35,954 nucleotides of DNA from a bacterium (GTDB lineage Bacteria > UBA9089 > JASEGY01). Numbering within the stretch: the stretch's first letter is position 1; the number at the start of each line of letters is the position of its first letter. Below are positions 1 through 35,954 of this stretch, piece by piece. The stretch covers positions 1 to 35,954 of the forward strand of contig JBFMHI010000015.1 of the NCBI GenBank assembly GCA_040753085.1. Reading direction: 5' to 3'. The notes below the pieces were generated by a model. It was not told where the DNA came from. It worked only from the letters and a program-made list of their open reading frames with translations, and searched no databases. The translations under genes were made by a program, and so were the position numbers.

Positions 1-182
1 GCTTTAGTATTGATTTGCTCATTCTGCACGACTATTGAAAAAGTCGGCACATGCTGATTTTGACAGCGGGGAAGTTGTCTTCCCCAATCATATTGCTAAT
101 TTTTAAACAGCCTCTCTCAGATTATTCTTATTTTCCGTGTCTTCTGTGCTTCCGTGGTTCAAAACTACTTTCAGAAAAAATC
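1..182. other. Non-coding stretch before the first repeat element
   Basis: I see no credible gene here. A short perfect inverted repeat at 68-85 (GGGGAAG / CTTCCCC around TTGT) is followed after about 20 bases by a T-run, so it could be a weak terminator of a gene upstream of the window. At 135-158 there is a fragment of the 'ccgtg...ctgtg' intergenic repeat that recurs elsewhere in the window. Confidence 0.4.
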
Positions 183-542
183 TCGACCTGTATGGTTAGA
201 AATTATAAACAATGGGTTGAAATCTTTCCTACGCCCTGTCAGGGCTTGACCTTATGGGATACCATTATTCCGTAGATTGAAATCTACGGCTAAATTCCTT
301 TACGCCTTCGGCGTATAAATAGGATATATTAATAAAACCTGTTCCCTGATTTTCATCAGGGCAAGTTCTGACAGAACCTGCTCCTGACAGGCTCTGGAGT
401 TCAGGAATCATTATTAAAGCCCGAAGGGCTGGAGTATGTTAGCCGTAGGTTTGAACCTACGGAACATTAGATGGGAAATTAATTAAGCCCTGCAGGGGCG
501 AAGGAGAAAATACAGTAGTATAGACCTAACCATACAGGTCGA
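183..542. repeat. Hairpin-rich repeat element, copy 1, with 17 bp terminal inverted repeats
   Basis: The ends 183-199 (TCGACCTGTATGGTTAG) and 526-542 are perfect inverted complements, and the element is flanked by ATC on both sides (180-182 and 543-545), a possible 3 bp target duplication. Inside is a string of small dyads: CCGTAGATT..AATCTACGG near 271, TACGCCTTCGGCGTA near 301, CCCTGAT..ATCAGGG near 345, GTTCTGACAGAAC near 366, AGCCCGAAGGGCT near 419, CCGTAGGTTTGAACCTACGG near 443 and CCCTGCAGGG near 488. Bases 186-518 recur at 1799-2131 with four substitutions and no indel. The look is that of a non-autonomous MITE or REP cluster. No transposase is present. Confidence 0.85.
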
Positions 543-663
543 ATCATTTCAGCCGTGCCGCAAGCGATGTGGCTGAATTTTATGTTAGACACAACGTGGA
601 GCGTATTGGAGTGAAGAGTGAATCGAAATATCCACATTCCATAGAAATGAAAGGGAAAGGTCA

Positions 664-948
664 ATGCATATCATTACTCGAAAACGGTTGAATGAATTTG
701 CAGAGAAACATCCTGATGCCAAGTCGGTTCTTCAACATTGGTATGGTTTGATGAAATCGGGGCGGTTTCGTTCGTTTCCAGAGTTGCGTGCAGTCTTTCA
801 GGACGCTGACCAAGTAGGAAAATTGACCGTTTTCAATATTGGCCGCAAGGTGCGTCTAATTGCGGCCATCCATTACAATCGTCAGAAGGTTTATATTCGT
901 GCTGTATTAACGCACGACGAGTATAATAAAGGCTTATGGAAGGAGTAA
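664..948 (+). CDS. higB: HigB-type mRNA interferase toxin
   Basis: This 94-residue protein resembles the HigB toxin family (RelE/ParE fold, PF09907), ribosome-dependent or free mRNA endonucleases that block translation when their antitoxin is lost. Recognisable features are the N-terminal 'R..L..F..KHP.A...L..WY' segment, a central basic strand (FNIGRKVRLIAAIHY) and the C-terminal VYIRAVLTHDEYNKGLWK stretch typical of the family. The length matches full-length members. The ATG follows a purine-rich AAAGGGAAAGG. The partner antitoxin starts 3 bases after the stop codon, in the toxin-first order usual for higBA. The pair lies between two near-identical 333 bp repeats, so it looks like a transferable cassette. 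Cellular targets cannot be read from sequence. Confidence 0.85.
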   Translation: MHIITRKRLNEFAEKHPDAKSVLQHWYGLMKSGRFRSFPELRAVFQDADQVGKLTVFNIGRKVRLIAAIHYNRQKVYIRAVLTHDEYNKGLWKE

Positions 949-951
949 ACC

Positions 952-1179
952 ATGGTGACAGAAGTACAAACAGTGGAACGCGTCTGGCCAACACTATCAC
1001 CAGTCGTATTTGCTCCGCATACGGAGAGTGAATATCAACGACTTGTAGCTTTACTGGATGCTTTGATTGATGTGGTAGGCGAGGATGAAAATCATCCCCT
1101 ATCCTCGTTGATGGAAGTGATTGGTGTGCTGATTGAAAAGTATGAGGACGAACACGTTCCTGAATTGACTGAGATATAA
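952..1179 (+). CDS. HigA-like antitoxin, short form
   Basis: A 75-residue acidic protein directly downstream of the HigB-type toxin. Its core (EYQRLVALLDALIDVVGEDE, then SLMEVIGVLIEKYEDEHVPEL) matches the N-terminal helical part of HigA-type antitoxins that contact the toxin. Longer family members carry a C-terminal helix-turn-helix for autorepression. That domain is absent here and the frame stops just after the EDEHVPEL motif. Either this is a naturally HTH-less antitoxin or a truncated one. No clear HTH-coding remnant follows: the next frame belongs to a different small protein family. Start chosen at the ATG preceded by AAGGAG (about 940-945). Neutralising HigB is inferred from family and position. 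Confidence 0.75.
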   Translation: MVTEVQTVERVWPTLSPVVFAPHTESEYQRLVALLDALIDVVGEDENHPLSSLMEVIGVLIEKYEDEHVPELTEI

Positions 1180-1185
1180 CCATTG

Positions 1186-1560
1186 ATGCGACCTGAATAT
1201 GATTTCACAAAAATGACTGATGGTATTCGACGTAAATATTACAAGACCTATCGTGATGGGCATGCGGTAAAGATCCACAAGACTGATGGAACAACTCTTG
1301 TGTAGTACTTCAACCTTGAAGATAGTGCAGTGATGATTGAACCAGAGATACGAGAGTATTTACCTGACTCGGAAGCTGTGAACAAGGCATTAAGTTGTTT
1401 AATTCCTCTATTATCCCAAAAGTGGGCAATAAAAGTAAAGCATGCTTTGATAATGAGGTTAAACGAGAAAAAGCTTAATCAATCGTTGCAGCGGACGGCG
1501 GAGGACTGTGCCGTGATTGAAAGTTTTGGGGACGGTTCAAAATCATCCATTTTCTTGTGA
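1186..1560 (+). pseudogene. Small conserved protein interrupted by an amber codon and running into a MITE-like element
   Basis: From ATG 1186 one frame reads 39 codons (beginning MRPEYDFTKM, with KYYKTYRDGHAVKIHK) to TAG at 1303-1305, then continues open in the same frame (YFNLEDSAVMIEPEIREYLPD...) to a stop at 1558-1560. The two halves look like one small protein of the 'EYDF..G.R.KYY' kind that often sits beside toxin-antitoxin genes, with a probable glutamine codon changed to TAG. The last dozen residues are encoded by the repeat element starting at 1529, so the 3' end is also altered. The ATG is 6 bases after the antitoxin stop. TAG is a normal stop elsewhere here (nuoD, nuoE, nuoM), so recoding is unlikely. 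A shorter protein starting at 1333 is possible but would lack the conserved N-terminus. Confidence 0.65.
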
Positions 1561-1697
1561 AACTTTAGGCGCGGTTAACCTTCCGCAGAAGTAGGGTGGA
1601 CATTACCCACCAATCTGTTCGCCATCTACGCCTTTTTGGTGGGCGGTGCCCACCCTACCTCTCAGCCGCAAGCTTTCACAGTAAAGTGAACCATCCC
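1529..1697 (-). repeat. MITE-like element, same ends as the nuoB/nuoC copies but different core
   Basis: Read on the minus strand it begins GGGATGGTTCACTTTACTG with GTGAAAGCTTGCGGCTGA and ends GAAAATGGATG..TTGAACCGTCCC, matching the ends of the elements at 9492-9661 and 10110-10277, in reverse orientation and with the same overall length (169 bp). The core differs: here it holds a long dyad, GTAGGGTGG..CCCACC (1591-1612) pairing with GGTGGG..CCACCCTAC (1637-1658). The 5' side overlaps the 3' end of the broken gene at 1186-1560. Confidence 0.8.
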
Positions 1698-1798
1698 AAG
1701 TTTTGCAATATCTCAAGGGGTAATCGTGCTTACAAAGTTTGGTGGTAATCCTCCCCGCCGCCACTAAACTCAGTCGTTAGAAAAGCAGAAACTTTTCA

Positions 1799-2131
1799 AC
1801 CTGTATGGTTAGAAATTATAAACAATGGGTTGAAATCTTTCCTACGCCCTGTCAGGGCTTGACCTTAGGGGATACCATTATTCCGTAGATTGAAATCTAC
1901 GGCTAAATTCCTTTACGCCTTCGGCGTATAAATAGGATATATTAATAAAACCTGTTCCCTGATTTTCATCAGGGCAAGTTCTGACAGAACCTGCTCCTGA
2001 CAGACTCTGGAGTTCAGGAATCATTATTAAAGCCCGAAGGGCTGGAGTATGTTAGCCGTAGGTTTGAACCTACGGAACATTGGATGGGAAATTAATTAAG
2101 CCCCGCAGGGGCGAAGGAGAAAATACAGTAG
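1799..2131. repeat. Hairpin-rich repeat element, copy 2 (right terminus missing)
   Basis: A direct copy of 186-518 at constant offset 1613. Mismatches are at 255/1868 (T/G), in the CTGACAG(G/A)CTC dyad, in CATT(A/G)GATGG and in CCC(T/C)GCAGG. It starts at the same ACCTGTATGGTTAG end as copy 1 but stops 3-4 bases into the right flank without the inverted terminus, so it is truncated or recombined. The gap 1698-1798 holds no gene I can support, nor does 2132-2172. Confidence 0.85.
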
Positions 2132-2172
2132 GGGTTGGAAAGGACGCCGGCTACGAGCTGGCGACTACCAAT

Positions 2173-3189
2173 CTATCCGAAATTTATAGGTGGTTCTAAG
2201 GCCTCCCAACTAATGGCTTCATTCCGCTTAATAGTTTGTTTCGCCCTTCTTCCGATAACTTCTTTCAGATATTGCGGCGCTAGGCCGGTTTCCGGTCTTA
2301 AGACAGCTATCATATCACCGGTTATCCTGACGCCCTCTTTAATGTCTACTTTTGCCTTTAGACCTCTTCTGGCCAGCTTACGAATAGGTTTTTCAGACGC
2401 CACCGCTTCTTTTACCGGCGACCCCAGCGCCTTTTCTACCATCCTGATATCTCTGATCATCCCTTGAAATTCACCTGGATCCAAAGAAAGGGCGTGATCT
2501 GGTCCCGGCAAAGCCTTGTCTAAGGTGAAGTGTTTTTCGATAACCGAAGCGCCTAAAGCCACCGCCACCAGGGGAGCAATGGTCCCTTCCGTATGATCGG
2601 AGAATCCGACAGGTGTCTTGAAAACCTCTTCCATAGCTCTCATTGCCCGCAGGTTTATATCCTCGATCGAAGCCGGATAATTAGAAACACAGTGAAGAAG
2701 AATAATTTCCTTATGCCCCACTGAAGCGATGGCCTCCTTTATTTCCTTTATATCGGCCGCCCCGGTCGAAATTATGATGGGCTTTCCTGTTTGGCCAACA
2801 TATTCGATAAGAGGATGATTAGTCAAATCACCCGAGGCAATTTTATACACCGGGACATTTAGCTTTTCTAAGAGGTCTACCCCCCTCTCATCAAAGGGGG
2901 TGGAAAAGAAGATAATACCCGTCTCACCGGCTGTTTTTGATAATTCCTGGTATTGGGCCAGATTAAATTCCAGGGCCTGTAACCTTTTATAGCCGGAATC
3001 ATCATCTGTCACTAATCCGCCGGCGAATATTGTCTGGAGTTTCACGGCATCAGCCCCGGACTGGGCGGCCTCCTTAATTAATCTTTTGGCCAGGTCTATA
3101 TCCCCGTTATGATTCTGCCCTACCTCAGCCACCACAAAGGTAGGCTCATCTTTACCAATTAACTTATCAGCGATCTTTATCTTTTTCAT
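2173..3189 (-). CDS. neuB: NeuB-family nonulosonate (sialic acid-type) synthase
   Basis: 338 residues, the usual length for the family that condenses phosphoenolpyruvate with an N-acetylated hexose (ManNAc or a 6-deoxy analogue) to make sialic, pseudaminic or legionaminic acid. The TIM-barrel NeuB domain spans about residues 15-255: AEVGQNHNGD at 21-30, K50 in DAVKLQ, FFSTPFD at 94-100, KIASGD at 116-121, GFSDHT at 195-200, and H220 (EKHFTLD) and H232 (GPDHALS), the likely metal-binding histidines. A SAF (antifreeze-like) domain follows at about 275-335. No neuA, neuC or other glycan genes are adjacent, so NeuB, PseI and LegI cannot be separated from context. ATG 3189 follows GGGGT on the minus strand. 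Expressed apart from hypF: a 380 bp repeat-filled gap separates them. Confidence 0.88.
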   Translation of the reverse strand: MKKIKIADKLIGKDEPTFVVAEVGQNHNGDIDLAKRLIKEAAQSGADAVKLQTIFAGGLVTDDDSGYKRLQALEFNLAQYQELSKTAGETGIIFFSTPFDERGVDLLEKLNVPVYKIASGDLTNHPLIEYVGQTGKPIIISTGAADIKEIKEAIASVGHKEIILLHCVSNYPASIEDINLRAMRAMEEVFKTPVGFSDHTEGTIAPLVAVALGASVIEKHFTLDKALPGPDHALSLDPGEFQGMIRDIRMVEKALGSPVKEAVASEKPIRKLARRGLKAKVDIKEGVRITGDMIAVLRPETGLAPQYLKEVIGRRAKQTIKRNEAISWEALEPPINFG

Positions 3190-3197
3190 TTCTACCC

Positions 3198-3557
3198 CTA
3201 ACTACTCAGCTACAAAGCCACTAAGGCCCGAAAAGAAGAATATTAGTTTCAGCCACAGATTAACACAGATTGAACACGGATAAACATAAAATATATTTTA
3301 TGTTCTTGAAATTAAAGAAGTTATGCTAAAGAAGAATGTCCATTAATTCTCACAAAAATCACAAAAACAAATTCTTGTAGAGAGTTAGTTCTTATCTGTG
3401 TCCATCCGTGTAAATCTGTGGCTTATAGAAAAAGAAAGACGATAGATTCGATTTCGTGCAAAACTTAGGTTTAAAAATTGATAAGTAAGCCCACTTCTTT
3501 TTTGTGGCTTTTGATTATTTTATCCGTGCTAATCCGTGTTAATCAGTGGCTGAATGG
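3198..3557. repeat. Nested 'CACGGATTA' dyad repeat region with GTAAC-type left boundary
   Basis: The 382 bp between hypF and neuB contains no gene. It begins with CTAACTACTCAG (3198-3209), a one-base variant of the boundary word seen at other repeats, and ends with the partner GTGGCTGAATGG near 3546-3557. Inside are alternating inverted copies of CAGATTAACACAGATTG / ACACGGATAAA and TCCGTGTAAATCTGTGGCT, plus the palindrome ATAAAATATATTTTAT at about 3286-3301. Similar dyads lie at 17736-17826 and 31886-32071. Confidence 0.7.
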
Positions 3558-3571
3558 AGACCTTTCATCTC

Positions 3572-5944
3572 TCAATTTTCAACTTTCCACTTTGCGATTG
3601 CTGTCTGACCCAGGGCGATGCCGCCATCGTTGGGAGGAATGCGCTGGTGAAGGTAGACTCGGATGCCGGCTTCGCTTAAGCGGTGAAAAGCTCGCTCCAG
3701 GAGAAGGCGGTTCTGGAAACATCCCCCGCTCAAGGCGACTCGCTTCGCCCCCACAGCCAGGGCTACGGCAACCATTCCCTTTACCAGGCCGTTGTGAAAC
3801 CGAGCGGCTATTACCCCTACCGAGACACCCTGACGCACATCGGTTAACAATTTCTCCAGCAGTGGTCCCCAGTCCAAAATTATCGGTTTTATGCCTCTGT
3901 CCTGGAGTTCCTTCGGCTGGGTGAAACCCGTGGGGATTGAAGATCGGTCATTTATCACCCACTCATTATTTATTGGCAGCGGATATGCCTCGGTCACTGT
4001 CTCGTCCACCACGTATTCCAGCATCATCGCTGCCTGGGCCTCGAAGGCGGCTTGTTGTCGCAGTCCTATCAGGGAGGCGGCGGTGTCAAAGAGACGTCCG
4101 CCGCTGGTGGTTACCGGACAGTTTACACCTCGTTCCAGCATCTGTCGCAGTAAGCGGCGTTCTTCAGGGGAAAAGGTCACTACGGGGGGTAGGTCTTTCC
4201 ATTCCGTCGCCTCCTGGCCGAAGTGTTCCCACAACATGCCCAGCGCCGTCCGCCGGGGTTCCTTCACCGCCATCTCCCCGCCCGGTAGGCGGAAGGGACG
4301 CAGATGGGCTGCCCGAACAAAGCCGGAGGCATCCCCCCACAGGAACTCCCCGCCCCATACTGTCCCATCAGGACCGTAACCTGTCCCGTCCCAGGTTATC
4401 CCCAGAACCGGTCCTTCTACTTCGTTCTCAGCCAGGCAGGCAGCCAGATGCGCATGGTGGTGCTGGATAGAGATAAGTTCAATAGAAGAGGAATTAGCAA
4501 ACTTCCTGGCCCATTGGGTGGAGAAATAATCAGGGTGCAGGTCATGGGCCACGGCTATAGGCTTTGCTTCATAGAGGCGTAGGAAGTCGGCAATGACTCG
4601 CTCGAAGGCGACGCAGGCCTCCGGCGTGTCCAGGTCACCGATGTGTTGACTCAAAAAGACTTGCCCCTCCACGCTCAGGGCGATGGTGTTCTTCAGATGC
4701 GCTCCCACCGCCAGAATAGGCGGACACTTGTCCTTCAGCCGCCTCGTCAGGCGTCTCTCATCCTTCGTCCTTCCTCCTTTGTCTTCAAACAGCACCGGCA
4801 AAGGAGCATATCCCCGCGCCCGCCGCAAAACAAGTTTCTGGTTCAACACCACTCGCACCACTGAGTCATCACAATGGCGGACAATGGGTCTGTTGTGAAT
4901 CAGGAATAGATCGGCGATATGGCCTAACCGTTCCCAGGCCTCGTTCTCATCAATGCAGATCGGCTCGTCGGCCCGGTTACCGCTGGTAGCCACTACGGGA
5001 AAGTCCAATTCTTGCATCAAGAGGTCGTGAAGGGGGGTGTAGGGCAACATCACCCCCAGATAAGGATTGGCCGGCGCCACTGAGGGAACCACATTCGCTT
5101 CAGGCCGTCGGCGTAAGAGTACGATAGGTGATTCGGGTGAAATGAGCAACCGCTCCTCCAGAGGGGAGACGAAACAGTGCCTCTCGACTACATCCAGAGA
5201 GGGATATAGTAAAGCAAAGGGCTTTTCTTCTCGGTGTTTTCGCGCCCGCAGCCGCTGCACCGCCGTCTCGTTTCGGGCATCTACGATGAGGAGAAATCCA
5301 CCTAACCCCTTCATCGCCAGGATATATCCCTCCCGCACTGCCTGGGCCGCTTCCCGAACGGCTTCGTCACTCTCGTGATTTCTCGCCCCGTCCCATAGGG
5401 TTATCCGGGGACCACAGACGGGACAGGCCACTGGTTGAGCGTGAAACCTGCGGTCCAGAGGGTCTTCGTATTCCCGGCGACAGTCGGGGCAGAGGGGGAA
5501 GTGAGCCATAGAGGTGTTGGGCCGGTCATAGGGCAATGCTCGAATGATGGTAAAGCGGGGACCGCAATGGGTGCAGTTGGTGAAGGGGTAGTGATAGCGG
5601 CGATCGTTAGTATCACCCACTTCGCGGCGGCACTTGGGGCAGGCAGCAATGTCGGGAAGGATAAGGACGGTTTTCTCGCCTGTTTCCTCGCTATGGCGTA
5701 TGCCAAAATCAGTGTAGCCGACAGGCTCAAGGAAGGAGAACTCCAGGCTCTGGATGATAGACCGAGCGGGCTTTTCCTGTTCCAGACGCAAAAGGAACCC
5801 TTCCAGCACCGGACGTTCCCCCTCGACCTCGATAAACACCCCCCCAGATGAGTTGAGCACCCAACCTACAAGTCCCAGTTCTCTGGCTAACCTGTAGACA
5901 AATGGGCGGAATCCCACGCCTTGCACTGCCCCGTGAATAGTCAC
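3572..5944 (-). CDS. hypF: Carbamoyltransferase HypF ([NiFe]-hydrogenase maturation)
   Basis: 790 residues, full length for HypF, which turns carbamoyl phosphate plus ATP into a thiocarbamate on HypE, the source of the cyanide ligands of [NiFe]-hydrogenases. Domain order fits: acylphosphatase-like (1-85, with GAVQGVGFRPFV), four CxxC pairs forming the zinc fingers (C102/C105, C124/C127, C152/C155, C174/C177), a YrdC-like domain (about 190-380, KGLGGFLL, REEKPFALLYPS, VVATSGNRADEPI) and a Kae1-like C-terminal domain (QHHHAHLAACLAEN, WDGTGYGPDG, ALSGGCFQNRLL). The start is GTG at 5944. An upstream TAA in frame leaves no alternative start, although the first beta strand (RLKVTIHG) seems slightly clipped. 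No hydrogenase or other hyp gene lies in the window, so its client enzyme is encoded elsewhere. Confidence 0.95.
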   Translation of the reverse strand: MTIHGAVQGVGFRPFVYRLARELGLVGWVLNSSGGVFIEVEGERPVLEGFLLRLEQEKPARSIIQSLEFSFLEPVGYTDFGIRHSEETGEKTVLILPDIAACPKCRREVGDTNDRRYHYPFTNCTHCGPRFTIIRALPYDRPNTSMAHFPLCPDCRREYEDPLDRRFHAQPVACPVCGPRITLWDGARNHESDEAVREAAQAVREGYILAMKGLGGFLLIVDARNETAVQRLRARKHREEKPFALLYPSLDVVERHCFVSPLEERLLISPESPIVLLRRRPEANVVPSVAPANPYLGVMLPYTPLHDLLMQELDFPVVATSGNRADEPICIDENEAWERLGHIADLFLIHNRPIVRHCDDSVVRVVLNQKLVLRRARGYAPLPVLFEDKGGRTKDERRLTRRLKDKCPPILAVGAHLKNTIALSVEGQVFLSQHIGDLDTPEACVAFERVIADFLRLYEAKPIAVAHDLHPDYFSTQWARKFANSSSIELISIQHHHAHLAACLAENEVEGPVLGITWDGTGYGPDGTVWGGEFLWGDASGFVRAAHLRPFRLPGGEMAVKEPRRTALGMLWEHFGQEATEWKDLPPVVTFSPEERRLLRQMLERGVNCPVTTSGGRLFDTAASLIGLRQQAAFEAQAAMMLEYVVDETVTEAYPLPINNEWVINDRSSIPTGFTQPKELQDRGIKPIILDWGPLLEKLLTDVRQGVSVGVIAARFHNGLVKGMVAVALAVGAKRVALSGGCFQNRLLLERAFHRLSEAGIRVYLHQRIPPNDGGIALGQTAIAKWKVEN

Positions 5945-6026
5945 TTTTAAACGTTCCGCACTTTTCGTTTTTTACACCTCCGCTGAAGATATAGGAACGC
6001 TTTTTGCCAATACCGAGCAGACTATA

Positions 6027-8301
<2,275 letters not shown>

Positions 8302-8396
8302 CTACCACACGGCGTAAGTTCCTCGCCGGTTTAGAGTCAGATAGGGGTCAAGGGTTCCAGGATTCACTGTGTTCCAGATGAAGGCTAAGTAATTTT

Positions 8397-8426
8397 AGTA
8401 TAACATTGATCTTGGAAGGCTGTCAA
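8397..8426 (-). promoter_or_regulatory. Probable sigma70-type promoter for ligA
   Basis: On the minus strand, TTGACA (8426-8421) is followed after 18 bases by TATACT (8402-8397). The match is strong at both boxes. It points toward ligA, whose start is about 110 bases downstream, and diverges from the nuo promoter at 8496-8524. Confidence 0.65.
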
Positions 8427-8495
8427 CAAAAAATAGCCATAGCTCGGAAAAAGTCTGTTGAGGAACCCTAATAACCGGTAAAGGAAAGATTTTTC

Positions 8496-8524
8496 TTGAC
8501 AAATATGAGTGTTTATGTTACATT
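8496..8524 (+). promoter_or_regulatory. Probable sigma70-type promoter for the nuo operon
   Basis: TTGACA at 8496-8501, a 17 base spacer, then TACATT at 8519-8524. It lies about 95 bases upstream of nuoA in a gene-free region. The 8284-8617 interval holds this promoter, the divergent ligA promoter and no gene I can support. Confidence 0.6.
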
Positions 8525-8617
8525 AGAACCTCATTTATTGTTGGGGCTATGTGACTTTGGGATGACCGACCACCTGGTTACCCCGATTTATTGAGAAGAT
8601 TCTAAGGAGTGATGTTT

Positions 8618-8974
8618 ATGCCTGTAGGCTACGGATATGTGGTTCTTTTTATGGCCGCAGGAATCTTTATGGTGCTGGGGGCCTTCATTGCCAACTGGCT
8701 TCTGGCCCCATCTAAGCCGACCCAAAGAAAATCTTCTACCTATGAGTGCGGGGTTATTCCGGCCGGAGATGGCTGGATTCAATATAATGTTCGCTATTAC
8801 CTTTTCGCCCTCATCTTCCTCATCTTTGATGTGGAGACGGTCTTCCTTATTCCCTGGGCAGTAGTATTCAGAGACTTAGGGCTTTTCGCCTTTGTGGAGA
8901 TGTTTATTTTCGTCTTCATCCTGCTGGTAGGGCTGGCTTATGCCTGGCGGAAAGGAGTGCTGCGATGGGTTTAA
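8618..8974 (+). CDS. nuoA: NADH-quinone oxidoreductase subunit A
   Basis: About 118 residues, a three-helix membrane subunit of complex I. Diagnostic are the [12 protein letters not shown] loop segment, then [19 protein letters not shown], in which the D and E of the DVET motif are the conserved acidic residues of the second helix. AAGGAG at 8604-8609 sits 8 bases before ATG 8618, which decides the start. The earlier GTG 8609 and ATG 8612 overlap or crowd the ribosome binding site. First gene of the nuo operon. Its 3' end overlaps nuoB by 10 bases, which suggests coupled translation. Confidence 0.95.
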
Positions 8975-9465
8975 TAACAGATAATGTATTGCCAACTATA
9001 TATCGGCTGCCTGGTGGGCGGATTATTACCACTACAGCCGATTTTGTTATTAATTGGGGCAGGCGTTCCTCTGTTTGGCCGATGACTTTTGGTCTGGCTT
9101 GTTGCGCCATTGAAATGATGTGCACCGGCGCCTCAAGGTATGACCTGGATCGATTTGGGATGGGGGTCTTTCGTCCCTCTCCCCGACAGGCTGACTTGAT
9201 GATTGTGGCCGGAACTCTGACTTACAAGATGGCCTCTGTTTTGAAGATGCTTTACGACCAGATGCCGGAGCCTAAATGGGTTCTGGCCATGGGCAGTTGT
9301 GCCAATTCGGGAGGTATTTTTAACACCTATAGTGTTGTCCAGGGAGTGGATCAGATTGTCCCCGTAGATGTCTATGTTCCGGGCTGTCCACCCCGACCTG
9401 AGGCCCTGATGTATGGCTTGATGAAACTTCAGGATAGGATCAAGAAGGATTCGGTGATTAAATAA
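8965..9465 (+). CDS. nuoB: NADH-quinone oxidoreductase subunit B
   Basis: 166 residues. Peripheral-arm subunit carrying the terminal [4Fe-4S] cluster N2 that passes electrons to quinone. The four ligands are visible: adjacent C46 and C47 ([11 protein letters not shown]), C112 (MGSCANSGG) and C141 ([11 protein letters not shown]). The [21 protein letters not shown] segment is characteristic. The start ATG lies inside the end of nuoA behind AAAGGAG. The gene after it is not nuoC but an inserted cassette: nuoC begins 855 bases further on. Confidence 0.97.
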
Positions 9466-9491
9466 TGGCGGGTTGCGGATTGGAAAGGTAA

Positions 9492-9661
9492 GGGATGGTT
9501 CACCTTACTGTGAAAGCTTGCGGCTAAATTAGAAACCCGTTTTTTCCGAAAAAACGGGTTTCTGATCTCGTGTAACCCGAGTAGGTTGCCCCGAATTATT
9601 GAGGAAGATAGGAAAGGACCCGCAAGGTTTCACAAGAAAAATGGAGGATTTGAACCGTCCC
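9492..9661 (+). repeat. MITE-like element upstream of the DUF5618-like gene (copy 1)
   Basis: 170 bp with imperfect terminal inverted repeats: GGGATGGTTCA at the left and TGAACCGTCCC at the right, extending to GTGAAAGCTTGCGG and the complement of CCGCAAGGTTTCAC. The centre (9531-9563) is a perfect hairpin of 15 bp arms around CCG, rich in A/T at its apex, which could pause or terminate transcription inside the nuo operon. Nearly identical to 10110-10277. Between nuoB and this element (9466-9491) lies a short remnant of the ATTGCGG heptamer family. Confidence 0.88.
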
Positions 9662-9680
9662 AAAGGTAACTATATTTACA

Positions 9681-10058
9681 ATGCCGAAAGAAGCGATTAG
9701 ATATCTACAGAACGCCAAAGAAATACTGAAGGGTATCCCTATTGAGGAGAACACCTACACGGATATAAAGCCAGTAAGGGAAGCTTTTGGGACTGCCTAT
9801 CTTGCAGTGTTGGAAGTAATTAACGAGGCTCTAATAAAAAGAGGACTTACCAAAAAAGAGCTGCCAAAGTCAGTGGATGCATACAGAACGGCGATAAAAA
9901 AGCGCCTGGTAGTTCATGATGGAAAGCTTCTGAGGGAGTTTGAGAAACTTTACGATGCCTTACACATAGCCGGATATTATAGAGGCTTAATATATGATGT
10001 GAATATGGTAAAAGATGCTGTTAAAGCTACCAGGGCGTTTATTGATAAGGTGAAGTAG
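9681..10058 (+). CDS. DUF5618-like (HEPN-like helical) protein inserted in the nuo operon
   Basis: 125 residues, predicted all-helical and soluble. The pattern (ATG-PKEAIRYLQNAKEIL, then REAFGTAYLAVLEVINEALI, LPKSVDAYRTAIKK, YDALHIAGYYRGL) resembles DUF5618 proteins, which look like HEPN-type helical bundles and often occur in mobile contexts. I do not assign a reaction. No RX4-6H ribonuclease motif is visible, so it may be an antitoxin-like or accessory member. It has no obvious partner gene: it sits alone between two near-identical 170 bp repeats, separating nuoB from nuoC. Ribosome binding is weak (AAAGG about 15 bases upstream of the ATG). No role in complex I is expected. The arrangement looks like a repeat-bounded cassette. 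Confidence 0.7.
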   Translation: MPKEAIRYLQNAKEILKGIPIEENTYTDIKPVREAFGTAYLAVLEVINEALIKRGLTKKELPKSVDAYRTAIKKRLVVHDGKLLREFEKLYDALHIAGYYRGLIYDVNMVKDAVKATRAFIDKVK

Positions 10059-10109
10059 GGCGCAGGCAGAAACAGTTTCGGTTTCGGGTCTGGGAAAGGG
10101 CGAAATTCC

Positions 10110-10277
10110 GGGATGGTTCATCTTACTGTGAAAGCTTGCGGCTAAATTAGAAACCCGTTTTTCCGAAAAAACGGGTTTCTGATCTCGTGTAACCCGAGTA
10201 GGTTGCCCCGAATTATTGAGGAAGATACGAAGGACCCGCAAGGTTTCACAAGAAAAATGGAGGATTTGAACCGTCCC
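10110..10277 (+). repeat. MITE-like element downstream of the DUF5618-like gene (copy 2)
   Basis: 168 bp, same orientation as 9492-9661. Differences are a C/T in the left end (GGTTCA[C/T]CTTACTG), one fewer T in the hairpin arm (10149-10180) and small changes near GAAGATA[G/C]. The two copies make a direct repeat around the gene at 9681-10058. Confidence 0.88.
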
Positions 10278-10320
10278 GAAATTTCTAACTCGAAACTTGG
10301 TAGATAACAAGGTGGCAAAA

Positions 10321-10800
10321 ATGACCAGAGAAGAATTGACCGAAACCCTTAAAAAGGAGTGGGGAGATAAGATCTCAATCGAGGAGAGAATTGACCTGAC
10401 CATCAGGACAGGCAAGGAATATCTTCTCGAAATATGCCAGGCCCTTTATAATGATCCCCGGTGGGATTTTTCCTATCTGGCCGATCTGGCTGGCGTGGAT
10501 TATCCGGAAAGGGACCAGCGCCTTGAGGTGGTCTATCATCTTTACTCTATGGCTAAAAACCATCGGCTTTGCCTTAAGGTTTCTGTGGCGGAAGATGAGG
10601 CGGTCTCCTCAGTGGCTTCCATTTGGAAAGGGGCGTCGGCTATGGAAAGAGAGGCCTACGATCTTTTGGGTATTCAATTTGAAAATCACCTCGACCTGCG
10701 ACGGATTTATCTGCCGCCGGACTGGCAAGGGCACCCCTTGAGAAAGGATTACCCCTTAAAAGGGAAAGGTGATTACTCGATAGAGGGGAAAAATATATAA
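10321..10800 (+). CDS. nuoC: NADH-quinone oxidoreductase subunit C
   Basis: 159 residues. Hydrophilic 30 kDa-type subunit of the complex I Q-module. Signatures: YLADLAGVDYPERDQRLEVVYHLYS and, near the end, REAYDLLGIQFENHLDLRRI with PPDWQGHPLRKDYPL. The usual HPDLRR reads HLDLRR here. Start taken at ATG 10321 with AAGGTGG just upstream. An in-frame TTG at 10297 is possible but less well placed. It is separated from nuoD by a heptamer repeat array rather than by the few bases normal for nuo genes. Confidence 0.94.
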   Translation: MTREELTETLKKEWGDKISIEERIDLTIRTGKEYLLEICQALYNDPRWDFSYLADLAGVDYPERDQRLEVVYHLYSMAKNHRLCLKVSVAEDEAVSSVASIWKGASAMEREAYDLLGIQFENHLDLRRIYLPPDWQGHPLRKDYPLKGKGDYSIEGKNI

Positions 10801-10801
10801 C

Positions 10802-10936
10802 GTAACCGTTCGTCATATGATGCTCGATGCTCGATGCTCGATACTCGATGCTCGATCCTCGATGCTCGATCCTCGATGCTCGATGCTCGATGCTGGTAAA
10901 GGATCCAGTATCCAGGATCGAGCATCCAGGATCGAG
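10802..10936 (+). repeat. Heptamer array (ATGCTCG family) abutting the nuoD start codon
   Basis: Starts with GTAACCGTTCG (10802-10812), then 11 exact 7 bp units at 10820-10896 (ATGCTCG, with variants ATACTCG and ATCCTCG, last unit ATGCTGG). An apex TAAAGGATCCAGTATCCAG follows, then inverted units (GATCGAG, CATCCAG) to 10936. The tail can fold back on the array. The tail supplies AGGA (10928-10931), which serves as the ribosome binding site of nuoD. The same layout, with a longer array, occurs at 35396-35860. Confidence 0.92.
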
Positions 10937-12121
10937 ATGGTCAAAGCGATGACTGAGAAACGAGAGATGATTCTTAATTTTGGCCCCCAGCATCCCAGCA
11001 CCCACGGGGTCCTGAGGTTGCTCCTGGAATTGGATGGTGAGGTAATTAAGGATTGCGATATTCAAATCGGATATCTTCACCGGGGCATTGAAAAGCTGGC
11101 CGAGCACAGGCGATATAATCAGATTATCCCTTTAACCGACCGTCTGGACTATATCTCGGCCGGAAGCAATAACCTGGCTTACTGTTTGGCCGTTGAGAAG
11201 CTTTTAGGGATTGAGGTCCCCCGAAGGGCCAACTTCATCCGGGTTATCATTGCTGAACTGACCAGGATGTCAAGCCATCTGCTGGGAGTGGGCACTCATG
11301 TCCTTGATATGGGAGCCTTTACCCCTATGTTGTATGCCTTCAGGGAAAGAGAAATGATCATGGATCTCTTTGATGCATACTGTGGGGCGAGATTAACCCT
11401 GAATTGCTTCCGGATTGGGGGAGTAATGGCGGATCTGCCTGAGGGGTTTATTGAAAAGGCCAAAAAATTTACCGATATCTTTCCGGCTAAGGTAGACGAG
11501 TATGAAACCTTGTTGACCAAGAATCGTATCTGGATGGAGCGAACTCAAGGGGTAGGGGTTATCCCGGCCAATGAGGCGATAAACTGGGGGCTATCCGGCC
11601 CTGTGCTCAGGGGTTCAGGCGTAAAATGGGATATTCGAAAGGCAGAGCCTTATTGTGTTTATGATGAGATGGATTTCGATATAGTCACCCAAGAAGCCGG
11701 TGATGTCTATGCCCGCTATTTGGTGCGGTTGGGAGAGATGAGGCAAAGTTGCCGCATTGTCAGGCAGGCCATTGAGCAGATACCCCAAGGCAGGATTATG
11801 GTCGATGACCCCAGATATGTCCTGCCCCCAAGGGAGCGTTTGGATACCAGTATCGAGTCCTTAATCCATCAATTTCATCTTGTTATCGATGGATTCGCTC
11901 CTCCCCCAGGTGATGTTTACGCCAGTATCGAGGCCCCTAAAGGTGAGCTAGGCCTCTACATTATTTCGGATGGTTCTGGTCAACCCTACCGGCTTCGAAT
12001 AAGACCCCCCTCTTTTCTCAACCTGCAATTTCTGAAAGAGATGATCAAAGGGCAGATGGTGGCTGATATAGTGGCGGCTATTGGCAGTCTTGATATTGTC
12101 CTGGGTGAGGTAGATAAATAG
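10937..12121 (+). CDS. nuoD: NADH-quinone oxidoreductase subunit D
   Basis: 394 residues. 49 kDa-type subunit that, with NuoB, forms the quinone site near cluster N2, and is homologous to the large subunit of [NiFe]-hydrogenases but lacks its nickel ligands. Recognisable: NFGPQHPSTHGVLRLLLELDGE, IGYLHRGIEKLAE, TDRLDYISAG, MSSHLLGVGTHVLDMGA, and a C-terminus ending DIVLGEVDK (the usual ending is a D.VLG..DR motif). ATG 10937 is chosen because AGGA lies 5 bases upstream and the family N-terminus starts here. ATG 10949 is a close alternative. The frame stays open through the repeat array to 10817, so a 40-residue heptapeptide extension is possible but not expected. Confidence 0.95.
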   Translation: MVKAMTEKREMILNFGPQHPSTHGVLRLLLELDGEVIKDCDIQIGYLHRGIEKLAEHRRYNQIIPLTDRLDYISAGSNNLAYCLAVEKLLGIEVPRRANFIRVIIAELTRMSSHLLGVGTHVLDMGAFTPMLYAFREREMIMDLFDAYCGARLTLNCFRIGGVMADLPEGFIEKAKKFTDIFPAKVDEYETLLTKNRIWMERTQGVGVIPANEAINWGLSGPVLRGSGVKWDIRKAEPYCVYDEMDFDIVTQEAGDVYARYLVRLGEMRQSCRIVRQAIEQIPQGRIMVDDPRYVLPPRERLDTSIESLIHQFHLVIDGFAPPPGDVYASIEAPKGELGLYIISDGSGQPYRLRIRPPSFLNLQFLKEMIKGQMVADIVAAIGSLDIVLGEVDK

Positions 12122-12135
12122 GAAGGAAGTTTAAT

Positions 12136-12510
12136 GTGAACCGACCAAGGCTAAATAAGACCGAAGAAAAAGCCCTATCTGAATTTAGGGAGCGGCTGCT
12201 AAGGGAATTTGCTTCACGAATAGTGTTAATTAAACTTTATGGCTCTCGGGCAAGAGGAGAGCGACATTGGTATTCAGATGTAGATGTCCTGGTTGTAGTA
12301 AAGAGGTTGACTAAAAAATTCAAAGGAAAGGTGCTTGATATTGAGTGTGAGATAGATGAAAAATATGGTTATAAATCACATATCTCATCTACAGAAATGT
12401 CGTTAGCTGAATATAAATGGATGCTTAGAAGAGACTGGCCTTTTATTGTTAATGTTGAAGAGGATGGAATAGAGTTGTGGAGGCATCCCGAGATAGAAAT
12501 AAATCCTTAA
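12136..12510 (+). CDS. MNT-family nucleotidyltransferase (antitoxin of an MNT/HEPN pair)
   Basis: 124 residues. Minimal nucleotidyltransferase with the catalytic pattern YGSRARGERHWYSDVDVLVVV (G-S then D-x-D). Start is GTG 12136 behind AGGAAGG. In characterised MNT/HEPN systems such as MntA/HepT, the nucleotidyltransferase is the antitoxin and inactivates its HEPN partner by AMPylation. The HEPN gene overlaps the end of this gene by 34 bases, which fits a two-gene toxin-antitoxin unit. The pair lies between nuoD and nuoE in the same direction, so it is likely transcribed with complex I unless it has its own promoter. The AMPylation role here is inferred from family. Confidence 0.85.
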   Translation: MNRPRLNKTEEKALSEFRERLLREFASRIVLIKLYGSRARGERHWYSDVDVLVVVKRLTKKFKGKVLDIECEIDEKYGYKSHISSTEMSLAEYKWMLRRDWPFIVNVEEDGIELWRHPEIEINP

Positions 12511-12896
12511 ACGGAAGAGATTACCTTAAATCAGCGAGACAGAAATTAAAGAGTGCTAAAGTCTTGCTTGATACAGGTAATTATGGTGACTCTATCTCTA
12601 GGTCTTACTATGCATTTTTAGATGCGGCTACAGCTGTTTTGATCATAAAGGATTTATTGCCTAAATCCCATACCGGCGCAATCGATCTATTCAGTCTTCA
12701 TTTTATAAAGACTGATTTAGTCGAGACAAAATATATTAAGTGGTTTAGGCGAATAAAAAAAGATAGAGAAGATGCAGACTATAAACACAGAAAAGAATTT
12801 ACTAAAGAGGATACCGAAGAAACTTATTGCGAAGTAGAGGCGTTTGTAAAGATGATTGAGGAGCTATTCCCTAAGCTCCTTAAAGGAAGGGATTGA
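12477..12896 (+). CDS. HEPN-domain protein (toxin of an MNT/HEPN pair)
   Basis: 139 residues, helical. HEPN features: YLKSARQKLKSAKVLLDTGNY, SRSYYAFLDAATAVL, and the C-terminal DREDADYKHRKEFTKEDTEE stretch, where R and H six residues apart (REDADYKH) resemble the RX4-6H ribonuclease motif. The start is GTG 12477 inside the upstream nucleotidyltransferase gene (34 base overlap). No better start follows before the conserved first helix. Function as an RNase toxin is inferred from the family and pairing. The stop codon overlaps the leader of nuoE: its final bases provide AAGGAAGGGA, the nuoE ribosome binding site. Confidence 0.82.
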   Translation: MEASRDRNKSLNGRDYLKSARQKLKSAKVLLDTGNYGDSISRSYYAFLDAATAVLIIKDLLPKSHTGAIDLFSLHFIKTDLVETKYIKWFRRIKKDREDADYKHRKEFTKEDTEETYCEVEAFVKMIEELFPKLLKGRD

Positions 12897-12898
12897 TT

Positions 12899-13408
12899 AT
12901 GTCCGAGGGATGTCAATGTAAAGAGGGAAAATTACCGGCAGATGAGATCGCATCTGAAGAGTGGAAGAAGATCGAGGCAGTGATCGAGGCCCACCGGGAA
13001 AGCGGCCAGGCTGATCTGTTGCCTGTTTTACATGAGGTTCAACAAATTTGTGGATATTTACCGGCCCCGGTTGTTAGACGGATAGCGGCTGGTCTGGGAG
13101 TTTCTCCCAGTAATGTCTATGGGGTGGTGAGTTTCTACACCCTCTATTACACTAAGTCTCATGGTAAAAAATGCCTGAAGGTCTGTGACAGTATCACTTG
13201 TTACGAGAGGGGGGCCAAGGAACTGGTGGCTGAATTGGGGAAAAAACTGGGCATAAAACCGGGAGAAACAACGAAAGATGGACAATTTACCCTGGAGACG
13301 GTTTCGTGTCTTGGGGCATGTGACAAGGCCACAGTAGCCATGGTTGATGACCGGACTTATTATAATTTGACCCCGGAAGATGTTTCAAGGTTATTGGAGG
13401 AAGCATAG
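12899..13408 (+). CDS. nuoE: NADH-quinone oxidoreductase subunit E
   Basis: 169 residues. Thioredoxin-like [2Fe-2S] subunit (cluster N1a) of the NADH-oxidising module. The helical N-domain (LLPVLHEVQQICGYLP, GVSPSNVYGVVSFYTLY) precedes the cluster ligands CDSITC (Cx4C) and CLGAC (Cx3C), the standard 24 kDa pattern. ATG 12899 is 7 bases from AAGGAAGGGA at 12882-12891. An in-frame TTG at 12893 is less likely. The stop TAG is followed at once by the nuoF start. Confidence 0.96.
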   Translation: MSEGCQCKEGKLPADEIASEEWKKIEAVIEAHRESGQADLLPVLHEVQQICGYLPAPVVRRIAAGLGVSPSNVYGVVSFYTLYYTKSHGKKCLKVCDSITCYERGAKELVAELGKKLGIKPGETTKDGQFTLETVSCLGACDKATVAMVDDRTYYNLTPEDVSRLLEEA

Positions 13409-14653
13409 TTGGAGGAGAGGATTCTCTTGGCCAATTGTGGGGTAATAGACCCCGAAGATATAGAGAGCTACCAAAAAGCAGGGGGTTATAATGCCTTAAA
13501 GAAGGTTTTATCTGCTAAGACGCCGGAGGGGGTTATTGCTGAAATCGAGACCTCCGGGCTTCGAGGTCGGGGCGGAGCAGCCTTCCCCACCGGCCTTAAA
13601 TGGAAATTTACCCGGCAGGCTAAGGGAGATGAGAAATACATCGTCTGTAATGCCGACGAAGGCGAGCCAGGGACATTTAAGGACCGCATGCTGCTGGAGG
13701 CTGATCCCCACCACGTTTTAGAGGGGCTGATCATCGCTGGTTTTGCCACGGGTGCTAAGAATGGCTATATCTTTATCCGGGGTGAATATGGGCTATCCAT
13801 CTCCAGGGTAGAAAAGGCCATCAAGCAGGCCAGGGAAAAGGGGTTTTTGGGGGAAGATATCCTCGGCTCGGGCTTCTCTTTCAATGCCCACCTCAGGGTC
13901 GGAGCTGGGGCCTATATCTGCGGTGAAGAGACGGCCCTTTTTGCCGCCATAGAAGGGAAAAGAGGCATACCGAGGCTAAAGCCCCCCTTTCCGCCTACCG
14001 CTGGACTGTGGCAAAAACCAACGGCCATAAATAACGTGGAAACCCTGGCTAATATCCCCCTTATCATCGACCGGGGCGCCGAATGGTATGCCGGCTTAGG
14101 CACAGAAAGCTCGAAAGGGATAAAGATCTTCTGCCTAAGCGGGGCAGTCAAGTCTCCGGGATTGTATGAGGCCCCTTTTGGGGTTACGCTGCGACATCTT
14201 ATTTATGAGAAGGCCGGCGGGATGAAAGAAGATAAGCCCCTGAAGGCCATCCTCTGTGGAGGGGCGGCCAGCGGCTTTTTGTCTTCGGAACATCTGGACA
14301 CCCCGCTGGATTATCAATCTCTGCCACCCCTTGGTTCCGGAGTAGGTTCAGGCGCAATAGCCGTCTTTGCCGAAGGGGCCGATATAGTGGATCTGGTGCG
14401 GCAGAATGCCGGATTCTTCCTGCACGAGTCCTGTGGGGCATGCATCCCATGTCGTATTGGCAGTAAACAGATATATGACATCTTAAGTCGATTAATGAAG
14501 GGAGAAGGCAGAGAGGCGGACATCGATCTATTGGTCGATCTGGCCGAGACAATGAAGGTCTCCTCACGCTGCGGTCTGGGCATGGCCTCACCTACTCCGC
14601 TCTTGACGGCCATCAGGTATTTCCGAGCAGATTTTCTGGCCAAGGTTAACTAA
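13409..14653 (+). CDS. nuoF: NADH-quinone oxidoreductase subunit F
   Basis: 414 residues. Flavin subunit that oxidises NADH and carries FMN and [4Fe-4S] cluster N3. Visible: GLRGRGGAAFPTGLKW (nucleotide/FMN loop), CNADEGEPGTFKDR, GAYICGEETAL, NNVETLANIP, and the N3 ligands in ESCGACIPCRIG plus the distal C of SRCGLGM. The start is TTG 13409, directly after the nuoE TAG, with GGAGGA about 7 bases upstream inside nuoE. No ATG is available before the conserved region. TTG is also used by nuoN. Confidence 0.96.
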   Translation: MEERILLANCGVIDPEDIESYQKAGGYNALKKVLSAKTPEGVIAEIETSGLRGRGGAAFPTGLKWKFTRQAKGDEKYIVCNADEGEPGTFKDRMLLEADPHHVLEGLIIAGFATGAKNGYIFIRGEYGLSISRVEKAIKQAREKGFLGEDILGSGFSFNAHLRVGAGAYICGEETALFAAIEGKRGIPRLKPPFPPTAGLWQKPTAINNVETLANIPLIIDRGAEWYAGLGTESSKGIKIFCLSGAVKSPGLYEAPFGVTLRHLIYEKAGGMKEDKPLKAILCGGAASGFLSSEHLDTPLDYQSLPPLGSGVGSGAIAVFAEGADIVDLVRQNAGFFLHESCGACIPCRIGSKQIYDILSRLMKGEGREADIDLLVDLAETMKVSSRCGLGMASPTPLLTAIRYFRADFLAKVN

Positions 14654-17193
14654 TGATTACCTTAACTATTGACGAACAAAAAGTTGAAGTTAAAAAAGGA
14701 GCAACCATCCTGCAAGCGGCAGAGAAGATGGGGATTAGAATCCCCACCCTCTGTCACGACCGCCGGCTTCTGCCTATGGGCGCCTGCCGAATCTGTCTGG
14801 TGGAGGTAGAAAAACCGAGGCCAGGCTTCGTTCCCGCCTGCGCTACTTCGGCTGATGAAGGTATGGTAATTAAGACCACTACTGACCGGGTTAGAAAAAT
14901 CCGCCAGACCATGCTGGAGCTTCTCTTGATAAATCACCCCCTGGATTGTCCGGTTTGTGATAAGGCCGGTGAGTGCCGGTTGCAGGATTTGACTTACGAG
15001 TATGGCGTGAGTGAGAATCGTTTTACCGGAGCCAAGGCCAATTTAGGAGTGGATGTAGTCAGCCCTTTGATCGAAAGGAATCTCAACCGATGTATCCTGT
15101 GCGGTAAATGTGTCCGTATCTGTGATGAATTGATGGATGTAGGTGAGACCAGTTTTATTGGACGGGGATATGAAGTCAGGATCGGAACCGATTTTGATCG
15201 GCCGCTTGACTGTGAGTTCTGTGGTCAGTGTCTCGACATCTGTCCGGTGGGGGCGCTCACTTCCAGGCTTTTTAAACATCGGGGCAGGGTGTGGGAGCTT
15301 AAAAATGTGGCCACTACATGTGCCTATTGTGGGGCAGGTTGTTCTTTCACCTTAGGCGTAAAGCGGGGCCGGGTGCTCAGAGCCAGGGGCGCTGATTCTG
15401 AATCGGTTAATGATGAAAACCTCTGTGTCAGGGGACACTTTGGGTGGGGATATATTCACCATCCTGAAAGGCTGGCTACGCCTCTTATGAAGAGGGAAGG
15501 ACGACTGGTAGAGGTTAGCTGGCGGGAAGCCTTGCATGAAGCTGTAAGAAGATTTAGACAGATCAAGGAAAAGATAGGTCCGGATGCCCTGGCCGGCATA
15601 GGTTCAGCTCGACTAACCAATGAAGATATCTATCTTTTTCAGCGTTTTATCCGGGCCGGATTGGGCACAAATAATATCGACCATGCCGGCGGTTACGGGC
15701 ATACCGGACTCTCGACTTTGAAAGATTCCCTGGGGTGTCTGGGAAGAGTAGAAACCTTACAAAATTCGGATTGTATCTTATTGCTGCGCTCTGACCTTTC
15801 CGAAACCCATCCCGTGGTTGGGATAAAGGTCAATCTGGCCGTCAAAGGAGGCAGGGCCTCTTTGATAGTGGCTAATCCTTACCCCATAAAGTTCAGTCGG
15901 CATGCCAAGCACACCCTTTTTTATCAGCCAGGCAGCGAAATCGCCCTCCTAAACGGCATGATACGGGTGATGATAGAAGAAAATCTAATTAATAGAGGGT
16001 TTGTAGATACCAGGACCTTGGGGTTTGAAGCCTTAGGCAAGGTGGTGGCCGCCTACACGCTGGATAAGGTGAAGGAGATGACAGGAATAGAACCGGCGGC
16101 GGTCATTGAGGCTGCCAGGACTTATGCCCGGGCCGAAAGGCCGACCATAGTTATTTCGGCCGGATATGCCCCACTGGGAGAAGATGACAGGTTGGTTCAG
16201 GCCGCCATTAATCTGGCCTTGATAACCGGTAACCCTGAAGGGATAGCCTATCTGGTGGAGCGCAATAATTCGGCTGGGGCCCTTTGGATGGGGGCAGTGC
16301 CATTTTGGCTGCCAGGGTATCAAGGCTTGGGAAATAGAGGCGAGTTTGAAGAGGTTTGGGGAGCGCCCTTGCCAGCCAAAGAAGGCCTAGGCGCGGTAGA
16401 CATACTTAGTAAGTCTACGGCCGTCAAAGGCCTTTATTTGATTGGCGAGAATCCGTTAGCTGCCTGCCCTGATCCGGTCCGCACCAAACAAGCCCTGGAG
16501 AAACTGGATTTCTTGGTAGTTCAGGACTTGTTCCTAACGGAAGTGGCGGCTATGGCTGATATTGTCTTCCCGGCCGCAGGTTTTGCGGAAAAAGAAGGCA
16601 CCTATACCAATACGGAGGGCAGGGTTCAAGAGATTAAACCGGCTTTAACCCCGCCTGGAGAAGCCAGACCGGACTTGGATATTATCTGTGAGCTTTCAAA
16701 CTTGATGGGACATGAAATGAATTACTCGTCCGCGGCTGAGGTAAGAGGGGAGATAAAGAGACTGGTGCCTGATTTTGGACAGGCTAAGACCTTTGAAGGA
16801 AAAGGAAGATTAGTTGGGCTTGAGCCTAAGGATATAGTCGAAGAAATTAATGAAGATTACCCCCTGATATTGATGGATGGGGGTCTCCATTTCCATTCCG
16901 GTTCCCTTTCGAGATATTCTTCTGCCCTGGCTGAGGTCTCACCTGGGGCCAGGGTGGAGATAAGTTCTGTTGATGCTAAATCTTATGAGGTAGAGGCTGG
17001 AAGCCAGGTTAAGGTAAAGTCAAGGCATGGAGAAACCCTTCTTCAGGCAGCCGTGAATGAGCGCCTGCCTCAGGGAAGAGTCCTTATACGCCGTCATCCG
17101 GAAAGTGGGCTGATGAATCTTCTCCCCTGGCCTGAATTTAAGGAGGGGAGATATGAGGGGAAGATATGCACCGTCAAGGTGGTGAAGGCGTGA
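14653..17193 (+). CDS. nuoG: NADH-quinone oxidoreductase subunit G
   Basis: 846 residues. 75 kDa-type subunit with several clusters: N-terminal 2Fe-2S ferredoxin domain (CHDRRLLPMGACRICLVEV), His-Cys3 cluster (HPLDCPVCDKAGEC), two ferredoxin-like 4Fe-4S sites (CILCGKCVRICDE and CEFCGQCLDICP), then the extra 4Fe-4S ligands CAYCGAGCSF with NLCVRGHFGWGY (N7 type, as in E. coli and Thermus). The rest is a molybdopterin oxidoreductase fold without visible Mo-binding duty, ending in a dinucleotide-binding beta domain (about 750-846). Start ATG 14653 shares one base with the nuoF stop (TAATG). After the gene a 97 bp gap (17194-17290) holds nothing recognisable. Confidence 0.96.
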   Translation: MITLTIDEQKVEVKKGATILQAAEKMGIRIPTLCHDRRLLPMGACRICLVEVEKPRPGFVPACATSADEGMVIKTTTDRVRKIRQTMLELLLINHPLDCPVCDKAGECRLQDLTYEYGVSENRFTGAKANLGVDVVSPLIERNLNRCILCGKCVRICDELMDVGETSFIGRGYEVRIGTDFDRPLDCEFCGQCLDICPVGALTSRLFKHRGRVWELKNVATTCAYCGAGCSFTLGVKRGRVLRARGADSESVNDENLCVRGHFGWGYIHHPERLATPLMKREGRLVEVSWREALHEAVRRFRQIKEKIGPDALAGIGSARLTNEDIYLFQRFIRAGLGTNNIDHAGGYGHTGLSTLKDSLGCLGRVETLQNSDCILLLRSDLSETHPVVGIKVNLAVKGGRASLIVANPYPIKFSRHAKHTLFYQPGSEIALLNGMIRVMIEENLINRGFVDTRTLGFEALGKVVAAYTLDKVKEMTGIEPAAVIEAARTYARAERPTIVISAGYAPLGEDDRLVQAAINLALITGNPEGIAYLVERNNSAGALWMGAVPFWLPGYQGLGNRGEFEEVWGAPLPAKEGLGAVDILSKSTAVKGLYLIGENPLAACPDPVRTKQALEKLDFLVVQDLFLTEVAAMADIVFPAAGFAEKEGTYTNTEGRVQEIKPALTPPGEARPDLDIICELSNLMGHEMNYSSAAEVRGEIKRLVPDFGQAKTFEGKGRLVGLEPKDIVEEINEDYPLILMDGGLHFHSGSLSRYSSALAEVSPGARVEISSVDAKSYEVEAGSQVKVKSRHGETLLQAAVNERLPQGRVLIRRHPESGLMNLLPWPEFKEGRYEGKICTVKVVKA

Positions 17194-17290
17194 TGATTAT
17201 GCCGGAAATGGTCTCTTCAGAGGGATAATATTAGCTTCGGGTTTCGAGGAATCAAGGAAGATAAAGCTTGAGTAGGAGAAGTAAGCTGTT

Positions 17291-17731
17291 ATGTTTTTAG
17301 TCACTGACATATACTATCTTTGCCGAGGGCTGGTCCAAACCTTTTATCATCTCTTTAAACCGTCGGTCACCCTTCAATACCCGGCCAGGCGATGGGAGAT
17401 GCCTGAAAGGTGGCGGGGAGTAACCAGGTTGGTAGTGGATGAAACCACGGGGAAAGGGAAGTGCGTGGGTTGTTATCTCTGTGCCCGGATGTGTCCGTCG
17501 CAGGCCATAGAGATCAACACCCTGGAAGGTCCGGATCACGAAAAGGAAGTAGAGAGTTTTGAGGTGGATATCTCTCGTTGTATCTTTTGTGGACTCTGTG
17601 CCGAAGCCTGTCCTAAAGGGGCCATTATGCTTTCTACCGATTATGAATTGGCGGTATATGATCGAAGCGGGATGATCTACGAGCAGGAAGTCCTTCAGCA
17701 GGGGCCGGTGATAAAGAGGTATACTAAATAA
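17291..17731 (+). CDS. nuoI: NADH-quinone oxidoreductase subunit I
   Basis: 146 residues. 8Fe ferredoxin-like subunit holding clusters N6a and N6b between NuoG and NuoB. Two classic motifs: CVGCYLCARMCP and CIFCGLCAEACPKGA. The N-terminal amphipathic stretch (YYLCRGLVQTFYHLF) is typical for membrane-surface contact. The gene precedes nuoH, whereas most nuo operons have H before I. It is separated from nuoH by a dyad repeat (17736-17826). Confidence 0.95.
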   Translation: MFLVTDIYYLCRGLVQTFYHLFKPSVTLQYPARRWEMPERWRGVTRLVVDETTGKGKCVGCYLCARMCPSQAIEINTLEGPDHEKEVESFEVDISRCIFCGLCAEACPKGAIMLSTDYELAVYDRSGMIYEQEVLQQGPVIKRYTK

Positions 17732-17735
17732 CAAT

Positions 17736-17826
17736 GTAATTATTCAGCCACTGATTGACACGGATTAGCACGGATAAAATAAAAAATCAGTGTTTCATCC
17801 GTGTAAATCTGTGGCTGAATAGTTAC
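17736..17826. repeat. Dyad repeat between nuoI and nuoH with GTAAC-type ends
   Basis: The left end GTAATTATTCAG (17736-17747) and right end CTGAATAGTTAC (17815-17826) are inverted copies with one mismatch. The interior (CCACTGATTGACACGGATTA... ATCCGTGTAAATCTGTGG) is also largely self-complementary, so the transcript would form a long hairpin inside the operon. Same family as 3198-3557 and 31886-32071. Confidence 0.82.
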
Positions 17827-17843
17827 ATTAATAATTATTAACG

Positions 17844-18896
17844 ATGTCTTACTTATACCAGACAGATAAATTAATGAAGCTCATTTATGACACCCTGGCC
17901 GGGTTCTGTGAGCAATATGGCCTCCCTTTATTTTACCTGGATATTTTGTTGATGCTGATGGTGGTGGGGATAATAATGGGTTTTGTTTCGATAAGCGTGC
18001 TGGGTATGGTCTGGCTGGAACGGAAAGTGAGCGCCCATATGCAGGACCGGCTTGGCCCTATGCGGGTCGGCCCGCATGGCGTTTTGCAGACCATAGCGGA
18101 TGCGGTCAAGCTTCTTTTTAAGGAAAGAATTACTCCCCATAAGGCGGATAAAGTGGTTTATATCCTGGCGCCGGTAGTAATTTTTGCCTCAGCTATGGCC
18201 GCTTACGTAGTCATACCGTGGAGTCCGGGGATGATTATTGCCGACCTCAATATTGGGTGGCTTTACCTTTTAGCCATAGGGGGCGTGGCGGTTATCGGCA
18301 TCCTCATGGCGGGGTGGGGTTCGAACAACAAGTATTCCCTGTTAGGTGGGTTCAGGTCCGGGGCTCAGATCATCAGCTATGAGGTAGCGGCTACCCTGTC
18401 CTGTCTGGGAGTGATTATGCTTACCGGTTCCCTGAGTATGGTTGACATTGTTAATGCTCAAAAGGAACTGGGATGGCCCTTTATAGTTTATCAGACGGTG
18501 GCCTTTTTTGTTTATCTTATGGCGGCTACGGCTGAGGTCAATCGAGCGCCTTTTGATCTGCCGGAGGCAGAGTCCGAACTCATTGCCGGTTTTCATACCG
18601 AATACTCTGCCATGGGTTTTTCCATGTTTTTTCTGGCTGAATATGCCAATATGTTTATCGTATCAGCCATAGCAACTACTCTCTTTCTGGGTGGTTGGTT
18701 AGGCCCGGTCCTGCCACCTATTGTCTGGTTTTTGATCAAGACCTTTGGGCTTGTTTTTGTCCTGATGTGGTTCAGGTGGACCTACCCCAGGATAAGGGTA
18801 GATCAGTTGATGGTTTTTGGCTGGAAATTCCTTATCCCAGTGGCCTTCATTAATCTTTTAATCACAGGGGTGGGAATGTTATTATGGTGGAACTAA
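17844..18896 (+). CDS. nuoH: NADH-quinone oxidoreductase subunit H
   Basis: 350 residues, about eight membrane helices. Links the quinone chamber to the proton-pumping arm. Signatures: VWLERKVSAHMQDRLGPMRV, GVLQTIADAVKLLFKE, and EVNRAPFDLPEAESELIAGF followed by HTEYSAMGF. ATG 17844 is at the edge of the dyad repeat and has no strong ribosome binding site. ATG 17874 is a possible alternative that would keep all conserved parts. The 3' end overlaps nuoJ by 13 bases. Confidence 0.96.
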   Translation: MSYLYQTDKLMKLIYDTLAGFCEQYGLPLFYLDILLMLMVVGIIMGFVSISVLGMVWLERKVSAHMQDRLGPMRVGPHGVLQTIADAVKLLFKERITPHKADKVVYILAPVVIFASAMAAYVVIPWSPGMIIADLNIGWLYLLAIGGVAVIGILMAGWGSNNKYSLLGGFRSGAQIISYEVAATLSCLGVIMLTGSLSMVDIVNAQKELGWPFIVYQTVAFFVYLMAATAEVNRAPFDLPEAESELIAGFHTEYSAMGFSMFFLAEYANMFIVSAIATTLFLGGWLGPVLPPIVWFLIKTFGLVFVLMWFRWTYPRIRVDQLMVFGWKFLIPVAFINLLITGVGMLLWWN

Positions 18897-19369
18897 TTTC
18901 TTTTTACATCCTGGCCGTCATAGCGGTGATTTCGGCTTTATTAGTAGTTACCTTAAAGAACCTGGTCCATGCGGTCCTTTCTTTGGCCCTCTTCTTTTTC
19001 TGTGTAGCCGGGTTTTACGTGCTTTTAAATGCTGAATTCCTAGCGGCGGTGCAGGTTTTTGTCTATGTAGGGGGGATCACGGTTCTTTTCCTCTTCCTGA
19101 TTATGCTCACCTTCAAGGTAGCGGATAAGCGGCTCAGGCAGGTGAATGAACAGTGGACCATCTCCTTGATAATAGTTGTTCTCTTTGGCTGGCTTTTAAT
19201 CACCGGTCTTTCTGAAACTAATTGGGTGGTAACAGAAGGAGGTGCACCAGAAAAGGCTATCCCGGCTATTGGGAAACTACTTCTGACCACTTATGTCTTC
19301 CCCTTTGAGGTTGTTTCTGTTGTCCTACTGGCTGCCTTGATTGGGGCGATGGTGATAGCCAGAAAGTAA
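18884..19369 (+). CDS. nuoJ: NADH-quinone oxidoreductase subunit J
   Basis: 161 residues, about five membrane helices. Membrane subunit with the pi-bulge helix TM3. Typical text: NLVHAVLSLALFFF, then FYVLLNAEFLAAVQVFVYVG and GITVLFLFLIML, and at the end VVSVVLLAALIGAMVIARK. It starts inside the nuoH 3' end. The next gene is not nuoK but a universal stress protein. Confidence 0.95.
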   Translation: MVELISFYILAVIAVISALLVVTLKNLVHAVLSLALFFFCVAGFYVLLNAEFLAAVQVFVYVGGITVLFLFLIMLTFKVADKRLRQVNEQWTISLIIVVLFGWLLITGLSETNWVVTEGGAPEKAIPAIGKLLLTTYVFPFEVVSVVLLAALIGAMVIARK

Positions 19370-19405
19370 CGACTGATCGCTTCCAACCAAAGGAACGGTG
19401 GTTTA

Positions 19406-20293
19406 ATGTTTACTCGAATCCTGTTACCCACTGATTTTTCAAGCCATGCCCGGAAGACTTTAGAGTGTTTCTTAGGCCTTAAAGAAATCGGGGTAAAAGA
19501 AATCATCCTCATTACCGTGGTTGATGATCGGGGGGTGGAATATCCGGTGGCTCAAGATATGGCCGCTGAGGTGGAAAAAAAACTTGAAGAGATAAGATCA
19601 AAGGTGGAAAAAGAGGGGTTTAGCGTCAGGGCAGTGGTCAGAAAGGGATCTCCATATTTAGAGATACTTAAGGCGGCTGAAGAGGAAGAGGTAACTCTAA
19701 TCGCCCTCGGTTCACACGGTAAGAGTCCTTTGGAAGAGGTTCTACTGGGCAGCGTCTCTGAGCGGGTCGTTCGTGAAGCCAAGGTTCCGGTTCTGATAGT
19801 TAGATATCGGCTCCTGGAAGGCGAAGAAGGCGTGGTCCTGGAGCGGGTTTCAGAAAATACCTTCCGGAAGATCCTTTATCCTACTGATTTCTCAACCTGC
19901 TCAGAAAATACCCTGAGATATATAGAGAGCTTAAAAACTGCCGGGGCTGAGGAGGTACTTGTAGCTCACACCATAGATGAGCGGCATATCACCAGAGAAA
20001 GTCTTGAAGATGTCAGGATTGCCCGGCGTCATAGCCTGGAAAGAATTAAGGAAGAACTTGAAACCTGGGAGTATAAAGTCAAGGTCTCTCTATCTACGGG
20101 GGTTCCTCTGGCCAGGATCCTTGATATAGCTGAAGAGGAAGATATTTCTATTATTGTTTTAGGCTCTCATGGCAAGGGGTTAGTTAAAGAGATGCTTCTG
20201 GGCAGTGTTTCTGAAAATGTAGTCCGAATGGCCAAACGGCCTGTGCTGGTTATTCACGAGAGAGATGTAGGGGGATTGGAGGACAGCAGATAG
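19406..20293 (+). CDS. Tandem-domain universal stress protein (UspA family)
   Basis: 295 residues, two UspA domains. Domain 1 (about 1-140) starts FTRILLPTDFSSHARKTLE and ends with GSHGKSPLEEVLLGSVSE. Domain 2 (about 150-290) starts FRKILYPTDFSTCSENTL and ends GSHGKGLVKEMLLGSVSE. Both carry the G-x2-G-x9-G-S ATP-binding pattern, so each may bind ATP. It lies between nuoJ and nuoK in the same direction, 36 bases after nuoJ, an unusual place for a usp gene and perhaps a sign of co-expression with respiration. Its stop codon shares its G with the first heptamer of the following array. Confidence 0.93.
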   Translation: MFTRILLPTDFSSHARKTLECFLGLKEIGVKEIILITVVDDRGVEYPVAQDMAAEVEKKLEEIRSKVEKEGFSVRAVVRKGSPYLEILKAAEEEEVTLIALGSHGKSPLEEVLLGSVSERVVREAKVPVLIVRYRLLEGEEGVVLERVSENTFRKILYPTDFSTCSENTLRYIESLKTAGAEEVLVAHTIDERHITRESLEDVRIARRHSLERIKEELETWEYKVKVSLSTGVPLARILDIAEEEDISIIVLGSHGKGLVKEMLLGSVSENVVRMAKRPVLVIHERDVGGLEDSR

Positions 20294-20566
20294 GCTGAAG
20301 ACTGAAGGCTAAAGGCTGAAGACTAAAGGCTGAAGGCTGAAGACTGAAGGCTGAAGGCGGAAGGCGGAAGGCTGAAGGCGAAAGGCTGAGGGCGGAAGGC
20401 TGAAGGCGGAAGGCTGAAGGCGGAAGGCTGAAGGCGAAAGGCGGAGGGCGGAAGGCTGAAGGTGGAAGGCTGAGGGCGGAAGGCTGAAGGTGGAAGGCTG
20501 AAGGCGAAAGGCGGAAAGCTGAAAGCGGAAGGCTGAAGGCGGAAGCCTATCCACCTGAGCAGTTAC
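20293..20566 (+). repeat. 36-unit heptamer array (GGCTGAA family) with GTAAC-type right boundary
   Basis: Exactly 36 units of 7 bp run from 20293 to 20544, mostly GGCTGAA and GGCGGAA with GACTGAA, GGCGAAA, GGTGGAA and AGCTGAA variants. No phase slip occurs over 252 bp. It ends GCCTATCCAC, then CTGAGCAGTTAC (20555-20566), the complement of the GTAAC boundary word. Fourteen bases later nuoK begins. Short relatives lie at 25937-25954 and 28205-28275, the latter with the same CCTATCCACCTGAG end. Confidence 0.92.
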
Positions 20567-20580
20567 GAGGGAGAAACAAG

Positions 20581-20886
20581 ATGGAACTGTCACATTATCT
20601 TACTTTATCCGCTATAATATTTTCTATTGGTCTCTATGGCGTTCTCACCAGACGAAACGCCCTGGGGATATTGCTCTCTATCGAGCTGATGTTGAACTCA
20701 GTTAATATCAATCTGGTGGGCTTTTCTCATTTTATTACGCCGGCCTTACTGGCCGGTCAGATATTTACCATCTTTACGATCACTATTGCGGCGGCTGAGG
20801 CCGCCGTGGGACTGGCGATCATTAATAATATCTATCGCTCGGCCAAGACTGTCAACTGTGATGAGATAAACCTGATGAAAGGGTAG
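20581..20886 (+). CDS. nuoK: NADH-quinone oxidoreductase subunit K
   Basis: 101 residues, three membrane helices, the usual length. The two proton-path glutamates are visible in LLSIELMLNSVNIN (helix 2) and IAAAEAAVGLAI (helix 3). ATG 20581 follows GAGGGAG. Heptamer arrays flank the gene on both sides, so transcripts of this segment are bounded by repeats. Confidence 0.95.
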   Translation: MELSHYLTLSAIIFSIGLYGVLTRRNALGILLSIELMLNSVNINLVGFSHFITPALLAGQIFTIFTITIAAAEAAVGLAIINNIYRSAKTVNCDEINLMKG

Positions 20887-20890
20887 CTCC

Positions 20891-20981
20891 ATTGCGGATT
20901 GCGAATCGCGGATTGTGAATTGCGAATCGCGGATTGTGAATCGCGAATCGCGAATTGCGAATCGCGGATTGCAGATGGCGG
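20891..20981 (+). repeat. 13-unit heptamer array (ATTGCGG family)
   Basis: Thirteen 7 bp units in perfect phase: ATTGCGG, ATTGCGA, ATCGCGG, ATTGTGA and similar, ending ATTGCAG ATGGCGG. Starts 5 bases after the nuoK stop. The same family in inverted sense interrupts miaA at 33337-33364. Confidence 0.9.
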
Positions 20982-20992
20982 TAATTTTTCGT

Positions 20993-21063
20993 GTCCTTAG
21001 GTCCCTTAGGTCCCTTAGGTCCCTTAGGTCCCTTAGGTCCTTTATGTCCCTTAGGTCCTTTGA
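20993..21063 (+). repeat. 9 bp tandem repeat (GTCCCTTAG) before nuoL
   Basis: About eight units of GTCCCTTAG, with variants GTCCTTAG (first, 8 bp), GTCCTTTAT and GTCCTTTGA (last). It is the only array in the window with a period of 9 rather than 7. It abuts the heptamer array and ends 12 bases before the nuoL start codon. Confidence 0.9.
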
Positions 21064-21075
21064 AAGGGTAAGCGC

Positions 21076-22923
21076 ATGCTTAATTACGTCTGGTGGATAC
21101 CACTATTACCTTTAATTACCTTTTGTGTCATTATCTTCTTCACCCGCAAGGCTAAGACCCTGTCTGCTTACCTCTCTATTTTAACTGTCTTTGTCTCTTT
21201 TATCCTTTCAGGTAAGCTCTTCTTCTACCTGATGACCCATCCCAAGACAGTCGAGATATCTATGGAGTGGTTTAGAACCGGTCGAATTGGCATTGAACTG
21301 GGTATACTGATTGATCCCCTGACCGGAATGATGGTGGTGGTAGTTACCCTGGTCAGCCTTCTTATCCAGATTTACTCCCTGGGGTATATGCATGGTGATC
21401 CAGGGCTTTCCAGATATTATGCCTTCCTTTCCCTGTTTACCTTTTCTATGCTTACCCTGGTTGTAGCCAATAACTTCATTGAGATTTTTATTGGTTGGGA
21501 ACTGGTGGGATTATGTTCTTATGCCTTGATCGGCTTCTGGTATCAAAAACCGGAGGCGGCCGCCGCTGGCAAGAAGGCCTTTATCACTACCCGGGTTGGT
21601 GATGTGGGGTTTATGATTGGAATTCTGCTGCTTTTCTCTTATGCGCAGACCTTTAATTTCTTGCAAGTAGAGGAATTTCTTCGACTCGGAACTCTTTCAC
21701 CCGCTCTGGTGACTTTCATTGCCGTCTTGATCTTCTGTGGAGCGGTAGGTAAGAGCGCCCAGTTTCCACTCCATGTCTGGCTGCCGGATGCGATGGAAGG
21801 TCCGACACCGGTCAGCGCCTTAATTCATGCGGCTACTATGGTAGCGGCTGGCGTCTATCTGGTTGGCCGGCTCTTTGGACTATTTGCCGGTTCAGACCAG
21901 GCCATGGTAGTAGTAGCCTATATTGGTGGTTTTACAGCCATCTTGGCGGGGACTATTGCCGTAGCCCAGAATGATATCAAGCGGATTGTGGCCTATTCAA
22001 CCCTCAGCCAGTTAGGCTATATGATGCTGGCTTTAGGCTGTGGTGGTTATACGGCCGGGCTTTTTCACCTGATGACGCATGCCTTCTTTAAGGCCCTTCT
22101 CTTTTTGGCGGCCGGCAGTGTTATCCATGCGATTCATTCCCAGGACATCTGGGAGGCAGGCGGACTTTTTAAGCCAATGAAGATTACCGCCATAGTCTTC
22201 TTGTTAGGAAGCCTTTCCCTGGCAGGCATCCCACCATTAGCCGGCTTCTGGAGCAAGGATGAAATCCTGTTGGCGGTTCATAATTCAGGACACACCTTAC
22301 TCTTCACGACGGCCATCATTACTGTTTTCTTAACGGCCTTTTATACCTTCAGGCTCTGGTTTGTGGTCTTTACAGGGGAAGAAAAGGAAGGCTCACATGC
22401 CCACGAGTCCCCTGCCGTGATGACCATTCCCATGATAATACTTGCCGTCCTGGCGGTAGTAGCTGGTCTGCCTGGCTCACCCTGGATGGGCGGCTGGATA
22501 CATAAATTTATCCACTTTGAAGGGATGCCTAAGGTAGAAGCTGGGCACGGCGGTCACGGCGTAATGTATCTTTCCTTAGCTATGGCTGCCTTAGGCATAG
22601 CCACGGCCTGGATCATCTATAAGGTCAGGTGGGTATCCTACGAATCCATTGCCCAGACCTTTTCCAGGCTTCATAGTCTTTTCTTCCACAAATATTGGAT
22701 AGATGAGTTTTATGGTCTCACCGCCATCAGGCTTACCTTAGCTCTAGCCTGGCTTTCTTCCCTCTTTGACCAGTATGTGATTGACGGTTTAGTCAATGGC
22801 ACGGCCTGGACCACGGTAGCCTTGGGCCGGGGAATAAGAACCTTCCAGACTGGCCTGGTTCAGAACTATATACTTATCATCTTTATGGGTATGCTGGTCT
22901 TCCTGTTGGCCAAGCTGCTGTAA
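21076..22923 (+). CDS. nuoL: NADH-quinone oxidoreductase subunit L
   Basis: 615 residues. Antiporter-like distal pump subunit. Conserved parts: helix-5 glutamate in FIGWELVGLCSYALIGFWY, KSAQFPLHVWLPDAMEGPTP with VSALIHAATMVAAGVY, KRIVAYSTLSQLGYMML, THAFFKALLFLAAGS, and PPLAGFWSKDEIL. The lateral helix region and final membrane helix (residues about 480-615) are present, which distinguishes NuoL from NuoM and NuoN. GAAAGGG lies just upstream of ATG 21076, inside the end of the 9 bp repeat region. Confidence 0.96.
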   Translation: MLNYVWWIPLLPLITFCVIIFFTRKAKTLSAYLSILTVFVSFILSGKLFFYLMTHPKTVEISMEWFRTGRIGIELGILIDPLTGMMVVVVTLVSLLIQIYSLGYMHGDPGLSRYYAFLSLFTFSMLTLVVANNFIEIFIGWELVGLCSYALIGFWYQKPEAAAAGKKAFITTRVGDVGFMIGILLLFSYAQTFNFLQVEEFLRLGTLSPALVTFIAVLIFCGAVGKSAQFPLHVWLPDAMEGPTPVSALIHAATMVAAGVYLVGRLFGLFAGSDQAMVVVAYIGGFTAILAGTIAVAQNDIKRIVAYSTLSQLGYMMLALGCGGYTAGLFHLMTHAFFKALLFLAAGSVIHAIHSQDIWEAGGLFKPMKITAIVFLLGSLSLAGIPPLAGFWSKDEILLAVHNSGHTLLFTTAIITVFLTAFYTFRLWFVVFTGEEKEGSHAHESPAVMTIPMIILAVLAVVAGLPGSPWMGGWIHKFIHFEGMPKVEAGHGGHGVMYLSLAMAALGIATAWIIYKVRWVSYESIAQTFSRLHSLFFHKYWIDEFYGLTAIRLTLALAWLSSLFDQYVIDGLVNGTAWTTVALGRGIRTFQTGLVQNYILIIFMGMLVFLLAKLL

Positions 22924-22934
22924 AAGGAGTTATC

Positions 22935-24395
22935 ATGCTTCTTTCATTGATTGTCTTTGTTCCCCTCATCGGAGGCTTGATCATTCTGCTGATGGACCGG
23001 GACAAGGCGTGGGCGATTAAGACTATGGCCACTATTGGAGCCGCCATTCCCTTCGGTCTGGCGGGTTGGCTTTACTATTGCTTTGATCCATCCATCTCTG
23101 AGATCCAATTTGCCGAGAAAATAGACTGGATTCCCAGCCTGGGTATTAGCTACTATGTCGGCGTAGATGGTCTTGGGCTGCCAATGGTGATTGTTACCAG
23201 CCTGCTATCTTTGGTAGCCGTAACTATCTCCTGGAATATTAAGACGGGGGTGAAGGAATATTTCGCCCTCTTTCTTATCTTAGAGACAGGTATGATGGGG
23301 GTCTTTGTGGCCCTTGACCTTTTTCTCTTTTATATTTTCTGGGAATTGGTGCTTATTCCTATGTATTTTATCATTGGAATCTGGGGTGGTCCCCGGAAAG
23401 AATATGCGGCCCTAAAATTTATTATTTATACCGTGGTAGGCAGTGTATTTATGCTCCTCGGCTTGCTGGGCATCTACTTCACCAGTGACCCGCATACCTT
23501 TAATATCATTGAGCTATCCCAAGGGACTCCGTTTAAAGGCATGATTTTATTTCAGAAGGTAGTTTATGTGGCCCTCTTTTTAGGCTTTGCGATCAAGGTG
23601 CCCATCTTTCCCTTTCACACCTGGCTTCCTGATGCCCATGTGGAAGCCCCCACGGCCGGTTCTGTCATCCTGGCCGGGGTCCTGCTCAAGATGGGGGCTT
23701 ACGGGCTGATGAGGGTCTGTTTTCCTATCCTCCCCGAGGCCACCCTATATTTTGCTAACTATCTGGCCGTGTTGGCTCTGATAAACATCCTTTACGGGGC
23801 CTTTACGGCTATGGGCCAGAGCGATTTGAAGAAGATGATCGCCTATTCCAGTGTTTCTCACATGGGCTACGTCTTGTTGGGCATGTCGGCCTTAACAGTA
23901 ACCGGCTTTAACGGCGCTTTGCTTCAAATGTTCAATCATGGCCTCATCACCGGCTCCCTCTTTATGTTAGTTGGGGTGATCTATGACCGGGCGCATATCC
24001 GGGATATTGACGGTTTTGGTGGGATTGGCGAACGCATGCCGGCTTATACCGGGCTGATGGGCGTGGCCGTGATGGCCTCTCTGGGCCTGCCAGGTCTAGC
24101 CGGCTTTATTAGCGAACTATTGTGTTTCGTGGGCGCCTTTCCGACCTTCCCTATTATTACGGCGGGTGCTGTCTTAGGGGTGCTTTTGTCGGCTGTATAT
24201 CTCTTATGGATGTTCCAGCGCATATTTATGGGCGGACTCAACCCCAGGTGGGCCGAACTTACTGATGTAAACTTCAGGGAGTGGATTTCCCTGCTTCCCC
24301 TGATGGTACTTATTGTCCTCCTGGGACTCTATCCCAGACTGATATTAGACGTGATGAATACGACCATGACTCATCTCATCCCCAGGTTTCAATAG
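22935..24395 (+). CDS. nuoM: NADH-quinone oxidoreductase subunit M
   Basis: 486 residues, about 14 membrane helices. Antiporter-like pump. Glutamate motif in FYIFWELVLIPMYFIIGIWG, then KVPIFPFHTWLPDAHVEAPT, AGSVILAGVLLKMGAYG, KKMIAYSSVSHMGYVLLG and FNHGLITGSLFMLVG. It follows nuoL by 11 bases with AAAGGAG ahead of the ATG. The 72 bases to nuoN hold no gene. Confidence 0.96.
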   Translation: MLLSLIVFVPLIGGLIILLMDRDKAWAIKTMATIGAAIPFGLAGWLYYCFDPSISEIQFAEKIDWIPSLGISYYVGVDGLGLPMVIVTSLLSLVAVTISWNIKTGVKEYFALFLILETGMMGVFVALDLFLFYIFWELVLIPMYFIIGIWGGPRKEYAALKFIIYTVVGSVFMLLGLLGIYFTSDPHTFNIIELSQGTPFKGMILFQKVVYVALFLGFAIKVPIFPFHTWLPDAHVEAPTAGSVILAGVLLKMGAYGLMRVCFPILPEATLYFANYLAVLALINILYGAFTAMGQSDLKKMIAYSSVSHMGYVLLGMSALTVTGFNGALLQMFNHGLITGSLFMLVGVIYDRAHIRDIDGFGGIGERMPAYTGLMGVAVMASLGLPGLAGFISELLCFVGAFPTFPIITAGAVLGVLLSAVYLLWMFQRIFMGGLNPRWAELTDVNFREWISLLPLMVLIVLLGLYPRLILDVMNTTMTHLIPRFQ

Positions 24396-24467
24396 GCGAA
24401 GAGGACAGATTACAGAACAAAGATGTCAGATAAATAGTCTGTATTCTGATTAGGGAGGAAAAGAGAA

Positions 24468-25922
24468 TTGAACTGGACGTGGATAGATTGGCCCCTCTTA
24501 GGGCCGGAGATAATAGTGCTTATTACGGCTTTATTGGTTTTCGGTTTAGACCTTATTTGGGGCGAGGAATCTGAAAGAGAGGTCCTGGGTGGGCTTGGCA
24601 TTCTTGGTCTGAGCGCCGCTTTCTACGCCACCATTAGCCTCGGAGAGGGTGAGTTGTTTGGTCACCTCTATGTGATTGATTCTTTAAGCGTCTTCTCCAA
24701 GCAAGTCCTATTAGGGATAGCTATCCTTATTATTATGTCCTCCTTTGATTACATCAAGGGGAATACTAAATATGAGGGAGAATATTATGGACTGCTTCTC
24801 TTGGCTACCCTGGGGATGATGCTTATCTCCTCAGCCGCCGAACTGATCACTATATTTATCTCCCTGGAATTGGCCACCTTAACCTGTATTGTTCTGGCGG
24901 CTTATTTTAAACACGAACCTAAATCAACTGAAGCCGGGGTGAAATATCTCCTGGTGGGACTTGTCTCAGCGGTAATCTTGCTTTATGGAATAAGTCTTCT
25001 CTACGGTCTCACGGGAACAACGGTGCTTTATGAAATAGCCGGTTCTATCAGGAATTACTCCACCCAACCCATTCTTTTTATCAGTTGTATCTTCCTGACG
25101 GCTGGTTTTGGCTTCAAAATTGCTTCGGTGCCTTTTCATATGTGGGCGCCGGATACTTACGAAGGCGCCCCCACCCCGATAACGGCTTTTCTGGCTACGG
25201 CCTCTAAGGTAGCTGGATTTGTCATCTTGCTTCGGTTTTTTGTGGGTGGACTGGGAGATGTTGAATCCCATTGGATCCCCATTATGGCTGTCCTGGCGGT
25301 TCTCTCTATGTCCATCGGCAACCTCTCAGCCATTCCGCAGACTGATATTAAGCGGATGCTGGCTTACTCCTCTATTGCCCACGCCGGCTATATTCTGATC
25401 GGTTTAGCCGTAACCAGCCGGTTATCTCTTGCCTCTGTCCTCTTCTACTTACTGGCCTATGCCACCGCTAATTTGGGGGCCTTTTTAGTCATCATTGCCT
25501 TTTCCAAACATAGCGGCCTCCACACTATTTCCGACTATGCAGGATTGAGCAAGCGCTCGCCTTTACTGGCCTTAGGTATGTTGTTGTCATTAGTATCTCT
25601 GGCTGGTATCCCTCCTCTGGGGGGGTTTATAGGTAAATTCTATATCTTTGCCGGAGCTATTTCTGAAGCTCTTTCGGCGGAAAGACTCTGGCTTATCGGG
25701 CTGCCTGTTTGTGGAGTCATCTTCAGTATTGTTTCTGTTTACTATTATTTCAGGGTAATCAAAGCAATGTATTTAGTCGAACCTATTGATCCCCAGCCCA
25801 TCCCCATTTCACTCCCCTTAGGGTTAGCCCTTCTCATATCCGTCTTGCTCACCTTGCTTCTGGGTATCTATCCTAATCCCTTTCTATCCTTAGCTCAATC
25901 AGCCATTCAGAGCATCTTTTAA
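24468..25922 (+). CDS. nuoN: NADH-quinone oxidoreductase subunit N
   Basis: 484 residues, about 14 membrane helices. Third antiporter-like pump. Signatures: TIFISLELATLTCIVLAAY, ASVPFHMWAPDTYEGAPTP with ITAFLATASKVAGF, DIKRMLAYSSIAHAGYILIG, and SLAGIPPLGGFIGKFYIF. The start is TTG 24468, with GGGAGGAAAAG 5-14 bases upstream and no ATG before the first helix. Last gene of the operon. The next gene is on the opposite strand. Confidence 0.95.
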   Translation: MNWTWIDWPLLGPEIIVLITALLVFGLDLIWGEESEREVLGGLGILGLSAAFYATISLGEGELFGHLYVIDSLSVFSKQVLLGIAILIIMSSFDYIKGNTKYEGEYYGLLLLATLGMMLISSAAELITIFISLELATLTCIVLAAYFKHEPKSTEAGVKYLLVGLVSAVILLYGISLLYGLTGTTVLYEIAGSIRNYSTQPILFISCIFLTAGFGFKIASVPFHMWAPDTYEGAPTPITAFLATASKVAGFVILLRFFVGGLGDVESHWIPIMAVLAVLSMSIGNLSAIPQTDIKRMLAYSSIAHAGYILIGLAVTSRLSLASVLFYLLAYATANLGAFLVIIAFSKHSGLHTISDYAGLSKRSPLLALGMLLSLVSLAGIPPLGGFIGKFYIFAGAISEALSAERLWLIGLPVCGVIFSIVSVYYYFRVIKAMYLVEPIDPQPIPISLPLGLALLISVLLTLLLGIYPNPFLSLAQSAIQSIF

Positions 25923-25923
25923 A

Positions 25924-26058
25924 GTAACTACTCAGGTAAATAGGCTGAAGGCTGAAGTTCAATTCCCCCTGGCTTTACCAAAATTCCGGAGACCGTCTCC
26001 GTGATCCCTCTCTGGCAGCTCTTGGGTAGATGGGGGACGGTGGTGCGGTGCAGCCAGG
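25924..26058. repeat. Boundary word plus short GGCTGAA fragment after nuoN
   Basis: GTAACTACTCAG (25924-25935) begins one base after the nuoN stop and leads into two GGCTGAA heptamers (about 25942-25955). Further on, CGGAGACCGTCTCCG near 25985-25999 is a perfect dyad but lacks a T-run, so it is at best a weak terminator. No gene lies in this 136 bp convergent gap. Confidence 0.65.
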
Positions 26059-28170
26059 CTATCTAATGACGGGGTGACCCTGATCTCTCCTTCTTAACGC
26101 CCTTACCATAAGCACACTCATTATTATTACCGCCGCTATGATACCCCAACCTGTCATACTTGGGATCAGGGCTGGAGTGCTGTCGCAGACATCACCTGTT
26201 CCATCACCATCCGTGTCTTCCTGCCCTGGATTAGATACCAGTGGACAATTATCTACTCCATCCAACACCCCGTCGTTGTCATCATCTGTATCACAGGCAT
26301 CGCCTATGCCATCGGTATCTGTGTCAGTCTGACCGGGATTAGACACCAGTGGACAATTATCTGCCCCATCCAGGAGGCCGTCGTTGTCATCGTCCGTGTC
26401 GCAGGCGTCTCCTATGCCGTCGGTATCCGTGTCTGTCTGACCCGGATTGGGAGTAGAGGGGCAATTGTCAGCCGTGTCCGGGGCACCGTCACCATCGCTG
26501 TCATATTCGCAGGCATCGCCTATTCCATCACTATCCGTGTCAGTCTGACCAGGATTGGACACCAGTGGACAATTATCTACTCCATCCAATACCCCGTCGT
26601 TGTCATCGTCTGTATCACAGGCATCGCCTATCCCGTCGGTGTCCGTGTCTGTCTGACCCGGATTGGGAATAGAGGGGCAATTGTCAGCCGTGTCCGGGGC
26701 ACCGTCACCATCGCTGTCATATTCGCAGGCATCGCCTATCCCGTCGGTGTCCGTGTCTGTCTGACCCGGGTTGAAGACCAGCGGACAGTTATCTGCCCCG
26801 TCCAACACCCCGTCGTTGTCATCGTCCGTATCACAGGCATCACCTATCCCGTCGGTGTCCGTGTCTGTCTGAGCCGGGTTGAAGACCAGCGGACAATTAT
26901 CTGCCCCATCCAATACCCCGTCGTTGTCATCGTCCGTATCACAGACATCGCCTATCCCGTCGGTATCCGTATCTGTCTGACCCGGGTTGAAGACCAGCGG
27001 ACAATTATCTGCGCCATCTAACACGCCGTCGTTGTCATCGTCCGTATCACAGGCATCGCCTATCCCGTCGGTGTCCGTGTCTGTTTGACCCGGATTGGGA
27101 GTAGAGGGGCAATTATCGGCCGTATCCGGAATGCCGTCACCATCGGTATCCGTCACGCCTTTTTGTTCTTCCGAACCGGCCATCACGGCAAGATGGCCAC
27201 TATTTTCTATTAGACTATACTTGCGGACCTGAATATCGTCCCACTTGGTGCTTGTTCCATAGCCATTCAGGGCTATCCTCCCTGCCGACAAGGCAGAGTC
27301 GCCGATCTCTATCATCCATCCGGCCGGTTCCGAACCGCCTACCGGCCAATACCTTGCTTTCAACTGCGTCCCGACAAGGGCAAGTTTCATTCGGTAATAA
27401 GTTCCCAGAGAAAAAGTCGACCCATCCGGGGCAGATAACTGTGTCATCCCCCCATTCATTACATGCAATTCAAAACCCGGCCCCTCACCATTGTTGTCCA
27501 GATTATTATTAAGCCCTAACAAGTAATAATGAAGCGTATCTGTATACCGGCCCATAAATTCCAGGACAGGATATCCGCCGGTCATTACCCCGGTTGCCTC
27601 TAAAACATAATCCGTCCAGGCGGCATCCCCCGCATAAGTAATGGGTCTCCCTACAGTGCTCGTTTGGACATATTCACCACCAATGACACTCCATGATCCG
27701 AAAATGGGCGTCCATCCGTCAGCATTCCCCTCGTTGAAATCATCAAAAAACATATAAACCTGATTTTTACTGGCGGGCGGGCTACCTGCTCCTGGAAAAC
27801 CATAATAGATATAATAGCTGGTGTCAGAGCTGCTTCCTCCAATAACCACCTGGGTTTTAAACCAGACATCCGTGGCCGTCGTATTGGGGTTAATTAAATC
27901 CCTGTCCAATTCCTGATTAGAAGTCCCATTCCAGTAGACAAGGCGCAGATCATTTCCCGTGGCTAACATTTTACCGGCTGTAACTAAACTGGCTGTATTC
28001 AGACTAACCTTAAGCGAATAACCGGCCTCCAAATTAGAAGAACCATTATTGGTGATAGTTACATTTCGCCTGTAACTATAGTTGGCATTCCACCAGTCAG
28101 CCGCCTTAAGCCAGGTCGGGATCAAAAGGATGGCTAAGGTCAAATACACCAGGACACAGTTTCTTTTCAT
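26059..28170 (-). CDS. Secreted thrombospondin type 3 repeat protein with DUF2341 and IPTL-CTERM-like tail
   Basis: 703 residues. Signal peptide (1-23, hydrophobic [14 protein letters not shown], cut near LKA-AD). Residues about 25-125 look like DUF2341 ([28 protein letters not shown]), and about 140-330 like a concanavalin/LamG-type beta-sandwich ([13 protein letters not shown]). Residues 341-662 are nine units, 36 residues each, of the thrombospondin type 3 kind ([15 protein letters not shown] and relatives), which bind calcium through DxDxDG loops. The C-terminus IPSMTGWG followed by a membrane helix and RALRRR matches the IPTL-CTERM style signal processed by exosortase-like systems. AGGAGG sits 7 bases before the ATG. 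Probable cell-surface structural or adhesive role. No exosortase is in the window. Confidence 0.88.
26185..27150 (-). repeat. Nine 108 bp coding tandem units (thrombospondin type 3)
   Basis: The DNA coding residues 341-662 is a tandem array of 108 bp units. Units of the 'DTDDDNDG' kind alternate with 'EYDSDGDG' kind, and several are nearly identical at DNA level, which indicates recent duplication or gene conversion. Copy number is likely to vary between strains and to be error-prone in short-read assembly. Confidence 0.9.
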
Positions 28171-28204
28171 TGGATACCTCCTTTGAGAATTAAGGGTTAG
28201 GTGA

Positions 28205-28288
28205 ATAGACTAAAGGTGGAAGGCTTTTAAGACCGAAGGCTGAGGGCTGAAGTTCAATAGCCTTCAGCCTATCCACCTGAGTAGTTAC
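28205..28288. repeat. Degenerate GGCTGAA-family hairpin with GTAAC-type right end
   Basis: Units GACTAAA, GGTGGAA, GGCTTTT and AGGGCTG lead to GAAGTTCAATAG, then an inverted tail GCCTTCAGCCTATCCACCTGAG and boundary CTGAGTAGTTAC (28277-28288). The same CCTATCCACCTGAG[C/T]AGTTAC end closes the array at 20293-20566. It lies upstream of the surface-protein gene and 230 bases before glgP. The rest of 28171-28517 holds only the promoter at 28424. Confidence 0.75.
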
Positions 28289-28423
28289 GCCTTTTTCTAT
28301 ATCATAATTCAGCGCGCTTGTCAAGCAAATTTGTTCGAGTGCCGCCGTGAAGAATGAATTTTTTCTCTGCCGGATACGCCTGGGAGATTTTCATTTTTTA
28401 CACCCGACCGCTAAACTTTCTAC

Positions 28424-28452
28424 TTGACTTAACCTTTCCGATAGGCTATATT
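28424..28452 (+). promoter_or_regulatory. Probable sigma70-type promoter for the alpha-glucan phosphorylase gene
   Basis: TTGACT (28424-28429), 17 base spacer, TATATT (28447-28452), 65 bases upstream of the ATG. AAAAGGAG follows at about 28503-28510 as ribosome binding site. Confidence 0.65.
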
Positions 28453-28517
28453 ACCAACCAGGGGGCCGAATAGATAAAGTGAGCGGAGACACGTCCTCCC
28501 ATAAAAGGAGATAATAA

Positions 28518-31094
28518 ATGCCCAAGACCATAGAATTACACGTCCAACCCATTATTCCCAAAGAGATTGAACGAATCAGGGAAATTGCTTACAACTTCTG
28601 GTTTTCCTGGAATCCGGAGGCATTATGGCTTTTTTCTTCTCTTGACCGACCCCTTTGGAGAAAGGTGAGACATAATCCGGTTGAATTTCTCAACGAGGTC
28701 AGCCAGCATAAGCTGGAAAAAGCAGGCAGGGATCGCACCTATCTGCTTGAATACAATAAGGTAATGGCCAGCTTTGACCATTACATGTTGCGGCAGAAAA
28801 CCTGGTATGCTCATCGATTTGGCCACCGAGAAAAGGACGAGCTTATTGCCTATTTCGCGGCGGAATATGGGCTACATGAATCACTGGCCATTTATTCCGG
28901 CGGGCTGGGTATTTTGTCGGCGGATCATTGCAAGGCCGCCAGTGACCTGGGTTTGCCCTTTGTGGCCGTAGGCTTGCTTTACCGGCGTGGATATTTTACT
29001 CAAAAGATTGATGGTTATGGGAATCAGATTGCGGAATATATTGATAATGACTTCCATAAGATTCCCATTCAGCGGGTGCTGGACCAGGAAGGAAAACCAT
29101 TAATCGTGGCGGTTGACGTAACCGGCCGGGATGTATATGTAAATGTCTGGGAGGCAAAGATTGGACGAATATCCCTTTATCTGCTTGATACGGATATTGA
29201 GCGAAATAATGAGAAAGACAGGCTTATTACCCATAACCTTTATGGCGGGGACATGGCCACCCGGATCTCTCAGGAGATTATACTGGGTATGGGCGGAGTC
29301 CGTGTCCTGCAGGCCATGGGCCTGAATCCTACTGTATGGCATATAAATGAAGGGCATTCAGTGTTAATGGGGTTTGAACGAATTCGCAGCATGGTGAAAG
29401 AACAGGGCTTAAACTTTTATGAAGCCCTGGAGGTGTTTCGGGCTACGACTGTCTTTACCACGCACACCCCTGTCCCGGCTGGGCATGATGTCTTCCCCTT
29501 GGAGATAAAGGAGTATTATTTCAAACATTACTGGGAGGAGGTCGGTTTAACCCGGGATGAATTTATGGCCCTGGGGCTGGAAGAAAGAAGAGGCACGAAG
29601 CTGTTTAATCTGACGCGGTTGGCCTTTCAGTTGGCTAATTATACCAATGGGGTAAGTCTCCTTCACAGCAAGATAACCAGTAAGATGTGGGAACGGTTGT
29701 GGCCGGGTATACCCATAGATGAGAATCCCATTTTTCATATCACCAATGGCATCCATACCTTCACTTGGATTGCCCCACCTATGGCGGATTTATTCGACCA
29801 GTATCTGGGCCAGGAATGGCGAAGCAACCTTTCAGAAATAGAGTTCTGGGAAAAGGTGAAGGCCATCCCTGATGATATTTACTGGGGAGTGCGTAAGGAG
29901 CTCAAACGCCGGATGATTGAGGTTATTCGGGCTAATCTGAAAAGACAACGGATTCGAAACGGCGCCGCGACTACTGAGATTCGTGAGATAGAAAATATTT
30001 TAGACCCGGATATTCTGACCATTGGATTTGCCCGCCGGTTTGCCACTTACAAGCGGGCCAATCTTCTTTTCAGGGACATGGAGCGATTGAAAAGGATTGT
30101 GACCCATCCTGAACGGCCTGTTCAGATTGTATTCGCGGGGAAGGCGCATCCGGCTGACCAGCCGGCCCAGGATATTATTCGGCAGATATATAATATTTCT
30201 CAACAGAGCGAATTCCGGAGGCTAATAGTTTTGGCAGAGAACTATGATATTAATATTGCCCGGTGTTTAGTCTCCGGGGCGGATGTCTGGTTGAATACCC
30301 CGAGGCGCCCTTATGAAGCTAGTGGAACCAGCGGTCAAAAGGTGGCTATAAATGGCGGCATCAATCTCAGTATACTGGACGGATGGTGGGCTGAAGCGGC
30401 TCAAGATAATAACGGCTGGGTTATTGGAGATGACCGGGAGTATGAGGATGAGGCCAGGCAGGATATGTATGATAGTGATTCCTTATATTCTTTGCTGGAA
30501 GAGGAAATTATTCCCCTGTATTATCAAAGGGAAGAAAAAGGGTATTCTTCGGGCTGGATTAAACGATCAAAAAAATCATTGAGGACGATTGCGCCGGTAT
30601 ACAATACGGATCGAATGGTTAGAGAATATACCCGCAAATGTTATATTAAAGCCTCTGATTCCAGCCGGAAAAGTAGAGCAGACAACTACGCCGTGGCCCG
30701 GGAAATAGCCTCCTGGAAGAAGAAAATTCTTGCCGCCTGGCCGGAGGTCAAGCTGTCTATGGTCGAAGAATGTGATCAGGATTTCTGTTTTGGGGAAGAG
30801 AAACCCATTAAGATATGGGCGAATCTCTCCAACTTACAACCGGAAGATGTCACCATTGAACTCTATATTAAAAAGAATGAGGAAGAAAAACCCCTGCTTG
30901 TCCCATTGAAATATATCGAAAAACCCCTGCTTGTCCCATTGAAATATATCGAAGAACAAGCCAAAGGCAAACATCTCTATCAAGGGATATTTTCTCCTCC
31001 GGATAGTGGACGGTATATGATTTCTGTCCGGGTCATACCATCTCATCCTGAGCTTTTGCATAAGCATGAAACAGGATTATGTAAGTGGCTTTAG
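28518..31094 (+). CDS. glgP: Alpha-glucan (glycogen/maltodextrin) phosphorylase, GT35
   Basis: 858 residues. Releases glucose-1-phosphate from alpha-1,4-glucans. It has the N-terminal DUF3417 region (about 1-120, IREIAYNFWFSWNPEALWLF) of the short bacterial and archaeal phosphorylases. Catalytic parts follow: FAAEYGLHESLAIYSGGLG, HINEGHSVLMGFERI, TTHTPVPAGHDVFP, IGFARRFATYKRANLL, and the PLP lysine motif GTSGQKVAINGGINLSILDG (the family more often has GTSGMK). The C-terminal domain (from about 745) resembles the beta-rich tail of this subfamily and contains an 11-residue tandem duplication (KPLLVPLKYIE twice, from 30888-30953). Good promoter and ribosome binding site. Start unambiguous. Confidence 0.95.
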   Translation: MPKTIELHVQPIIPKEIERIREIAYNFWFSWNPEALWLFSSLDRPLWRKVRHNPVEFLNEVSQHKLEKAGRDRTYLLEYNKVMASFDHYMLRQKTWYAHRFGHREKDELIAYFAAEYGLHESLAIYSGGLGILSADHCKAASDLGLPFVAVGLLYRRGYFTQKIDGYGNQIAEYIDNDFHKIPIQRVLDQEGKPLIVAVDVTGRDVYVNVWEAKIGRISLYLLDTDIERNNEKDRLITHNLYGGDMATRISQEIILGMGGVRVLQAMGLNPTVWHINEGHSVLMGFERIRSMVKEQGLNFYEALEVFRATTVFTTHTPVPAGHDVFPLEIKEYYFKHYWEEVGLTRDEFMALGLEERRGTKLFNLTRLAFQLANYTNGVSLLHSKITSKMWERLWPGIPIDENPIFHITNGIHTFTWIAPPMADLFDQYLGQEWRSNLSEIEFWEKVKAIPDDIYWGVRKELKRRMIEVIRANLKRQRIRNGAATTEIREIENILDPDILTIGFARRFATYKRANLLFRDMERLKRIVTHPERPVQIVFAGKAHPADQPAQDIIRQIYNISQQSEFRRLIVLAENYDINIARCLVSGADVWLNTPRRPYEASGTSGQKVAINGGINLSILDGWWAEAAQDNNGWVIGDDREYEDEARQDMYDSDSLYSLLEEEIIPLYYQREEKGYSSGWIKRSKKSLRTIAPVYNTDRMVREYTRKCYIKASDSSRKSRADNYAVAREIASWKKKILAAWPEVKLSMVEECDQDFCFGEEKPIKIWANLSNLQPEDVTIELYIKKNEEEKPLLVPLKYIEKPLLVPLKYIEEQAKGKHLYQGIFSPPDSGRYMISVRVIPSHPELLHKHETGLCKWL
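30888..30953 (+). repeat. 33 bp in-frame tandem duplication inside glgP
   Basis: Two identical 33 bp units (30888-30920 and 30921-30953) encode KPLLVPLKYIE twice. Complete identity suggests a recent event. It lies in the C-terminal beta domain, away from the active site, so activity may be kept. Confidence 0.95.
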
Positions 31095-31100
31095 TCGGTG

Positions 31101-31832
31101 ATGGTTAAGGAAGAAATGAATCAGTCTTCATGTGCTTACTGTAATGGTACCGAATGGGAGATAGTGGTTGAGAATGGTCTTGAAGTCACCAGAAAATGCC
31201 GCTGTTACAGGGAAAAAAGGCGAACCAGACTCTTACGTGAAGCCAGAATCCCGGAAAGATACCGGCACTGTAATATTGACAACTTCGAGGTTCACCACCC
31301 CAGCCTAGGCCAGGCCAGGGAGATTACGAAAAGATTTGTCCATGAATATCCGGCCATAGATGTGGGCTTGCTTTTTATGGGCAACTGCGGGGTAGGTAAG
31401 ACGCATCTGGCCGTAGGGATTATCCGTTATCTGACTTCTCAGAAAGGCGTCCCCTGTATTTTTTATGATTTCAGAGACCTGCTTAAGGCCATTCAATCTA
31501 CTTATTCTCCTGAATCCGGGGCATCTGAATCAGCCATCCTGGAACCGGTTCTAACCAGAGAGATTTTAGTCCTCGATGAATTGGGCGCAAAAAAGATGAG
31601 CGACTGGGTGCGGGATACCATAACTCACATTATCAATCGAAGATACAACGACAGGAAAATAACTATTATTACCTCTAACATCCTGGATCAACCTAACTCC
31701 GGGGATGAAGGATTAGTAGACCGAATTGGCTATCGTCTGAGGTCAAGGCTCTATGAAATGTGCCGGGTAGTCAATATGGAAGGCCCGGATTTCAGAAAGG
31801 CCGTCAAACAGGCTGGGTTTCAGTTCGCGTAG
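31101..31832 (+). CDS. DnaC/IstB-like AAA+ ATPase (helicase-loader type)
   Basis: About 243 residues. N-terminal cysteine cluster (CAYCNG then KCRCYREKRR) like the zinc-binding region of DnaC/DnaI-type proteins, then an AAA+ core: Walker A GNCGVGKTH, Walker B ILVLDELGAK, sensor-1 ITIITSN, and RLRSRLYEM containing the arginine finger. Such proteins load the replicative helicase or act as transposition partners (IstB). No transposase is beside it, so a replication or loader role is more likely. Start could be GTG 31098, ATG 31101 or ATG 31116. The last has AAGG five bases upstream and begins right before the cysteine motif. The gene follows glgP by 6 bases, an odd functional pairing. Confidence 0.85.
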   Translation: MVKEEMNQSSCAYCNGTEWEIVVENGLEVTRKCRCYREKRRTRLLREARIPERYRHCNIDNFEVHHPSLGQAREITKRFVHEYPAIDVGLLFMGNCGVGKTHLAVGIIRYLTSQKGVPCIFYDFRDLLKAIQSTYSPESGASESAILEPVLTREILVLDELGAKKMSDWVRDTITHIINRRYNDRKITIITSNILDQPNSGDEGLVDRIGYRLRSRLYEMCRVVNMEGPDFRKAVKQAGFQFA

Positions 31833-31844
31833 GTAATAAAAAAG

Positions 31845-32071
31845 GTAACCGTTCAGGGGGTAATGAAAGTTGAGGGGAAATTTATGTAACTATTCAGCTC
31901 TTAAGGCACAAAGATATAAAGATTACCAATAATAGCACACGGATTACACGGATGAGACGGATTGACACGGATAAAAATTTATTAGAAAAAATCCGTGAGA
32001 ATCCGCCAAAATCTGTGTCATCCGTGTGCTATTCTATCATTCTCTTCGTGGCTTTGTGGCTGAACGGTTAC
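31845..32071. repeat. Dyad repeat region with three GTAAC-type boundary words
   Basis: GTAACCGTTCAG (31845-31856) and GTAACTATTCAG (31886-31897) face CTGAACGGTTAC (32060-32071). Between them lie nested inverted segments: CAAAGATATAAAG / GGCTTTGTGG, and CACGGATTACACGGATGAG / ATCCGTGTGCTATT. The outer words and inner dyad pair together, as at 17736-17826. No gene is present in 31833-32124. Confidence 0.8.
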
Positions 32072-32124
32072 TAAAATAGGGAAGGCGCTAAAAGCCCCCT
32101 AAGAAAAAAAAGGAGGGATTGGAA

Positions 32125-32511
32125 ATGGCTGAGGAGATTAAAGAAAAGTTGGGGACAGCCACTATCACTGACGAAGTGGTGGGAGCCATTGCTGGTCTGG
32201 CTGCCTCTGAAGTTCCCGGAGTAGCTGGAATGAGCGAAGGGATAGTTGACGGCATTGCCCGGGTGCTTAGTCGAAGTCAAATCGGCAAGGGAGTAAAAGT
32301 GGAGGTTGGAAAAAAGGAAGCCGCTATTGACCTGGCTATCGTGGCTGACTACGGACCGGTTATCCCGGAGGTAGTCAGAAATATTCAGGCCAAGATCAAA
32401 AACAAAGTAGAAGTTATAACCGGCCTGAAGGTAGTAGAAGTAAATGTCCGGGTGGAGGGGATAAAGATGCCTGAAGAAGAAAAAGCGCCTCCCGCTAAAA
32501 GAGTGGAATAA
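32125..32511 (+). CDS. Asp23/Gls24-family envelope stress protein
   Basis: 128 residues. Family of small alkaline-shock or envelope-associated proteins. Core: GTATITDEVVGAIAGLAASEVPGV, GVKVEVGKKEAAIDLAIVADYG, EVVRNIQAKIKNKVEVITGL and VVEVNVRVEGI, all canonical. Charged, proline-rich C-tail. ATG 32125 has GGAGGG about 9 bases upstream. An in-frame TTG at 32119 is not preferred. Its role in this organism is unknown: in Gram-positives such proteins scaffold at the membrane with an AmaP partner, which is not seen here. Confidence 0.9.
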   Translation: MAEEIKEKLGTATITDEVVGAIAGLAASEVPGVAGMSEGIVDGIARVLSRSQIGKGVKVEVGKKEAAIDLAIVADYGPVIPEVVRNIQAKIKNKVEVITGLKVVEVNVRVEGIKMPEEEKAPPAKRVE

Positions 32512-32515
32512 TTCT

Positions 32516-32599
32516 AAGTCAGAGGACACAGAAGACAGAGGACAGACCATTTCTGACTCCTGACCTCCGACCTCTGACTTCTGACCTCTGACTTCTGAG
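32516..32599. repeat. 12-unit heptamer hairpin (CTGACCT family) abutting the VanZ gene
   Basis: 84 bp in perfect 7 bp phase: five units of one sense (AAGTCAG, AGGACAC, AGAAGAC, AGAGGAC, AGACCAT) and seven of the inverse (TTCTGAC, TCCTGAC, CTCCGAC, CTCTGAC...). The halves pair as a stem. It ends two bases before the VanZ ATG and starts a few bases after the Asp23 stop. Confidence 0.88.
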
Positions 32600-32601
32600 A
32601 A

Positions 32602-33006
32602 ATGATAAGATATTGGCTTCCAGTTTGTTTATGGGCAGGATTCATTTTTTATCTTTCTTCTCTCTCCGAAACGCCGGTTCCCCCTCTTCTGGAGACACCT
32701 GGTTTGGATAAAGCCGCCCACCTAATAGAATACACCATTCTGGCCCTTCTCTTAGCCAGGGCATTAAAGAATTCTGAGTCTAAATGGCTATCTAACCAAT
32801 GGGTGGTGCTGACTATGGTGGGCACTATTCTCTACGGCGTAACTGATGAAATCCATCAATACTTTGTTCCCCTCCGCCAGACAGACCTCTATGACCTCCT
32901 CTTTGACAGCCTGGGGGCCCTGATCGGACAAAGAGGCTGGAGGCGGCTTTCACACTGGAGAGAGGGCCGTAACTGTTTAGCCAAATTGAGTACCGATCAC
33001 CGATGA
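32602..33006 (+). CDS. VanZ-like family membrane protein
   Basis: 134 residues with about four membrane helices. The family pattern is clear: LDKAAHLIEYTILALLLARAL, then GVTDEIHQYFVPLRQTDLYD with LLFDSLGALIG. VanZ-like proteins are widespread and mostly uncharacterised. Some affect teicoplanin tolerance. No vancomycin genes are here. The start lacks a Shine-Dalgarno sequence because the heptamer hairpin occupies that space. The last dozen residues (from GRNCLAKLSTDHR) are encoded by a boundary-word plus heptamer insertion (GTAACTGTTTAG at 32969, CACCGAT units), so the original C-terminus has been replaced. Confidence 0.88.
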   Translation: MIRYWLPVCLWAGFIFYLSSLSETPVPPLLETPGLDKAAHLIEYTILALLLARALKNSESKWLSNQWVVLTMVGTILYGVTDEIHQYFVPLRQTDLYDLLFDSLGALIGQRGWRRLSHWREGRNCLAKLSTDHR

Positions 33007-33011
33007 CCGAT
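32969..33011 (+). repeat. Boundary word and CACCGAT heptamers at the VanZ 3' end
   Basis: GTAACTGTTTAG (32969-32980) is one base from the boundary consensus and is followed by three heptamers TACCGAT, CACCGAT, GACCGAT (32991-33011). It spans the VanZ stop codon and lies 25 bases before miaA. Confidence 0.7.
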
Positions 33012-33036
33012 AACGAGATCTTTAAGTTTTCGCCCT

Positions 33037-34062
33037 ATGTGTTTTCCCCTTATTGTTATTACCGGACCAACCGCCGTCGGCAAGACAGATTTGTCCGTCA
33101 AATTAGCCCTCAAATTAGGGGCGGAGATCATCTCGGCCGATTCCAGGCAGGTCTATTTGGGGATGGATATTGGCACGGCTAAGCCTTCAGTCGAGGCAAG
33201 GCATCTTGTGCCGCATCATCTTATTGACGTGGTCAAACCGGATGAGGAATTTACCGTGGCCGATTTTAAAGCCATGGCTGAGGCCAGGATCGACCGGCTC
33301 CATTCCGGAATGCGGATGGCGGAAGGCGGCAGGGAAAATCCGAAATCCGCAATCTGCAATCCGAAATGGATAAAGCCCCCTCTCCTCGTAGGCGGGACTT
33401 TCCTTTATATCCGATCTATTATAGATGGCCTATTCCCAGGACCGTCGGCCTCTCCTGAAATCCGAAGGAGATTGACCCAAGAAACAGACCAGTTTGGTCC
33501 ACAATACCTTTCTGAAAAGCTTAAGGAAGTCGACCCCACCACCGCCGCTAAGTTAGACCCGGCCGACCTGAGGCGGATCACCAGGGCCCTTGAGGTCTAT
33601 TATCTTACTGGTCAGCCCATTTCTCACCTTCAGACCCAAAAAACCACCAAGCAGAACTATTCGGTGCTGATGATCGCTTTGCTCAGAGAAAGGGATGAAC
33701 TCTTTGCCCGCCTCCAGGTGAGGATAGAACAGATGATTCAAAAGGGGCTGGTAGAAGAGGTGCAGCGGCTATTAGATCAGGGTTTTGGGCCGGAACTTCG
33801 GTCTATGGAGGGGTTGGGATATCGGGAGATAATCGGATACCTGAAAGGAGAATACGGTCTCTCTGAGGCCAAGGCTATTATTTTAAAACGAACTAAGCGG
33901 TTGGCCAGATATCAATTGGGCTGGATAAGAAACGATAAAAGATACCACCTCTTCCACCCGGATCAGGAAGAGGAGATATTTAATCAGATCGAGCACTTTC
34001 TGGGGAGAGTGGAGTGTGGCCAGGTCTCTTCTCTCCATTCTCCACTCTCCACCTTATCTTAG
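33037..34062 (+). CDS. miaA: tRNA dimethylallyltransferase MiaA
   Basis: 341 residues. Adds a dimethylallyl group to A37 of tRNAs that read UNN codons. Visible: P-loop GPTAVGKTDLS (10-20), SADSRQVYLGMDIGTAKP, HHLIDVVKPDEEFTVADF, LLVGGTFLYIRSIIDGL, LRRITRALEVYYLTG, MEGLGYREIIGYL. Two oddities: about 20 extra residues (roughly 89-111) between the ADF helix and LLVGGT come from an in-frame heptamer insertion (33337-33364 and its left flank), and the last residues (GRVECGQVSSLHSPLSTLS) are read from another repeat, overlapping the convergent TPR gene by 9 bases. No clear ribosome binding site. Family length is nearer 300-320. Confidence 0.95.
   Translation: MCFPLIVITGPTAVGKTDLSVKLALKLGAEIISADSRQVYLGMDIGTAKPSVEARHLVPHHLIDVVKPDEEFTVADFKAMAEARIDRLHSGMRMAEGGRENPKSAICNPKWIKPPLLVGGTFLYIRSIIDGLFPGPSASPEIRRRLTQETDQFGPQYLSEKLKEVDPTTAAKLDPADLRRITRALEVYYLTGQPISHLQTQKTTKQNYSVLMIALLRERDELFARLQVRIEQMIQKGLVEEVQRLLDQGFGPELRSMEGLGYREIIGYLKGEYGLSEAKAIILKRTKRLARYQLGWIRNDKRYHLFHPDQEEEIFNQIEHFLGRVECGQVSSLHSPLSTLS
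33337..33364 (+). repeat. Heptamer insertion inside miaA (inverse ATTGCGG family)
   Basis: Four 7 bp units AATCCGA, AATCCGC, AATCTGC, AATCCGA, the complement of the family at 20891-20981. The left flank (GCGGATGGCGGAAGGCGG, about 33313-33330) is the opposite arm, so the whole insertion folds. The reading frame is kept. Confidence 0.8.
34002..34052. repeat. Short TCTCCAC-family hairpin at the miaA/TPR convergent ends
   Basis: GGGGAGAGTGGAGTGTGG (34002-34019) pairs with three heptamers TCTCCAT, TCTCCAC, TCTCCAC (34032-34052). It forms the 3' end of miaA and sits right at the stop of the opposing gene, so it might serve as a two-way transcription pause. Confidence 0.65.
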
Positions 34063-35394
34063 TGTCAAGAGGAGAAGAATAACCAGACCAAGACCTCCCA
34101 GAACGGCTGTCTTGTTTCCCCCTTTGGTCTCTGAGATTTCTTCTTTCGGTGAAATAGAAGGCGGTTCCTTTGGTGGCTTTTCTTCGACCTGGGGAGGAGG
34201 GATAACTTCAGCTTCGGCTATCTTGGGAGGAAGTGAGGTTTCTTCTTCTTGCTTTTCTTTGACCTGAGAAAGAGAGGTAACTTCAGTTATCTCAGGAGGA
34301 GAAGCCATCTTCGGCAGGTACCAATCTCCGGCAGGCTCAAGTCTCAGCCTATAAGTCTTGCCTTGTTTCAGAACGAGGCTGGGTAGAATACCCTTCATTC
34401 TTTCGGTGCAAGGGGGGAAATAGTAGTCCGGCCAAAGAGGCTGGGGGGGCTCTCGATTATCGGCGAATTTGAGGTCGAACTCCGGATGGAGAGGAATGGA
34501 ATCACCATTTTCATAAAGAACTAACTGGAAAGAAGATTGATCCGCTTTGGCGATCTCAATCGGACAGATATCAAAAAAACAGATATGTTTTCCCACCGGG
34601 AGGTGGAAGGATTTTTCGGTGAGAGCAGGACTGGCTGCTTCCCGGACGAATTCGATTTCAGGACCAGAAGGAAAAAAATAGAAAAGAAAATCCTCGGAGG
34701 AGGCGGGAGAATTTGATTCCTTGAAAAATTCTAATTTAGGGTAAAACCGGAAATAGTCCTTTAAAACTTCATCTATTTCAAAAGAAAAAGGCAGACTGCC
34801 TGTCCCTAAGCTCTCTTTTTCCCTTTCCAGACCATTTTGAGCCTGGGCGGCAATTTCTTTTATCTGTTCCGGCGGCTCCTCAATTAAACTAAGACGATCA
34901 AGCCCCAGGCGTTCTCCCTCAGCAAAAACCTGAAGGGCCTTTTCAAAAGAACCCATCTCGAGTAAGGTTTCTGCCTTGCGAAAGTAAGCATCAACCAGAT
35001 CAGGATTAAAATTTATCGCTTCCGAGAAGGCCATTTCAGCAAACTCCAGATTTTTAGCGGCTCTAATTCCCAGAATTTCATCCAGATATTGGAAATCTAA
35101 ATAAGATGAAGCGTTAAATTCATCCTTAAGAATGTAAAGAAAATAAGTTAAAGGAACCCTGTTCTGGTAAAATCTTTTCCTTAACTCATGAGCGGTAATC
35201 TTATTTAAAAGGAAGGTCTGAGTAAGGATGGCCTTTCCTTCTTTAATGTAGAACTCCCCTCTTCTTAAGGCTCTTTCTCCCAGGTTGTACCACTTGAGGG
35301 CATTTTTTTCATCTACTTGTTGCGCTGAGGAGAAGAAAGGGGTAGAGATCAGAAAGATTGAAGATAGTAAAAAGATGGAAGATAAACGTTTCAT
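34054..35394 (-). CDS. Exported TPR-containing protein with C-terminal membrane helix
   Basis: 446 residues from ATG 35394. Signal peptide (1-24, RLSSIFLLSSIFLISTPFF then SSAQQ). A TPR-like region at about 110-180 (AEMAFSEAINFNPDLVDAYFRKAETLLEMG and FEKALQVFAEGERLGLD). The middle is beta-rich and unrecognised (EFDLKFADNREPPQPLWPDY). A proline/glutamate-rich linker (about 375-425) precedes a final membrane helix AVLGGLGLVILLLLTLR. So a periplasmic domain is probably tethered at its C-terminus. The frame is open upstream through the whole heptamer array to 35844, but the signal peptide marks 35394 as the true start. No ribosome binding site other than what the array provides. Function unknown. 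Confidence 0.8.
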   Translation of the reverse strand: MKRLSSIFLLSSIFLISTPFFSSAQQVDEKNALKWYNLGERALRRGEFYIKEGKAILTQTFLLNKITAHELRKRFYQNRVPLTYFLYILKDEFNASSYLDFQYLDEILGIRAAKNLEFAEMAFSEAINFNPDLVDAYFRKAETLLEMGSFEKALQVFAEGERLGLDRLSLIEEPPEQIKEIAAQAQNGLEREKESLGTGSLPFSFEIDEVLKDYFRFYPKLEFFKESNSPASSEDFLFYFFPSGPEIEFVREAASPALTEKSFHLPVGKHICFFDICPIEIAKADQSSFQLVLYENGDSIPLHPEFDLKFADNREPPQPLWPDYYFPPCTERMKGILPSLVLKQGKTYRLRLEPAGDWYLPKMASPPEITEVTSLSQVKEKQEEETSLPPKIAEAEVIPPPQVEEKPPKEPPSISPKEEISETKGGNKTAVLGGLGLVILLLLTLR

Positions 35395-35395
35395 A

Positions 35396-35860
35396 ATGCT
35401 CGATGCTCGATTCTCGACACTGGATGCTCGATTCTCGACACTGGATGCTCGATACTCGATGCTGGATACTCGATGCTGGATACTCGATGCTCGATGTTGG
35501 ATGCTCGATGCTCGATGCTCGATGCTGGATGCTCGATGCTGGATGCTCGATGCTGGATGCTCGATGTTGGATGCTCGATGCTGGATGCTCGATGCTTGAT
35601 GCTCGATGCTGGATGCTCGATGTTGGATGCTCGATGCTCGATACTCGATGCTCGATGCTGGATGCTCGATGTTTGATACTCGATGCTGGATGCTCGATGT
35701 TGGATGCTCGATGCTCGATGTTGGATGCTCGATGCTCGATGTTGGATGCTCGATGCTCGATGTTGGATGCTCGCTGCTTGATACTCGATGCTGGATGCTC
35801 GATGCTGGTAAAGGATTTAGTGTCCAGTATCGAGCATCGAGCATCGAGCATCGAGCATCG
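35396..35860. repeat. 59-unit heptamer array (ATGCTCG family) with inverted tail
   Basis: Exactly 59 units of 7 bp (35396-35808), mixing ATGCTCG, ATGCTGG, ATGTTGG, ATACTCG, ATTCTCG and ACACTGG. Then comes the apex TAAAGGATTTAGTGTCCAG and five inverted units (TATCGAG, CATCGAG...) to 35860. The apex matches that of the nuoD array at 10897-10915. All six frames are open because every frame reads the same heptapeptide cycle. The array starts one base from the TPR start codon. Confidence 0.95.
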
Positions 35861-35901
35861 AAATTATATCACAACGTAAAGCCTCTTTCAAGAAAAATAT
35901 T

Positions 35902-35929
35902 TAAAGATTTTAGTTTAATTGGTCGAAAT
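35902..35929 (+). promoter_or_regulatory. Possible sigma28-type promoter
   Basis: TAAAGATTT at 35902 and GTCGAAAT at 35922-35929, 16 bases apart (the class usually has 15), loosely match the TAAA / GCCGATAT pattern of flagellar sigma28 promoters. It lies about 20 bases ahead of the terminal start codon. The match is partial. Confidence 0.3.
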
Positions 35930-35939
35930 AGATAGTAAT

Positions 35940-35954
35940 GGGAGGGAACCATGG
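35940..35954 (+). other. Ribosome binding site and start codon of a gene leaving the window
   Basis: GGGAGGG at 35940-35946 is followed by ATG at 35951-35953, then the window ends. Only the start is visible, so the product is unknown. Confidence 0.6.

Follow-up and report, generated by a model that had tools for sequence, protein, structure and literature searches.

Two near-identical repeats on either side of a single small gene raise the question of whether repeats and gene arrived together, as one mobile unit, or in separate events. Such an arrangement lies between nuoB and nuoC in the window analysed here, a stretch of bacterial DNA of 35,954 nucleotides, and a sequence-only reading had taken it for one composite mobile cassette carrying a DUF5618-like gene; the coordinates given there, 9492-10277, exclude the target duplications 9484-9491/9662-9669 and 10102-10109/10278-10285. 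We consider it highly probable that the nuo operon already held the DUF5618 gene when two MITEs inserted, independently of each other, into the short spacers flanking it. The features are:

1529-1697, minus strand: class B member of the MITE family, the third in the window; it shares the family ends but has another interior
8965-9465, plus strand: nuoB, the upstream neighbour (Pfam PF01058)
9484-9491: left target-site duplication of element 1, AAAGGTAA, matching 9662-9669 at 8 of 8 bases
9492-9661, plus strand: element 1, MITE copy 1, class A, 170 bp, central hairpin at 9528-9566
9662-9669: right target-site duplication of element 1, AAAGGTAA, containing AAAGG
9681-10058, plus strand: DUF5618 gene, 125 aa (Pfam PF18498, E 4.9e-38, score 130.5 bits, cut-off 33)
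10102-10109: left target-site duplication of element 2, GAAATTCC, matching 10278-10285 at 7 of 8 bases
10110-10277, plus strand: element 2, MITE copy 2, class A, 168 bp, central hairpin at 10146-10183
10278-10285: right target-site duplication of element 2, GAAATTTC, with one mismatch to the left one
10297-10800, plus strand: nuoC, the downstream neighbour (Pfam PF00329; with a possible alternative start at the ATG at 10321)

What the sequence-only reading had said of the repeats themselves was borne out. BLAST, alignment and folding confirmed near-identical direct repeats of 168-170 bp with terminal inverted repeats and a strong central hairpin, and Pfam matches to NuoB, DUF5618 and NuoC place them within the nuo operon around a gene that is, with its score above the cut-off, a true DUF5618 gene. 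Both copies lie on the plus strand with 98% identity by BLAST and 4 differences when aligned. They have terminal inverted repeats of 11 bp (GGGATGGTTCA at the left end, TGAACCGTCCC at the right), a second, subterminal inverted repeat further inside (CTGTGAAAGCTTGCGG / CCGCAAGGTTTCACA) and a central hairpin of 17-18 bp. Their classification as MITEs also stands, given the terminal inverted repeats, the constant 8-bp duplications, the small size, the many copies and the absence of a transposase gene.

The proposed unit of repeats and gene did not hold. Each of the two copies is enclosed by an 8-bp duplication of its own, and the sequences bounding the pair on its outer sides, AAAGGTAA and GAAATTTC, have 3 of 8 bases in common and differ at 5 of 8, with no single duplication bounding the whole unit. 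The separate duplications and the unlike outer flanks indicate that the pair came as two events and not as one unit. The joint entry of both MITEs and DUF5618 into the operon, as proposed for MITE-flanked integrons, would account for the direct-repeat arrangement around a single gene, and MITE pairs flanking integrons have been reported in Acinetobacter (PMC10969869, its refs 70-73). Both systems show a near-identical MITE pair around a gene-bearing stretch, but the window MITEs, unlike those around the integrons, each have their own duplication, and the gene is present without the left MITE in a sister genome. This sister (G001), the only genome of the same genus found, has nuoB, 27 bases and then DUF5618 (identity 93% across 108 residues); the left site is empty of any element, and the place corresponding to 9662-9669 reads GGGGAAGG. 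The sequence-only reading had itself named DUF5618 at this place in relatives lacking the repeats as the finding that would speak against it; for the left junction that finding now exists and largely refutes the cassette, while the sister contig ends within DUF5618, so that the right junction is unassembled there and therefore not comparable.

A genome-wide check of what lies between pairs of elements pointed the same way, as no other close pair brackets an intact gene. The two copies at contig C26 stand 211 bp apart, each with its own exact duplication; elsewhere, close pairs are separated by 7 bp (C217) or about 100 bp (C85), or are nested (C58), and several close pairs were expected by simulation when insertions are confined to spacers. 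At the nested site (L038 1001-1346), a class B element sits inside a class A element and shows an exact duplication of 8 bp, GTTTTTTC; this nesting gives the order of the class A and class B insertions. We therefore regard joint entry as very improbable. Two unrelated MITE insertions can thus leave behind what looks like a gene cassette, and per-copy target duplications together with one sister genome suffice to tell the two apart.

The similarity of the two copies could also be thought to stem from a single insertion that was later copied by segmental duplication. The class A copies are related in a star-like pattern centred on a master sequence, from which the window copies show 3 differences each, compared with 4 from each other, and one derived base is common to both window copies and absent from the other class A copies. 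This base, like the near-identity of the copies, would suit a segmental duplication and would also suit the cassette; however, each copy is no further from the genome-wide master than from the other copy, and a segmental duplication would have carried the flanks along, whereas the immediate flanks differ and the duplications are separate. Unless the two different duplications arose by chance they refute this explanation, which we hold to be barely conceivable. The common derived base weakly suggests, as something allowed and not required, that one window copy came from a local hop of the other.

Under the preferred reading of two independent insertions, the gene was there first. The nuoC gene stands close behind nuoB in relatives outside the genus (G006, G009, G011, G015, G002, G003, G007 and G014), and for this reason DUF5618 probably entered the nuoB-nuoC gap in the lineage of the window's genus, earlier than the left MITE; in the sister genome, the nuoC of this operon was not detected. 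The left insertion lies just 5' of the DUF5618 start and, on direct reading, the duplicated AAAGGTAA preserved a purine-rich stretch upstream of the ATG, in which AAAGG (within 9662-9669) may serve as the ribosome-binding site of DUF5618.

That the repeats are mobile elements is supported by their distribution. In the 3.05-Mb genome to which the window belongs (G000), the element gave 79 BLAST matches, far beyond chance, corresponding to about 45 traces in several interior classes, and 36 copies carry a GGGAYGGTTCA-type sequence at both ends. Family members measure 136-356 bp and contain no transposase gene; besides class A (168-170 bp) there are forms of 136, 146, 149, 169, 203, 264 and about 350 bp with common ends and other interiors. 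An 8-bp target duplication is exact in 20 of the 36 two-ended copies and has at most one mismatch in 24, compared with a mean of 0.88 and a maximum of 7 when the flanks were re-paired in 2000 shuffles. Duplications of 5, 6, 7, 10 or 11 bp were found in none of the 36, and one of 9 bp fits a single copy. Since 11 of the 36 show no clear 8- or 9-bp duplication, some copies have rearranged flanks. The class B copy in the window is bounded by an exact duplication as well (AAGTTTTG at 1521-1528 and 1698-1705). These constant 8-bp duplications are the mark of transposition.

A search of 41 genomes found related ends in 10, all within the same phylum and eight of which lie outside the genus, and many of the copies in other phylum genomes carry 8-bp duplications of their own. 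We thereby put on record a MITE family with 8-bp duplications, unmatched to a named one, that is spread through a poorly sampled phylum. Identity between a class A copy in a genome of another family (G018 C300; L069 1501-1669) and two copies of the window's genome was considered as a case of horizontal spread and set aside: its flanks share other repeats with the window's genome and its sister and nothing with G013, which is of the same genus as G018, and mis-binning is at least as likely.

Like other bacterial MITEs (for instance Correia/NEMIS, RUP and ERIC; PMC10969869, PMC2229807), which are mostly shorter than 200 bp, the elements are non-coding, have terminal inverted repeats and target duplications, exist in many intergenic copies and show a strong predicted RNA fold. 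The window family differs from them by ends of the form GGGAYGGTTCA and not of the TA type, by duplications of 8 bp, by several interiors for one pair of ends and by its occurrence in a sparsely sampled phylum.

The predicted RNA folds are indeed very strong, with -73.8 kcal/mol (z -8.0) for element 1 and -70.9 kcal/mol (z -6.8) for element 2, and no shuffled sequence equalled either of them. It could be argued from such folds, and from a paired-end architecture kept across interior classes and genomes, that the elements serve the nuo operon as a conserved structured RNA or a regulatory hairpin and owe their retention to this function, beyond being mobile DNA. No promoter or terminator above chance was detected inside the elements, and the lack of a terminator-like site makes read-through of the hairpin plausible. 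However, paired ends are equally expected of inverted repeats bound by a transposase, copies sit with target duplications at dozens of unrelated sites, the nuoB-DUF5618 junction of the sister genome lacks the element, and an Rfam search returned sub-threshold chance matches only, with no family at gathering score. A role as conserved RNA is accordingly given very little credence here, and the repeats are treated as inserted MITEs.

Inserted MITEs might nevertheless affect the operon. If co-transcribed with nuo, the elements would form very stable hairpins that may act in mRNA processing or insulation. Transcripts carrying Correia MITEs are processed by RNase III (PMC10969869, PMC2229807), and by analogy nuo transcripts could be processed by this enzyme at the window MITEs. 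Going further, the 98%-identical direct repeats might make DUF5618 excisable by homologous recombination while the hairpins split the nuo transcript, which would turn an HEPN-like gene into a separately expressed, losable module; we consider this combination unlikely.

The source of the movement is suggested by longer relatives of the family. We infer a non-autonomous element that depends for its movement on a trans-acting transposase, probably a DDE enzyme, which would recognise the terminal and subterminal inverted repeats and join the element to a staggered cut, after which gap repair would leave the 8-bp direct repeat that is seen. The enzyme probably comes from a longer relative that shares the end and carries a zinc-ribbon DDE-like transposase. 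A variant of the right-hand end, GGGACGGTTCATAACCGTCC, stands at contig ends in the window's own genome (C173, C124, C109, C92, C155 and C85), a pattern that a longer repeated element would produce by interrupting the assembly. At one of these places (C173; L170 1518-1784), the end of the longer element class breaks a paralogue of DUF5618.

On contig C191 of the sister genome, the GGGACGGTTCATAACCGTCC end of the family is followed after about 345 bp by a transposase-like gene that is damaged and includes a zinc-ribbon stretch (CPSCG...YPDCG); this degenerate copy, which also contains a nested repeat, is the sole basis for the link to a transposase. A transposase fragment 87% identical to it lies at C30 in the window's genome. 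Of the NCBIfam models, IS1_IS1595_Zn (19.8 bits, cut-off 28) and IS256_N_4Cys matched the candidate below threshold, and it gave no Pfam, plasmid or solved-structure match by sequence. A degenerate copy in the sister genome and fragments in the own genome were the only forms present in these two genomes, and an intact autonomous element with both ends was found in neither. The zinc-ribbon gene is the putative mobiliser of the family. An 8-bp duplication is typical of IS1595, and the family resembles transposons of the IS1/IS1595 type in this duplication and in a zinc-ribbon candidate transposase with sub-threshold NCBIfam matches; it differs, in this comparison of duplications and transposase profiles, in that no match reaches the curated cut-off and the element copy is degenerate. 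The family is of a known kind, and we could assign it to no named family.

As judged from its sequence context, the DUF5618 gene of the window is a resident accessory gene of the nuo operon. Several genomes of the phylum hold DUF5618 in multiple copies beside unrelated genes. Two of them, G013 and G018, have it within the nuo operon between nuoC and nuoD (L121 1501-1869; L122 165-533), and these copies do not group with the window gene in the tree, which points to separate arrivals. None of the papers searched deals with DUF5618. The protein may have an HEPN-like fold: in a single-sequence structure model of moderate confidence (pLDDT 72), the best solved neighbours found by Foldseek are HepT-type HEPN toxins (TM about 0.6, E 0.01-0.1). 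A check for the Rx4-6H motif showed that a (K/R)-rich stretch ends in histidine in most DUF5618 homologues and in Y in one (L136). Compared by profile with the HEPN protein that the window itself encodes, DUF5618 scored a probability of 4%. While the predicted neighbourhood of HepT toxins likens DUF5618 to the HEPN/MNT toxin-antitoxin proteins of the MntA-HepT type (PMC7641770), it differs from these by having no Pfam HEPN match and no adjoining MNT nucleotidyltransferase, its neighbours being the MITEs, nuoB and nuoC.

More generally, the nuo operon repeatedly acquires small accessory genes and repeats. A toxin-antitoxin-type pair of genes for an MNT nucleotidyltransferase and an HEPN protein lies between nuoD and nuoE of the window (12136-12896). 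Elsewhere in the phylum, two further cases were named by eye: in G016 a HicB/HicA-like pair separates nuoB from nuoC (L088 887-1385), and in G018 the gene for a four-helix-bundle-like protein separates nuoA from nuoB (L089 1045-1428). Low-complexity repeats with units of the ATGCTCG and TCAGC types, likewise recognised by eye, lie in the nuoC-nuoD gap (10817-10937), before nuoK (20309-20593) and at the end of the window (35285-35879), the first of these blocks lengthening the open frame of nuoD upstream. At 664-1180 of the window, a HigB-like gene for a RelE-type toxin (PF09907), which also gave a PADLOC match to PD-Lambda-2_A, is followed by a small open frame.

Follow-up and report, generated by a model that had tools for sequence, protein, structure and literature searches.

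A 20-residue in-frame insert in a bacterial MiaA is very probably a tolerated copy of a dispersed hairpin built of stop-free heptamers

The window analysed here, the whole 35,954-nt stretch of contig JBFMHI010000015.1 (assembly GCA_040753085.1), carries a miaA gene that an earlier note had singled out for about 20 extra residues before the motif LLVGGT, encoded by AATCCGC-type units and a pairing left arm. The features of the locus are as follows.

33037..34062, plus strand: miaA, tRNA dimethylallyltransferase, 341 aa (TIGR00174, E 1.5e-87; one match in the genome, G000)
33301..33370, plus strand: dispersed hairpin element, CATTCCGG...CCGAAATGGA, about 70 nt (copies aligned over positions 2-71 of the query 33300-33372)
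33301..33333, minus-strand reading: left arm, degenerate AATCCGN heptamers (sequence; RNA fold)
33307..33366, plus strand: in-frame insert, 60 nt, coding for GMRMAEGGRENPKSAICNPK (comparison with 55 homologues; best placement)
33336..33370, plus strand: right arm, AATCCGN heptamers (TRF)
34002..34053, plus strand: second palindrome, GGAGAGTGGAG...CTCCACTCTCC, from the C-terminal tail codons to just before the stop (fold and pLDDT)

The product matched the curated family model TIGR00174 over its full length (293.5 bits against a cut-off of 148.65, E 1.5e-87), and a single copy of the gene was found, with one match in the search of the genome. All 24 columns that are invariant across 24 homologues were intact, and the best PDB match of the predicted structure was E. 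coli MiaA with tRNA (3foz/2zm5; TM 0.82/0.91). The second palindrome (fold −35.5 kcal/mol, z −2.62) does not belong to the AATCCG family and encodes a C-terminal tail modelled at pLDDT 43 and 30; lying at the 3' end of the gene, it may have a second role as a transcription-end hairpin.

We compared this MiaA with 55 homologues from its own and other phyla: named genome contigs supplied 26, and whole genomes the other 29, of which at most 18 belong to the same phylum. Exactly 20 extra residues between the helix ending in RLHS and the strand LLVGGT were found in this protein only; in 5 of the 55 this was judged from two match pieces, whose separation is exactly 20 residues smaller than in the query. 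The same insert encoded by unrelated DNA, the pattern of an ancient normal loop, occurred in 0 of the 55. We place the insert at 33307-33366 as the best fit, no more than 3 nt from the 33310-33366 proposed earlier and uncertain by a few bases at its borders; in context it reads CAT TCC [GGA ATG CGG ATG GCG GAA GGC GGC AGG GAA AAT CCG AAA TCC GCA ATC TGC AAT CCG AAA] TGG ATA AAG CCC. The MiaA proteins of two other genomes of the phylum (G009 and G015) have in-frame inserts too, but ahead of LxSMEALGY, a different site. The G009 insert includes a palindrome, CACAAGCAAGATGCTTGTGC, found 55 and 32 times in two further species of its genus. MiaA has independently acquired such inserts elsewhere in the phylum.

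The DNA of the insert region is a hairpin of AATCCGN heptamers, with both the repeat units and the pairing left arm of the earlier description. The right arm consists of AATCCGA AATCCGC AATCTGC AATCCGA and the left arm is its degenerate reverse complement, AATGCGG ATGGCGG AAGGCGG, such that the RNA of the region is predicted to fold at −39.1 kcal/mol (z −2.95 vs shuffles). The element ends, (C)CATTtCGG and CCGAAATGG, pair with each other, and as the entire element is a hairpin the ends are not separable as terminal inverted repeats. None of the heptamers AATCCGC, AAATCCG and ATCCGCC yields a stop codon, whichever strand or frame is read. Selection of the unit sequences for lack of stops was considered and found no support (10 of 14 unit types were stop-free on both strands, compared to roughly half expected of random heptamers).

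Copies of the element were sought in this genome and in its genus mate (G001) using 33300-33372 as the query. Near full-length copies were recovered in the genus mate (contig C276, 85% over query positions 2-69; contig C675, 84% over 3-71), and copies in this genome aligned at 83% over 1-64 (contig C1) and 84% over 13-68 (contig C16). Long copies in both species had E values of 6e-16 to 7e-10, with near full-length relatives 78-85% identical. The alignment showed a loop, GGAAAATCCG, and a 3' end, CCGAAATGGA, that are common to copies at several unrelated sites, from which the extent of the element was set at about 33301-33370. The earlier view of a heptamer insertion therefore stands as to the presence of heptamers in the gene, while what was inserted is refined from a loose heptamer run to a whole dispersed hairpin with a loop and end of its own. 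The element was also found in the same frame in an open reading frame of the genus mate, directly upstream of a GT9 domain, where it reads DSGLQIAGCGVENSKSAIRNSKW compared to HSGMRMAEGGRENPKSAICNPKW in MiaA. Copies differ by 15-22% and their arrays vary in length, indicating that local slippage has also shaped them. At intergenic copies in the two genomes (L212, L221, L224) the element terminates with GAAATGAGGAGG or a similar sequence immediately ahead of a start codon, where its end may supply or adjoin the ribosome-binding site.

Heptamer repeats were prevalent well beyond this family. Within 419 kb of the genome we counted 76 arrays of period 7, compared to 1 in a Markov shuffle, and lags of 4-6, 8 and 10-13 gave 1-4 arrays each in the same sample. 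The commonest units were AGCATCG, AATCCGN, AAGGCTG and AATCGCG, and many arrays form hairpins with conserved loops, e.g., GATACTGGATCCTTTACCAGC in the AGCATCG family. The AATCCG motif had 481 loose sites in the genome vs. 0 for a reversed control. Strict triple AATCCG units numbered 103 in this genome and 381 in the sole other genome of the genus; elsewhere in the phylum two genera had a few and all other genomes had none, nor did any occur in 22 genomes from outside the phylum. Another palindrome, GGTACCCACGAAGTGGGTGC, was present in 86 copies in this genome, often joined to heptamers.

Other repeats lie elsewhere in the window. The gaps flanking a VanZ-like gene hold more heptamers, a GTCAGAG/CTCTGAC hairpin and an ACCGATN run (32515-32598 and 32993-33016). 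Very long GATGCTC / GAGCATC arrays with an inverted partner occupy 35396-35861 and 10819-10936; the former, which includes about 59 units (35396-35808), extends into the predicted start of the open reading frame 34054-35844 on the minus strand. Eight tandem 108-nt repeats (26183-27238) are situated within the minus-strand open reading frame 26059-28170, and two pairs of direct repeats were observed, 176-475 / 1789-2088 (98% over 300 nt) and 9492-9664 / 10110-10280 (90-98% in several pieces).

We consider it highly probable that the miaA insert is an in-frame copy of this dispersed hairpin of stop-free heptamers, tolerated and nearly neutral. At some point in the ancestry of this genome, a short dispersed hairpin of AATCCGN heptamers would have been copied into miaA, perhaps at the cost of a few native bases. 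Persistence of the insert would be due to a net length divisible by three, to heptamers that are stop-free in six frames and to a landing site in a loop, such that the presumably translated enzyme still folds. A border duplication, which the earlier note suggested looking for, was not found: no direct repeat of at least 3 nt was present at the 60-nt offset and none of at least 5 at offsets of 45-72. The genus mate had no MiaA match and hence offered no empty site for comparison, with synteny breaking after the VanZ-like gene, right before miaA. Y1 transposases (PF01797) had 0 matches in this genome and 1 in the genus mate, the genomes being 95-97% complete, and movement by a RAYT/Y1 transposase was rejected on the former count. 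Hairpin gene conversion keeping the arms alike was likewise rejected, as left arms were no more similar to their own right arms (0.87) than to the right arms of other loci (0.89). With no target duplication, no empty miaA site in a near relative and no Y1 transposase found, we infer the insertion event from the dispersal of the element.

The route of copying could also have been microhomology or template switching, in which a replication fork that stalls at a hairpin switches template and places a copy of a heptamer hairpin where the sequence resembles the hairpin's ends, and the element is not a transposable unit. This reading is compatible with a copied, tolerated hairpin, as a refinement of the route, and is consistent with the failure to find a Y1 transposase or a border duplication; moreover, CAT TCC, the native codons on the left border, are similar to the element end (C)CATTTCGG. 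That similarity spans only about 6 nt, however, and could be due to chance, while the existence of several element families with constant loops is what would be expected of mobile units. We therefore regard template switching as unlikely, if still a serious contender.

Considerably less probable is local slippage, by which an AATCC-like seed present in miaA by chance would have grown into heptamers on the spot, with the likeness elsewhere reflecting convergence on the genome-wide heptamer bias. Arrays of period 7 abound in this genome, and array lengths at shared sites differ between the two species, both points in favour of slippage. Yet the likeness between copies extends through about 65-70 nt, taking in the loop GGAAAATCCG, which is not heptameric, and CCGAAATGGA at the terminus, with both arms in the same order, and slippage makes no inverted arm. 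Local repeat expansion alone is thus insufficient, because long copies share the loop and 3' end at unrelated sites.

The MiaA-type element, or its palindromic and heptamer cousins, was also found inside other genes. Our survey covered about 777 kb of this genome and located in-gene copies partly through open reading frames, so that disrupted genes would be under-counted. In this genome, in-frame elements of the AATCCG or cousin families occurred at three sites in a fused MFS/spermidine-synthase-like protein, in the editing domain of LeuRS, and in a GT4 glycosyltransferase, a VipB-like sheath protein, and polysaccharide-deacetylase-like and O-antigen-ligase-like proteins, while the genus mate had them in MurB, an NAD(P)H-hydrate epimerase domain and a CobD-like aminotransferase. 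The LeuRS, spermidine-synthase-like and GT4 proteins have in-frame copies in both species. The earlier proposal that these repeats enter genes is borne out by copies in many unrelated enzymes in two species of the genus, with the frame open in every case examined. Arrays at the LeuRS N-terminus and in PtsI-like and YidC genes were considered as interior inserts and were not counted, as they lie before the likely true start.

Between orthologues of the two species, insert sites were mostly shared and the repeat text was different, as in LeuRS, whose orthologues are 85% identical. Where measured, length differences between the species were multiples of 3 (72 nt in MurB, 57 nt in LeuRS), and an 18-residue insert in the spermidine-synthase-like gene was missing from the genus mate, a 54-nt difference at one site. 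The GT4 element has the same orientation in both species according to DNA alignment. Compared genomes outside the genus were without these inserts, and some carry inserts of their own at other LeuRS sites. LeuRS of another genus (G009; L130) has a long insert in which the peptide (VGADL)CVCPDK recurs, likely another repeat-coded segment. On one contig of the genus mate (C387; L223 348-2723), a single open frame spans a polysaccharide deacetylase with DUF3473 and a GT4 glycosyltransferase, with stop-free AATCCG heptamers linking the two. This GT4 is a separate open reading frame in the present genome; a repeat-made gene fusion is a possible explanation.

Structure prediction supports the suggestion of the earlier note that the insert occupies a tolerated loop, as the AlphaFold2 model places it in a low-confidence coil within an otherwise well-folded MiaA. 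pLDDT was about 50 for residues 91-110 (53 and 51) and about 90 on either side, with a coil at residues 96-114 between helix 74-95 and strand 115-119. In folds of this type, the link into a central strand lies on the far side from the nucleotide-binding P-loop. Most likely the insert does nothing for MiaA. Retention for an added function, whether binding by the loop or tuning of expression by an mRNA hairpin, would fit the stable hairpin in the mRNA and the intergenic copies that often lie just upstream of start codons, but inserts of this kind recur in unrelated enzymes, and the two species fill one and the same site with different repeat text, which is what filler under no constraint would show. 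We regard this reading as very improbable. A dying gene or an assembly artefact is hardly credible: the draft genome is in 250 contigs, but all 341 codons form an open frame, the 24 invariant columns are intact, the MiaA model is confident and equivalent inserts occur in a separate genome of the genus. The tolerated copy would be one of many such nearly neutral insertions in the genus of a selfish or passively spreading repeat.

We compared the element with known repeat systems. REP sequences are short, dispersed, palindromic and often beside genes, like the element, but they are moved by RAYT (Y1) transposases, for which this genome had no PF01797 match, and lie mostly outside genes. The element also does not show the target-site duplication of a MITE. 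Rickettsia palindromic elements (RPEs; Ogata et al. 2000) are about 150 bp long, with one conserved peptide per family, and sit in frame in many genes, as described in PMC10969869. On that description, the likeness is that of short palindromes of one lineage lying in frame in unrelated conserved genes, whose products seem to have kept their function, whereas the element here is about 70 nt instead of about 150 bp, has tandem heptamer arms, and varies in length and text by site. Judged by their described size and lineage, it falls outside the RPE families. Coding palindromes, perfect and up to 284 bp, have been described in mitochondrial genes of Nematomorpha (PMC6649704); these are also inverted repeats in protein-coding genes that are read through, but they are mitochondrial and perfect, and the abstract of that study describes no heptamer units.

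In the use of seven-base units with many copies per genome and several unit sequences, the element resembles cyanobacterial STRRs and the heptamers of Xanthomonas and Nostoc. The likeness to cyanobacterial-type STRRs, tandem 7-nt units in many dispersed arrays, is one of build. The GGGAATC / GGGGA(C/T)T heptamers of Xanthomonas and Nostoc are reported to be under-represented in coding regions and to form G-quadruplexes (PMC4692102), whereas here copies lie inside genes and form hairpins. By analogy, the element appears to act like an RPE yet to be built from heptamers like those of cyanobacterial STRRs; our search of openly accessible papers found no direct precedent for heptamers inserted in genes.

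More speculatively, and with rather less than even confidence, we suggest that the element represents a class of mobile hairpin made readable in all frames and both orientations by its heptamer arms. As 7 equals 1 modulo 3 and the unit is stop-free on both strands, a copy with a net length divisible by three would be translatable anywhere, and the element would colonise genes as well as gaps, leaving one genus with dozens of such peptides in its housekeeping proteins. The finding adds an unrelated phylum, represented here solely by draft genomes, and a different DNA build to the known range of protein-coding selfish repeats, whose best-known examples are those of Rickettsia. Automated gene models in such genomes include repeat-coded segments and fusions and call for caution. 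Two species with the same insert sites and different repeat text constitute a natural series on the entry, turnover and usefulness of new peptide segments.
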